Positions 1 to 48,511 of a DNA stretch of 48,511 nt are shown one piece after another (position 1 is the first letter of the stretch; each line of letters starts with the position of its first letter). The notes under the pieces were generated by a model. That model worked only from the letters and a program-made list of their open reading frames with translations. It was not told where the DNA came from and did not search any database. The DNA is from Alphaproteobacteria bacterium (GTDB lineage: Bacteria; Pseudomonadota; Alphaproteobacteria; UBA828), in NCBI GenBank assembly GCA_022826345.1, contig JAJDVB010000213.1, positions 1 through 48,511 on the forward strand, in the 5' to 3' direction. The position numbers were made by a program, and so were the translations under genes.

Positions 1-93
1 CGCTATGACAGGTATTCCCAACGGGCCCTGCCGCAGAAAGACATCTGGCTCCGGCCCCTCCGAAAAGACTGGAAACGAGCACTCAACCGATGA
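1..93 (+). CDS. C-terminal tail of an unidentified gene (partial)
   Basis: The first plus-strand frame is open from the window edge to a TGA at 91-93. It gives 30 residues with a natural-looking, basic, Trp-containing ending (…DIWLRPLRKDWKRALNR). About two thirds of its codons end in G or C, as expected of genes here. A second frame is also open across this stretch to about position 151, so the choice of frame is not certain. No family can be assigned from so short a tail. It could equally be non-coding. Confidence 0.3.
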   Translation, partial: RYDRYSQRALPQKDIWLRPLRKDWKRALNR

Positions 94-206
94 CATCTCG
101 ATCCTCATCGCGCACCATCACCCGGTGACCGAAGGGATTCCAAGGTTCTGATTTTTCCTTCTGGTGTCGGGTGCCATATAGGTACCTGAAGAATGCGAAC
201 CAGAGC

Positions 207-273
207 GTACGATATCGTACTTCTGACCACAAGGGAATTCACATAAAGCACTGAACGTAGTGCAATATCGTAC
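207..273. promoter_or_regulatory. Pair of palindromic operator-like sites
   Basis: A perfect 14-base palindrome, GTACGATATCGTAC, sits at 207-220. A degenerate copy, GTGCAATATCGTAC, sits at 260-273 and matches at 11-12 of 14 positions. The two starts are 53 bp apart, about five helical turns. The spacing and symmetry are what a dimeric repressor or activator binding cooperatively would need. No regulator gene lies next to it in the window, and the flanking gene is only a tail, so the binding protein is unknown. Confidence 0.3.
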
Positions 274-307
274 TCCACTCGCCTTCCGGAGCCATTATCC
301 CAATACT

Positions 308-655
308 ATGGTGCGGTGCACGGCGGCTGCCATCCGAACCAGACTCGGGCCATGCGAAACGAAGGCGAACAGGGCACCGCAGTTGCGGCGAGACAGAGCT
401 TCCCGGTCGAGGGGCCGCAGCCCGCGCAGGCCGCCGCTCGTCCCACGGAATCCAACTTATCCCGTGGAATCCCACTTAAATCCCACTTGTCCCGCTTAGT
501 CCCACTCTATCCTGGCGAATCCCACCTATCCCGCTCAATCCCACCTATCCCGCTCAATCCCACATATCCCACGGAATCTCACTTATCCCACTCAATTCCG
601 GCGAATCCCACTTGTGCCGCTTAATCCCACTTGATGCCGGCGAATCCCATATCTC
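308..655. repeat. Dispersed repeat, copy 1: ATGGTGCGGTGCAC core plus TCCCAC helical-turn array
   Basis: The 14-mer ATGGTGCGGTGCAC at 308-321 is followed about 130 bp later by an array of roughly 20 degenerate units at about 438-655. Units of 9 and 10 bases alternate, such as ATCCCACCT then ATCCCGCTCA, giving a 19-bp composite. Every unit carries TCCCAC or TCCCGC, so the motif recurs about once per DNA turn on one face. Some units end in CGGCGA or CACGGA. A second copy with the same order and orientation lies at 43302-43545. Small open frames across it are low-complexity and not convincing genes. It ends about 90 bp before the deacetylase gene. Its function is unknown. Confidence 0.75.
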
Positions 656-740
656 TTTCTGCGCCGTCGGGTCGGCGCCGGTTGTCAGGGCCCGCTGGCT
701 TCCATAGTCTCCGCGCCAATCAATCCGAAAGGAGGTCGCG

Positions 741-1646
741 ATGGCCAAGAAGGAAATCTTCGTGTCGATCGGCGTGGACGTCGATTCGGTGGCGGGGCAG
801 ATCGGCTCCTACGCGGGCGGCGATTCGCCGAGCGACATTTCGCGGGGCGTGTTCGCCTCCGAGGTTGGAACGCCGCGCATGCTCAAGCTGTTCGACCGGG
901 CGGGCATCCAGACCAGCTGGTTCATTCCCGGCCACTCGATCGAGACCTTCCCCAAGGAGATGAAGGCGGTCGCGGCGGCAGGGCACGAGATCGGGCTGCA
1001 CGGCTACACCCACGAGAACCCGATCGCGATGACGCCGGAGCAGGAGGCGGACGTCCTCGACAAGACCATGGACCTCGTCACCAAGCTCGCGGGCAAGCCG
1101 CCCACGGGTTACGTCGCGCCCTGGTGGGAGATGAGCGCCTACACGCCCCACCTCCTGATGGAGCGCGGCATCAAGTACGACCACAGCCAGATGCACCACG
1201 ACTTCGAGCCCTATTGGATGCGGATCAACGAGGAGTGGACGTTGATCGACTATTCCAAGCCGGCGAAGACGTGGATGAAACCGATGAAGAAGGGCACCAC
1301 CTTCCCCATCGTGCAGATCCCCGGCAGCTGGTATCTCGACGACCTGCCGCCGATGATGTTCATGAAGAAGGTGCCGAACTCCGGCGGCTGGACCAACCCG
1401 CGCGACATCGAGGAGTGGTGGCGCGATCAGTTCGACTGGGTCTATCGGGAGATGGACTACGCGGTCTATACGCTCACGATCCACCCCGACATCTCGGGCC
1501 GGCCGCAGACGCTGCTGATGCTGGAGCGGATCATCGCCCATATCGCCGCCCACGAAGGGGTGATCTGGGCCACCTTCGACGAGATCGCCGACGACTTCAT
1601 CAAGCGCCGGCCGTTCAAGGGCAAGCGGGCGGCCCGCAAGAAGTAG
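741..1646 (+). CDS. Polysaccharide deacetylase family protein
   Basis: This 301-residue protein has the NodB/polysaccharide deacetylase fold, which removes acyl groups from N-acylated sugars or hydrolyses related C-N bonds using a metal. The metal site is visible as Asp13/Asp15 in the N-terminal strand (GVDVDS) and the HGYTH motif with His87 and His91. A conserved APWWE-type segment and a late HPD motif (IHPDISG) follow. There is no signal peptide, so it is probably cytoplasmic. Such cytoplasmic members include PuuE-type allantoinases and amide hydrolases, and the substrate here is not determined. The start is fixed by a near-perfect Shine-Dalgarno, AAAGGAGG, eight bases before the ATG. It begins a close-packed plus-strand run that continues through the GTPase to 4036. 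The C-terminus is lysine/arginine rich. Confidence 0.88.
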
Positions 1647-1660
1647 ACCGCCCGCCTGCG

Positions 1661-2026
1661 ATGTGCGCGCTCTGCGGCGTCCTCACCGACGGCCCGCACT
1701 GGACTGAGGCCGGCACCGATGCGGGCCGGAGCGACGCGGCGCCCGCCGGCCGGGAGCGGCACCTGGAGCGCACGCGACGCCTCGCGCTGCTCAACCGCGT
1801 GCTCGGCGCCTACGGTTGCACCGCCGACGATTGGGCCGGCGCGCAGTACATGGTGCACCGGCGGAGCGGCGGCGCGACCGAGATGGCGGCCGACCTGCCC
1901 ACGCTCTGGGCCGCCGTCGAAGGGTTGGTCGGGCACGCGCCCGACCCGCTTGACCCCGCCCTGGTCGCGCAGCTCGAGGCGGCACCATCCGCCGGGGGCC
2001 GTGCGGCCGGGCGGCGGCGAGCGTAG
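1661..2026 (+). CDS. Small MCxxC-type protein of unknown function, copy A
   Basis: This 121-residue protein starts MCALCG and lies 14 bases after the deacetylase stop and 5 bases before the COG0523 GTPase start, so it is almost certainly co-transcribed with them. It is a paralogue of the protein at 25035-25370. Shared blocks are the N-terminal C-x2-C, HWTEAGTDAGR, LNR.L..YGC..DWA..QY.V, and LP..WAA.E…PLDPLDPALL. The N-terminal cysteine pair plus a third cysteine in YGC could bind a metal. The arrangement suggests a partner or client of the neighbouring metallochaperone, but that is inference only. The C-terminal tail is Ala/Gly/Arg rich and is not conserved in the second copy. I do not recognise a named family. 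Confidence 0.8.
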   Translation: MCALCGVLTDGPHWTEAGTDAGRSDAAPAGRERHLERTRRLALLNRVLGAYGCTADDWAGAQYMVHRRSGGATEMAADLPTLWAAVEGLVGHAPDPLDPALVAQLEAAPSAGGRAAGRRRA

Positions 2027-2031
2027 GACCG

Positions 2032-3081
2032 ATGGCGGCCTACGCGCGGCTCACCCCGGTCATCGTCGTCACCGGGTTCCTCGGCAGCGGCAAGACGACG
2101 CTGCTCAACCACATGCTGCGCCACCCGTCCCTCGCCGACGCCGCGGTGCTGGTCAACGAGTTCGGCGCCGTCGGCCTCGATCACTTTCTGGTCGAGGCGA
2201 TGGACGAGAACACCGTGCTGCTGGAGAGCGGCTGCCTCTGCTGCACCATCCGGGGCGACCTCAAGGACGCGATCATCGACCTCAACAGCCGGCGCGCCCG
2301 CGGCGAGATCCCGCCCTACCGGCGGCTCATCGTCGAGACCACGGGACTCGCGGACCCGGCGCCGATCCTCTTCACGCTGAGCGCCGACACGGTGCTGAAA
2401 CACCACTACCGCCTGGGCTCGGTGATCACGACGGTGGACGGCGTGAACGGGCTCAGGCAGCTCACGCGCCATCCGGAATCGGTCAAGCAGGCGACGGTCG
2501 CCGACCGGATCGTGCTGACCAAGCCGGACATCGCCGACCCGGACACCCTCGCCCGGCTGCGCGCGAAGCTCACCCGGCTCAACGGCTCGGCCGAGCAAAT
2601 CACGGCCGTGAACGGCGCGGTGGATGTGCGGCGCGTGCTGCGCGCCGATGTCTACGACGCCCGCACCAAGGGCGCCGAGGTGCGCCGCTGGCTCGCGGCC
2701 GAGGCGGAGAAGGACGCGGCCAGCGACCGCGCCCGCGGGCACGCGCACGACGTCTCGCGCCACGACGAGCACATCCATTCCTTCACGCTGAGCTTCGAAG
2801 GCGCGCTCGACTGGACCGCCTTCGGCATCTGGCTGACCATGCTGCTCCACACACATGGCGAAAAGGTGCTGCGCGTGAAGGGCATCCTCAACGTCGCCGG
2901 CACCGAGGCCCCCGTGGTGGTCAACGGCGTGCAGCACGTGGTCCACCCGCCGATCCATCTCGCCGCCTGGCCAACCGACGACCGCCGCTCGCACATCGTC
3001 TTCATCGTTGACGACCTCGCGCAGGACGCCATCGAGCGCTCGCTCGCCGCCTTCAACAACATCGCCGCCGAGGCGGCTTGA
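2032..3081 (+). CDS. COG0523 (CobW/ZNG-type) metallochaperone GTPase
   Basis: A G3E-family P-loop GTPase of 349 residues. The N-terminal GTPase domain shows the Walker A motif GFLGSGKTT (residues 15-23), the family signature CLCC (Cys68, Cys70, Cys71) that binds Zn or Co, an ETTG switch region, and TKPD (163-166) as the guanine-specificity motif. A His-rich linker (HAHDVSRHDEHIH, about residues 239-251) precedes a CobW C-terminal domain. Such proteins deliver metal to client enzymes or act in zinc homeostasis or cobalamin synthesis. No cobalamin genes are nearby, so a Zn-type chaperone is more likely, but the client is unknown. Possible clients are the deacetylase upstream or the MCxxC protein. 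No Zur box was recognised upstream. Confidence 0.9.
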   Translation: MAAYARLTPVIVVTGFLGSGKTTLLNHMLRHPSLADAAVLVNEFGAVGLDHFLVEAMDENTVLLESGCLCCTIRGDLKDAIIDLNSRRARGEIPPYRRLIVETTGLADPAPILFTLSADTVLKHHYRLGSVITTVDGVNGLRQLTRHPESVKQATVADRIVLTKPDIADPDTLARLRAKLTRLNGSAEQITAVNGAVDVRRVLRADVYDARTKGAEVRRWLAAEAEKDAASDRARGHAHDVSRHDEHIHSFTLSFEGALDWTAFGIWLTMLLHTHGEKVLRVKGILNVAGTEAPVVVNGVQHVVHPPIHLAAWPTDDRRSHIVFIVDDLAQDAIERSLAAFNNIAAEAA

Positions 3082-3091
3082 GGAGAGCATC

Positions 3092-4036
3092 ATGCCCGAC
3101 AAGATCGCGATCATCGGCGCCGGCCTGGTGGGCAGCGCCTGGGCGATCGTCTTCGCCCGCGCCGGCCACCGGGTCGCGCTCTACGACGGGACGGAAGGCC
3201 AGTGCGAGGCCGCGCTCGCGCGCATCGAGACCAACCTCGAGGCGCTCGAAGGCCACGGGCTGATCGACGATCCCGGCGCGGCGCGGGCGCGCATCTCCAT
3301 CGCTGCCGGCCTCACCGACGCGCTGGATGGCGCGGCCTACGCGCAGGAGAGCGTGTTCGAGCGCGCCGACGTGAAGCGCGAGGTCTACGAGCAGATCGAC
3401 GGCATCGCCGGGCCTGCGTTGGTCGTGGGCTCGTCGTCCTCAGGGATTCCCGCCTCGACTTTCACAGAGGGGCTGGGCATCGCGCCGCGCTGCCTGATCG
3501 CGCATCCCATCAACCCGCCCTACGTGATCCCGCTGGTCGAGATGGTGCCGGCGCCCTGGACCGAGGAGGAGACGGTCACGCGCTGCTGGACGTTGATGGA
3601 GGCGGCCGGCATGGAACCGGTCCGGCTCACGCGGGAGATCGACGGCTTCATCGCCAACCGGCTGCAGGCGGCGCTCCTGTGGGAGGCCTTCCGCTTGCTG
3701 GAGGGCGGCTACGCCACGGCCAAGGACATCGACACGACGATCTCGGCCGGGCTCGGCCGGCGCTGGTCCTTCATCGGGCCGTTCGAGACCATCGACCTGA
3801 ACGCGCCGGGCGGGCTCGCGGATTTTTGTGCGCGTCTCGGCGAGGGCTTCTACGAGTTTGTGAAGCAGGGGGAGCCGGCCCAGCCCTGGTCCGACGCGGT
3901 GGTTGCCAAGGCGCACGAGGAGCGCCGAGGGCGGTTGCCGATGGAGCAGCACGGCGACCGCCAGGCATGGCGCGACCGCCGCCTCATGGGCCTCGCCGCG
4001 CACCTCCGCGACGCGCGCCGCGAGGCGGGAGATTGA
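3092..4036 (+). CDS. NAD-dependent 3-hydroxyacyl-CoA dehydrogenase family protein (lambda-crystallin / L-gulonate or carnitine dehydrogenase-like)
   Basis: A 314-residue oxidoreductase with an N-terminal Rossmann domain (GAGLVG, residues 9-14) and an all-helical C-terminal domain. The catalytic set of the family is visible: His138 in AHPINPP, Glu150 in PLVEMVP and Asn189 in FIANRLQ. The single-domain length and the HPINPP motif fit the lambda-crystallin/L-gulonate 3-dehydrogenase and carnitine 3-dehydrogenase subgroup better than the fatty-acid FadB type. It oxidises a beta-hydroxy acid to the keto acid. The start at 3092 has AGGAGA just upstream and lies 10 bases after the GTPase stop, so it is likely the last gene of this operon. 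The next gene is convergent, 6 bases away. Confidence 0.87.
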   Translation: MPDKIAIIGAGLVGSAWAIVFARAGHRVALYDGTEGQCEAALARIETNLEALEGHGLIDDPGAARARISIAAGLTDALDGAAYAQESVFERADVKREVYEQIDGIAGPALVVGSSSSGIPASTFTEGLGIAPRCLIAHPINPPYVIPLVEMVPAPWTEEETVTRCWTLMEAAGMEPVRLTREIDGFIANRLQAALLWEAFRLLEGGYATAKDIDTTISAGLGRRWSFIGPFETIDLNAPGGLADFCARLGEGFYEFVKQGEPAQPWSDAVVAKAHEERRGRLPMEQHGDRQAWRDRRLMGLAAHLRDARREAGD

Positions 4037-4042
4037 GTCGGC

Positions 4043-4465
4043 CTACTCCTTTTCCAGCTCGCAGTTGACCATCCACTTGATTCCGAACCGGTCGGTCCAG
4101 CAGCCGAAGTAGGCGCCCCAGAACATCTCCTGCGGGGGCGTCGTCACCGTGCCGCCCTCGGACAGCCTGGCGCACAGGTCGTCGCACTGCTCCCTGCTCT
4201 CAGCGTTCACGGAGATGGCGAAGTTGTCGCCCGCCGCCGGCGGCGGGCCGAAGGCCGTCGTGCTGTCGCTGCCCATCAGCACGGTCGAGCCCACGGGGAG
4301 CGACACGTGCATAATCCTGTCCTTCTCGGAATCCGGCACGTTCATGCCGGGCGGGCCGTCGCCGAAGGTCTGGATTATTGCGAACTCGCCGCCGAAGACC
4401 GAGCGGTAGAATTCGAACACCTCGCGGCAGTTGCCGTCGAAGAAGAGATAGACGTTGAGGGACAT
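4043..4465 (-). CDS. VOC family protein (PhnB-like)
   Basis: A 140-residue protein with the vicinal-oxygen-chelate / PhnB-like fold of the '3-demethylubiquinone-9 3-methyltransferase-like' group. It opens with a V-x-L-x-F-D-G-N strand, followed by AxxFYRSVFGGE. The end of the second repeat has the typical FGxxTDRFGIKWMVN pattern. Members usually bind small ligands or act as uncharacterised lyase-like enzymes, and no function is proven. It is transcribed on the minus strand, with the SDR gene 95 bases upstream. Start and stop are unambiguous. Confidence 0.85.
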   Translation of the reverse strand: MSLNVYLFFDGNCREVFEFYRSVFGGEFAIIQTFGDGPPGMNVPDSEKDRIMHVSLPVGSTVLMGSDSTTAFGPPPAAGDNFAISVNAESREQCDDLCARLSEGGTVTTPPQEMFWGAYFGCWTDRFGIKWMVNCELEKE

Positions 4466-4560
4466 TCAATCGCTCCGATCGGGTGGATGGTGGCGGGGGC
4501 AGACATGGCCCGGACCGCATCGGCAATGCGGCCGGAAGAGCCTTATAGCGGGCTGCGCGC

Positions 4561-5406
4561 TCAGTAGCGATGGCCGGTCAGGCCTTCGCTCAGCTCCCAC
4601 AGGCGCAGCCCGGTCTCCTCATCGCGCGAGACGAGCGAGCTGGTGGCTTCACGGCTCTTGTCGAAGTAGCGGCCCGAGACGCCTTCGATATCGGCACTGG
4701 TCGCGACATGAACGCTGGTGCGCGCGCCGGCCTCGACGTCGATTGCCGAGAACCGCATCAGAGTCTTCAGAAACGTGGAGAAGAGCCAGCCGTTGTTCTG
4801 CCCGAACTTGCTGGCGACGAAGCCGGGGTGCAGGCAATTCGCCGTGACCTTCGTCCCCTCCAGCAGCGCCGCGAGGCGATAAGTGAAAAGGATGTTGGCG
4901 AGCTTGCTCTGCTGGTACGCGCGCCAACCGCTGTAGCGCTTCGTCCCTTGTGGGTCTTCCAGGTTCATCTGTCCTCCGCGATGGGCCTCGGAGGCGACGT
5001 TGACGATGCGGGCCGCGGCGCTCGCCTTCAGGCTCTCGAGCAAAAGCCCGGTCAGCAGGAAGTAGCCGAGATGGTTGAGGGCGAAGGTCATCTCGATGCC
5101 GTCCGCGCTTTCACGCCGGCGGTTGAATATCGCGCCGACGTTGTTGACCAGCACGTCGATGGCGGTGCGGCCCTCGGTGAGGCGCTTCGCCAACGCCCTG
5201 ATCTCGACCTGGCTCGAAAGGTCCGCCTGCTCGAAGCGCACGCGGCTGTTTCGCGACGAACGGTGGATCGCCTTGCAGACCTCCGCGCCCTTGGCAGCGT
5301 TGCGCCCCACGAGCACGACCTCGGCGCCCCGCTCGGCCAAGGCCCGCGCGGTGATGCGGCCGATCCCGTCGGTGGCGCCGGTGACGACGCAGAGCTTGCC
5401 TTCCAT
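4561..5406 (-). CDS. SDR family NAD(P)-dependent oxidoreductase (retinol dehydrogenase-like)
   Basis: A classical short-chain dehydrogenase of 281 residues. The cofactor motif TGATDGIG is at 9-16 and NNVG at 88-91. The catalytic residues are Ser139 (VNVASE), Tyr164 and Lys168 (YQQSK). The basic residue in VGRN after the second strand suggests NADP(H). The insert after the catalytic serine (EAHRGGQMNLED) and overall length resemble the retinol dehydrogenase/WWOX-like bacterial subgroup, which often reduces aldehydes or ketones. The substrate is not inferable. It may share a transcript with the VOC gene downstream, with 95 bases between them. Confidence 0.88.
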   Translation of the reverse strand: MEGKLCVVTGATDGIGRITARALAERGAEVVLVGRNAAKGAEVCKAIHRSSRNSRVRFEQADLSSQVEIRALAKRLTEGRTAIDVLVNNVGAIFNRRRESADGIEMTFALNHLGYFLLTGLLLESLKASAAARIVNVASEAHRGGQMNLEDPQGTKRYSGWRAYQQSKLANILFTYRLAALLEGTKVTANCLHPGFVASKFGQNNGWLFSTFLKTLMRFSAIDVEAGARTSVHVATSADIEGVSGRYFDKSREATSSLVSRDEETGLRLWELSEGLTGHRY

Positions 5407-5958
5407 CGTTCGTCTCCCTCCCGTCAGTCCCCGTCCTTTTTCGCGTCAGATTGACAGCGGGTGGCGAAGGGTCAAGCGACTAGCGCGGAAGTGGGGGAGC
5501 ATTCCTGAAGGGGTATGATCAAGACCGGGTCGGGATGTTACTCGACGCAAATGTGAATGTACTCGGCCTGCTCACGGTAGAATCACAGGTGAATATGCTG
5601 CGCGGGGGGTGCCCGAACGAGTTTCGTTCCACTCACCTTCGCGCCGTTTCCCCAATGACCTGCTGTCGGGTGAGAGTTAATCGGTCCCTACTCTTACAGA
5701 CGTACCTGAACTTCCTTCAGGGTCCAACAATATCGGTTTTCAGAACCCCCTCCGGCCCAAGGTGCCACCGCCTTGCCCGATGACCTTGCTCGATTTTGGA
5801 AGCAGGGTCATTAGAAAATCCAATATGGAACCGGTCTCACCCCAAACACAATTGATGTCATTCCCGATATAACGCATGCTCTCCTTGATATGCCGCTGCA
5901 TTAAATTTGTCGAGACCGCAGCGAATTATTGCCATTTGGACTCCAAGAGTATACCACA
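5407..5958. other. Gene-poor gap upstream of the LysR gene
   Basis: About 550 bases between the divergently oriented SDR and LysR genes. Composition is more mixed (A/T-richer) than the coding regions. A short open frame at 5535-5783 has no protein-like character. The promoters of both flanking genes must lie here, but no clear -35/-10 pair or LysR T-N11-A palindrome could be singled out. No repeat was seen. Confidence 0.5.
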
Positions 5959-6885
5959 ATGGACATGAGTGGCCGCGGACCATACCGGATTCCGCCGACG
6001 AGTGCTCTGATCGCTTTCGAGAGTGCCGCGCGGCACGGCAATTTTTCTCGCGCCGCTCGGGAGCTGCGTACATCGCAATCCGCCATCAGCCGACACATTG
6101 CGAGCCTAGAGCGGCAACTTTCGACTCGACTGTTTCATCGGTCGCGGACCGGGGTGAGCCTGACCGACGCCGGCAGCCGCTATCGTGACGCAGTCGCCAT
6201 CGGCCTCGGCGCTATCCACGCGGGCGCTGCCGAAGTCGCCGAATTATCGTCTGTCGAGCAAGTGGAGCTGGTGATCGCCTGCTCGGACGAGATATCGCAC
6301 CTTTTCGTGATGCCGCGATACGACGCGCTCCAAAAGGCGCTCGGCGATCAGGTTCGAATTCGGATTCTGACTTACCAACATAACATTCGGTACTTGCCGC
6401 CGACGCCGGTTGCGGATGTCCTCCTGTCGTGGGATCCGGCAACCAACGCCCCCGAGGACTGTGCGGTCATACTCCAGGAAAAGGTGAGCCCCCTTTGCTC
6501 GCCCGGCTACGCCGCGCTTCATGCCGAAACACTCAGGCAACCCGTAACCGATTGGAGCAAGTTGACGTTTCTCGATATTGCGCGGCCCAACGAGGGGTGG
6601 GCGTCGTGGGACGATTGGTTCGACGTCGTCGGGCGCCCCGGCTCCGAACTCCGGTACGCGAAATATGACAACTACACGTATGTGCTGGAAGCCGCCGCTG
6701 CGGGCCAGGGCATTGCGCTGGGCTGGCGTCATTTCATAGAGCGTTATCTCGAGTCCGGTGCGTTGATCACTCTCGATGACAAATTTCTGGAGACCGACAA
6801 TCGATTTTGTGCCGTGGTTACAAAGAAGGGCCGACAACGGCCTCTCGCTCGCAAATGCCTGAGCTTTTTTGAAAAATGCATTTAG
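5959..6885 (+). CDS. LysR family transcriptional regulator (GcvA-like)
   Basis: A 308-residue LysR-type regulator. The winged helix-turn-helix occupies about residues 10-70, with the diagnostic ALIAFESAARHGNFSRAA and SAISRHIASLERQL pattern. The effector-binding domain follows, and its GQGIALGW segment is typical of the GcvA/AmpR-like subgroup. The ATG at 5959 is preferred over an upstream in-frame start at 5929 because the HTH then begins at the usual distance from the N-terminus. Codon use and GC are slightly lower than in neighbours. It has no obvious divergent target: its upstream neighbour is an SDR 550 bases away, which is the best candidate. Confidence 0.9.
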   Translation: MDMSGRGPYRIPPTSALIAFESAARHGNFSRAARELRTSQSAISRHIASLERQLSTRLFHRSRTGVSLTDAGSRYRDAVAIGLGAIHAGAAEVAELSSVEQVELVIACSDEISHLFVMPRYDALQKALGDQVRIRILTYQHNIRYLPPTPVADVLLSWDPATNAPEDCAVILQEKVSPLCSPGYAALHAETLRQPVTDWSKLTFLDIARPNEGWASWDDWFDVVGRPGSELRYAKYDNYTYVLEAAAAGQGIALGWRHFIERYLESGALITLDDKFLETDNRFCAVVTKKGRQRPLARKCLSFFEKCI

Positions 6886-7505
6886 CGCTGATGCTGGAGT
6901 TTAAGAACGACCCGATCAGTTAACTCCAGTCCGAGAGAAGACGTTACAGACTTCGTCATCGTTTCGCCAGATTCATGCCCGCATGCGGTTGGTTCGGGCG
7001 AGCGCGGGATTCCGCACAGGCCCGAATTGGCAGTCGCAAATGATGACTCTACGATAGCGCTTTAGGCGGGGTCGAAAGCATCGGAGACTCCGAGGCATGA
7101 CGAACTCGCGGGGTTGTGAAGAGCAGGAGTAATTTCCAGGAAGGGTTCAGGAATATCGCACAATGCCCTTCTGCGGCACGTAAATCCGAATTGGGCCTCG
7201 CCGCGAGCAAGCGGGATCGTTGAGTGAACCCGTACGCCGTGCAGGCGGGAGCGCCCGCATTCGAGAGAGCGCGAGTTTCGGAAGGGACTTCGCGGGGCAG
7301 AGATTGGCAACGGGGTCGGAGATCAAGGTTAACGGGCCCAAGGATGAGCCGCATTAATGGTCGAGCAGCGAACCGCACTCTGCGGAGCTGACGAGGGCCG
7401 CCTACTCGACCATGCCGGACCAAATTAGATGCGTCGGCCGCACCGGAAACGCATATGTTACCGCTTGAAGCGCACTTGGTGACGTGACCCGACGCGGTGC
7501 TTCTA
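6886..7505. other. Gene-poor gap, possible decayed sequence
   Basis: 620 bases without a convincing gene. Just after the LysR stop is an 8-bp inverted repeat, CTGGAGTT (6894-6901) and AACTCCAG (6922-6929), with a 20-base loop; it lacks a T-tract, so it is a weak terminator candidate. Further on, TGGTCGAG (about 7358) and its inverted match CTCGACCA (about 7406) form a second inverted repeat. A minus-strand frame over 7049-7672 is open, but it overlaps the NTF2-like gene and has no recognisable content. Confidence 0.4.
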
Positions 7506-7931
7506 CTAACTTGGCGAGGCGCCGTGGATGCGACCGAGCAACGGGCTCTGATGCCAGCAGACTTGCCGCCACTTGCCGTCCGTGTGATACCAGGTCTGGG
7601 TAAAGCCCATGAAGCGCTGCCGAAAGCCCGCGTCGCGCGGCTTGCCGCGAAAGGTCGAGAAGCCGCTGACATGGCCGGTGGTGCCCCAGACCCTGACGTT
7701 CAACTCCCGCGGGATCCACTTGAAGTGCTCCCACAACCCGTCGCCGCCGGCGTGGAAGTCGATATGGTCCTTGAACTCCTCCAGCGTCATCCGCCAGGGA
7801 TAGTCCTCGTCGAGGATCTCGGCGCCGTCGTCGAAGGCGCTCCAGAAGGCGTCGAGGTCGCCCTCGTTGAGCCCGCGCGCCCATGCGTGGAAGGCAGCCT
7901 CCAGCCCTTCCGCCGTGGCGTCCTGTGTCAT
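7506..7931 (-). CDS. NTF2-like / SnoaL-like domain protein
   Basis: A 141-residue protein with the cone-shaped alpha+beta fold typical of SnoaL/DUF4440-like proteins. An N-terminal helix with W-x-x-G-L-N-E-G-D-L-D-A-F is followed by a long curved sheet whose last strands contain GFTQTWYHTDGKWRQVCWHQS. Members are small isomerases, hydrolases or ligand-binding proteins, and no activity can be assigned. It diverges from the DUF488 gene, with 113 bases between the starts. GAGGAGGGGAACG precedes the ATG as a good ribosome-binding site. Confidence 0.8.
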   Translation of the reverse strand: MTQDATAEGLEAAFHAWARGLNEGDLDAFWSAFDDGAEILDEDYPWRMTLEEFKDHIDFHAGGDGLWEHFKWIPRELNVRVWGTTGHVSGFSTFRGKPRDAGFRQRFMGFTQTWYHTDGKWRQVCWHQSPLLGRIHGASPS

Positions 7932-8044
7932 CGTTCCCCTCCTCCAGCCGTGCGTTGCGATGCTGGGCGCACCTCACCACATGCGCGCACGAAACGCCAT
8001 CGCCCGCAGCAGGGCATCGGCTGGCCCGACGGTGGAACGGCCCC

Positions 8045-8653
8045 ATGACCGTGATTGAAACGCGTGTTCTGACCGTCGGGCACTCCAACCACCCTCTGGA
8101 GACCTTCGTCTCGCTGCTTCGGCAACACGGCGTGACGACGCTCGCCGACGTGCGCTCCGCGCCCTTCAGCCGCTTCAATCCACAGTTCAACCGCAAGCCC
8201 CTCGACGCCGCGCTGCAGGCGCAGGGCATCGCATATCTCTTCATGGGGCACGCGCTCGGTGGGCGCCCCGAAGATCGCTCGTGCTACGAGAACGGCCGCG
8301 TGCGCTACGACCGCCTGGCACGAACCCCGCTCTACCGCGAGGGGATCGATCAGGTGATAGAGACGGCAGAGGTGGAGCGCGTTGCCCTGATGTGCGCGGA
8401 GAGGGAGCCGCTCGACTGCCACCGGACGCTGCTGGTCGGACGCAGCCTCGCCGAGCGCGGCGTCGCCGTGGCTCACATCCTCGGCGACGGCACGCTGGAA
8501 GCCCACGACGAGACCATGGATCGGCTGTTGGCCTCCGTGGGGCTGCCCGTAGGCGACCTCCTGCACTCGCGGGAGCAGCTGATCGCGGAGGCTCGGGCCC
8601 TGAAGGAAGGGCGCATCGCGTACAGGAACAAGTCGGCTCGGAGTCGACTATAG
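8045..8653 (+). CDS. DUF488 domain-containing protein
   Basis: A 202-residue DUF488 protein. Hallmarks are the N-terminal VGHSNHPLETF, the LADVRSAPFSRFNPQFN segment, and the C-terminal CAEREPLDCHR motif, which holds the two conserved cysteines and arginine. The biochemical role of the family is unknown. The cysteine/histidine motif suggests a redox or metal function. The ATG at 8045 is the start that puts the conserved VGHS strand near residue 11. In-frame extension upstream would run into the divergent promoter region. Confidence 0.87.
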   Translation: MTVIETRVLTVGHSNHPLETFVSLLRQHGVTTLADVRSAPFSRFNPQFNRKPLDAALQAQGIAYLFMGHALGGRPEDRSCYENGRVRYDRLARTPLYREGIDQVIETAEVERVALMCAEREPLDCHRTLLVGRSLAERGVAVAHILGDGTLEAHDETMDRLLASVGLPVGDLLHSREQLIAEARALKEGRIAYRNKSARSRL

Positions 8654-8867
8654 CGACAGGGCAGTCTCGCCTAGCCCGGTGCTCCATGCTTGTGCGAGGG
8701 GGCTCGTCGCAGTATCTCGTGCCGCAAACGATTCGAGTGGTATCGTTGGTGGAGCATTCGAATCGCCCTAGTTGCAAACACTTCAGCTGCAACAGCTTCC
8801 CGTACGAGGCCAGATTTGTCACTACGATCTGTTTCTGGCATTTGCCTACGGGCAACAACACCTGCCT

Positions 8868-9068
8868 TTAATCGTCGCATCTGGTCTTTCCCCAACCGTG
8901 TGGTCGAGCTTCCGTCGCTCCATATGGAAAGGGAACTTCCACACTTCTGTCCGGCGTGTCAGGAAGATCGTCTAGAAACTCCAGCATACCCAATTTGGAT
9001 GCTTTTTTCCTAGCGTCCGTAATTTCCTTCCTGTGTGCATCTCGCTCCCCATCGGACTTCCCTTTCAT
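8868..9068 (-). CDS. 66-residue protein coupled to the SDH_sah-type protease gene
   Basis: This small charged protein begins MKGKSDGERDAHRKE and lies immediately downstream of the ClpP/SppA-fold gene. Its ATG shares one base with the upstream TGA (TGATG on the minus strand), a classic arrangement for translational coupling. The N-terminal half is Lys/Arg/Glu-rich helix, and the C-terminal half (EVPFPYGATEARPHGWGK) looks like an extended or substrate-like tail. Composition is lower in GC than the surroundings, like its partner. No family is recognised. It could be an adaptor, substrate or regulator of the protease-like protein. That idea comes only from the coupling. Confidence 0.6.
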   Translation of the reverse strand: MKGKSDGERDAHRKEITDARKKASKLGMLEFLDDLPDTPDRSVEVPFPYGATEARPHGWGKTRCDD

Positions 9069-9952
9069 CAGTGCACCTTCCTGAGTCCCTTTGCCGAATG
9101 GATAAAACCGCGCGTGCCGGAATAGAAATCAACAGCGAGGCCATGATAATGCCTAATAACTTGGCTCAATTCTGGATTAGCACCAAAATTATCGATTAAC
9201 AGTTTTATGTCTGACCCACCGAGCTCATTAAGCGAGATTCCTCGGCCATGGGAATGCCACTTTGATGCGTCCCCCAGCGTTTGTGCAATCTTTCTTGCTC
9301 GCCTCTTCTTCATGTTATCCGTAACTCTTTTTCCTCGTGCCTCTGTCTTCTTCCAATTCTTGAATTTATACTTGGGCAGCCACTCAGTAATTAAGGATAT
9401 GCCGTGCTGTATTCCCTGTTCAACGTGAAACAGCAAAGCAGGGTCAAAACTCTTAACCAAATAAGCTAACTCTGCCCGACATTCAGCAGGATCAGCGCTA
9501 GAGTTGATTTTCTGCGTGATTTCATTGTACTTAGCTAAGTATCCATAACCAGGAACGTACTTGCCGTCACTGTCTCTAAGCTGGGGATCGATGGGACCCA
9601 AGACCGAGTAATAGTCCATAAGGATTTCGTCACCGGACAAAGCAAGCACAGTTCCCGCGGAATAGGCAAAATTTGGAATAACGAACGATACGTGTCTGTA
9701 ATGAGTACGCATCACAGCAACTAACCTCTCTGCGGTTTCCATGAAACCCCCAACAGTTTCGAGAACAACAACAAGATTATCCTTATCTTCGTCTCGCTTA
9801 AGTTCCTCTACGACCACTCGAAATTCATCGTCCAATGGTGGACGAATTTCGCATTTTATAAGCACGACGTCCGCGTCCATCTTTTCAGAGAGAGACTTTC
9901 TCAACTCCGACAACGTCATGCTAGATAGTTGGTCTACGTTAATTGCTTCCAA
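9068..9952 (-). CDS. ClpP/SppA-fold serine protease-like protein (SDH_sah family)
   Basis: A 294-residue protein resembling the 'serine dehydrogenase proteinase' (SDH_sah) branch of the crotonase/ClpP/SppA superfamily. The core is visible: a VVVLETVGGF oxyanion-type strand-turn (about residues 61-70), then AYSAGTVLALSGDEILMD with the likely nucleophilic Ser, followed by YSVLGPIDPQL, a motif of this family. A basic helical segment (KKRRARKIA) follows. No signal peptide or membrane segment is seen. Its GC content and codon use are clearly lower than neighbours, pointing to recent acquisition. The start is uncertain: TTG at 9952 or ATG at 9919, neither with a strong ribosome-binding site. It is coupled to the 66-residue gene downstream. 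Confidence 0.75.
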   Translation of the reverse strand: MEAINVDQLSSMTLSELRKSLSEKMDADVVLIKCEIRPPLDDEFRVVVEELKRDEDKDNLVVVLETVGGFMETAERLVAVMRTHYRHVSFVIPNFAYSAGTVLALSGDEILMDYYSVLGPIDPQLRDSDGKYVPGYGYLAKYNEITQKINSSADPAECRAELAYLVKSFDPALLFHVEQGIQHGISLITEWLPKYKFKNWKKTEARGKRVTDNMKKRRARKIAQTLGDASKWHSHGRGISLNELGGSDIKLLIDNFGANPELSQVIRHYHGLAVDFYSGTRGFIHSAKGLRKVH

Positions 9953-10661
9953 GGCTTTACCGCAGCTAACCTAGGATGTTCGCTGCGCTCCTCTCTCGTG
10001 GTGACCTAAACCCGACGAGTATCGTCCGCCAAACGAGCTCCTTGAATTGGCGGGCTAATTTAGTTCGGATCGCTGAGTTTGGGTACTGTAACTCTCGAAA
10101 TACGAGTGGTGTGTCCGCGCCGTTCGTGCCAGCACCGCTCGCGACTGGGAGCCTTTGGGCATGGTTACGGCCGTTGAGCCTCGACTGCTCGAACTCCTCC
10201 ACACACTTGATGTCGTGTCATCTGCCTTCCTCCCAAGATTCGGTTCACGACGAATGTCAAGCACAGATGTGTGCATTGTGCAATCACCTCGCAAGGGAGA
10301 CGGTGTATGTGCCTTGGCGCATCGATCTCAAGGGATGAGGCGTCTGCTTGGTACAAGCCCAGTGCTCACCGCGCCACGGCAAGCGATCCGTGCGCCTGTC
10401 CGCAAGGCGGGCCCAGCCCCCACTAACAGGCCCCCGCATCGCCATCGCGCAGGGCTGACGCGCTCTCGGGCGTCACGAGGTGGTACGTATCGCGCCTACA
10501 CCAGGAAACTAGGTTGCGCTGCATGCCGCCATCGTACAGATGCCCCACGTAGCCGCCCACCGCACCATGGTCCGGTGCGGTCCGGTGCGCCGCGACCGCT
10601 CTGGAAGCTGTGTCCGATCCGCTTGCGAGGCGTGCGACACGCCCCTATCCTCGCGGGCAGG
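9953..10661. other. Gene-poor gap between the protease pair and tRNA-Gly
   Basis: 709 bases with no convincing complete gene. A minus-strand frame from about 10640 down to a TAG at 10423-10425 is open for roughly 74 codons and reads protein-like (…GGYVGHLYDGGMQRN…), but it has no proper start and may be a 5'-truncated remnant. CACCATGGTCCGGTGCGG at about 10563 partly resembles the core 14-mer of the dispersed repeat at 308 and 43302, but no TCCCAC array follows. No integrase or att duplication of the tRNA end was seen. Confidence 0.4.
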
Positions 10662-10735
10662 GCGGGTGTAGCTCAATGGTAGAGCAGAAGCTTCCCAAGC
10701 TTACGACGAGGGTTCGATTCCCTTCACCCGCTCCA
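10662..10735 (+). tRNA. tRNA-Gly (anticodon CCC)
   Basis: A 74-base tRNA with encoded CCA. The acceptor stem GCGGGTG pairs with CACCCGC. The D-arm is GCTC-AATGGTA-GAGC, the anticodon loop is TTCCCAA (anticodon CCC), and the T-arm is AGGG-TTCGATT-CCCT; discriminator T and CCA complete the 3' end. It closely matches bacterial tRNA-Gly(CCC), which reads GGG. One mismatch is present at the base of the anticodon stem. It sits just downstream of an AT-richer patch, a typical position for island integration, though no integrase is present. Confidence 0.95.
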
Positions 10736-10802
10736 TTCCGCGCCCGCCGCGCGCCGGGGATGCGGCCCGGCCCCCGGCACGGGAAGACCGGCTGAGGACG
10801 CG

Positions 10803-12008
10803 ATGGCGGACCGCTCCCGCATTCTCTTCATCAACGTCGGGCACGGGCTCGACCACCTGTTCCTGCTGCTTTACCCGACGGTGGTGCTCACCCTCGAAGG
10901 CGTGTTCGACCGCTCGTACGGCGAGCTTCTCTCGCTCGCCGTGCCCGGTTTCATCGCCTTCGCCGCGGGCACGCTGCCGGCTGGCTGGCTCGGGGACCGC
11001 TGGAGCCGGCCCGCGATGCTCGCGATCTTCTTCGTCGGCATCGGCGCGGCGGCCATCCTCACCGGCTTTGCCCGCACGCCCTTCGAGCTTGCGGTCGGGC
11101 TCACGCTGATTGGCCTCTTCGCCTCGATCTATCACCCCGTCGGCATTGCCATGCTGGTCGAGGGGCGGGAGAAGGTCGGCAAGCTGCTCGGCATCAACGG
11201 AGTCGCCGGCAATTTCGGGCTTGCGGCGGCCGCGATCGTCGCGGCGTCGCTGAGCGACGCGATCAGCTGGCGCGCGGCGTTCATCGTGCCGGGCGCGGTC
11301 TCGCTGCTCATCGGGCTCTGGTTCATCGCGGTCTGCCGCCAGTGGCGCAACGTCGACGCGGCGCCCTCCCGCCCTTCCGTGGGCGGGCGATGGGGCCAGC
11401 CCTCGGGCACGCTGTTGCGGCTGGTGCTGGTGATCGGCATCGCGACGACGCTCACGGGGCTCACGTTCCAGACCACGACCATCGCGCTGCCCAAGCTCTT
11501 CGACGACGGGCTCACCGGGATCACCGACAGCGCGCTTGGCGTCGGCGGGCTGGTCTCGGTCGTCATCGCCATCGCCGCCTTCGCTCAGATCGGTGTCGGC
11601 TGGCTGATCGACCGCTACCCGGCGAAGCCGGTCTGGATCGCGGTGCTGTTCGCGCAGGCGCCGCTGATCGCCGCCGCCGGCGTGCTCGCGGGACACGGAC
11701 TGATCATTGTCGCCCTCGCGATGATGATGGTGGTGGTGGGCGAGATCCCGATTCAGGACGCGCTGGTCACGCGCTACACGGCGGAGAGCTGGCGGGCGCG
11801 AATCTTCGGCATCAAGTTCCTGCTGGGCCTCGGCGCGAGCGCGATCGCGGCACCGCTGGTTGCGGGCCTGCACGGCGTCTCCGGCGGCTTCCTCTGGCTC
11901 TTCGTCGGCCTCGGCGGCTCGGCGGCGCTGGTAGGCATCATCGCCTTCTGGCTGCCGAGCAGCGGAGCCGGAGCGCCGCAGCAGGTGGTAGCCAAGGCGG
12001 AAGCCTAG
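10803..12008 (+). CDS. MFS transporter (fosmidomycin-resistance-like group)
   Basis: A 401-residue, 12-helix major facilitator. The loop 2-3 signature appears as GWLGDRWSRP, and the first helix reads FINVGHGLDHLFLLLYPTVVL, as in the Fsr/YNFM-type subgroup. A long cytoplasmic loop with DAAPSRPSVG separates the two six-helix halves. It probably exports or imports a small organic solute through a proton gradient; the substrate is unknown. It begins 67 bases after the tRNA. The next gene downstream is preceded by a long SAM-riboswitch leader, so the two are not in one simple operon. Confidence 0.85.
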   Translation: MADRSRILFINVGHGLDHLFLLLYPTVVLTLEGVFDRSYGELLSLAVPGFIAFAAGTLPAGWLGDRWSRPAMLAIFFVGIGAAAILTGFARTPFELAVGLTLIGLFASIYHPVGIAMLVEGREKVGKLLGINGVAGNFGLAAAAIVAASLSDAISWRAAFIVPGAVSLLIGLWFIAVCRQWRNVDAAPSRPSVGGRWGQPSGTLLRLVLVIGIATTLTGLTFQTTTIALPKLFDDGLTGITDSALGVGGLVSVVIAIAAFAQIGVGWLIDRYPAKPVWIAVLFAQAPLIAAAGVLAGHGLIIVALAMMMVVVGEIPIQDALVTRYTAESWRARIFGIKFLLGLGASAIAAPLVAGLHGVSGGFLWLFVGLGGSAALVGIIAFWLPSSGAGAPQQVVAKAEA

Positions 12009-12080
12009 CCGGCGCGGTCAGGCGGCGACATTTTGTTGACCACGCGGGCCGGTTTGTGTTTCATGCGCGCACAGGACGCG

Positions 12081-12159
12081 CTCATCCAGAGCGGTGGAGG
12101 GACAGGCCCTTCGAAGCCGCGGCAACCGCCAAGAGCGGTGCCAATGCCTGATCGATGAG
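12081..12159 (+). promoter_or_regulatory. SAM-I (S-box) riboswitch aptamer
   Basis: The sequence carries the S-box core in order: AGAG-x2-GTGGAGGGA at 12088-12102, AGGCCCTTCGAAGCC at 12103-12117 (P2 with its 14-base pseudoknot hairpin), GGCAACC at 12121-12127, a short P3 (ACCGC/GCGGT), and GGTGCCAATGCC at 12137-12148. The closing stem P1 is CTCATC (12081-12086) with GATGAG (12154-12159). The match to the consensus is strong in both conserved bases and helices. It should bind S-adenosylmethionine. It lies 261 bases upstream of the OsmC gene, in a leader with further structure. Confidence 0.88.
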
Positions 12160-12164
12160 TTAGC

Positions 12165-12215
12165 CGGAGGCGGAACTCCGCTCTCGGCGCTCGTAGAGCG
12201 CGTAGGAGACGAGAG
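12165..12215 (+). promoter_or_regulatory. Likely riboswitch expression platform (nested hairpins over a Shine-Dalgarno)
   Basis: Directly after the aptamer are a hairpin CGGAG/CTCCG (12165-12169 with 12176-12180) and a longer nested stem. In the latter, CTCTCG (12181-12186) pairs with CGAGAG (12210-12215) and encloses GCGCTC-GTA-GAGCGC (12187-12201). The 3' arm covers most of the GAGAGGAG ribosome-binding site of the following mini-ORF. There is no T-tract, so control of translation rather than termination is the better reading. Pairings were found by eye and not energy-minimised. Confidence 0.5.
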
Positions 12216-12227
12216 GAGTACCGCCAG

Positions 12228-12293
12228 ATGATGACTCTGTGCGCCCAACCATTCGCCCCTCCGGGGGCCGCGTCCCGCTGCCTCTGTACCTAG
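12228..12293 (+). CDS. Candidate 21-residue leader peptide in the SAM-riboswitch leader
   Basis: An open frame of 21 codons with two adjacent ATGs (12228 and 12231), preceded by GAGAGGAG at a workable spacing. It begins MMTLCAQPFAPP and has three cysteines (positions 5, 18 and 20) before a TAG. The stop is immediately followed by a perfect 6-bp hairpin, GGCTAC-CGCTC-GTAGCC (12293-12309). Methionine and cysteine codons in a leader between two SAM-aptamer-like elements would suit sulfur-amino-acid-responsive attenuation. This is inference; the frame could be chance. Confidence 0.35.
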   Translation: MMTLCAQPFAPPGAASRCLCT

Positions 12294-12320
12294 GCTACCG
12301 CTCGTAGCCGATCCCACCGG

Positions 12321-12400
12321 GTGAGACCGATGGGGGCCTCGCGGTCCTCTAAGCCTCTGGCACCGCCATCGAGAGGAGCGGTGTCAACGCCCGACATCCA
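12321..12400 (+). promoter_or_regulatory. Second, divergent SAM-I-like aptamer remnant
   Basis: A second segment repeats the S-box core in the same order: GGTCCTCTAAGCC (12343-12355) corresponds to GGCCCTTCGAAGCC, then GGCACC corresponds to GGCAACC. A P3 stem CCGC/GCGG and GGTGTCAACGCC correspond to GGTGCCAATGCC. The 3' half is well kept, while the AGAG/GGGA segment and a closing P1 stem are not clear. One conserved adenine of GGCAACC is missing. It ends about 20 bases before the OsmC start codon, so refolding here could directly gate its ribosome-binding site (CAGGAG). It may be a degenerate tandem copy or a variant ligand class. Confidence 0.4.
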
Positions 12401-12420
12401 CGCTCAACAGGAGAAATCGC

Positions 12421-12984
12421 ATGTCCGACACCAGCACAACCCCCGGCCTAAACGGCGTCAACGTCGAGCACCTGCTCGGCGCCCGCAACATCCTGGGCGA
12501 CCAGCCTGAAGCGGGCCAGTTCAAGTGGCGGGTCACCAACGAGTGGCTCCACGGCACGCACAGCAAGACACAGGTGGAAGGCTATTTCGGCCTCGGCCAG
12601 GAGAACGACCACAAGGCGAGCTACGCGTTCGAGTCCGATCATCCCCTGGTGTTCGCGGCCGAGGACAACGCCGCCACGCCGGTGGAGATCGTGCTCACGG
12701 GCCTGGCGAGCTGCCTAACCGCGGGCGTCGCCGCCGTCGCGCAGGTGAGAGAGATTCAGCTGCGTTCGGTCAAGGCCACGGTCGAAGCCGACATGGATAT
12801 CGCCGGCATCCTGGGCGCCGATCCCGAGGTCCGGAACGGGTTCAGCAACGTCAAGGTCACATACGATATCGACGCCGACGCCACGCCTGCCGAAATCGAG
12901 GCGCTGGTCGCCCAATCGCAGAAGCGCTCGGCGGTGTACGATATCCTGACCAACCCGACGAACGTCACCGTCGAGGTCAGTTGA
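12421..12984 (+). CDS. OsmC family protein
   Basis: A 187-residue OsmC/Ohr-superfamily protein, thiol peroxidases or related proteins. The catalytic cysteine is Cys98 in LASCLTAGV. The second, resolving cysteine of Ohr/OsmC (normally in a CPVSNTL-type motif) is replaced: the matching segment reads QKRSAVYDIL. It is therefore a one-cysteine OsmC relative, perhaps using another thiol or acting as a persulfide- or thiol-handling protein. The long leader carries SAM-riboswitch sequence, which ties it to sulfur or methionine metabolism. CAGGAG lies 10 bases before the ATG. The flavin-dependent oxidoreductase begins 8 bases after the stop, so the two form an operon. Confidence 0.87.
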   Translation: MSDTSTTPGLNGVNVEHLLGARNILGDQPEAGQFKWRVTNEWLHGTHSKTQVEGYFGLGQENDHKASYAFESDHPLVFAAEDNAATPVEIVLTGLASCLTAGVAAVAQVREIQLRSVKATVEADMDIAGILGADPEVRNGFSNVKVTYDIDADATPAEIEALVAQSQKRSAVYDILTNPTNVTVEVS

Positions 12985-12992
12985 CCGGCGCC

Positions 12993-14240
12993 ATGCGGAC
13001 GACGACCGTCGTGGTCGGGGCCGGTCATGCCGGCCTCGCCGTGAGCCATTGCCTCGCCGCGCGCGGCATCGACCATGTGGTGATCGAGCGCGGCGAGGTG
13101 GCTCATACGTGGCGGACGGAGCGCTGGGAATCGCTCCGCCTGCTCACGCCAAACTGGCAGACGAAGGTGCCCGGCCTCGCCTACGACGGCGACGATCCCG
13201 ACGGCTTCATGACCATGGCCGAGGTGGTGGCGTTCATCGAACGCTACGCCCGGCTGGTTGCGCCGCCGCTCGAGACCGGCACCACCGTCGAATCGCTTAC
13301 CAAGAACGGCACCGACTATGAGGTGGTCACCGACCGGGGCGTCTGGCGGTGTCCGACCGTGATGATCGCCTCCGGCGGCTTCAACGTCCCGAAGCTTCCG
13401 ACTGTCGCCGCCGCGCTTCCCGCAGCCATCGAATCCGTGACGCCGATGGACTACGCGCGGCCGGCGGACTTGCCGGAGGGCGGCGTGCTGGTGGTGGGCG
13501 CGTCCGCGACCGGCGTTCAGATCGCGGACGAGGTGCACCGCTCGGGCCGACCCGTGACGCTGGCCGTGGGCGAGCACGTGCGCATGCCGCGCACCTATCG
13601 CGGCAAGGACATCCTGTGGTGGATGGACTGCACCGGGCTGCACGACGAGCGCTACGACGAGGTGGACGACATCGTCCGTGCGCGCCGGGTTCCCTCGCCG
13701 CAGCTGGTCGGCACGCCCGAGCGGGCGACGCTCAATCTCAACGATCTCACCGATCATGGCGTGCGCCTGGTGGGCTCGCTCATGGGGTTTTTGGACGGCA
13801 AGGCGCAGTTCTCGGGCTCGCTCCGCAACAAGTGCAACCTCGCGGATCTGAAGCAGGGCCGGCTGCTCGACACCATCGACGAATGGGTCGACGAGAACGG
13901 GTGTGGCGACGAATTCGAGCCGCCGCACCGCTTCGAGCCGACGCGGGTCGAGGAGTCGCCGCCGCTGACCCTCGACCTCGCCAAGGAAGGCGTGCGGACG
14001 GTGATCTGGGCGACCGGCTACGAGCCGGATCACTCCTGGGTTGATCTTCCCGTCTTCGATCGCAAGGGCCGGCTACGCCACGATGGCGGCGTGGTGACGG
14101 AGGCGCCGGGCGTCTATCGCATCGGCCTCAACTTCCTGCGCCGCCGCAAGTCGAGCTTCATCCACGGCACCGCCGACGATGCCCGCGACCTCACCGACCA
14201 TTTGGCCACTCACGTCGGTGCGGGCGAGGCCCGCTCGTGA
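12993..14240 (+). CDS. Flavin-dependent monooxygenase-like oxidoreductase (CzcO/TrkA family)
   Basis: A 415-residue protein with the two-dinucleotide architecture of flavin monooxygenases. The FAD motif GAGHAG is at residues 9-14 and ERGE follows the second strand. The second, NADPH-binding Rossmann motif is VVGASATGVQIADEV. IWATGYEPD near the C-terminus is the ATG motif shared by this family. It likely oxygenates or oxidises a small nucleophilic (S, N or C) substrate. Being in an operon with an OsmC protein under a SAM-riboswitch leader, an organosulfur substrate is plausible but unproven. The ATG at 12993 is the only start placing the FAD motif at the N-terminus. Confidence 0.87.
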   Translation: MRTTTVVVGAGHAGLAVSHCLAARGIDHVVIERGEVAHTWRTERWESLRLLTPNWQTKVPGLAYDGDDPDGFMTMAEVVAFIERYARLVAPPLETGTTVESLTKNGTDYEVVTDRGVWRCPTVMIASGGFNVPKLPTVAAALPAAIESVTPMDYARPADLPEGGVLVVGASATGVQIADEVHRSGRPVTLAVGEHVRMPRTYRGKDILWWMDCTGLHDERYDEVDDIVRARRVPSPQLVGTPERATLNLNDLTDHGVRLVGSLMGFLDGKAQFSGSLRNKCNLADLKQGRLLDTIDEWVDENGCGDEFEPPHRFEPTRVEESPPLTLDLAKEGVRTVIWATGYEPDHSWVDLPVFDRKGRLRHDGGVVTEAPGVYRIGLNFLRRRKSSFIHGTADDARDLTDHLATHVGAGEARS

Positions 14241-14287
14241 TCTGATCGCGAAGTACGGCGATCGCGTGCTGCTCCAGCCCGCATTTC

Positions 14288-14704
14288 TCAGGCCTGACGC
14301 AGCAGCTCCAGGGCCTCGCGAGCGGTCACAATGGGAATGCCATCGACCTCCCGGAGCGCGAGCATGTGCTTCTTGTCACCGGAGACGATCAGGTCGACGT
14401 CTCCAGCGATAGCGGTCGCCAAGATTTGGTTGTCCATGGGATCGGGAGAGTGAGAGACGCTCGGAAGCTCGTCGAGGATGACGGCGCGGGTACCGATGTT
14501 CTCGACGATGGCCGCCGCCTCGTCGGCGTCGAGAAACCTCTGGAGACGCTTTCTGGCGAGGACGTCGGCCAGCTCGCAGATCTGCGCAGTGGATGTCACA
14601 AGCTCGATCTCGCCGCGAAGCCATGCCTGATACAAGCTGTCCGGTGGGGTGCCCTTGGTGATCAGGGCGCCGATCAAGATGTTGGTGTCAAGAACGACCC
14701 GCAC
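14288..14704 (-). CDS. PIN-domain toxin of a type II toxin-antitoxin system
   Basis: A 138-residue PIN-domain ribonuclease of the 'putative toxin component, PIN family' (COG1569-like). Conserved acidic residues are visible: Asp6 in VVLDTNIL, the Glu of ICELADVL, Asp in SPDPMDNQILA, and Asp in DLIVSGDKKH. It likely cleaves RNA in a Mg-dependent manner when free of its antitoxin. Its start codon overlaps the antitoxin gene by 17 bases, which implies translational coupling. It is a full-length member with all catalytic positions, so probably active. Confidence 0.87.
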   Translation of the reverse strand: MRVVLDTNILIGALITKGTPPDSLYQAWLRGEIELVTSTAQICELADVLARKRLQRFLDADEAAAIVENIGTRAVILDELPSVSHSPDPMDNQILATAIAGDVDLIVSGDKKHMLALREVDGIPIVTAREALELLRQA

Positions 14705-14924
14705 GGGCCGCGCTCACCTCGTCGTCGATCAGGCCGAGAAACTCCCGTTGGTCCAAATCGGCATTGCGCTCCTTGACCTGGCTGACGGTAAGATCGAATA
14801 CGCGGCGGCGCACAGCTTCATCGACGAATCGGGATAGATCGCCCTTCTTGCCGCCGTTGCGGGCAAGAAACATGCGAACCGTCCGGTCGGTCTCTTCCGA
14901 TATAGAGAGGTTCCATCGGGTCAT
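14688..14924 (-). CDS. Ribbon-helix-helix-type antitoxin
   Basis: A 78-residue protein starting MTRWNLSISEETDRTVRMFL, a short beta strand and helix as in antitoxins paired with COG1569 PIN toxins. The basic FVDEAVRRRVF helix and a charged C-terminal tail for toxin binding follow. The start at 14924 is chosen over an in-frame ATG at 14942 because GGGAG lies at a proper distance before it. The upstream ATG also abuts the operator palindrome. It overlaps the toxin gene by 17 bases. It should repress its own promoter through the palindrome at 14942-14967. Confidence 0.8.
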   Translation of the reverse strand: MTRWNLSISEETDRTVRMFLARNGGKKGDLSRFVDEAVRRRVFDLTVSQVKERNADLDQREFLGLIDDEVSAARAGRS

Positions 14925-14941
14925 GGCCACACTCCCACACA

Positions 14942-14967
14942 TAAGCGCATAAACATCTATGCGCTTA
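14942..14967. promoter_or_regulatory. Operator palindrome of the toxin-antitoxin operon
   Basis: A perfect inverted repeat of ten bases, TAAGCGCATA (14942-14951) and TATGCGCTTA (14958-14967), separated by AACATC. It lies 18 bases upstream of the antitoxin start on the minus strand, where the promoter and transcription start should be. This is the expected site for autoregulation by a ribbon-helix-helix antitoxin or the toxin-antitoxin complex. Confidence 0.8.
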
Positions 14968-15035
14968 CCCTACTTTTCGGGATTCAGATCGTCAATCCTG
15001 GGTCACGGCCTGCGTCACGCCAGGACTTGCTTGGC

Positions 15036-15734
15036 CTAGCGACCGTCCGCGTTCGTGCGCTCCAGGTGCTTGAGCGCCTCGCGCCGGCTCAGATCCGAGA
15101 GTTGGGGATGAGCGCTAACGAAGGCCAGCACCCAGGCCGGATCGGTCTTGGAGTACTCGCGTAACGCCCAGCCGATGCCCTTGCGCAGGAAGAACTCCGG
15201 CTCGCCGATGGACGGCCGGATCGCGTCGGCCAGCAGCCTTGTATCCGTGCCTTGCTTGGCCCGAAGCTGGGCGAGGATCGCGGTCCGCCGCTTCCAGATG
15301 TTGTCGTCCTTCGCCCATTCGCGCAGCACGGCCTTCATCGGGCGCGGGTTGGCGGCGAGCATGATCCCCACCCCCCGGCCGGCGATCGCGTCCACGTAGT
15401 CCCACCAGGCGCCGACGACCACCAGCTCCTCGATCAACGGAACTCTCGCCGGCTCCAGCCAGTGCGAATAGCGCCCGAACAGCAGCAGTTCGACCGCCGC
15501 GTAGCGCTCCTCGCGGTAGGCGGCGTTGCGCCAGAGGTCCAGAATCGCCGCCTCCCAGGCGTGGGCGTCAGGCAGCGGGTGCCCCCTGAACACGGCACCG
15601 GCGATGCGCCGGCACTGCGGTACGCCCACGCCGAAGTAGGGCATGTCGGACTTCATGTAGGCCTGCTGCTGCGGGGCTCTCTCCGGGTCGGCGGCTTCGC
15701 GCAACGCGGCAATGACGGCGTCTCTAATGCTCAT
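15036..15734 (-). CDS. DNA alkylation repair enzyme (AlkD-like, HEAT-like repeats)
   Basis: A 232-residue all-helical protein of the AlkC/AlkD DNA glycosylase family. Helical HEAT-like repeats run through its length. Family motifs are YFGVGVPQCRRIA near residue 33, WWDYVDAIAGRGVG (around 110, holding the Trp-x-x-x-Asp active-site pattern) and DNIWKRRTAIL (around 145). Near the end, the RKGIGWALREYSKTDP segment is diagnostic. It excises N3- or N7-alkylated bases without base flipping. It is a single gene on the minus strand with no partner. Confidence 0.9.
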   Translation of the reverse strand: MSIRDAVIAALREAADPERAPQQQAYMKSDMPYFGVGVPQCRRIAGAVFRGHPLPDAHAWEAAILDLWRNAAYREERYAAVELLLFGRYSHWLEPARVPLIEELVVVGAWWDYVDAIAGRGVGIMLAANPRPMKAVLREWAKDDNIWKRRTAILAQLRAKQGTDTRLLADAIRPSIGEPEFFLRKGIGWALREYSKTDPAWVLAFVSAHPQLSDLSRREALKHLERTNADGR

Positions 15735-15798
15735 GGTAGAGCCATCATGCCTCCGGCATCGCCTGCACGACAGGCCCGAGGCCCCGGCTCGAAGACCA

Positions 15799-15828
15799 CC
15801 ATCGGCAGGTATACGCTGCCAACGATGG
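15799..15828. promoter_or_regulatory. Inverted repeat upstream of the ABC binding-protein gene
   Basis: CCATCG-GCAG (15799-15808) pairs with CTGC (15815-15818) and CGATGG (15823-15828), leaving a short bulge and a GTATACG-type centre. It lies in the 250-base gap between the divergent AlkD and binding-protein genes. It could be an operator for the ABC transporter or a stem-loop. TATATAGT around 15910 is a possible -10 box downstream of it. Confidence 0.3.
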
Positions 15829-15984
15829 TCGCGCCCCAGCGGCCAAAGGCACGACGACAGGCGACGACATCGGCACCGCTTGGAGGATGCATGGCGTCGC
15901 GCGCACGTGGTATATAGTAAGGTACGGCGACAAACAGGTTCGACGGCACGGACCGCTCAATCGGAAGGAGCAAGGGAGGCTTCA

Positions 15985-17583
15985 ATGGGGATCAGGATCA
16001 CGCGACGGCAGGCGCTGAAGACCGGCGCCGCAGGCCTAGTGCTCACCTCGCCGATCGGCATCGCACCCAAGTACATCCGTCCCGCGCGGGCGGCGGGCTT
16101 GGCACCTGGGATGACCGGCGGCCCCACGGGCTTCCCGGGGGCCGAGCGCTATCAGTACAACGAGGACATGCCTGAGGGGCGGGCCATCGAAGGCATCAAG
16201 AAGCTCAAGGCCGAGGGCAAGGCGCCCGAGAAGCTGAGCTTCCTGCTCTTCTCGGGTGCGATCGGCCAGTTCACCAAGCCCTTCCCGGAGGGCGCGCCAA
16301 CCGTCCACGACGTGTGGAAGGAAGAGACCGGGATCGAGGTCGAGTTCAGCGGCTCCGGCGAAGTGGAGATGGTGACCAAGGTTCTCCAGGACATCACCAC
16401 CCAGGCCGGCGTGTACGACATCTACTCCGCGCTGTGGAGCAATGTCGGCGACCTCGTCGCCACCGGCGGCATCGTCAATCTGGATCCGTACGTCGAAAAG
16501 TATCAGCCCGACTGGAACGACCCCGCGCGCGGGGCGCCGACTGCGGAGATCGCCGATCTTCTCTACAAGTATGCGGGCTCCTACTACACGATCTCCTTCG
16601 ACGGCGACTTCCAGACCTGGGTCTACCGCAAGGACCTGTTCGAGGATCCCGAGAACGTGAAGGAGTTCAGCGACCGCTACGGCTGGGAGCTGGGCAAGCC
16701 GCAGACCTGGGAACACGCTGACAACATCGCCGAATTTTTCTTCGAGAAGGGCATGAACGGAACCGTCAATCTGTTCAGCCCGTTCTGGGGTCTGGGCACC
16801 TACTTCATGCGCTACGTGGGGCAGGACAAACCCAACTTCCAGTACTTCGACGACGACGGAAACCCGCTGCTCGAGACGGAGCTCGGCATCAAAACCGCCG
16901 AGGAGCATGTGAGGAGCCGGCAGTGGGCCAACAAGGATGCGCTTAGCTGGACCTGGTCGGAGGCTTACGGGAGCATGGCTCAGGGCACCGGCGTGATGAT
17001 GAGCACGTACACCAACCTGCGGAAGTTCAACGACCGGATGAACGCCGACGGAACGCCCGCCACGCCAGCGTCGGGCAAGCTGGGCTCGTTCCTCCCGGTG
17101 GGCAACTGGTTCGGAGACGACCTGATCCGCCGGAGCGTGCTCTACCTCAACATTAATGCCGAGGTCTCGGCGCAGAGCGAATATCCGGAGGCCGCTTACC
17201 TCTTCCTCCAGTGGGCGAGCTGCTCGCGCATCTTTAGCTGGATGTCGGGCAACCCGGCCGGCTACTTCGATCCGTTCCAGAAGGCCAACTTCGACGATCC
17301 GTTGGTGCAGCAGACCTACCACAAGGATCACGTGGAGGTGATTCAGGAGACCATCAAGCGCTCCGCACCGACGATCAACTTCGCCGGCCAGTCCGCATTC
17401 GACAACGGCCTGGACGAGGAGTTGCAGCGGGCCCTGATCGGCGACATCACGCCCGAAGAGGCCATGAAGAACGCCTCCAAGAAATGGCGCAAGATCATCA
17501 AGAAGAAGGGCGAGGACAAGATGATCGAGGCCATCCGCGCCAGCAACAAGGCAGCTTGGCCGACCATCGTCGACAAGGCGTAA
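15985..17583 (+). CDS. ABC transporter extracellular solute-binding protein (Tat-exported)
   Basis: A 532-residue periplasmic binding protein of the carbohydrate type (family 1). The N-terminus is a twin-arginine signal: MGIRITRRQALKTGAAGLVL, a hydrophobic stretch, and a likely cut after PARA near residue 35. The mature protein has the usual two-lobe composition with many Trp/Tyr residues (GFYNLFSPFWG-like aromatic patches) for sugar stacking. It is about 100 residues longer than typical members, with an extended N-terminal segment before the first lobe. GGGAGG precedes the ATG. Its cognate permeases lie 2.5 kb downstream, beyond a reversed molybdenum hydroxylase gene. No ATPase is in the window. 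The substrate is unknown. Confidence 0.87.
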   Translation: MGIRITRRQALKTGAAGLVLTSPIGIAPKYIRPARAAGLAPGMTGGPTGFPGAERYQYNEDMPEGRAIEGIKKLKAEGKAPEKLSFLLFSGAIGQFTKPFPEGAPTVHDVWKEETGIEVEFSGSGEVEMVTKVLQDITTQAGVYDIYSALWSNVGDLVATGGIVNLDPYVEKYQPDWNDPARGAPTAEIADLLYKYAGSYYTISFDGDFQTWVYRKDLFEDPENVKEFSDRYGWELGKPQTWEHADNIAEFFFEKGMNGTVNLFSPFWGLGTYFMRYVGQDKPNFQYFDDDGNPLLETELGIKTAEEHVRSRQWANKDALSWTWSEAYGSMAQGTGVMMSTYTNLRKFNDRMNADGTPATPASGKLGSFLPVGNWFGDDLIRRSVLYLNINAEVSAQSEYPEAAYLFLQWASCSRIFSWMSGNPAGYFDPFQKANFDDPLVQQTYHKDHVEVIQETIKRSAPTINFAGQSAFDNGLDEELQRALIGDITPEEAMKNASKKWRKIIKKKGEDKMIEAIRASNKAAWPTIVDKA

Positions 17584-17591
17584 GGCAGACA

Positions 17592-17620
17592 GGCGACGGG
17601 CGGACGCGCCGCCCGTCGCC
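17592..17620. terminator. Bidirectional intrinsic terminator
   Basis: A perfect 12-bp stem, GGCGACGGGCGG and CCGCCCGTCGCC, with a five-base loop ACGCG, lies between the convergent ends of the binding-protein and molybdenum hydroxylase genes. A weak pyrimidine tract (CCTTTCTCCC) follows on the plus strand. The position and stem strength suit transcription termination from both sides. Confidence 0.75.
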
Positions 17621-17632
17621 CCTTTCTCCCGA

Positions 17633-20041
17633 TCAGCGCGCGGCCCCTGCGCTTCGCCGGATTGCGGCCCAGATCCGATCAGGCCGGAGCGGTAGCTCGT
17701 CGATCTCCACACCGAAGGGCTGAAGCGCATCCGAGACGGCGTTGGCAAGCGCCGCGGGAACCGGCCCCGGCAGGCCCTCGCCCGCGCCGCGCGCGCCGAA
17801 CGGGGTGTAAGGGCAGGGCACGCCTGCGTGGGTCACCGTGATGGGCGGCACGTCGGGAGCGCGCGCGATCTGGTAGGTCTCCAGGCTCGTGCTGAGCTGC
17901 TGGCCGTTCTCGTCGTAGACGAATTGTTCGAACATGGTGTTCGAGAGCCCCTGCACGACGGCGCCCTGCACCTGACCCTCGATGATCCGGGGGTTGATCA
18001 CGACGCCGAAATCCTCCGACGTCACGTAGCGCTCGATGGTGAACTGGCCGGTCTCCGGATCGACCCCCACGATGGCGCCGTGGCACGAGAAACAGATAAG
18101 CGGCTTTTCCGCCTCGAAGAACGCAGTGTGCTCGAGGCCGCCGCTCTCGTCCGGCGGCAGGTCGATGGGCCGCATGATGATCCGCTGTGTCATCTCCACG
18201 AATGAGCGCCGGATATTGTCGTCCCTGGCGTAGACCACCTGACCGTTCGCGAAGGTGAAGTCGGCCGGCTCCGCACCGGCGAGGCCGAGATCGTGGATCA
18301 TGAAGCGGCCGATCTTCTCCTTGAGGACGCGGCAGGCCACGGCGACGGCACTGGCGGTGTAGGAGCCGGCGCGGGCGCCGATCGTGCCCGAGCCGAACGG
18401 GGTCTTTCCCGTATCGCCAACGGTCACGACGATGTCGTCGGGGTGGATGCCGAACTCGTTGGCGGCGACCTGTGCCAGCATCGTCTCGTGGCCTTGACCG
18501 CCGGGAGCGTCGCCTTCGAACACGAACGCCTTGCCGTGCGGGTCGAGCCGCACCGTCGCGGCGCCATAGCCCGGCTGGTTCTCCATCGGGACGAGCACCT
18601 CGGACGCGACGCCCGAAGATTCGACGCCGACGCCGAAACCGATTCCGAGATATCGGCCGCGGGCGCGCGCCGTAGCCTGCTCCTTGCGAAAGCCCTCCAG
18701 ATCGATCTGCTCCACGAGGTTCTCGAAGGTCTTGGCAAAGTCCCCGCTGTCGTAGTGCACGCCTGTGCAGATGACGTGGGGGAAGCTACGCACGAAGTTG
18801 CGGCGCCGCACCTTCGCCGGCTCCATCCCGAGCGCACGCGCAACCAGGTCGATGCACCGTTCCATGACGAAGCGGGTCGGGAAGCGGCCGAAGGCGCGTG
18901 CCGGAGAGAGCGACGACTTGTTGGTCACGGCCACCCGGATGCTGATGTCGCAGGTCGGCAAGTCGTACGCGTTGGGCAGATAGGCGGCGCCGGTGAGCGG
19001 CATGACGTAGCCCCAGTAGACGCCGGAGCACCCGTCGCCGGCGTCGCCGAGCGCACGGTCGCGAACCGCTGTGATCCGCCCGTCGGCGGTGGCGGCGACT
19101 TCGATGTCGTGGGTCTGATCGCGCTCCTGGCTCACAGCCATGAGGTGCTCCTCGCGCGATTCGATCCAGCGCACCGGGCGGGCGAGCGTCCGCGCCATAT
19201 GGCAGACCAGCGTGGGCTCCCGATAGAAGGGCGCCTTGACACCGAACGCGCCGCCCTGATCGCGCGGTGCGATGACTCGGATCCGGTGGGACGGGATGCG
19301 GAGCTGATCCGCCAGCGCCAGGCGGTCGATGTGCGGACGCTGGGTCGTGATCCACGCCGTGAGATCGCCGTCGGGGCTCCAGACCGCGAGCGCGCCGCGG
19401 GTCTCAAGCGGCGTCACGCCGGTGCGGTGGACGCGAAAGCGCCGCCTCACCACGACATCGGCCTCGTCGATCAGCCGCTCGACCTCGGCGGCGTTGCGCG
19501 CCTGGTCCTCGGGGTCGTCGCCGCCAGTCAGCGTGCCACCGAACATCAGGTTGTCGTCCCAATCCTCGTGGACGAGAGGCGTGTCGGGACTCAATGCGGC
19601 CTCGGTATCCACGACCGCCGGGAGCGGCTCGTACTTGATCTCGACCAGCTCGGTTGCGTCTTCCGCAACGTAAGCGTCCTTCGCGACGACGGCCGCGACC
19701 GGCTCGCCGTGGAACTTCACCTTGTCGATGGCAAGCGGCCAGAAGGTCGGATAGCGGGCCGGGAACGCCGGCAGGACGACCGGCAGTGGCAGCGGACGGA
19801 TTTCGTCCCTGATGTCCTCGCCGGTGACCACCGCCACCACCCCCGGCAGGGCGCGGGCTTTGCTTGCGTCGATCGACAGGAGCCGGGCGTGGGCGTGCGC
19901 GCTGCGCACGAAAGCAAGGTGGAGCGTGCCCGGCGCACTCAGATCGGCGATGTAATGGCCGCCGCCGGTGGTCAGACGAAAATCTTCTTTGCGCTCCAGG
20001 GGGTAACCCAGCCAGGGAGACTCGGTCCGGCTCTCGGACAT
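17633..20041 (-). CDS. Xanthine dehydrogenase/aldehyde oxidase family molybdopterin-binding subunit (orphan)
   Basis: An 802-residue large subunit of a molybdenum hydroxylase. N-terminal aldehyde oxidase/xanthine dehydrogenase a/b-hammerhead domain (about residues 20-150), then the molybdopterin-binding domains with RDQGGAFGVKAP and GGQGHET motifs. GARGAGEGLPGP near the C-terminus holds the catalytic glutamate. It hydroxylates an aldehyde, purine or N-heterocycle carbon. The partner FAD and 2Fe-2S subunits usually encoded alongside are absent here, so they must be elsewhere or electron transfer is unusual. GAGGAGGGG before the ATG at 20041 supports that start over an upstream one. It interrupts an ABC importer locus in reverse orientation. 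Confidence 0.9.
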   Translation of the reverse strand: MSESRTESPWLGYPLERKEDFRLTTGGGHYIADLSAPGTLHLAFVRSAHAHARLLSIDASKARALPGVVAVVTGEDIRDEIRPLPLPVVLPAFPARYPTFWPLAIDKVKFHGEPVAAVVAKDAYVAEDATELVEIKYEPLPAVVDTEAALSPDTPLVHEDWDDNLMFGGTLTGGDDPEDQARNAAEVERLIDEADVVVRRRFRVHRTGVTPLETRGALAVWSPDGDLTAWITTQRPHIDRLALADQLRIPSHRIRVIAPRDQGGAFGVKAPFYREPTLVCHMARTLARPVRWIESREEHLMAVSQERDQTHDIEVAATADGRITAVRDRALGDAGDGCSGVYWGYVMPLTGAAYLPNAYDLPTCDISIRVAVTNKSSLSPARAFGRFPTRFVMERCIDLVARALGMEPAKVRRRNFVRSFPHVICTGVHYDSGDFAKTFENLVEQIDLEGFRKEQATARARGRYLGIGFGVGVESSGVASEVLVPMENQPGYGAATVRLDPHGKAFVFEGDAPGGQGHETMLAQVAANEFGIHPDDIVVTVGDTGKTPFGSGTIGARAGSYTASAVAVACRVLKEKIGRFMIHDLGLAGAEPADFTFANGQVVYARDDNIRRSFVEMTQRIIMRPIDLPPDESGGLEHTAFFEAEKPLICFSCHGAIVGVDPETGQFTIERYVTSEDFGVVINPRIIEGQVQGAVVQGLSNTMFEQFVYDENGQQLSTSLETYQIARAPDVPPITVTHAGVPCPYTPFGARGAGEGLPGPVPAALANAVSDALQPFGVEIDELPLRPDRIWAAIRRSAGAAR

Positions 20042-20096
20042 GGCGCCCCTCCTCTGGATTTGCGATAATGCACGCGACACCACGGTGAGCGTTCGG

Positions 20097-20963
20097 ATGC
20101 CCTTGTCGAATCGCTTCGTGTACGAAGGGCTGCGTTATCTTGCCATACTCTTGGCGATCGTAATCGCGCTGATACCGATCGCCTGGATGGCAACGATGGC
20201 GTTCAAGCCGGTGGCGGAGTGGACGACCGCCATCGCCGACGTCACGTGGCTGCCCAAGAATCCCACGCTCGGCAACTTCGAATACATCTTCACCGGCGAG
20301 ACGGAAGAGGTCATCGTCACGCTGGACCGCATCGCCATCCGCCCGATCCTGTCGAGCCTGCTGATCGCGTCGTTCGGAACGCTGATCGCGGTCTTCGCCG
20401 GCACGCTCGGCGCCTACGGGGTGTCGCGCTTTGCGGTCGGCCGCAATCTGCCCCTCGGCGTCCTTCAGCTCCGCCTGTTCCCACCCATCGCCGTGGTCAT
20501 CCCGGTGATGGTCATGTGGACCTTCCTCGGCATGGTCGATACCTGGTGGGGACTGGCGCTGATCTACGGCATCGTCACCCTGCCCTTCGCCTTCTGGCTG
20601 ATGATGACGTTCTTCGATGAAGTGCCCCTTGAAATCGAAGAGGCGGCGCTGGTCGAAGGCTGCAGCCACTGGCGCGTGTTCTACAGGGTGACTCTGCCCA
20701 TGGTGAAGGCGCCGCTGGCAACGACGTGCCTGTTCGTCTTCATCCTGAACTGGAGCGACTACCTCATCGCCCTGCTGCTGACCCGGAAGGATTGGGTGAC
20801 GATCCCCGTCTACATGAGCGAGCTCAGCGTCGCGATGACCGGTCCGATGTACGGTGCCAAGGCGGCGTTGGGTCTGGTAGCCGCGATCCCGCCGGTGGTT
20901 CTCGGCATCATCATCCAGAAGCACCTGGTTCGCGGGCTTACCTTCGGGGCGCTGAAGCAATGA
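20097..20963 (+). CDS. Carbohydrate ABC transporter permease (MalG-type)
   Basis: A 288-residue inner-membrane permease with six predicted helices, the first at RYLAILLAIVIALIPIAWMA. The EAA loop that docks the ATPase is seen as EEAALVEGCSHWRVFYRVTLP. The sequence is of the CUT1 MalG group. An in-frame GTG at 20085 is an alternative start. The gene diverges from the molybdenum hydroxylase with only 55 bases between starts, so overlapping promoters are expected. It overlaps the next permease gene by four bases (ATGA). The binding protein at 15985 is the likely partner. Confidence 0.88.
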   Translation: MPLSNRFVYEGLRYLAILLAIVIALIPIAWMATMAFKPVAEWTTAIADVTWLPKNPTLGNFEYIFTGETEEVIVTLDRIAIRPILSSLLIASFGTLIAVFAGTLGAYGVSRFAVGRNLPLGVLQLRLFPPIAVVIPVMVMWTFLGMVDTWWGLALIYGIVTLPFAFWLMMTFFDEVPLEIEEAALVEGCSHWRVFYRVTLPMVKAPLATTCLFVFILNWSDYLIALLLTRKDWVTIPVYMSELSVAMTGPMYGAKAALGLVAAIPPVVLGIIIQKHLVRGLTFGALKQ

Positions 20964-21925
20964 CGGAAGTAACGGCAGACTCCGGCCCACCGGTCCCTCG
21001 CGGCAGTTCGCTCTCGATCGAGCGGCTGGGCAGGAGGCTCGGCATCAGGATGACGATACCGGCGCAATTGCTGCTGGTTTTCATCGTCACCTTCCCCGCG
21101 CTCATGCTGATTTATCTGAGCTTGACCTGGTGGGGTCCGCTCGACGGAACCACATGGATTTATGCCTTTGAATCACTCAATTGGTTCGATAATTACGTCG
21201 AGATTTTCCAGGACGGCCGCCTCTGGGGATCGATCGGACGAACCTTCCTTATCATGGCCGTCGTCGTGCCGATCGAGTTCCTTCTCGGCCTCGGTCTCGC
21301 AGTTTTGTTTGTCGATCGTTTCCATGGCAAACGCATATTCTACGTCATCCTGCTGATGCCGATGATGATCGTGCCCTCCGTGGCCGGTTACATGTTCTTC
21401 ATGCTTTTCCAGAGCAATGGCCCGATCAACCAGATCATCAGCGGGATTACCGGCCTCGATTTCGATGTCGTCTGGTTGGGGCACCCGATCCGCTCGATGA
21501 TCGCCATCATGGTTGCCGACATCTGGCAATGGACGCCGCTCATGTTCCTGATCTTGCTTGCCGGCATCATCTCGGTGCCGGAGGATCAGTTGAAGGCGGC
21601 GACTCTGTTGGGCGCCAATTGGGCTCACAAATTCTGGCGCATCGTCCTGCCAAGAATGAAGATCGTGATGGTGATCGCACTGGTCATTCGCTCGGTTGAA
21701 GCGTTCAAACTGTTCGACATCATGTGGATCATGACCAAAGGAGGACCCGGATACTCGACCGAAACCGTATCGGTCTACATATACAAGTTAACGTTCTTCG
21801 ATCTTGAATGGGCCTATGTGTCGACGGCCGGCTTGGTCATCATGATCTTCCTCAGCCTGTTCGCGGTTGTCGGCTTGATCGCCATGGGTAGAGCCAAGCG
21901 CAGGCGCCTGGCCAACCCGGGCTGA
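20960..21925 (+). CDS. Carbohydrate ABC transporter permease (MalF-type)
   Basis: A 321-residue permease with an N-terminal cytoplasmic stretch of about 30 residues and six membrane helices. The EAA-type motif reads LKAATLLGANWAHKFWRIVLP, preceded by GIISVPEDQ. The TKGGPGYSTET loop near the end is typical of the MalF/UgpA class. ATGA overlap with the upstream permease implies translational coupling. Gene order is G before F, the reverse of most CUT1 operons. No ATPase follows; the next gene is an SDR after 49 bases, so the transporter must borrow an ATPase encoded elsewhere. Confidence 0.88.
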   Translation: MTEVTADSGPPVPRGSSLSIERLGRRLGIRMTIPAQLLLVFIVTFPALMLIYLSLTWWGPLDGTTWIYAFESLNWFDNYVEIFQDGRLWGSIGRTFLIMAVVVPIEFLLGLGLAVLFVDRFHGKRIFYVILLMPMMIVPSVAGYMFFMLFQSNGPINQIISGITGLDFDVVWLGHPIRSMIAIMVADIWQWTPLMFLILLAGIISVPEDQLKAATLLGANWAHKFWRIVLPRMKIVMVIALVIRSVEAFKLFDIMWIMTKGGPGYSTETVSVYIYKLTFFDLEWAYVSTAGLVIMIFLSLFAVVGLIAMGRAKRRRLANPG

Positions 21926-21974
21926 GCGCCGGAACGAGACCATGCCCGCGTGAGCGGGCCTGCCCCCAACCTCC

Positions 21975-22745
21975 GTGAGACTCTCCGGTAAGAACGCCGT
22001 CGTCACCGGTGCCGCGTCGGGCATCGGCCGCGAGACGGCGCTCTGCTTCGCCGAGGAAGGCGCGGCGGTCGTCTGTGCCGACCTGGACGCAGAGGGCGCC
22101 GCCGCCGTCGCCGCGTCGGTCATCGCGAACGGGGGCACCGCGCACGCGGTGCGCGTCGACATCACCAGCGAGGACGACGCGGCGCGCCTCGCGGAGGAGG
22201 CACTGGCGGCGCTGGGCCGGATCGACGTGCTGGTGAACAATGCCGGCGTCACCATTCTGGGTGGAGTCGCCGAGCTCTCGGAAGCCGAGTGGCAGCGCGA
22301 AATCGACATCAACCTGAGCGGCGCGTACCGGGTCTCGAAAGCGTTCTGGCCGCACTTTGCCGAGGTAGGCGGCGGCGCGATCCTGAGCACGGCCTCGATC
22401 GCCGGCGTCGTCGCGGCGCGCCAGGATGCCGCCTACGTCGCCTCCAAGGCCGGGCTTATCATGCTCACGCGCTGCATGGCGCTGGACGGAGCGCCGCGCG
22501 GCATCCGCGCCAACTGCGTCTGCCCCGGCTTCGTGGACACGCCGATGTTCGAGGGCTTTATCGCCGAGCAACCGGATCCGGACGCCTCCCTCGCCCGCGC
22601 CGCGGGCCGCACGCCGTTGGGCCGCATCGGCACGCCGCGTGATATCGCCGACGGATTCGTCTACCTCGCCTCCGACGACGCCCGCTGGATTACCGGGACA
22701 TCGCTCGTCATCGACGGTGGCCTCACCATCGGCCTCCCGGAGTGA
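21975..22745 (+). CDS. SDR family oxidoreductase (FabG-like)
   Basis: A 256-residue classical SDR starting at GTG. The cofactor site TGAASGIGRE is near residues 10-19, and ADLDAEG after the second strand suggests NAD(H). NNAG (NNAGVT) and the catalytic Ser (STASIAG), Tyr and Lys (YVASKAG) are all present. The C-terminal DDARWITGTSLVIDGGLTIG is typical of FabG-like dehydrogenases. Its position just after sugar-type permease genes suggests oxidation of the imported compound or another polyol, but this is only context. The EamA transporter follows after 12 bases. Confidence 0.88.
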   Translation: MRLSGKNAVVTGAASGIGRETALCFAEEGAAVVCADLDAEGAAAVAASVIANGGTAHAVRVDITSEDDAARLAEEALAALGRIDVLVNNAGVTILGGVAELSEAEWQREIDINLSGAYRVSKAFWPHFAEVGGGAILSTASIAGVVAARQDAAYVASKAGLIMLTRCMALDGAPRGIRANCVCPGFVDTPMFEGFIAEQPDPDASLARAAGRTPLGRIGTPRDIADGFVYLASDDARWITGTSLVIDGGLTIGLPE

Positions 22746-22757
22746 CGGGCGGCCTTC

Positions 22758-23684
22758 GTGAGCCGCGCCGCACAGAGCAGCGGGCACCTGGTGCCCCTCG
22801 CCATGCTGCTCTTCGGCGCCTCCAGCTACGCCATGACCTTCTCGCTGAACCGGATCGCCATTACCGAAGGCGTCCCGACGTTTCCCTTCGTCTTCTGGCA
22901 GGGCGTGACGGCGGGGGCGGTCGCCTTGATCGCGGGCCTCGCGATGGGGCAGCGCCCGAAGCTGAGCGGCACCTACCTTCGCTTCTATTTCATCTTCGGC
23001 TTCATCGGCATCGCGCTCCCCTACACTCTGCTTGCGCTGGCCGCGCCCAGAGTGCCGGTCGGCGCGGTGGCGCTGACGCTGACGCTCTCGCCGATCCTGA
23101 CCTACGCCTTCTCGATCCTGTTCAAGATCGACACCGTGCGGTTGCTGCGGGTCGCAGGCATCATGCTTGGTCTCGCGGGCATCCTTGTGGTACTGGCGCC
23201 GGGAGCCAGCCTGCCGGAGCCCGGCATGGCGCCGTGGCTGCTGTTGGCCTTCGGCTCGCCGGTCTGCTACGCCTTCGGCAGCGTTACGGTGGTCTTCCTT
23301 CGCCCGGCCGGCAGCCAGCCGATCCCGCTGACCTGCGGCATCGCCTTCGCGAGCGCGATCCTGATGCTGCCGGTGATGGCCGTCGCCGACAGCTGGTGGC
23401 TGTTCGACGGCACCATGACCGACGGCGACTGGTCGCTGATCGGCGGCGGCGCGCTCACCGCGTGCTTCTTCGTGCTCGGGCTGGAGATCATTCGCATGGT
23501 CGGGCCAGTCTTCTTCTCGACCAACGGCTACATCGGCCCGCTGTGCGGGATGGGTTGGGCCGCACTCTATTTTGGTGAGGTGCCGAGCCCGTGGATCGGC
23601 CTCGCCGTCGCGCTGCTCTTCGCCGGCCTCTTCCTGGTCAACCGCAGCTCTCGGCCCATGATCCGGGCAGGGCCAGGACCGTAG
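22758..23684 (+). CDS. EamA/DMT family transporter
   Basis: A 308-residue membrane protein with about ten helices in two EamA repeats. Typical motifs include PFVFWQGVTAGAVAL in the first repeat and a second-repeat end reading GPLCGMGWAALYFGEVPSPW. It is a drug/metabolite-type exporter or importer with unknown substrate. A GTG start lies 12 bases after the SDR stop. The phosphatase-fold gene begins 7 bases after its stop, so the three genes look co-transcribed. Confidence 0.85.
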   Translation: MSRAAQSSGHLVPLAMLLFGASSYAMTFSLNRIAITEGVPTFPFVFWQGVTAGAVALIAGLAMGQRPKLSGTYLRFYFIFGFIGIALPYTLLALAAPRVPVGAVALTLTLSPILTYAFSILFKIDTVRLLRVAGIMLGLAGILVVLAPGASLPEPGMAPWLLLAFGSPVCYAFGSVTVVFLRPAGSQPIPLTCGIAFASAILMLPVMAVADSWWLFDGTMTDGDWSLIGGGALTACFFVLGLEIIRMVGPVFFSTNGYIGPLCGMGWAALYFGEVPSPWIGLAVALLFAGLFLVNRSSRPMIRAGPGP

Positions 23685-23691
23685 CGCGCCG

Positions 23692-24546
23692 ATGCTGCGC
23701 ATCCTCACTCTCAATACTGGCCTGACCGAGATCCGCCTGTTCGGCGTCGCGCTTTATGAGGACGTGCCTCATGTGGTCGCGCGTGCCGCGCACCTCGCGC
23801 CTGCGCTGCGCGACGTGGACGCCGATATCGTCCTCCTGCAGGAGCTGGTGCCGCAGCGTGTCAAGGTGAGACTGGCGGCGGAGCTTCGCGATCTCTACCC
23901 CCACAGCGCCGGCATCGCCGAGGACAGCCGCTTCTATGGCACGGGGCTGCTCACCCTCTCGCGCCACCCGATGACAGACACCTCGTGCACCGCCTTCGCG
24001 CGGCAGACGCTGGAAGAAGGCCTCTTCGGCCCGCGCGGGATGCTCGCCTGCACGGTGCAATCGCCCGGCTTCGGCCCGGTCCGCGTCATCAACCTCCACG
24101 CCACCGCCGGCGGCGCCTATCGGCGCAAGCGGCGCCGGGGCGCACCCGACCGGCGGAGCGCGCAGATCGCCCAAGCGATCGAGGCTGCTGGCGCGCCCTT
24201 CGACGGCGCGGTCGTGCTCGCCGGCGACTTCAACTGCGATCCGGCCGCAGACCCTGTGATGGACCGACTCCTGGGCGCCGCTGGCCTTGCGGACGTTGCC
24301 GCCGGTCTGCCGGATGACGCCCGACCTCAAGGCACCTGGAATCCGGCCAACCCGCTCAATCGCGGCAAGGCTTCCGGCCCCGCCCGCCGGGTGGACCATA
24401 TCCTCGTGCGGTCGGGCGGCGGCTTCGGAGTCGCCGTGTCCGCCGTGCGCACCGTGCTTGACGAGCCGCTGGTGCCGCTTCCCGATGGCGAGCCGCTACC
24501 GGTTTCGGATCACTACGGCCTGCTCGCCGAACTCGCCACGTCCTGA
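23692..24546 (+). CDS. Endonuclease/exonuclease/phosphatase family protein
   Basis: A 284-residue protein with the EEP fold. Catalytic signatures are LTLNTGL at the N-terminus, QELV with the metal-binding Glu (about residue 48), VINLHATA, LAGDFNCDP with the Asp/Asn pair, and a C-terminal RRVDHILVR with SDHYGLL holding the final Asp-His. It is a metal-dependent phosphodiesterase or phosphatase acting on nucleic acid, lipid or inositol phosphates. No signal peptide is seen. It is probably the last gene of the run beginning at 21975. Confidence 0.85.
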   Translation: MLRILTLNTGLTEIRLFGVALYEDVPHVVARAAHLAPALRDVDADIVLLQELVPQRVKVRLAAELRDLYPHSAGIAEDSRFYGTGLLTLSRHPMTDTSCTAFARQTLEEGLFGPRGMLACTVQSPGFGPVRVINLHATAGGAYRRKRRRGAPDRRSAQIAQAIEAAGAPFDGAVVLAGDFNCDPAADPVMDRLLGAAGLADVAAGLPDDARPQGTWNPANPLNRGKASGPARRVDHILVRSGGGFGVAVSAVRTVLDEPLVPLPDGEPLPVSDHYGLLAELATS

Positions 24547-24557
24547 TGGCGTGCGTT

Positions 24558-24851
24558 TCAGGCGGCGCTTGAAAGCCGCCTGACCGACTTCTTGATTGTC
24601 TTGCCAGCGTCCCGTCTGGTGACCTCAAGCTCGTAGTGCGACTGCAGGTTGAGCCAGAAGGCAGCAGACACCCCGAAGGCGCGCTCGAGCCTGAGCGCGG
24701 TGTCGGCGGTGACGCCACGCCGGCCACGCACGATATCGCTGATCCGATTCTGGGGGACGCCGAGAGCCTCCGCGAGGCCGTTCGCGCTCAGGTCGAGCGG
24801 CTCCATGAAGTCTTCACGCAGGGTGACACCCGGGTGTATGGGTCCGATCAT
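24558..24851 (-). CDS. HigA-type antitoxin / XRE regulator (orphan)
   Basis: A 97-residue helix-turn-helix protein of the HigA (VapI) family. The N-terminal PIHPGVTLREDFMEPL is diagnostic, followed by LSANGLAEALGVPQNRISDIVRG (HTH) and FWLNLQSHYELE. The gene that should precede it, HigB toxin, is missing: the upstream minus-strand DNA has no RelE-like reading frame and runs into the divergent MCxxC gene. It is therefore either a solitary repressor or a relic of a lost toxin-antitoxin pair. Its C-terminal KSVRRLSSAA tail is complete. Confidence 0.87.
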   Translation of the reverse strand: MIGPIHPGVTLREDFMEPLDLSANGLAEALGVPQNRISDIVRGRRGVTADTALRLERAFGVSAAFWLNLQSHYELEVTRRDAGKTIKKSVRRLSSAA

Positions 24852-25034
24852 CGGTGATAGTCCTTTATCTCTGCGCTTACAGGTCTGCCCTTTGAACCGA
24901 ACACCACCCGACATTGCTAATCGACGGTCTGGGACGAGTCTATCCTTTCCACCTTCTCCAGACTCGAACACCGGGCTACGCTGATACAAGCACCAAGGTG
25001 GCGCGGGGCCGCGCACGCCAGGGGAGGCGCTGTC

Positions 25035-25370
25035 GTGTGTGCATTCTGTACGATGATGACCGGCAGCACACATTGGACCGAGGCCGGAACCGACGCGGGC
25101 CGAGCGGCCGAGCCTGAGAGCGGGCGCGCCCGTTATCTCGGCCGCCTGAACCGCGTCGCCCTGATCAACCGCATCCTGAACCACTACGGCTGCGCGGCGT
25201 CGGATTGGGCCAACAACCAGTATGTCGTCAAGAGCTACGCGGGCCGCTCCGCCATGGTGGGGCACCTGCCGCAGATCTGGGCCGCGGCGGAAGAGATCGC
25301 GGGCCAGCCTCTCGACCCCCTGGACCCGGCCCTGCTCGATACGCTGCGCCGCGTCACGCCGACGGAATAG
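25035..25370 (+). CDS. Small MCxxC-type protein of unknown function, copy B
   Basis: A 111-residue paralogue of the protein at 1661-2026. It starts MCAFC at a GTG with GGGGAGG eleven bases before. Shared segments are HWTEAGTDAGR, LINRILNHYGC..SDWANNQY and LPQIWAAAEEIAGQPLDPLDPALLDTL. Here it lies ahead of the CnoX operon rather than next to a metallochaperone GTPase. It ends cleanly at VTPTE without the Arg/Ala-rich tail of copy A, which defines the conserved core. The two N-terminal cysteines and YGC suggest metal or thiol chemistry. I do not recognise a named family. Confidence 0.8.
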   Translation: MCAFCTMMTGSTHWTEAGTDAGRAAEPESGRARYLGRLNRVALINRILNHYGCAASDWANNQYVVKSYAGRSAMVGHLPQIWAAAEEIAGQPLDPLDPALLDTLRRVTPTE

Positions 25371-25505
25371 GCCGAACCGAAGTCGGAGCAGAGGGCAGAA
25401 CTCGAACCGGAGCTCGACCGGCCCGGGGGCAGGCTTGCAAGGCCCGTTGCAAGCTGCCATGTACATTTTCCCAATCGAATCCTCTCCAGCCGGGAGCATG
25501 TGGGT

Positions 25506-26411
25506 ATGGATACCCTCATTGGCCAGTCGGCCGGCGGTGCCGCGCAGCCGAAGGACGCGACCACCCAGAGCTTCGCCGCCGACGTGATTGAGGCGTCGCA
25601 ACAGACGCCGGTGATCGTCGATTTCTGGGCGCCCTGGTGCGGTCCCTGCAAGCAGCTCGCGCCGATCCTGGAGAAGACGGTGAGAGACGCCGGCGGCAAG
25701 GTGGCGCTGGTCAAGATCAACATCGACGAGAATCCGGAGATCGCGCAGCAGCTCCGCATCCAGTCGATTCCGGCCGTGTTCGCCTTCGATAAGGGGCAGC
25801 CGGTGGACGGCTTCATGGGCGCCCAGCCGGAAAGCCAGATCAAGCGCTTCGTGGAGCGGCTGGTGGGACCCATGGGCCCCTCGCCGCTGGAGCAGGCACT
25901 GGAGCAGGCCAAGGACGCGCTGGATGCTGGCGATTTCGCCACCGCGTCCAACATCTACGGCCAGATCCTGCGCCAGGTGCCGGGCGAGGCGGCGGCGATC
26001 GCAGGGCTGGTGCGCTGCCTCGTCGGTGCCGGCGACCTCCAGGAGGCCCGCGAGCTGGTGGACGGGCTCGACGACGAGACGCTCAAGAACGCCGACGTCG
26101 AGAGCGCGGTATCGGCCCTCGCGCTCGCCGAGCAGGCCGGTGAGGCTGATGGCGACACGGCCGAGCTTCAGGCGCGGCTTGCCCAGGACCCCGGCGACCA
26201 CCAGGCGCGCTTCGATCTCGCCATGGCCTATCACGGTGCTGGCCGCAACGAGCAGGCCATCGACGAGCTGATCGAGATCATCCGCCGGGATCGGGAGTGG
26301 AACGACGAGGCCGCGCGCCAGCAGCTGCTCAAGCTGTTCGAGGCCCTGGGCCACGCGGACCCGCTCACGGTAGCCGGCCGGCGCAAGCTCTCGTCGATCC
26401 TGTTCTCCTGA
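25506..26411 (+). CDS. cnoX: Thioredoxin-TPR co-chaperone (CnoX/YbbN family)
   Basis: A 301-residue protein with an N-terminal thioredoxin domain (about 20-125) and C-terminal TPR-like helices (about 130-300). The active site is WCGPC with Cys45 and Cys48, so unlike the E. coli homologue it keeps a redox-active pair, as in Caulobacter. Family members protect thiols of aggregation-prone proteins and hand them to GroEL or DnaK. ATG at 25506 is chosen because GGGAG lies nine bases ahead; in-frame GTG at 25500 is an alternative. It heads a tight plus-strand operon with the Lon-domain, Trm112 and DUF971 genes. Confidence 0.92.
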
Positions 26412-26419
26412 GGCATGGC

Positions 26420-27085
26420 GTGACCGCCGGACCCGAACCGGGCGGCATCGACGAGCTGCCACGCGTCATTCCGATCTTCCCTCTGCCGGGGGTCCTGCTG
26501 CTGCCACGCGGGCGGCTGCCGCTCAACATCTTCGAGCCCCGCTACCTGGAAATGACCCAGGACGCGATGGCCTCACACCGGATGATCGGCATGATCCAGC
26601 CGGCCGACCCGCAGGCGAAGCTCGATGCGCCGGAGGTCTACCCGGTGGGCTGCATCGGCCGCATCACTTCATTCTCCGAGACGCCCGACAACCGCTTCCT
26701 GATCACGCTGACCGGCGTCTGCCGCTTCGCCATCGCGCGCGAGCTGGAGCAGGACGGCCTGCTCTATCGGCGCGTCCGTGCCGACTACAGCCGCTTCGCC
26801 GGCGACCTGCCGGAACCGGCGCCGGTCACCGTCGACCGCGGCAGCCTGATCCCGGCGCTCCGGGCTTACTTCGAGCGCCACGGGCTCACCGCCGATTGGG
26901 ACGCGATCGACCGGGCCAGCGACGACGCGCTGGCCACCTGCCTCGCCATGGCCTGCCCTTTCGAGCCGAGCGAGAAGCAGGCGCTGCTCGAGTGTTCAAG
27001 CGAGAGCCAGCGGGTGGCCATGATGCAGGCGCTGTTCGAGATGGCGGCCCACGGCGCTGCCGGACCCAAGTCGCGGATGCAGTGA
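26420..27085 (+). CDS. LON peptidase substrate-binding domain protein
   Basis: A 221-residue stand-alone LON N-terminal (ASKHA-unrelated, PUA-like) domain. The sequence begins with [19 protein letters not shown] and [11 protein letters not shown], both diagnostic, followed by GCIGRI, LTGVCRF and a helical C-terminus with [12 protein letters not shown]. There is no protease domain, as is common in alphaproteobacteria. It probably acts in substrate recognition or as an adaptor. The GTG at 26420 has TGAGG six bases before it. It lies 8 bases after the CnoX stop. Confidence 0.88.
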
Positions 27086-27099
27086 AGGAGGCCGCACGG

Positions 27100-27300
27100 A
27101 TGGGAGAGGAACGGGCCACGGTCGATCCCAAGCTGCTGGAGATCCTGGTCTGCCCGCTGACCAAGGAGCCACTGCGCTACGACGCCGAGCGGCAGGAGCT
27201 GATCAGCGACAAGGCCAAGCTCGCCTTCCCGATCCGGGACGGCATCCCGATCATGCTGCCGGACGAGGCCCGGCCGCTGGAGGAGGGCGAGGCCCGGTGA
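27100..27300 (+). CDS. Trm112 family protein
   Basis: A 66-residue Trm112-like (UPF0434) protein. [17 protein letters not shown] and the later [16 protein letters not shown] are family signatures. Only one of the four classical zinc cysteines (Cys18, in VCPLT) is present, as in many bacterial members. Eukaryotic Trm112 activates methyltransferases; the bacterial role is less clear. A strong AAGGAGG precedes the ATG. It overlaps the DUF971 gene by four bases (GTGA), which indicates coupling. Confidence 0.9.
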
Positions 27301-27668
27301 GCACGCCCTTCGAGGACCAGCCCTGGCCGGTCGAGCTCCGCTACAAGAGCGCCGAGAAGACGCTCGAAGTCGATTTCGACGACGACCTGAGGTGCAGCCT
27401 GCCGGCCGAGCTGCTTAGGGTGGAGAGCCCGTCTGCGGAGGTCAGGGGGCACGGCGAGGGCAAGACCATCGTGCCCGGCCGCCGCCACGTCGGAATCACC
27501 CTGATCGAGCCGGTCGGCAACTACGCCGTGCGCCTCCATTTCGACGACCTGCACACCACCGGCATCTATACGTGGTCGTACCTGCGGCACTTGGCGGAGC
27601 ATCGCGATGCGATTTGGCGCACCTACCTGGATGCGCTGGAGGAGCGCGGCCTGAGCCGGGACCCGTAG
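27297..27668 (+). CDS. DUF971 domain-containing protein
   Basis: A 123-residue DUF971 (gamma-butyrobetaine hydroxylase N-terminal-like) protein. The motifs [36 protein letters not shown] and [20 protein letters not shown] are diagnostic. The family is linked to Fe-S cluster handling through fusions with ApbC/Mrp proteins. Its GTG start overlaps the Trm112 stop by four bases, so it is the last gene of the CnoX operon. The threonine aldolase gene is convergent, 37 bases away. Confidence 0.9.
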
Positions 27669-27705
27669 TGCGCATTTCTCACCGCGGTCTCGGCGCCCTC
27701 CTACC

Positions 27706-28746
27706 CTATCCGCCGACCACTGCCTCAAGCGCCTCGCCTGCCGCATCGACCGCGGCCGCGTCGACATCGAGGTGCGTGACCGCGCGCAGGCGATGACGGC
27801 CCATGGCGCCGATCAGCACGCCCTTGGCCCGTAGCGCGTCCGAAAGATCGGACGCGCTCATCCCCGTCTCGGCGCAATCGAAGAAGACCAGGTTGCTGTC
27901 GACCCGCAGCTGATCGAGGGAAAGCCGCGGCAGCGCGCGCACCTTGTCGGCGAGGCTGCGGGCGTTGGCGTGATCCTCGGCGAGGCGCGCGACGTGGTGG
28001 TCGAGCGCATGGAGCCCGGCGGCGGCGAGGATGCCCGATTGGCGCATGGAGCCGCCGAGGCGCTGCTTCCACTGCCAGGCTGCCTCGATGAACTCGGCGG
28101 TGCCGGCGAGCACCGCGCCGACCGGGCAGCCCAAACCCTTGCTGAAGTCCACCCAGACGGAATCGAAAGGGGCGGCGTAGCGGGCGGCGTCCACGCCAGT
28201 CTCGACGACCGCGTTGAGAAGCCGGGCGCCGTCCATGTGCAGGAGCAGCCCGTGCGCCCTGGCCGTCTCGCCCACCGCCTCGATGGTCTCCAGCGGCCAG
28301 ATCGTGCCGCCGCCCTGATTCGAGGTCTGCTCGACCACGGCGAGCCGCGAGCGCGGCGCGTAGCGGGTCACGGCGCGGACCGCATCGGCAAGCTGCTCCG
28401 GCGAATAAACGCCGGCCTCGCCGTCGAGGGGGCGCACCATCGCGCCGGCGAGCGCCGCCGGGCCGCCGCCTTCCGACGTGATGATGTGCGCCGTGCGGTC
28501 GCAAATGACCTCCTCGCCGGGACGGCAGTGCACCAGCAGCGCGATCTCGTTGCACATAGAGCCGGAGGGGAGGAAGACCCCCGCCTCCTTGCCCAGCATC
28601 GTGGCCACGCGCCCCTGAAGCGCGTTGACGGTGGGGTCCTCGCCGCGCTGCTCGTCGCCGACCTCGGCCTCGGCCATGGCCTGGCGCATGGCCGCCGTCG
28701 GCCGCGTGACCGTGTCGCTCCTGAGATCGACGTGATTGCCCGCCAT
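27706..28746 (-). CDS. ltaE: Low-specificity L-threonine aldolase
   Basis: A 346-residue PLP-dependent fold-type I enzyme cleaving L-threonine or allo-threonine to glycine and acetaldehyde. [11 protein letters not shown] at the N-terminus, [19 protein letters not shown] and [13 protein letters not shown] with the PLP lysine (Lys203) are all present. The internal QTSNQGGGT matches the family ENT..GG stretch. It may also act on other beta-hydroxy amino acids. It is a single gene on the minus strand. Confidence 0.93.
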
Positions 28747-28858
28747 GCCGCCCTCCCCTTCGTCAGCGCGTGTCGCGGCGCAATGATGCCACCGAGCCGG
28801 TGCCGGCTACAGCCCTACTTGCGCCGCCCCGCATAGCTTGCTGCCTGGCTGCCCGCCT

Positions 28859-30148
28859 ATGCGTTGTCCGCGCCAGTCGTTATGGTCGCGCCCCGTGCCG
28901 CCCGCCTCTCTCTCACCCACCGTGCCGCCCCACGCGCATGGCTATCGCTGGGCCATGCTGGGCGGGGTGTGGCTGATCTATTTCGGCTTCGGCCTGCTGT
29001 CGCTGGCGATGGCGCCGCTGGTCGACCCCATCAGCCGCGACCTCGGCCTCAGCTACACGACGATGGGCGCCATCCTGGGCGCTTGGCCGCTGGTCTATAT
29101 CGTGGCCGCCGCGCCCTGCGGGGCCTTCGTCGATCGTGTGGGGCTCAAGTGGTCGCTGTTCCTGGCCGCCCTCATCATCACCGCCTCGGGCGGATTGCGC
29201 GTGGTCGCCGTCGACGCCGTCTCGATGTTCGTGGCGGTCGGGCTGTTCGGCATCGGCGGGCCGCTAGTCTCGATCGGCGCGCCCAAGGCGATCGCACAAT
29301 GGTTCGAGGGGGCCGAGCGCGGCTTCGCCATGGGCGTCTACATCACGGGCCCCTTCCTCGGCCACATCCTCGCACTGGCGCTGACCAACAGCGTCCTGAT
29401 GCCGTTCCTCGACGGCAACTGGCGCGAGGTCCTGCTGATCTATTCGGGCTTCATCCTCGCCACCGGCATCGTCTGGTTCCTGCTCGGGAGCCACCCGATC
29501 AACCGCGTGGTCGAGCGAGCCGGGCTCCGCCGCGAGACCATCGCAGGCCAGATGGCCGTCTTCGCCGCGCTGCTGCGCCTGCCGAGCATTCAGGTCATCC
29601 TGGCGATGAGCATCGGCGCCTTTTTCCTGCATCACGCGCTCGCCAACTGGCTGCCGGAGATGCTGCGCACCGGCGGCATGGCGCCGGATGAGGCCGGCAT
29701 ATGGTCGGCGCTGCCGACGGCCGTCGGGATCGCCGGTGCGCTGATGATACCGAGACTCGCGACGCCGCCCAGGCGCTTCGCGATCCTCATCGCGCTCGCG
29801 CTTTGCACCGGCGCGGGCGCGCTGCTGCTGCTGGCGACGGGCGTGCCGGCGCTGGTGGTGGCGATGGTGCTGCAAGGAATCGGCCGCGGCTCGCTGATCG
29901 CGGTCCTGATCCTGGTCCTGATGGAGACGCGCGGCGTCGATCCCCGCAACACCGGGGCGGCGGTCGGCCTGTTCTTCTCGGCGGCGGAGATCGGCGGCGT
30001 GCTGGGGCCGCTCGTGATCGGCGCGATGTGGGACCTGACGGGCGGATTCGACGCGGGCCTGGGGCTCCTCGGCGCCGTGAGCGTCGCTCTCGTCGGGCTG
30101 CTCTACCTCCAGCGGGGGATCGAGCGCCGCGACATCGCCGCGGCGTAG
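28859..30148 (+). CDS. MFS transporter (CynX/NarK-like)
   Basis: A 12-helix major facilitator of roughly 430 residues. The first helix is WAMLGGVWLIYFGFGLLSLAM, and the loop 2-3 motif is GAFVDRVGLK. The middle loop and second half have the GIGRGSLIAVLILVLME stretch typical of MFS helix 10. The start is uncertain: ATG at 28859 and in-frame GTGs at 28895 and 28922 are all possible and none has a clear ribosome-binding site. The first helix begins after residue 30 of the longest form. The substrate is unknown. It lies ahead of a palindromic repeat. Confidence 0.83.
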   Translation: MRCPRQSLWSRPVPPASLSPTVPPHAHGYRWAMLGGVWLIYFGFGLLSLAMAPLVDPISRDLGLSYTTMGAILGAWPLVYIVAAAPCGAFVDRVGLKWSLFLAALIITASGGLRVVAVDAVSMFVAVGLFGIGGPLVSIGAPKAIAQWFEGAERGFAMGVYITGPFLGHILALALTNSVLMPFLDGNWREVLLIYSGFILATGIVWFLLGSHPINRVVERAGLRRETIAGQMAVFAALLRLPSIQVILAMSIGAFFLHHALANWLPEMLRTGGMAPDEAGIWSALPTAVGIAGALMIPRLATPPRRFAILIALALCTGAGALLLLATGVPALVVAMVLQGIGRGSLIAVLILVLMETRGVDPRNTGAAVGLFFSAAEIGGVLGPLVIGAMWDLTGGFDAGLGLLGAVSVALVGLLYLQRGIERRDIAAA

Positions 30149-30225
30149 CGCACGATCCGACCAGACGGGATCGAATCCGACTGGTGCACGGTGCCCCCCT
30201 TTCGCATGCAGTGCGGCACGAGAAT

Positions 30226-30336
30226 CCCCCACCTCACCCCGGCCCTCTCCGCCCCCAGGGGCGGAGAGGGAGAGTAGGCGGCGCCACCTGCGTTCCCCCT
30301 CCGCCCGTTGGGGGGAGAGGGACAGGGGGAGGTGGG
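30226..30336. repeat. MITE-like palindromic repeat, copy 1
   Basis: A 111-bp element with terminal inverted repeats CCCCCACCTC and GAGGTGGG. Inner arms hold a hairpin CTCTCCGCCCC-CA-GGGGCGGAGAG and CCCTCCGCCC-GT-TGGGGGGAGAGG. A longer copy in inverted orientation is at 43985-44150. It lies 78 bases after an MFS gene stop and 49 bases before the convergent end of the amidohydrolase gene. The size, palindromes and lack of coding fit a MITE or intergenic repeat family, and its hairpins could also stop transcription from both sides. Confidence 0.75.
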
Positions 30337-30385
30337 AAGCATTCGGTCAAGGCGATCCGGCGTGATCGGATCGCGGGCTAGCGCT

Positions 30386-31687
30386 TCACTCCGCCGCGGC
30401 GGCCACCCGGCGCCGCGGCTGGGGCGGCTTGTAGTACGCGCCATCCTTCATGACCATGAGGATGTTGTTCTTGTCCTGGAACAGCGTGAGGTCCGCCAGC
30501 GGATCGCCGTCGATCATGATGAGATCGGCGAGGTAGCCTTCCTTGACCTCCCCCATCTCGGGAATGCCGCTGCCCTGGGCGTTGGCGAAAGCGTAGAGCT
30601 CACCGCCTAGCTTGGTGGCGGCATGCAACACCTCGGCCGGGGTGAAATCGAAGTAGTTCACGAAGTGCTCGAAGTCCCGCGTATCCGTCCCGTGGGGCAC
30701 CCAGGCGAAGGCGTAGTCGCCGAAGGGCAGCACGCGGACGCCGCGGGCGTGCAGCTTCTTCACGGTCTCGCTGACGATGGCGAGCTCGTGGTGGTGCCGG
30801 AGCGCGATCTCGGATTCCGGCGGCATGCCGAACTCCGCGGACTCGTAGGCCGTGTTGTGGGTAATACCGATCGCCGGCACGACGAAGACCTCGTCCTTGG
30901 CCTCAACCAGCATGTCGATGGTCTCGTCGTCGGCGTAGGTCGCGTGGTGGATGATGTTGACGCCATACTTCAGGCAGAGCCTGACCGACTCCGCGGTCCG
31001 CGCATGGGCGCAGACGCGCCGATTGCGCTGCCTGGCGACCTGGCAGACCGCCGCCACCTCCTCTTCCGTCATGACGGTCGTGTCGCCCCTGCCGTAGGGG
31101 TAAACGAACTCGTCGCTCGACGGCATGATCTTGAGGATGTCGACGCCTTCGCGGCAGAGCATCCGCGCGGTCTGGCGGAACTGCTCCTCGCCGTCGCAGA
31201 TGATCGAGAAGGCCCCGTGGTACATGTGGAGCTGGCGCGCATCGCCGAGGCCGCCGGTGACCGTGAGCTCCGGCGAGGCGGCGAGGATGCGCGGTCCCTC
31301 GATCTGACCGGCGTTGACCGCGTTGCGGATCACGATGTCCATGCGGGTCTTGCCCGTCGCGGCACAGACCAGGGCGGTGAAGCCGTGGTCGTAGAGGATT
31401 TGGGCGTGGCGCATCGTGATGAGCGTGTTCTCCTCGGGCGGCGTATCGCCGAGGGAATAGAGGCTCGTCCCTTCCTCCGAATAGCCGATGTGGGAGTGAC
31501 CGTTGACGAGGCCCGGCATCAGCGTCGCGCCGCCGCCGTCCACCACCTCCGCGCCGTTCCGCTCGATGCGCTTCTTGCCCTTGACCACCTTCTTGATCCG
31601 GTTGCCCTGGACAAGCACCTCGCCCCGGTAGGACTTCCTGCCGGAGCCGTCGAATATCGAGATGTTGGTGAATAGCGTCTGCGTCAT
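30386..31687 (-). CDS. Metal-dependent amidohydrolase family protein
   Basis: A 433-residue member of the imidazolonepropionase/prolidase-like amidohydrolase group. The metal-binding HSH is in PGLVNGHSHIGY (about residue 66), a Lys in DILKIMPSS acts as bridging ligand, HART and HHATYAD give further metal histidines, and a later GDYAF-containing strand follows. The C-terminal GYLADLIMIDGDPLAD is typical of the cyclic amidohydrolase fold. It hydrolyses amide or C-N bonds in an unknown substrate. The last residues are Pro/Arg/Ala rich. The ATG at 31687 is the start that brings the beta-sandwich N-terminus (LFTNISIFDGSG) to its usual position. Confidence 0.9.
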   Translation of the reverse strand: MTQTLFTNISIFDGSGRKSYRGEVLVQGNRIKKVVKGKKRIERNGAEVVDGGGATLMPGLVNGHSHIGYSEEGTSLYSLGDTPPEENTLITMRHAQILYDHGFTALVCAATGKTRMDIVIRNAVNAGQIEGPRILAASPELTVTGGLGDARQLHMYHGAFSIICDGEEQFRQTARMLCREGVDILKIMPSSDEFVYPYGRGDTTVMTEEEVAAVCQVARQRNRRVCAHARTAESVRLCLKYGVNIIHHATYADDETIDMLVEAKDEVFVVPAIGITHNTAYESAEFGMPPESEIALRHHHELAIVSETVKKLHARGVRVLPFGDYAFAWVPHGTDTRDFEHFVNYFDFTPAEVLHAATKLGGELYAFANAQGSGIPEMGEVKEGYLADLIMIDGDPLADLTLFQDKNNILMVMKDGAYYKPPQPRRRVAAAAE

Positions 31688-31910
31688 GGTCGCCCCCTTG
31701 CCCGCTCGACTGTCGGCGAAGGGAGCGCGCGGTTCATGTTGTTGTTGTTTGCGCCGGCGCTCCGTGACGCCCACATCGCCGCCCCTGCGACCAACGCGAG
31801 CCCGCACCTACCAGCCGATTCAACCGAAGTCCTTCCGATGCACCCCGGTTGCCCGCATTAGTTTACTCCCGTGCACGAGCCGCAACAATCGAAAGCCCGA
31901 TCGCGCGCCC

Positions 31911-32546
31911 TCAGCCCGGCGGGAGCACGAAGTCGAAGCGCCCGCGCCAGCCGCTGCCTGCACGGTCGAGGTGCATCACGAGGTCGTCCCTGAAAATCCA
32001 GTCGCTGTCGTTGGCTTCTTGCAGGTCCGGAAAGTAGACCTGGGTGGTGAGGACGCCCGTCTCCTCGCCCTGCACCTTCACGTGAATATGCGGCGTGCGG
32101 CCAGAATATCGCACGGGCCGGATGGTCTCGAACCGGAACGCGCCCGCCGCATCGGTGAACTGATGCCCGCGATAGCGGAAGCCCCGGTTGTCGTAGTAGC
32201 CGTCCTCATCGCAATGCCAGATGTCGATCACGGCACCGGCGAGCGGCCGGCAATCGTGCGCGAGCACCAGCCCTTCGAAGATGAGCGTCTCTCCGCGCGT
32301 GTCCGGCTCGCGCAATGTGGTCCGCTGCGGCGTCTGCGGCGTGTAGAACGGCCCCGCCGTCTGCGTGCGCGTCCCCGGCGTGCATGTCACGGGCGGTGCA
32401 AGCCCGAGCCCGCGGTCGGCTGCCGGGCCCTCGAACGTGTAGCCCAGGTTGGCCCAGCCGGTGCGGGCGACGAAGGGCGCCGCGGCCGCTCCACTGGCGG
32501 CCACCAACCCGGTCAGTGCCAATCGTCGCGTAACGGAGCGGTCCAT
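31911..32546 (-). CDS. Exported intradiol ring-cleavage dioxygenase-like protein
   Basis: A 211-residue protein of the intradiol dioxygenase/protocatechuate dioxygenase fold. A signal-type N-terminus with a twin arginine (MDRSVTRRLALTGLVAASGA) suggests export by Tat. The fold motifs are QTAGPFYTP, AGAVIDIWHCDEDGYYDN with the iron-binding Tyr, and TPHIHVKV with paired histidines. Secreted members act on catechol-like compounds or have unknown roles. Beta-sandwich core appears complete. The start at 32546 is chosen because the signal sequence begins there. It diverges from the unknown gene at 32656 by 109 bases. Confidence 0.87.
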   Translation of the reverse strand: MDRSVTRRLALTGLVAASGAAAAPFVARTGWANLGYTFEGPAADRGLGLAPPVTCTPGTRTQTAGPFYTPQTPQRTTLREPDTRGETLIFEGLVLAHDCRPLAGAVIDIWHCDEDGYYDNRGFRYRGHQFTDAAGAFRFETIRPVRYSGRTPHIHVKVQGEETGVLTTQVYFPDLQEANDSDWIFRDDLVMHLDRAGSGWRGRFDFVLPPG

Positions 32547-32655
32547 TGTCCACGCAGGGTAACCGGTCCCGGCCCGCATTTCTAACCGCGGTCATGGCCT
32601 GCGGTGAGACATGCAGGCTAAGCTCTGGGCAACGAATCAAGAGGAGACGACCGCA

Positions 32656-33231
32656 ATGACCGCCATCGATCCGAACAACGTGCACTTCACTGGGGAGAAT
32701 TCCTTTCTGCGGCTCAAGACCGAGGCCGATGGGCCGGAGACCACCGTCTGCGCCCACTGGCGCACGCTGATCTCGCCGGCCGGTCCCGGCACGTGCCTCT
32801 TTCTCCGCTCCGACGCGACCGGCGGCGAGGTCAGGCTCTATGCGGACAATGTCGGCATGGCGCGGTGGCTTCAGGGCGAGCTTGAGTCGATCCTGAACCC
32901 GCCCTTCGCCGACACCGCCATGCCCATCGCCGAGGCGGCGTTTTCGCGCGAGGGCGCCATCCGCTCGACCTATCGCGAGATTGTCGACTCGGCCGATGGC
33001 CGCATCGAGCTGAGCTGGTCGGACATGGGCGAGCCCTTCATGCTGACGCTGCCGCCCGACAACGACGACACGGGGCCGTGGGCGGTCTACAGCTGCCTCG
33101 TGCCGTGCCGGACCGCGACACTAGAGTTCGCGGGAACGCGTGCCGAGGGCGGGGCCTACGAGAACGTCATGTTCGGGCGTCCATCGAGCTCCTGCTGCCT
33201 GGCCTGGTCCGAAACCTGGCTGCGTGGCTGA
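32656..33231 (+). CDS. Conserved-looking protein of unknown function upstream of asparaginase
   Basis: A 191-residue soluble protein I do not recognise. It has a beta-rich pattern: NSFLRLKTEAD, TCLFLRSDATGGEVRLYADN, GMARWLQGELESIL, and a later IELSWSDMGEPFMLTLPP. It ends in an unusual SSSCCLAWSETW. Five cysteines are present, two adjacent near the C-terminus. GAGGAGACG lies before the ATG at 32656. The asparaginase gene starts nine bases after its stop, so the two form an operon. It may be a beta-barrel or cupin-like ligand-binding protein, but there is no motif to prove it. Confidence 0.75.
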   Translation: MTAIDPNNVHFTGENSFLRLKTEADGPETTVCAHWRTLISPAGPGTCLFLRSDATGGEVRLYADNVGMARWLQGELESILNPPFADTAMPIAEAAFSREGAIRSTYREIVDSADGRIELSWSDMGEPFMLTLPPDNDDTGPWAVYSCLVPCRTATLEFAGTRAEGGAYENVMFGRPSSSCCLAWSETWLRG

Positions 33232-33240
33232 GCGCAGGCG

Positions 33241-34242
33241 ATGAAACCAAGGGTCTCGATCTTCGCCATGGGCGGGACCATCGCCATGGCCGAGCGTGGG
33301 GAACACGGTGTCAAACCCTCCCTGCGTGCCGGCGCGCTGGTGGAGGCGGTGCCGCAGCTTGCCGAGGTCGCGTCCATCGAGGCCGAGACCTTCCGCCTGC
33401 TGCCGAGCCCGGAGGTCACGATCCCCGATCTGTTCGCGCTGGCCGACGCCATCGAGCAGGCCGTGGCCAATGGCGCTCGCGGCGTGGTCGTCACGCATGG
33501 CACCGACACGATGGAGGAGTCGGCCTTCGTGCTCGACCGCATCCTCGGCCTCAATGCCCCCGTGGTGCTGACCGGTGCCATGCGCAACCCGACCCTTGCC
33601 GGGCCCGACGGGCCGGCGAACCTGCTGAACAGTGTGGGCCTCGCCGTGCACGAGCCTGCGCGCGGTCTCGGCGTCATGGTGGTGATGAACGACGAGATCC
33701 ACGCCGCGCGCTACGTGCAGAAAGGCGTGACCTCGAACCCGGCCGCGTTCCGCTCGATGCCGGCCGGGCCGCTCGGCTGGTTCGCTGAGGGCGCGGTGCG
33801 CCTCGCGGGCCGGCCGGGTCCCCGCCGCACGATCGCGGTGGCCCGCGACGCCGAGGTAGCGCCGGTGGCGCTGCTTACCGTGACGCTCGGCGACGATGGC
33901 CGATTGATCGATCGGGCGCTGGACTCGGGCTACCGGGGGATCGTGATGGAGTGCACCGGCGGGGGCCACGCCGCGGCCTGGATCGCCGACAGGCTCGCAG
34001 ACGCGGCTCGGCGCGTGCCGGTGGTCATGGCATCCCGCACCGGCGCTGGCGAGATGCTGCGCCAGACCTACGACTTCAAGGGCTCGGAGATCGATCTGCT
34101 GGCACGCGGACTGATCAGTGCCGGCTGGCTCGACGGCCTCAAGGCGCGCCTGCTGCTCACGCTGCTGTTGATGGCCGGCGCCGACAACGCGGCAATCCGA
34201 GAAGAGTTCAGCGCCTGGCTCGATCCCGCCCCGACGCGGTGA
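33241..34242 (+). CDS. L-asparaginase family protein (type I/II fold)
   Basis: A 333-residue asparaginase-glutaminase fold protein. The two catalytic threonine loops are visible: MGGTIAM with Thr13 and THGTDTMEES with Thr88-Asp89. A GGGHAAAW hinge and a C-terminal domain (RTGAGEMLRQTYDF) complete it. It deamidates asparagine, glutamine or related amides to acid and ammonia. No signal peptide is seen, so it is cytoplasmic. The RTGAG/TYDF stretch is a known feature of microbial asparaginases. It is co-transcribed with the unknown gene at 32656. Confidence 0.9.
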   Translation: MKPRVSIFAMGGTIAMAERGEHGVKPSLRAGALVEAVPQLAEVASIEAETFRLLPSPEVTIPDLFALADAIEQAVANGARGVVVTHGTDTMEESAFVLDRILGLNAPVVLTGAMRNPTLAGPDGPANLLNSVGLAVHEPARGLGVMVVMNDEIHAARYVQKGVTSNPAAFRSMPAGPLGWFAEGAVRLAGRPGPRRTIAVARDAEVAPVALLTVTLGDDGRLIDRALDSGYRGIVMECTGGGHAAAWIADRLADAARRVPVVMASRTGAGEMLRQTYDFKGSEIDLLARGLISAGWLDGLKARLLLTLLLMAGADNAAIREEFSAWLDPAPTR

Positions 34243-34355
34243 GCACGGCTATGGCCCAGCCGGAACGTCTGGCTAAGGTGCCAATGAGAAACACCCGTTT
34301 TTTTCACGTTATTTCAATGGCTTATGAGAATTTAAGTTTGTTCTGCGGTCCGAAA

Positions 34356-34931
34356 TTAGTCTCCCTGAGTATGTGGCAGCAATGGCGGCCGGGAATGTTG
34401 CGGCACACATCGGTTCAATTGCATGGCAGGCTCAGCTATTTCCAGATGCTCCGCTGTAAAGTCCTCACACCACTCATGATAAGAGAGCAAAGGCACCATT
34501 CTCCCTTCAGGGCCGCGCTTCCTGCCGTCATCAAAGGTATGAAACGCATCAACTTTTACGCCCCAATCATCTCTAACCTCCAAGCAGCTAGCCAGCATGA
34601 TTGCGTCGGTAGTACTTAGCCGCCGACCTTTGGAGGTCCCCTTCCTATATGGCAAGTCTTTCAGCAATGCAGCACGGTGCATCACATTTGGAGAAGGTGT
34701 AACGATAGTAACGGCGCCCTGCAAGTCCTCGATGAAATTTTGAAACGTCCCCACTTCTGGTTTGGTGATCGCGCTCGGCACCACTTCAGCTAAAACTAGC
34801 GAAGATGCGTAAAGTCGATGCTCACCATTACGTGCCTCATGTAGATACTGCTCAATCCCTGAAATATCATGCGTGGTCTGGCTATCCAAGTACGCGTAGA
34901 AAACGCATGAGTCCCAGAACAAGTTTGGCAC
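34356..34931 (-). CDS. PIN-domain protein, second gene of a low-GC module
   Basis: A 191-residue protein with a PIN-like nuclease fold: NLFWDSCVFYAYLD with Asp7, a long helical insert, VLAEVVPS with Glu, and RLSTTDAIMLASCLE with the central Asp. A later DAFHTFDDG segment supplies further acidic residues. It is longer than VapC-type toxins, with an extra C-terminal tail ending QLNRCVPQHS. GC content and codon use are clearly lower than the surroundings. It begins two bases after the stop of the 266-residue gene, so the pair is an operon. The partner may be its antitoxin or target factor. Confidence 0.78.
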   Translation of the reverse strand: MPNLFWDSCVFYAYLDSQTTHDISGIEQYLHEARNGEHRLYASSLVLAEVVPSAITKPEVGTFQNFIEDLQGAVTIVTPSPNVMHRAALLKDLPYRKGTSKGRRLSTTDAIMLASCLEVRDDWGVKVDAFHTFDDGRKRGPEGRMVPLLSYHEWCEDFTAEHLEIAEPAMQLNRCVPQHSRPPLLPHTQGD

Positions 34932-34933
34932 TG

Positions 34934-35734
34934 CTAATAGTCCTCAATGTCATCAGACCTTGGGAACACAAATGCACCTTTCCACCTGATTAGGTTTCCC
35001 TCTTCACCGATTCTGCATATTTCGTGGACATCCAATCGTGCGGGTAGGTTGCTGCGACCGTCGTAATGGGCTGTGGCCTTTATCGTAACACGGCTATCAA
35101 AGCTCTCCCGCGCTTCTGGGACACGATCTTTGTTCATTACACAATCTATTTCAGTAGAGCTAGGCTCTAGAACCAATTTTCCACGCAGCATAGTTCCACG
35201 CGAATCAATCTCTTTCAACACGCCCTCAAATGCGCCGAACGCTGCTCCCCTATATGATTGCTGTTTTTCTGAAGGAGCGTTTATTGGGGCAAGTAGAGCG
35301 TCCTCCGCTTGGTGTTGAAGATAATCATCAATGCGTATCACTTTTTCATCAGAAAAGCTAACTTCCGCATGGGAAAACCGCTCACTTACCCCTTGACTCA
35401 ACTTTTCGATTTTGCGAACAATTTCAGGTTCAAGCGCTCCCACCTCATGCCGATCTCCATTGTAAACCGCTGTGGCAACGCGCTCAAAGAAAGCAATGGA
35501 CGATTGAGATACTCCCCGCTTTCTAGGGCGCTCCCTTACTGTCGCTACTGCGCTCCCATTGCAGAGATTGGGCAACATATAGTCGTGAATAAGCCTTCCG
35601 TTGGCGAGTTTATCTGCCGCCTTGAGCGCACTGAGAAAATCCCGAAGCTTTTGGACAAACACGTCCGCGCGAACAACTCTCGCATCCATATCAAGTCCGT
35701 GGATAGAGAGTGTCGCTTCGTCACGGCGTGACAT
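34934..35734 (-). CDS. 266-residue protein of unknown function, first gene of the PIN module
   Basis: I do not recognise this protein. It starts MSRRDEATLSIHGLD, has a helix VFVQKLRDFLSALKAADKL, a basic stretch RERPRKRGVSQSS, and a C-terminal beta-rich part (LVLEPSSTEIDCVM, VTIKATAHYDGRSN, IRWKGAFVFP). The start at 35734 is fixed by a near-consensus promoter whose -10 lies at 35809-35814: a longer start at 35812 would fall before the transcript begins. Low GC indicates transfer. With the PIN protein two bases downstream it could be a toxin-antitoxin or defence module. Confidence 0.7.
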   Translation of the reverse strand: MSRRDEATLSIHGLDMDARVVRADVFVQKLRDFLSALKAADKLANGRLIHDYMLPNLCNGSAVATVRERPRKRGVSQSSIAFFERVATAVYNGDRHEVGALEPEIVRKIEKLSQGVSERFSHAEVSFSDEKVIRIDDYLQHQAEDALLAPINAPSEKQQSYRGAAFGAFEGVLKEIDSRGTMLRGKLVLEPSSTEIDCVMNKDRVPEARESFDSRVTIKATAHYDGRSNLPARLDVHEICRIGEEGNLIRWKGAFVFPRSDDIEDY

Positions 35735-35808
35735 GATCAACACCAAATTCCGACAACACACGATTATCGGTTTTTTGCATAGCGCACTGTATTCCAAATG
35801 GAAGGCAT

Positions 35809-35837
35809 ACACTACGCCCTGGAGACTTCGATGTCAA
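35809..35837 (-). promoter_or_regulatory. Promoter of the low-GC PIN module
   Basis: On the minus strand a perfect TTGACA (complement of 35832-35837) is followed after exactly 17 bases by TAGTGT (complement of 35809-35814), a fair -10. The transcript would start near 35802, leaving about 70 bases of leader before the ATG at 35734. Confidence 0.6.
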
Positions 35838-35915
35838 CGCCAGCAACGCTCCGAGAAACCCAAAACAACAATATCTGGGCCATCACCTTACTTGTTTTAG
35901 ACGTCGTCTCGACAA

Positions 35916-37328
35916 CTAAAATTTCTTCCACCAGGGGGTGCGGCCGCCGAGGCCCACCATGTCCACGCCGGTCATGAGCGAGACGTCGTAGGTCAGCGCG
36001 CGGAGGTCGTTGGGGTCGAGGTCGCTCACCCGGTTCTTGCCGCAGGCGCGGGCGAAGAGCTGGATCTCCATGGTGAGCGCGTTGAGGTAGTTGGTCACGC
36101 TGTCGGCCGCCTCGTCCACGTCGAGGCGTTCCATCAGCTTGGGCAGCTGGGTGGTGATGCCGACCGGACAGAGGCCCGTGTGGCAGTGCTGGCACTCGTA
36201 GGGCGAGGTGCCGAGGCGGGCGTAGTCCTCCAGATAGATCGGCTTGTGGCAGCCCATGGCGATGATCGGCGCGGTGCCGAGATAGACCACGTCCGCGCCA
36301 AGCGCGATACACTTCGCCGCGTCCGCCCCGTTGCGAATGCCGCCGCCCACGATGAGCTTCATCGAATCCTTCTTGCCCATGTCGGCGAGCGCTTCCGAGG
36401 CCTCGGCGATGGCGGCGACGGTGGGAATGCCGGCATGGTCGAGCTGAATCGTGGGCGAGGCCGCGGTGCCGCCCTCCATGCCGTCGAAGACGATGGCGTC
36501 GACCCCGGCCTTGGCCGCGATGCGGACGTCGTTGGCGATTCTGGCAGCGCCCACCTTGATCGAGATGGGCACCTTGTACTCGGTGACCTCGCGGATCTCC
36601 TCGAGCTTCATGTAGAGATCGTCGGCCCCCATCCAGTCGGGATGGCGGCAGGGGCTGCGCTGGTCCACGCCCTCGGGCAGGTCGCGCATCTCCGCCACCT
36701 CGTCCGACATCTTGAGGCCCAGCAGCACGCCGCCGGTGCCGGGCTTCGCGCCCTGGCCGGCGCCGATCTCGATCATGTCGGCCTTCTTGAGATCGTAGGG
36801 GTTCATGCCGTAGCGGCTCGGCAGGTACTGCATCACCAGCTTGTCGGAGTAGCGGCGCTCCTCGTGGTGCATGCCGCCCTCGCCGGTGCAGGTGGAGATG
36901 CCGCAGCGGCTCGCCGCCGTGCCGAGCGCGCGCTTGGCGTGAACCGAGAGCGCGCCGAAGCTCATGCCCGCGATCATGATCGGGCGCTCAAGGACCAGCG
37001 GGTTCTCGCAGTTGCCTTCGCCGATCACCACCCGCGTGTCACACTTCTCCCGGTAGCCTTCGAGCGGCATGCGCGAGAGGCCGGCCGGCACGAACACGAG
37101 ATCGTCGAAGGAAGGCAGGCCGCGCCGCTTGGTCGCCTGTCCGCGTATCTGGTAGCGGCCGAGAGCGGCCTTCTCCTGAATCTCCTCGATCACCTCCGGC
37201 GGCCAGACCCCGCTGAAGCTGTCCGGCCGGGGATAGGCGCCGTTGGGCGCCGGCGCCGCGTCCTCCAGAACCTCGACGGAGGAATCGCCCGCATGGGCGG
37301 GGGGCGGTGTGCTCGTGGTCTCGCTCAT
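35916..37328 (-). CDS. FMN-binding glutamate synthase-like protein (MgsC/GlxD type)
   Basis: A 470-residue stand-alone synthase domain related to the GltB central/FMN part. An N-terminal extension (1-45) leads to the TIM-barrel with GMSFGALSVHAKRALG, TGEGGMHHEER, IGAGQGAKPGTGG, ISIKVGAARIANDV, DAIVFDGMEGGTAASP and IVGGGIRNGADAAKCIALGADVV motifs. Cysteines at 379, 382 and 387 (CQHCHTGLCPVG) probably hold a 3Fe-4S cluster, though the first spacing is shorter than in GltB. It would transfer ammonia, made by the partner glutaminase, to 2-oxoglutarate or an amine-derived acceptor. Its ATG overlaps the GXGXG gene by four bases. It is the last gene of the operon that starts at 39814. Confidence 0.9.
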   Translation of the reverse strand: MSETTSTPPPAHAGDSSVEVLEDAAPAPNGAYPRPDSFSGVWPPEVIEEIQEKAALGRYQIRGQATKRRGLPSFDDLVFVPAGLSRMPLEGYREKCDTRVVIGEGNCENPLVLERPIMIAGMSFGALSVHAKRALGTAASRCGISTCTGEGGMHHEERRYSDKLVMQYLPSRYGMNPYDLKKADMIEIGAGQGAKPGTGGVLLGLKMSDEVAEMRDLPEGVDQRSPCRHPDWMGADDLYMKLEEIREVTEYKVPISIKVGAARIANDVRIAAKAGVDAIVFDGMEGGTAASPTIQLDHAGIPTVAAIAEASEALADMGKKDSMKLIVGGGIRNGADAAKCIALGADVVYLGTAPIIAMGCHKPIYLEDYARLGTSPYECQHCHTGLCPVGITTQLPKLMERLDVDEAADSVTNYLNALTMEIQLFARACGKNRVSDLDPNDLRALTYDVSLMTGVDMVGLGGRTPWWKKF

Positions 37329-38029
37329 AGCACATCCTTCCACGCAGCGAAGTCATGCTTGTTGAAATGCCACAGCTTGCGGTCCGACTGGAGCTTGCGG
37401 AACCTTGCGGGCGCCTTGATCTCGTAGCGGTCGAGCAGCGCCGCCACCTCGTCGAGCTCGCCGTTCTCGGCATCGACCTCCGCGAGCCCGGAGCCCAGCT
37501 CCTTCGCCGTGCCGCCGAGGAAGATCACGCCCTGATACATGGAATCACCGAGCCCAGTATCGGCGTCGCCGCAGACGATCATGCGGCCGTTCTGCATCAT
37601 GAAGCCGGACATGTAGCCGGTGTTGCCGCCGACGATGAGCTCGCCCTTCTTCAGGATCATGCCGGAGCGCGGCCCTGCATCGCCGCGCACGACGACGCGC
37701 CCGCCGCGGATGGACGGCGCCGCCGAGGTGGCGGCGTTGCCGTGCACGACCACCTCGCCGCTCATCAGGTTGTCGGCCAAGCCCCAGCCGCAGGTGCCGT
37801 GGACCTCGGCGGTGATGCCGTCGCAGAGCCCGGCGGTGAACGAGCCCACGTGGCCGCGGTAGACGACGTGGATGGGCTTGAGCACCGAGACGCCGAGATT
37901 GTGCCGGGCCTGCGGGTTGAGCAGCTCGACCTCGGGGACGCCGTCGTCCGCCGCGCGGCGAATCTCCTCGTTGATCGCGCGCGTCGGCCGGCCGGCGCAG
38001 TCGATGGTCAGTGAAGCGGAATTCGCCAC
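37325..38029 (-). CDS. GXGXG-motif glutamate synthase-like subunit (MgsB/GlxC type)
   Basis: A 234-residue right-handed beta-helix domain equal to the GltB C-terminal GXGXG region. Repeated glycine turns are visible (HVGSFTAGLCDG, HGTCGWGLADNLMSGEV, VHGNAATSAAPSIRGG, VVRGDAGPRSGMILKKG, IVGGNTGYMSGFMMQNG). The start is GTG at 38029. It overlaps the glutaminase gene by 22 bases and the synthase gene by four, so all three are translationally coupled. It is structural, holding the catalytic modules in register. A long C-terminal helix follows (DEVAALLDRYEIK). Confidence 0.88.
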   Translation of the reverse strand: MANSASLTIDCAGRPTRAINEEIRRAADDGVPEVELLNPQARHNLGVSVLKPIHVVYRGHVGSFTAGLCDGITAEVHGTCGWGLADNLMSGEVVVHGNAATSAAPSIRGGRVVVRGDAGPRSGMILKKGELIVGGNTGYMSGFMMQNGRMIVCGDADTGLGDSMYQGVIFLGGTAKELGSGLAEVDAENGELDEVAALLDRYEIKAPARFRKLQSDRKLWHFNKHDFAAWKDVL

Positions 38030-38913
38030 GTCACCACCTCGCCGGCCCCGGGCTCCCAGACCTCGATGTCCTCATCGATGCCGTCGCGCAGCGCCCAGCA
38101 ATCGGACGAAACCGCCACCAGCCGGTCGGTCTCGCCCACCACCAGCGGCTTGGCCGCGTAGGGGTCCTTGACCACGCCCACCTCGTCCTTAGTCACGGCG
38201 ATGTAGGTGAAGCAGCCGTCGAGGATCGTGACCGAGCGCTCAAGCGCCTCGTGGAAGCTTGCGCCCTTCTTCATCTCGTCGATCAGCGCGACGGCGATCA
38301 CCTCGGAATCGTTGCCGGTGGTGAAGGTGTAGCCCGCGCGCTCGAAGTGATAGCGCAGGTGGTGGAAGTTCGTGATGTGGCCGTTGTGCATGATGACCAA
38401 ATCGCGGTGCAGCCTGGCGGAGAGCGGCTGCCCGTGGGTGAAGTCGATGGTGCTCTCGGTGGCGAAGCGTGTGAGCCCCATGGCGAGCGGCCCGTCGTAA
38501 TCGGTGATGGAGAAGCGCTCCTCGAGGGTCTCCACGCCCCCCAGGTGCTTCACCACTTCGAGCTGGTTGCCGATGCTGGCAATGCTGTAACCGGGCCCGA
38601 GCGAGTCGATCGCATCCACCAGCGCCTTGTCGTCGCCGTCGTAACGGACCGTGGTACGGATGAAGCCTTCGCCGTCGGTGGCGCTTTCCACCCGACCGAG
38701 CTCGTCCAGCAGCCCGAGCACGCGGCCGCCGCCGCCGGGCTCCTCGCAGTTGATGCCGACGTAGAGGCGATCCTCGCTGGCGGGCTGGATCAGGGCGAGG
38801 CCGGTCGAATCCGGTCCGCGCCGGAAGATGCCGTCCAGCACGCGATAGGCGATCTCGCCGGTGCGGCGATGATGCTCCGTGGTCTTGAAGAAGACGCCGC
38901 CGAGGCCGCACAT
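38008..38913 (-). CDS. Class II glutamine amidotransferase (MgsA/GlxB type)
   Basis: A 301-residue N-terminal-nucleophile glutaminase. The nucleophilic Cys2 follows the initiator Met (MCGLGGVF), and family residues are intact: RGPDSTGLA, TRFATES, MHNGHITN, and GNDSEV. It therefore should release ammonia from glutamine for the synthase module. The gene is separate, as in MgsA/GlxB, and not fused as in GltB. It lies 24 bases after the 159-residue gene and overlaps the GXGXG gene by 22 bases. No glutamine or gamma-glutamylmethylamide synthetase gene is in the window. Confidence 0.9.
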   Translation of the reverse strand: MCGLGGVFFKTTEHHRRTGEIAYRVLDGIFRRGPDSTGLALIQPASEDRLYVGINCEEPGGGGRVLGLLDELGRVESATDGEGFIRTTVRYDGDDKALVDAIDSLGPGYSIASIGNQLEVVKHLGGVETLEERFSITDYDGPLAMGLTRFATESTIDFTHGQPLSARLHRDLVIMHNGHITNFHHLRYHFERAGYTFTTGNDSEVIAVALIDEMKKGASFHEALERSVTILDGCFTYIAVTKDEVGVVKDPYAAKPLVVGETDRLVAVSSDCWALRDGIDEDIEVWEPGAGEVVTWRIPLH

Positions 38914-38937
38914 GGGCTCCGCTCCCCGGTTGCGCCG

Positions 38938-39417
38938 TCAGCCGGCCGCCGGCAGCAGCTTGACCTTCTTGTCGAGATGCGCCCAGGGGATCATCGCGTC
39001 GATCCAGGCGTTGATGCGGTCGAACGCGACCATCGCCGCCTCGCAGACCTGCACCACCTCGTCATGGTTCTTGGCGCCGCCAGCTTCGAAGTAGGCGGCG
39101 AGCTCGCGCACGAGCCTGACCGTGCTGGTGAGCTTCCACTTGGCGAGCCGGCCGGCATGGCGGTTGAGCAGCGCCGCCGCCATCTGGTTGAGCGCCGCCG
39201 GCGGCAGGGCCTTGTCGAGCGCGAGCTGGCGGACGACCTGGATGTTCTCGCCCATCCAGAAGGTGTTGAAGTTGGCGTAGAGGACGGGCGGCATGTTGCC
39301 CATGGGCGGCAGGCTGTGTTCGCGCAGCCGGGTGATGTCGCCGGGCTCGGAATGCCAGTTGCGCCGGCCGAAGCGCTCCAGCCGGTCGATCATCGCTGAG
39401 GTCTCGGTTGCGGCCAT
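38938..39417 (-). CDS. 159-residue protein of unknown function in the split glutamate synthase operon
   Basis: I do not recognise a named family. The protein is helical and reads like a small enzyme or regulatory subunit: MIDRLERFGRRNWHSEPGD, LPPVLYANFNTFWMGENI-type segments, ALNQMAAALLNRHAGRLAKWK, and VQVCEAAMVAFDRINAWIDAMIPW. Trp residues are frequent. It lies four bases downstream of the DUF3830 gene and 24 bases upstream of the glutaminase gene, so it is part of the same transcript. Its restriction to this arrangement would make it a candidate new subunit or substrate-specific enzyme. Confidence 0.75.
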   Translation of the reverse strand: MAATETSAMIDRLERFGRRNWHSEPGDITRLREHSLPPMGNMPPVLYANFNTFWMGENIQVVRQLALDKALPPAALNQMAAALLNRHAGRLAKWKLTSTVRLVRELAAYFEAGGAKNHDEVVQVCEAAMVAFDRINAWIDAMIPWAHLDKKVKLLPAAG

Positions 39418-39421
39418 GGCC

Positions 39422-39814
39422 CTACGCCTCCTCGACGAGTTCGAGCCGGACCGGCAGCGGACCCTTGGCGAGGATCTTCTTGCCCGCGGGCTTCAGATGC
39501 TCCAGCCCGTCCACGATCTTCGCGAACACGCTGACCTTCCCGAACGGCTTGGTGTCGCCGTAGAAGATGCAGGCGGTCTGGCGCCCCGGATAGAAGCCGA
39601 TGTCGCCGGGCTTGACGTTGAGAATCTCGTTCTCCGAGTTGCAGTAGAACGGGAGCATCACGATCAGCTCGTCGCCCGCGAACTTGGCGTGCACCGAGAA
39701 GCTCTCGCAGGGCAGGCTCTCGGTGAACGCCTTGACGACGTTGGGCGCCTTGCCACCCAGCAGTTCGGCGACGACCGTGCGGCCGTCGATGGTCATTGCG
39801 AAACGATCCGCCAT
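39422..39814 (-). CDS. DUF3830 family cyclophilin-like protein
   Basis: A 130-residue protein of the DUF3830 family, a cyclophilin-like beta-barrel. Motifs are FAMTIDGRTVVAELLGGKAPN, AKFAGDELIVMLPFYCNSEN, GDIGFYPGRQTACIFYGD and a final GPLPVRLELVE. Family function is unknown; members often sit beside amide and amino-acid catabolic genes, which fits two amidases at 40408-43273. GAGGGGAAATC precedes the ATG at 39814. It is the first gene of the five-gene operon running to 35916. Confidence 0.85.
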   Translation of the reverse strand: MADRFAMTIDGRTVVAELLGGKAPNVVKAFTESLPCESFSVHAKFAGDELIVMLPFYCNSENEILNVKPGDIGFYPGRQTACIFYGDTKPFGKVSVFAKIVDGLEHLKPAGKKILAKGPLPVRLELVEEA

Positions 39815-39993
39815 GATTTCCCCTCGCCTGCGCTGGCCGTTGCCCGCGTCCCCGCCGCGCCTTGGCCGCGGCCCTGCCGCCGCCGTGCGGTTCTTGGGCC
39901 GCAGTCGATATCACGGCCCGGCCGGCCGGGCAATCGCACCGGGCGCAGAGGAGATTCGCTTTGCGTGCATGGCGAAGCTGTTGACGAGGATGC

Positions 39994-40251
39994 TCAGGGC
40001 GTACCGGCGCGGCCCTTTCCGGCACCTGTCGCCTCGCCGATCATGCGCGCCTTTTGCGACGCGATATCGGTGCCTCCCGAAGTGCCTAGATCGAGGACGA
40101 CGGAGCGATCGGTCTCGTCCGGCCGCTCGGCAACGTCACGGTCGATAAGGCGGCGCACGTACTCGGCGAGCGAGACTCCGAGCGCGGCGGCACGCGCGCG
40201 AGCCAGCGCGTGGCGCTTTGGGTCGAGCGATATCTGGGTGCGTACCATCAT
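39994..40251 (-). CDS. Ribbon-helix-helix (CopG-like) protein, orphan antitoxin-like
   Basis: An 85-residue protein beginning MMVRTQISLDPKRHALARAR, a beta strand and helix typical of CopG/RHH antitoxins, then LAEYVRRLIDRDVAE and a long unstructured tail. Two adjacent ATGs (40251 and 40248) are possible starts. No toxin follows. The DNA just after its stop reads ILVNSFAMHAKR, which faintly resembles the start of a PIN toxin and may be a truncated partner. It could instead regulate the DUF3830 or amidase genes, between which it lies. Confidence 0.75.
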   Translation of the reverse strand: MMVRTQISLDPKRHALARARAAALGVSLAEYVRRLIDRDVAERPDETDRSVVLDLGTSGGTDIASQKARMIGEATGAGKGRAGTP

Positions 40252-40407
40252 TGTGGCGCCATTATGCCATCGGCAGGCCGATGTGTGTTGGCATCGTGGC
40301 CATGCAGTACAGGCAGGCGTGGCGCGGTTCTGCATGGGGAGATTGGCTTTGCGTGGCCGGCGGCTTTGGCGTTCAATCGGCCGCCACCACGGAGAGGGGA
40401 GATTCGG

Positions 40408-41805
40408 ATGTCTGATCTGCACGAGCTGATGCTGACCGAGGTCGCGGCGAAGATTCAGTCGCGGGAGGTGTCCGCCGCTGAAATCACCGCCCACACGCTC
40501 GCGCGGATCGAGCGGCTGGACGGCACGCTCCGCAGCTATGCCACCGTGATGGCCGACGTCGCCACCGAACAGGCGGCGCAGGCGGACGCGGAGATCGCGA
40601 ACGGCGCGGCGAGAGGCCCGCTGCACGGCGTCCCCTTCGGCCTCAAGGACCTCTGCCTGACCAAGGACGCGCCCACGCATGTGGGCTCGGTGGCGCTCCA
40701 CAACTGGAGCCCCGGCGTGGACGGCACCGTGGTGGCGCGGCTCAGGGAGGCCGGCACGGTCTTCGCCGGCAAGCTGCAGATGACCGAGGGGGCTTATGCG
40801 GTGCATCACCCCTCGATCGCGCCGCCGGTCAACCCGTGGCACCCCGACTACTGGACCGGCGTCTCGTCGAGCGGCTCCGGCGTCGCCACCACGGCCCGGC
40901 TCTGCTACGGCTCGCTCGGGACCGACACCGGCGGCTCGATCCGCTTCCCCTCGCAAGCCTGCGGCGTGACCGGGCTGAAGCCCACCTGGGGCCGGGTGAG
41001 CCGGGCGGGTGCCTTCGCGCTCTCCGAGACCTTGGACCACATCGGGCCGATGGCGCGCTCTGCCGCCGACTGCGCCGCCATCCTCGGCGTCATCGCGGGC
41101 GTCGACCCCGACGACCCGACCACCGTGCAGGCGCCGGTGCCGGACTACCTCGGCAGCATCGACGCCGGCATCGAGGGCATGCGCATCGGCCTCGACGAGG
41201 CCTATTGCTCGGAGGGCGTAGACCCGCGCGTGACCGCCATGGTCATGCAGGCAGCCGACGTGCTGCGCGGGCGGGGCGCCGACATTCGGCCGATCGCCTT
41301 CCCCGATGCCACGGTCATGGTCGACCGCTGGAACGATTTCTGCGGTGCGGACACGGCCATCGCGCACGAGCCTTACTATGAGGAGCGCAAGGCCGATTAC
41401 GGACCGGTGCTGTCAAGCCTGATCGAGGTGGGGCTCGCGCTGAGCGGCGTGGACCACGCGCGCATCGTGATCGAGCGGGACAAGTTCATCGGCGCGCTCA
41501 ATGCCGTCTTCGCCGATGTCGATGCGATCATCATTCCCTCGCAGCCCTATCCGACGCCTACCAACGCCTTCATGGACACGCTGGGAGCCGAGGAGGGCTC
41601 AGTGGAGCGGCTGATCTCGTTCACCGCGCCGCACGACATGGCGAGGACGCCCGCGATGTGCCTGCCGGGCGGCTTCGACGAGGATGGCCTGCCCCTGGGC
41701 TTCCAGATCGTGGGGCCGCAGCTCAGCGAGGAGCGGCTGCTGCAAGCGGGGCACGCCTACCAGCAGGATACCGACTGGCACAGCCGCACGCCGCCTGCGG
41801 CCTGA
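40408..41805 (+). CDS. Amidase signature family protein (first of two)
   Basis: A 465-residue amidase. The Ser-cisSer-Lys triad is visible: Lys80 in FGLKDLCL, cis-Ser155 in GVSSSGSG, and nucleophilic Ser177 in GTDTGGSIRFP. The C-terminal ends with PLGFQIVGPQLSEERLL. It hydrolyses a small amide, or acts in amide-based carbon-nitrogen catabolism. GGGGAG just before the ATG at 40408 supports that start. The second amidase begins 13 bases after the stop. It diverges from the RHH gene. Confidence 0.92.
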   Translation: MSDLHELMLTEVAAKIQSREVSAAEITAHTLARIERLDGTLRSYATVMADVATEQAAQADAEIANGAARGPLHGVPFGLKDLCLTKDAPTHVGSVALHNWSPGVDGTVVARLREAGTVFAGKLQMTEGAYAVHHPSIAPPVNPWHPDYWTGVSSSGSGVATTARLCYGSLGTDTGGSIRFPSQACGVTGLKPTWGRVSRAGAFALSETLDHIGPMARSAADCAAILGVIAGVDPDDPTTVQAPVPDYLGSIDAGIEGMRIGLDEAYCSEGVDPRVTAMVMQAADVLRGRGADIRPIAFPDATVMVDRWNDFCGADTAIAHEPYYEERKADYGPVLSSLIEVGLALSGVDHARIVIERDKFIGALNAVFADVDAIIIPSQPYPTPTNAFMDTLGAEEGSVERLISFTAPHDMARTPAMCLPGGFDEDGLPLGFQIVGPQLSEERLLQAGHAYQQDTDWHSRTPPAA

Positions 41806-41818
41806 GGGGGACGGCACC

Positions 41819-43273
41819 ATGGCTGCGAACGGCGAGCTTTGGCGACTCAGCGCGGCCGAGGTCGTCGACCTGCTCCGCCGGCGGGAGGTTTCGCCGCTGG
41901 AGCTGGTGGAGGCGAGCGCCGAGCGGATCGCGGCGACCGACGGCCACGTCAACGCGATCCCGACGCTCTGCGTCGACCGCGCGCGCGCCCATGCCGAGCG
42001 GATCATGGCGGAGGACGCCGGCACCGAGCGCCCGCCGGGCTGGCTCGGCGGGGTGCCGATCGCGGTCAAGGACCTGGTGGAGGTCGAGGGCGTGCGCACC
42101 ACCTGGGGCTCGCCGATCTACGCCGACCATGTGCCGCCGCGCTCGGACATCGTGGTCGAGACCCTGGAGGCGCGGGGCGCCATCGTCATCGGCAAGTCCA
42201 ACACGCCCGAGTTCGGCGCCGGCGCCAACACCTTCAACGAGGTGTTCGGCAAGACCCGCAACCCATGGAACACCGACAAGACCTGCGGCGGCTCCTCGGG
42301 CGGCTCGTCCACGGCATTGGCGACCGGCCAGGTCTGGCTCGCGACGGGCTCGGACCTAGGCGGCAGTCTGCGGATACCCGCGAGCTTCTGCAGCGTCTTC
42401 GGCATGCGGCCCAGTCCGGGCCGCGTCGCCCACGGTCCGAAGCATTTGCCCTTCGAGGGGCTGATGGTGGACGGCCCCATGGCGCGCAACGCGCGGGACT
42501 GCGCGCTCATGCTCGATGCCATGAGCGGCGCCAGTCCCGAAGACCCGCTCTCCATCGAAGCACCGGCGGAGAGCTTCGCCGAAGCAATCACCACGCTGCC
42601 GGCGCCGGGCCGGATCGCCTACAGCCCGGACCTGGGCCTGCTGCCGGTGGACCGCGAGGTGACGGCCGTCTGTGCAGGCGCGGTGGAGACGCTGGCGGGC
42701 GCGGGCATGGAGGTCGCGGAGGCGTGCCCGGACCTCACCGGCGCGCTCGACGTGTTCCAGGTGCTGCGCGCCGCGCTCTTCGCCGCCGACAAGGGCGAGA
42801 TGCTTGAGACCCACCGCGACGCGCTCAAGCCCGAGATCATCTGGAACATCGAGAAGGGGTTAGCGCTCGACGCCGACAAGATCGCGCGGGCCGAGCGCGC
42901 GCGGGGCGCCATCTATCAGCGCTGCGTGCGCTTCTTCACGCGCCACGACGTGCTGGTCTGCCCCTGCGTGATCGTGCCGCCGTTCGATGTGGACACACGC
43001 TGGGTCGACGAGATCGAGGGCCACCGCTTCGACAACTACGTCGATTGGCTGGGCCTCACCTTCGTGCTGACGCTGACCGCGTGTCCTTCCGCGTCGGTGC
43101 CGGTGGGCTTCACCGAGGCGGGGCTGCCGGTGGGCCTGCAGATTCTCGGTCCGCCGCGCGGCGAGGCGGCGGTGCTGCGGGCGGCGGCGGCGATCGAGGA
43201 GGCGATCCCGCTCGGGACCGACATCCCCATCGACCCGCGCGGCCCCGACGGCACCACGCTCCCGCTCGCCTGA
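41819..43273 (+). CDS. Amidase signature family protein (second of two)
   Basis: A 484-residue amidase with an intact triad: Lys84 (IAVKDLVEVE), cis-Ser160 (CGGSSGGSS), and Ser183 (SDLGGSLRIP). It is a divergent paralogue of the preceding gene and resembles the AtzF/GatA-like or aryl-amidase group. GAGGGGG lies before the ATG. It is co-transcribed with the first amidase, and the pair sits beside a split glutamate synthase operon, consistent with nitrogen release and reassimilation from an amide. The C-terminal half has TACPSASVPVGFTEAGLPVG as in other family members. Confidence 0.92.
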   Translation: MAANGELWRLSAAEVVDLLRRREVSPLELVEASAERIAATDGHVNAIPTLCVDRARAHAERIMAEDAGTERPPGWLGGVPIAVKDLVEVEGVRTTWGSPIYADHVPPRSDIVVETLEARGAIVIGKSNTPEFGAGANTFNEVFGKTRNPWNTDKTCGGSSGGSSTALATGQVWLATGSDLGGSLRIPASFCSVFGMRPSPGRVAHGPKHLPFEGLMVDGPMARNARDCALMLDAMSGASPEDPLSIEAPAESFAEAITTLPAPGRIAYSPDLGLLPVDREVTAVCAGAVETLAGAGMEVAEACPDLTGALDVFQVLRAALFAADKGEMLETHRDALKPEIIWNIEKGLALDADKIARAERARGAIYQRCVRFFTRHDVLVCPCVIVPPFDVDTRWVDEIEGHRFDNYVDWLGLTFVLTLTACPSASVPVGFTEAGLPVGLQILGPPRGEAAVLRAAAAIEEAIPLGTDIPIDPRGPDGTTLPLA

Positions 43274-43301
43274 GAGGCCGTCCCGCGTCAAACCCCGGAC
43301 C

Positions 43302-43545
43302 ATGGTGCGGTGCACAGAGCCCGGCGTCTACGTCAGGGTGGACCGGCCATGTGCAGGGGCGAACCACTTGCGGGAAGGGATGCGGCTTGGCCCAACCCCG
43401 CTCGCACGACCCTTAGGGGTACGAGACATCCCGCCTTATCCCGCTTATTCCAAGGAATCCCACCTATCCCACGGAATCCCACCTGTCCCACGAAATCCCG
43501 CTTAATCCCACTTATCCCACTTAATCCCGGCGAATCCCGACCAAG
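43302..43545. repeat. Dispersed repeat, copy 2: ATGGTGCGGTGCAC core plus TCCCAC array
   Basis: The same 14-mer as at 308 (ATGGTGCGGTGCAC, 43302-43315) is followed 115-130 bases later by 12 TCCCAC/TCCCGC units (43429-43545) in the same strand and order. Units again alternate 9 and 10 bases, such as ATCCCACCT and ATCCCACGGA, ending ATCCCGGCGA. It lies between the second amidase and the convergent rpmE gene. The region between core and array differs between copies, so only these two parts are conserved. Confidence 0.75.
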
Positions 43546-43682
43546 AAATGAAGTCGTTGTCTCACCGGGCCGGGCTCGCCAGGCTCTTTAGTCGCGCGCG
43601 GGACTCGAATGCGTGCTTGCGACCCCTTGGGGGACGTGACCCTTTGCCGCGCGCGGGACCTTGCAGGCCTGTGCGAGCGACT

Positions 43683-43907
43683 TCAGTTCAGGCCGAAGTC
43701 GCCGAAGCGCTTGTTGAAGCGCGAGACCTGGCCGCCGCGGTCGACGATGCGCTGGGCGCCGCCGGTCCACACCGGGTGCGAGAGCGGGTCGATGTCGAGG
43801 GTGAGCGTGTCGCCCGCCTTGCCCCACGTGGACCGCGTGGTAAAGGTGCTGCCGTCGGTCCGAACCACGGTGATCTCGTGATAGTCGGGATGAATATCTT
43901 TCTTCAT
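43683..43907 (-). CDS. rpmE: 50S ribosomal protein L31 (zinc-independent, C- type)
   Basis: A 74-residue L31 protein starting [14 protein letters not shown]. The core [25 protein letters not shown] matches the family. The four zinc-binding cysteines of the C+ type are absent: their region reads [14 protein letters not shown] and LDIDPLSHP. Cysteine-free L31 proteins are common in alphaproteobacteria. The start at 43907 is the ATG that matches other L31s; an upstream in-frame ATG at 43961 adds an unlikely basic leader. Confidence 0.93.
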
Positions 43908-43984
43908 GGCGGGCCCCGCTTGTCGCGCGGCTTTCATATAGACGCGGCGCGCCCGGCGCAAGCGTCTGTGTACCTCGGCGTAGG

Positions 43985-44150
43985 CCCCACCTCCCCCTGT
44001 CCCCCTCCCCCCAAAGGGCGGAGGGGGGACGTAGAAGGTGAGGGCTTTGCCGCTTTGTCCACACCGAGGATGCGGCGGGGTGACGTGGACGGCGCCGCCT
44101 GCTCACCCTCTCCGCCCCTGGGGGCGGAGAGGGCCGGGGTGAGGTGGGGG
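43985..44150. repeat. MITE-like palindromic repeat, copy 2 (inverted)
   Basis: A 166-bp element that is the reverse complement of the repeat at 30226-30336, with an extra internal segment (about 44025-44085). It ends with GGCGCCGCCTGCTCACC and a hairpin CTCTCCGCCCC-TG-GGGGCGGAGAG, then GAGGTGGGGG. The outer ends CCCCACCTCC and GGTGAGGTGGGG are inverted repeats. It lies just before the ABC exporter, whose leader begins near its end. Confidence 0.78.
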
Positions 44151-44251
44151 CATCCGGGAACCAACTCTACGTCTACGGCGCTGGCGCAAGCGGCTATTGG
44201 TTCGAGTGCGACTCGGATATCGTCGCGCCGCGAGCGCAGGGGACGGCAGCG

Positions 44252-46126
44252 GTGAGCATCTTCGGATCGGAAGCGAGGCGGCGGCGCGCGGGCGATTCGC
44301 CGGCATCGTCCGCCTTGCCGCCCCGTGGCGAGATCCGCCGCATCCGCTACCTGTTCCGCTTCCTCCGGCCCTACCGCGGGGTGATCGTGGCGGCGGTCTT
44401 CGCGCTCTGCGTCAGCGCCGCGGCGGTGCTCGCCATGGGCCAGGGACTGCGGGTCCTGATCGACGACGGCCTCAGCGCGGAGGAGGTCTCGCGGCTCCAC
44501 CATGCGCTGATGTACATGGCGGGCATGGTGGCGCTGCTGGCGGGCGGCTCCTTCGCGCGCTTCTACCTCGTCTCCTGGCTCGGCGAGCGGGTGGTGGCCG
44601 ACATCAGGCGCGCGGTCTTCCGCCGCCTCGTCGGGCTGAGCCCGGCCTTCTTCGAGATCAACAAGGTGGGCGAGCTGCTGTCCCGCATCACCACCGATAC
44701 CACCCTGCTGCAGACCGTGATCGGCCAGCAGGCGTCGTCGGCGCTGCGCAACCTGCTGCTCTTCCTCGGGGCCAGTGCCATGCTCATCGTGACGAGCCCG
44801 ACGCTCACCGGCTTCGTGGTGCTGATGGTGCCAGTGGTGGTGATCCCCATCGTCGTGCTCGGCCGGCGCGTGCGGCGCTACTCCCGCCTCGCCCAGGACC
44901 GCGTGGGCGATGTCGGCGGCCACATGGAGGAAGCGCTCGGCGGCATCCGCACCGTGCAGGCGTTCGGCCAGGAGGAGCGGAGCGGCGAGCGCTTCGGCGA
45001 CCACGTGGAGGCGGCGTTCCGCGCGGCGCTGCGGCGCGTGCAGGCGCGGGCGATGCTGACGGCGATCGTCATCCTGCTAGTCTTCTTCGGCGTGGGCCTT
45101 GTGCTCTGGATCGCCGGCACCACGGTGCTCCAGGGCGAGATGACCGGCGGCGAGATGACCGCCTTCATGTTCTATGCCGTGGTGGTCGCGGGCTCGGTGG
45201 GCTCGCTCAGCGAAGTCTACGGCGACCTGCAGCACGCGGCCGGCGCCGCCGAGCGGCTGGCGGAACTGCTGAACGAGGAGCCCGCGCTGGCGCCGGTGCC
45301 TGCAGTGGCGAAGCCGTTGCCGGAGCCGCAGCGGGGAGAGGTCGAGCTGGACCGGGCCACCTTCCACTACCCCGCACGGCCGGATGCGCCGGCGCTGGAG
45401 GGATTCTCGCTCGCCGTGGCGCCGGGGGAGACGGTCGCCCTGGTGGGCCCCTCGGGCGCGGGCAAGTCGACCGTCTTCAACCTCCTGCTCCGCTTCTACG
45501 ACCCCGAGGACGGACGCGTGGTGCTCGACGGCGTCGACCTGCGGGAGGCCTCGCTGGAGGCGGTGCGGCGCTCCTTCGCGCTAGTGCCGCAGGACGCGGT
45601 GATCTTCGCCGCGAGCGCGCGGGAGAACATCCGCTTCGGCCGGCCCGAGGCCAGCGACGACGAGGTCCGCGCCGCGGCGGAGGCGGCGGGCGCGGCGGCC
45701 TTCCTCGACAGCCTGCCGGAAGGCTTCGACACCTTCCTCGGCGAGAAGGGCACCAGGCTCTCGGGCGGGCAGAAGCAGCGCTTGGCGATCGCCCGCGCCG
45801 TGTTGCGCAACCCGGCGGTGCTGCTGCTTGATGAAGCCACCAGCGCGCTGGATGCCGAGAGCGAGCGCGCGGTGCAGGCGGCGCTGGAGCGGCTGATGGC
45901 GGGGCGGACCACCATCGTCATCGCGCACCGCTTGGCCACCGTGCAGAAGGCGGACCGCATCGTGGTGATGGACGAGGGCCGCGTGGTCGCCGAGGGCACG
46001 CACCGGGCGCTGATGGCGCGCGGCGGGCTCTACGCGAGGCTCGCCGCGCTCCAGTTCGACGACGGGCGCGAAGGGGATCCGGCCGAGGACGCGCTTACCG
46101 CCTCGCCCCGCAGCGCCGCCGGATGA
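44252..46126 (+). CDS. ABC transporter transmembrane/ATP-binding exporter (MsbA/ABCB-like)
   Basis: A 624-residue half-transporter that works as a homodimer. Six membrane helices fill about residues 30-310, starting at YLFRFLRPYRGVIVAAVF. The ATPase domain shows Walker A GPSGAGKST, the Q-loop ALVPQDAVIF, signature LSGGQKQR, Walker B AVLLLDEATSALD, and the H-loop IAHRLAT. It exports a lipid or hydrophobic compound. The start is GTG at 44252 with AGGGGA eight bases ahead; starts further upstream would lie in the repeat or in low-complexity sequence. It is convergent with the OmpA-like gene, with four bases between stops. Confidence 0.9.
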   Translation: MSIFGSEARRRRAGDSPASSALPPRGEIRRIRYLFRFLRPYRGVIVAAVFALCVSAAAVLAMGQGLRVLIDDGLSAEEVSRLHHALMYMAGMVALLAGGSFARFYLVSWLGERVVADIRRAVFRRLVGLSPAFFEINKVGELLSRITTDTTLLQTVIGQQASSALRNLLLFLGASAMLIVTSPTLTGFVVLMVPVVVIPIVVLGRRVRRYSRLAQDRVGDVGGHMEEALGGIRTVQAFGQEERSGERFGDHVEAAFRAALRRVQARAMLTAIVILLVFFGVGLVLWIAGTTVLQGEMTGGEMTAFMFYAVVVAGSVGSLSEVYGDLQHAAGAAERLAELLNEEPALAPVPAVAKPLPEPQRGEVELDRATFHYPARPDAPALEGFSLAVAPGETVALVGPSGAGKSTVFNLLLRFYDPEDGRVVLDGVDLREASLEAVRRSFALVPQDAVIFAASARENIRFGRPEASDDEVRAAAEAAGAAAFLDSLPEGFDTFLGEKGTRLSGGQKQRLAIARAVLRNPAVLLLDEATSALDAESERAVQAALERLMAGRTTIVIAHRLATVQKADRIVVMDEGRVVAEGTHRALMARGGLYARLAALQFDDGREGDPAEDALTASPRSAAG

Positions 46127-46130
46127 CGGT

Positions 46131-47561
46131 TCAGCGCTGGGTCAGCTTGAGCTCGATGCGGCGGTTGCGGCGATAGGCGATCTCGTCCTCGCGCGCGTCG
46201 AGGGGCTGGAACTCGCCGTAGCCGGCGGCGCTCAGGTGGTCGGGCGGGATGCCGAGGGCAATGAGGAAGTTCACCACCGAGATCGCGCGCGCCGCCGAGA
46301 GCTCCCAATTGGACGGGAAGCGGGCCGTCTGTATCGGCCGGCTGTCGGTGTGGCCGTCGACCTGCAGGATCCAGGGCAGATCAGACGGAATCTGAACCAT
46401 CACGTCCCTGAGGACCTGTGCAAACTTCGCCAACTTGTCGTGGCCTTCCGGCCCCAGCTCATCGGAGGCGGGGGCGAACAGGACCTCGGACTGGAAGACG
46501 AATCGGTCGCCGATGATTGTGAAGTCGCGCCGGTCGCTGAGCACCTCCCGGAGCCGGCCGAAGAACTCCGAGCGGTAGGCGGCGAGCTCCTCCACCTTGG
46601 CGGCGAGCGCCATGTTGAGGCGCTGGCCCAGGTTGGCGATCGTCACGTCCTGTTCCTGGGTCTTGCGCTCCGAGATCTGCAGGGCTTCCTCGACGCGCCC
46701 GAGCTGCGCCCTGAGCGCGTTGATCTGCTGGTTGAGAACGGCGATCTGGTCGCGCTGGCGCGCGCTGAGCTGGCGGTTCTCGGATAACGCCGCTTCGTTG
46801 GCGTCGAGCGAGGACTGGGCCGCGAGGTGAAGGGCCTGGACTTCGGCGAGGCGGATTTCCCGCTCCTCCAGCGTGCGCTGGGCGAGCACCGTGCGCTCCT
46901 GCTCGTCGGAGAGGCGCGCTTCGAGCTCGGCAGTGGTGTCGCGAAGCGCCGAGAGGTCGGCCCGCGCGGCTGCGGTCTCCTCCTCGCTCTGGCCGAGCTC
47001 GCCCCGACTCTCGATCAGCGCTGCCGCCATTATCCCGACCTTGGACTCGAGATCCCGGCGCACCGCGTTCAGCGCGTCGATGTCGCGGCGCAGGCGCTCG
47101 ACGTCGGAGAGCAGGACCTTGATTTTCTCCTCGCCGGCGTCGGCCCTGATGGAGGCCTGGGCTGCTTCTGCCAACGCGGTCTGCCCAGCACCCGTCATCT
47201 CCCTGAGGCGCAGCTGGAGCGTGTCGCGCTCGCCGGTGATCATCGAAAGCTCGGCGATGAGCTGGTCCCGGACCGAGAGGGAGCTCTGAAGCTGGTCCGC
47301 GAGCTGGGCGATGTTGAGCCTGAGATCCGCGTTGGCCTGCTGCTCAAGGGCGAGCGTCTCATCGAGACTGTTGAGCTTGGCGTTGAGGTCGTCCTTCGCC
47401 TCGGTCTCCTCGGAAAGCGTCCGCTGCAGGAAGTACTGCGCCAGCATGTAGACGACGAGCAGGAAGATCATCACCAGGAGCAGCGTCGACATCAGGTCGA
47501 CGAACCCCGGCCAGTAGTCGGCGCTAGAGCCCCTTCGTTTCAGGCGCGATGCGGCAAACAC
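46131..47561 (-). CDS. MotB/OmpA-like peptidoglycan-binding protein with long coiled coil
   Basis: A 476-residue envelope protein. One membrane helix near the N-terminus (FVDLMSTLLLVMIFLLVVYML, residues about 21-42) contains an Asp that could act in proton passage, as in MotB. A long periplasmic coiled coil (about 45-325) with many Glu/Gln heptads follows, then an OmpA peptidoglycan-binding domain (about 345-475) with VDGHTDSRP, NWELSAARAISVVNFL and GYGEFQPLD. It pairs with the MotA/ExbB-like gene 18 bases upstream, so they form a stator-like complex. The coiled coil is far longer than in flagellar MotB. Confidence 0.88.
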   Translation of the reverse strand: MFAASRLKRRGSSADYWPGFVDLMSTLLLVMIFLLVVYMLAQYFLQRTLSEETEAKDDLNAKLNSLDETLALEQQANADLRLNIAQLADQLQSSLSVRDQLIAELSMITGERDTLQLRLREMTGAGQTALAEAAQASIRADAGEEKIKVLLSDVERLRRDIDALNAVRRDLESKVGIMAAALIESRGELGQSEEETAAARADLSALRDTTAELEARLSDEQERTVLAQRTLEEREIRLAEVQALHLAAQSSLDANEAALSENRQLSARQRDQIAVLNQQINALRAQLGRVEEALQISERKTQEQDVTIANLGQRLNMALAAKVEELAAYRSEFFGRLREVLSDRRDFTIIGDRFVFQSEVLFAPASDELGPEGHDKLAKFAQVLRDVMVQIPSDLPWILQVDGHTDSRPIQTARFPSNWELSAARAISVVNFLIALGIPPDHLSAAGYGEFQPLDAREDEIAYRRNRRIELKLTQR

Positions 47562-47579
47562 CGGGCGGGCCCCCCGCGC

Positions 47580-48511
47580 TCAGCTTTGACGCCGATCGTT
47601 CTCGGCGACCGCCGCTATGGTCCGTGCGAGGAGCTTGATCTCGCTGCGAAGCTCGGCGACGGACTGCTCGCGGCCGGAGACCATCTCCTCCAGCAGCCGC
47701 TGGAGATAGACATCCAGGTTGCGCAGATGCGCGCGGCTGGGCTCGTCGAGGCCGCCCTGCCGGGTGGCACCCGCCGCGAGGCGCTCCAGCACCGGCCGCA
47801 TCTCCAGCTGATTCTCGACCAGCTTGACCATGAGGTCCTGCTCGGAGCGCATGTGGTCCGTCAGCGTGGCCAGGCGCTCGGTCAGCGAGAGGAGGTTGGC
47901 CGAGGAGGCTGCGCGCTGCTCTTCGCCGCGCGCGAGCGTTCGCTGCAGCTCCTCCAGGCTGTCGGCGGTCTTCTCCAGGAGCGCGCTGACGTAGGCCGGA
48001 ACCGACTGGTCGCCCTCCACGCCGAGCGTGCCGCCACTGAGCCGGGTGTACGAGGAGAGCCAGTCCTCCAGCTCGTTGTAGAAGCGGTTCCGCGCCTGGT
48101 TCGCCTGGAGGTCGAGAAAACCCAGGATGAGCGACCCGGCGAGGCCGAAGAGCGAGGAGCTGAAGGCCGTGCCCATCCCTTCGAGCGGGGCTTCGAGGCC
48201 GCCCTTGAGGTCGTCGAAGACACCGAGCATGTCCTGATTGGCCACCGAGAGGTCGCCGATCACGTCGCCCACCGAGGTCACCGTCTGCAGCAGGCCCCAG
48301 AAGGTGCCGAGCAGGCCGAGGAAGATCAGCAGGCCGATCATGTAGCGCGAGAGGTCGCGCGATTCGTCGAGCCTGGAGCTGATGCCGTCGAGCAGGCTGC
48401 GCAGTGAGACCGCAGACAGCGTCATGCGCCCGCGCCGGTCCGCCAGCATCGTCGCCAGCGGCGCCAGCAGGCGCGGCTTGCCGGTCGGCGGCGGCGCGCC
48501 CGGCACGTCGT
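47580..48511 (-). CDS. MotA/TolQ/ExbB-like proton channel protein (partial)
   Basis: A protein of at least 308 residues whose frame stays open to the window edge. Membrane segments are YMIGLLIFLGLLGTFWGLLQ and FSSSLFGLAGSLILGFLDL, the pattern of ExbB/TolQ/MotA channels, with GTFWGLLQTV and GMGTAFSSSLFGLAGS as the conserved pore segments. A coiled-coil C-terminal half of about 150 residues follows. A GTG at 48504-48506 is one possible start, but upstream sequence is missing. It lies 18 bases before the MotB/OmpA-like gene on the same strand. The pair is a stator-like unit of unknown output. Confidence 0.85.
   Translation of the reverse strand, partial: DVPGAPPPTGKPRLLAPLATMLADRRGRMTLSAVSLRSLLDGISSRLDESRDLSRYMIGLLIFLGLLGTFWGLLQTVTSVGDVIGDLSVANQDMLGVFDDLKGGLEAPLEGMGTAFSSSLFGLAGSLILGFLDLQANQARNRFYNELEDWLSSYTRLSGGTLGVEGDQSVPAYVSALLEKTADSLEELQRTLARGEEQRAASSANLLSLTERLATLTDHMRSEQDLMVKLVENQLEMRPVLERLAAGATRQGGLDEPSRAHLRNLDVYLQRLLEEMVSGREQSVAELRSEIKLLARTIAAVAENDRRQS

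Follow-up and report, generated by a model that had tools for sequence, protein, structure and literature searches.

A five-gene operon joining a split glutamate synthase to a Pictet-Spenglerase-fold gene pair in an alphaproteobacterium, the possible core of an amine-utilisation pathway

Introduction

The N-methylglutamate pathway comprises MgsABC, gamma-glutamylmethylamide synthetase and N-methylglutamate dehydrogenase. MgsABC is a three-subunit glutaminase/GXGXG/FMN enzyme accompanied by a glutamine-synthetase-like ligase and a Sox-like dehydrogenase. GlxBCD has the same three-subunit layout, with the type III ligase GlnT. McbB, KslB and cucumopine synthase are single proteins of the Pictet-Spenglerase superfamily, which combines a cyclophilin-like with a helical-bundle domain; E97 of McbB is presumably the catalytic Glu. 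Cleavage that turns an N-alkyl glutamate into an aldehyde ordinarily depends on an oxidant; a redox-neutral route is open to some side chains only.

The window analysed here is a 48,511 bp stretch of an Alphaproteobacteria bacterium (contig JAJDVB010000213.1 of assembly GCA_022826345.1). It contains an operon that shares the three-subunit layout of MgsABC and GlxBCD and adds two front genes, referred to as genes 1 and 2.

Operon structure and neighbouring genes

The operon consists of five ORFs, all on the minus strand, within 35916..39814. Gene 1 (39422..39814, 130 aa) is the DUF3830/cyclophilin-like half of the front pair (Pfam DUF3830, 47.6 bits with a cut-off of 26; Cyclophil_like, 43.6 bits). 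A 4-bp gap separates it from gene 2 (38938..39417, 159 aa), the helical-bundle, Cucumopine_C-like half. After a further 24 bp follows the class II glutaminase/amidotransferase subunit (38008..38913, 301 aa; GATase_6, 63.3 bits), which overlaps by 22 bp with the GXGXG subunit (37325..38029, 234 aa, GTG start; PF01493, 45.3 bits). The latter overlaps by 4 bp with the FMN/iron-sulphur synthase subunit (35916..37328, 470 aa; Glu_synthase, 329.1 bits), whose ATG lies at 37328; a 475-aa version of this ORF starts at a GTG further upstream. The ORF list and the junctions read in the sequence confirm the five-gene operon of an earlier note on this DNA, together with its place, gaps and overlaps.

The catalytic Cys2 and the FMN-domain motifs, described in that note as intact, were both recovered. 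The glutaminase opens with ATG TGC and hence carries Cys2; it also matches amidophosphoribosyltransferase (E 6e-14). The FMN subunit can be aligned with solved glutamate synthases such as GltB across their flavin domain, and a CH-x3-CPVG stretch falls within this alignment. With separate class II glutaminase, GXGXG and FMN/Fe-S subunits the trio has the split layout of the MgsABC/GlxBCD type.

Two amidases on the plus strand lie upstream, divergent from the operon: amidase 1 (40210..41805; PF01425, 322.5 bits on 40405-41805) and amidase 2 (41684..43273; PF01425, 339.7 bits). Both are kept near the operon in the window-type loci L009, L011, L012, L013 and L026. Other hydrolases occupy their place in some relatives, and the amide-hydrolase neighbours vary by lineage. 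The support that the earlier note drew from the amidases for amide nitrogen use is therefore a real link that is local to window-type loci.

Synthase and ligase phylogeny

In the FMN subunit tree the window's protein belongs to a clade of its own with 20 rows (support 90/77, not decisive), separate from a GlxD-like clade of 23 rows and a presumed MgsC-like clade of 12 rows. The MgsC-like label comes from an upstream ligase-like gene in L093, L095 and L098, seen in longer flanks, and not from a tested enzyme. Near-duplicates at 98.5% identity and pieces shorter than 380 residues were dropped from the FMN trees, and the distant outgroup L043 is absent from the second tree. The Desulfovirgula member forms a long branch outside the clade; a single clade of 21 was not rejected (AU p 0.352). 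Membership in the GlxD-like or the presumed MgsC-like clade is rejected on this tree of sampled proteins. Of the placement proposed as a check in the earlier note, it stands that the synthase does not nest among the sampled proteins of these two types; the branch itself is less firm, given its support values and the position of the Desulfovirgula protein.

A glutamine-synthetase-like gene specific to the clade was found near the operon in 12 of 25 loci. It was not found within the window. In the six genomes searched, out of eight available for the window's genus, it lies each time on a contig other than that of the operon, with 57-61% identity, the next paralogue reaching no more than 33%. The Desulfovirgula ligase (58%) is likewise on another contig, and the small bin G411 gave no clear ligase (best match 35%). 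The ligase forms its own branch (SH-aLRT 100 in a quick tree search without bootstrap). Its absence from the system can thus be rejected, and the ligase partner of MgsABC and GlxBCD is present at the level of the system, not in the window itself. The earlier note was correct that no GmaS/GlnT-type partner is in the window, but relatives carry the gene next to the operon, and in the six genus genomes it sits on a separate contig. Luciferase-like genes stand beside the ligase in two lineages; the match between them (E 2e-4 over 84 residues) did not establish them as orthologues.

The system resembles the MgsABC pathway in its three-subunit enzyme and its ligase and differs from it in that both occupy branches of their own. 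Where that pathway has a Sox-like dehydrogenase, the window has genes 1 and 2; SoxA and SoxB queries against the window found nothing, and L020 is the only one of 25 loci with Sox-like neighbours. The GlxBCD system likewise has three subunits of this layout, with a type III ligase close by, but its FMN subunits form the separate 23-row clade, in which 21 of the 23 rows have a GlnT-like gene within the stretches examined. No gene 1 or gene 2 matches were found beside GlxD-like rows in the flanking stretches examined.

Genes 1 and 2

The earlier note treated the front genes as two genes of unknown function. They look instead like two domains of a single Pictet-Spenglerase-fold enzyme, and the existence of fused relatives leads us to reject the idea that they are unrelated to each other. 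DUF3830 occurs in 62/62 listed relatives of a fused protein, and PF18631 also in 12 of these 62. The fused relative has a profile match to McbB (positions 11-281 of 296, E 7e-11) and has the fold and domain order of McbB. It also has the domains of KslB, whose solved structure contains the product formed from Trp and 2-oxoglutarate. Structure matches place the fused relative and the window's gene 2 in the cyclophilin-like plus helical-bundle fold of the McbB/KslB/cucumopine synthase superfamily, and gene 1 is assigned by its Pfam matches. The PF18631 Cucumopine_C match of gene 2 scores 13.5 bits, below the curated cut-off of 27. Haemolysin E, tried as a relative of gene 2, gave weak local matches only and is absent among the structure matches listed.

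Gene 1 residues K44, E49, E61, N62 and C82 are invariant in 57/57 related domains. In the same 57 domains the position aligned to McbB E97 is Pro; this is a sequence alignment only, with the offset of the E97 numbering counted by hand. The Glu of a TED-like motif is invariant in a 25-row cucumopine/KslB alignment. The pair thus shares the fold of the superfamily, has Pro in place of the presumed catalytic Glu and carries an invariant Lys instead, and any Pictet-Spengler activity is putative. It differs from McbB, KslB and cucumopine synthase further in that the domains are split over two genes and linked to a glutamate-synthase-like trio; in KslB and in a cucumopine-synthase relative on pRi2659 the domains stand in the opposite order. 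Sequence relatives of the cucumopine-synthase family are located on Agrobacterium and Rhizobium plasmids. A literature search on DUF3830 found no paper, and the part of the PMC7024544 text seen on McbB does not name the catalytic residue.

Distribution of the gene set

The gene set is common to Alphaproteobacteria, SAR202/Dehalococcoidia, Thermoleophilia and one Desulfovirgula bin. Genes of the trio accompany the pair in 21 of the 23 loci that could be assessed, which is beyond chance. The locus and genome collections overlap (L012 and G001 C75 are contigs of equal length, as are L019 and G009 C75), so counts drawn from them are not independent. These loci come from bins of Pseudomonadota, Actinomycetota, Chloroflexota and Bacillota. 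L026 and L033 run to a contig edge and were left out; L017, whose glutaminase is partial at a contig end, was counted as trio-bearing. L010 and L020 begin within the operon, with gene 1 out of view, and L025 begins within the trio. The earlier note had named merely occasional adjacency as evidence against its reading; at 21 of 23 loci the adjacency is far more regular than that. Its prediction of a separate clade always carrying DUF3830 and the 159-residue gene is mostly borne out, in the branch and the nearly constant linkage, though not in the "always".

The exceptions are G013 and G016, sister genomes within the family of the window, which keep trio and ligase. In G013 both genes of the pair are missing at a site in mid-contig (81 kb); in G016 gene 1 is missing and gene 2 is reduced to about its last 93 residues. 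Barring misassembly of these bins, trio and ligase can outlast the loss of the pair. Their tree rows (L078 for G013, L077 for G016) lie inside the synthase branch and are therefore read as losses; they still count against a fixed set. In the Clostridia locus L023, genes 1 and 2 directly follow hydantoinase A/B; in its genome the search found an FMN-type match at only 38% and nothing matching the ligase. The 20-kb stretch of L024 shows no synthase gene; its genome has one FMN protein on another contig, 69% identical to that of L022.

Microcompartment genes in distant relatives

BMC shell proteins and an aldehyde dehydrogenase stand beside the set in L021, L022, L024 and L025, which represent two lineages, Thermoleophilia and Desulfovirgula; L021 additionally has a PF06130 phosphotransacylase, acetate kinase and an RnfC-like protein. 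In the Thermoleophilia genomes G404 and G409 the sole BMC-domain match of each genome (E <= 1e-5) adjoins gene 1, and all three BMC-domain matches of Desulfovirgula are on the operon's contig. The N-terminal extension of the Desulfovirgula gene 2 product resembles that of a Thermoleophilia aldehyde dehydrogenase over 44 ungapped residues (1/1000 shuffles as good). The likeness of its C-terminal tail to the dehydrogenase tail is unconvincing (32/1000).

In these four loci the shell proteins and aldehyde dehydrogenase resemble those of BMC metabolosomes, with the difference that the candidate aldehyde-generating enzyme is a Pictet-Spenglerase-fold pair with a synthase trio. A single BMC-H-like probe found no shell gene in the window, and PF00936 was found in 0/9 genomes searched of its family; for the window, the aldehyde argument is thus borrowed from distant lineages. 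Literature searches on microcompartments with FMN-binding glutamate synthase, on microcompartments with cyclophilin-like proteins and, more narrowly, on Thermoleophilia microcompartments found no paper. This type could already be named in the catalogue PMC8217296, which was seen in part.

Proposed pathway and alternatives

The two genes of the pair match the two halves of one fold, the pair co-occurs with a distinct synthase branch and its own ligase, and shell and aldehyde dehydrogenase genes adjoin the set in two lineages. On this basis we propose, with a probability of roughly 0.4, that the operon encodes the core of a pathway for amine use which follows the plan of the N-methylglutamate pathway and departs from it in the end step. 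First, amide hydrolases encoded upstream (in the window, the two amidases) would release an amine, with amidase 1 as its possible supplier, and the ligase would convert the amine to a gamma-glutamyl amide. The glutaminase subunit would free the amine again and channel it to the FMN subunit, where condensation with 2-oxoglutarate and reduction would give an N-substituted glutamate. The enzyme formed by genes 1 and 2 would split this compound into glutamate and an aldehyde, possibly via the invariant lysine of gene 1. A troublesome aldehyde might be the reason for enclosing the step in a microcompartment with aldehyde dehydrogenase. Reaction and substrate are putative; which amine is used, which way the last step runs and what the lysine does are guesses. 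No oxidant is conserved with the gene set, which counts against the pathway. So do the separability of the pair in G013 and G016, its occurrence in L023 without this synthase type, the lack of BMC matches in the nine genomes of the window's family, and the non-adjacent ligase in the window. The earlier note's reading of an uncharacterised glutamate-type ligase or transferase is supported in part, mainly through the synthase branch, with its front-gene and ligase points corrected.

In a reversed order, the pair might be the first enzyme and break down an opine-like or lactam-derived compound into an amine and 2-oxoglutarate, with synthase and ligase assimilating the amine or its nitrogen. Besides L023, hydantoinase A/B (with hut genes) also lies near the pRi2659 relative, and this adjacency suggests ring opening followed by cleavage; the losses in G013 and G016 are as expected of a mere feeder. 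This order leaves the dedicated ligase and the aldehyde dehydrogenase and shell genes unexplained, and we consider it unlikely.

Slightly less likely again is biosynthesis, with the pair as a true Pictet-Spengler enzyme, or one that forms imines, joining 2-oxoglutarate to an amine or amino acid, and the trio reducing or aminating the product to an opine-like or alkaloid-like compound. The McbB fold and domain order, the KslB domains and ligand, and the plasmid-borne cucumopine-synthase relatives agree with such a role. The Pro at the E97 position does not, and the neighbourhood looks catabolic: it holds hydrolases, transporters and, in two of the lineages, aldehyde dehydrogenase and shell proteins.

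An accessory role, in which gene 1 is a cyclophilin-like folding or docking factor and gene 2 a helical adaptor, both serving an ordinary split glutamate synthase for nitrogen assimilation, is improbable. The cyclophilin-like fold, the tight coupling to the synthase genes and the trio and ligase kept without a complete pair in G013 and G016 would fit. Against it, the domains of the fused form stand in the order of McbB, an enzyme, polar residues of the pair are invariant, and the L023 genome has the pair without this synthase type.

Significance

The amine-utilisation reading has a wider form, which we hold more tentatively than the pathway itself. The system may be a third, undescribed class of N-substituted-glutamate pathway, with a dedicated amide ligase, the trio and a cofactor-free Pictet-Spenglerase-fold lyase that releases an aldehyde, the lyase being the signature enzyme of an unrecognised microcompartment type in Thermoleophilia and Desulfovirgula. 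Two unknown genes gain a fold and a likely enzyme family, and a candidate signature enzyme is offered for a microcompartment. The Pictet-Spenglerase fold may extend to a catabolic branch whose active site differs, and the gene set points to a possibly undescribed route of amine breakdown.

Operon structure

The five genes lie on the minus strand of the window. Gene 1 (39814-39422) encodes a cyclophilin-like protein matching Pfam DUF3830 at 47.6 bits, and gene 2 (39417-38938) a 159-residue helical-bundle protein for which a Pfam scan gave no family above cut-off (Cucumopine_C, 13.5 bits against a cut-off of 27). The subunits of a split glutamate-synthase-like enzyme follow: glutaminase (38913-38008; Pfam GATase_6), GXGXG subunit (38029-37325; Pfam GXGXG) and FMN subunit (37328-35916; Pfam Glu_synthase). 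ORF positions and sequence reading confirmed the arrangement described in the earlier note, with junctions, in this order, of a 4-bp gap, a 24-bp gap, a 22-bp overlap and a 4-bp overlap. Its claim of an intact synthase also held: the glutaminase begins Met-Cys, placing Cys at position 2, and the FMN subunit can be aligned with solved glutamate synthases along the flavin domain. An asparaginase-family gene lies near the operon (33241-34242), and a small minus-strand ORF between operon and amidases (39994-40251) has weak ribbon-helix-helix matches (NikA-like, FitA-like) below cut-off.

Co-occurrence and distribution

Twenty-five loci of genes 1 and 2 (the pair) were compared, two of which (L026 and L033) stop at a contig edge. 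Genes of the three-subunit synthase (the trio) are present in 21 of the 23 assessable loci and absent from L023 (Clostridia) and L024 (Thermoleophilia). A glutamine-synthetase-like gene (ligase) was found in 12 of the 25 loci, immediately 3' of the FMN gene in six Pseudomonadota loci; six ligase copies were scanned, and none reached the cut-off of any NCBIfam ligase listed among its matches. The window's genus carries the ligase on a contig separate from that of the operon in all six genomes searched, of eight genus genomes. These copies show 57-61% identity, whereas the next paralogue does not exceed 33% (the G007 copy is in two pieces), and the five placed in the ligase tree all nest in the branch of the operon ligases (SH-aLRT 100 for all 19); the G001 ligase lies deep within a 302-kb contig. 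The Desulfovirgula genome likewise has its ligase on another contig (58%), where it is followed by genes that by eye resemble a permease and an amidohydrolase, and by another ligase-like gene (31% match) (L122:5322-12031). Luciferase-like monooxygenase genes of differing subfamilies occur near the ligase in several lineages (L018:15343-16446; L019:14994-16259; L092:11351-12367, the last named by eye and weak alignment).

Of 21 genomes from the window's family, 14 matched the gene 2 profile. The window's class, sampled evenly, gave 4 of 385 genomes, all from that family, and the Desulfovirgula phylum, sampled likewise, gave 1 of 398, the Desulfovirgula genome itself.

Phylogeny of the FMN subunit

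In a tree of 58 FMN proteins, 20 of the 21 rows labelled as pair-linked form one branch (support 87/78; 90/77 in a second tree without the far outgroup), next to a 23-row GlxD-like clade, with a GlnT-like gene in the available stretch for 21 rows, and a 12-row clade presumed MgsC-like from a ligase-like gene upstream in three members with longer flanks. The Desulfovirgula row falls outside the pair-linked branch, on a long branch, and a single clade of all 21 was not rejected (AU p 0.352). As support is moderate, a separate pair-linked synthase branch is likely rather than proven. The prediction of a separate clade always accompanied by DUF3830 and the 159-residue gene was mostly borne out, in the branch and in its nearly constant association with the pair, but not in the Desulfovirgula row, nor in two of the 20 branch rows, G013 and G016, which have no complete pair.

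Both are sister genomes from the window's family and retain the trio, the ligase and a CocE-type neighbor (L128:9489-15826 in G013; L100:8599-15266 in G016). Neither gene 1 nor gene 2 was found in G013, although the site lies well inside an 81-kb contig, near its middle; G016 gave no gene 1, and its gene 2 is reduced to about the last 93 residues. Because their FMN proteins fall inside the branch, the missing pair reads as loss or assembly fault. Trio and ligase can occur without the pair. In a stretch of G023 (L097:6662-14276), a trio (FMN subunit 59% to the window, a long branch) lies with a divergently oriented ligase and a gene resembling aldehyde dehydrogenases, and neither gene 1 nor gene 2 gave a match; this is perhaps a further type.

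Conserved residues of gene 1

Across 57 non-identical cyclophilin-like domains of the gene 1 clade, split and fused, K44 (window numbering), E49, E61, N62, C82 and one P-F pair are invariant, K44 lying in a HAK or NAK motif. The DUF3830-like structure 3kop has Lys at the aligned position, so this lysine may be a general DUF3830 feature. In the alignment with McbB, the residue counted as E97 (numbering offset by our count), which we take to be catalytic, aligns with the Pro of the invariant P-F pair, and Glu is retained in a TED-like motif of the cucumopine synthase/KslB alignment (25 rows). The chemistry therefore probably differs, despite a common fold.

Gene neighborhoods

The divergent amidase pair is retained in the window-type loci L009, L011, L012, L013 and L026; L010 starts inside the operon. 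A dimethylformamidase-like hydrolase lies nearby in five other alphaproteobacterial loci (L014, L015, L018, L019, L033), accompanied in three by a CocE-type hydrolase. Such amide hydrolases would fit a supply of amine.

The clostridial stretch L023:5864-11415 reads hydantoinase A, hydantoinase B, gene 1, gene 2 and an AstE/AspA-like protein, with solute-binding and permease genes farther on. pRi2659 carries a cucumopine-synthase relative in the vicinity of hydantoinase A/B and hut genes; annotated as hypothetical, this relative adjoins a 318-residue protein annotated DUF3830 (L034:9599-28354), in what is perhaps an opine-catabolism locus.

In L021, from a Desulfovirgula bin, the trio is followed, in this order, by gene 1, gene 2, BMC-H, PF06130 phosphotransacylase, EutN-type shell protein, PRK15398-type aldehyde dehydrogenase, RnfC-like protein, two-domain bacterial microcompartment (BMC) shell protein and acetate kinase. 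In the Thermoleophilia loci L022, L024 and L025, genes for an aldehyde dehydrogenase and BMC-H stand immediately before gene 1, and L022 has a EutN-type protein after gene 2. The L021 gene 2 product bears an N-terminal extension similar to one on the aldehyde dehydrogenase of L022. Apart from the BMC-H beside gene 1, the L024 and L025 genomes gave no BMC-domain match at E <= 1e-5; the same search gave no match in nine genomes of the window's family.

Proposed pathway

In the N-methylglutamate pathway, a ligase and an MgsABC-type synthase convert amine to N-substituted glutamate, on which a dehydrogenase then acts. By analogy, ligase and trio would form an N-substituted glutamate from an amine, and the pair would take the place held by the dehydrogenase. 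In L020 (6276-8961), operon and ligase are followed on the opposite strand by two Sox-like flavin oxidase genes, one soxB/ThiO-like and one soxA-like, which might offer an oxidative route for the last step.

The microcompartment lineages suggest an aldehyde as the product of the pair. Against this reading stand the lack of a conserved oxidant, the loss of the pair in G013 and G016, and L023, where it follows hydantoinase A/B in a genome whose best FMN-type match is only 38% and which gave no ligase match. Hydantoinase A/B genes lie near both the L023 pair and the pRi2659 cucumopine-synthase relative. The pair may therefore cleave an N-substituted amino acid reached via different routes.

The amine- or amide-linked glutamate-type enzyme proposed in the earlier note is partly supported, and the five-gene observation itself is confirmed. 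No description of a split Pictet-Spenglerase-fold partner for an MgsABC/GlxBCD-type set was found in the literature searched. The gene set is of the same kind as MgsABC and GlxBCD, a variant that is new in this added partner.
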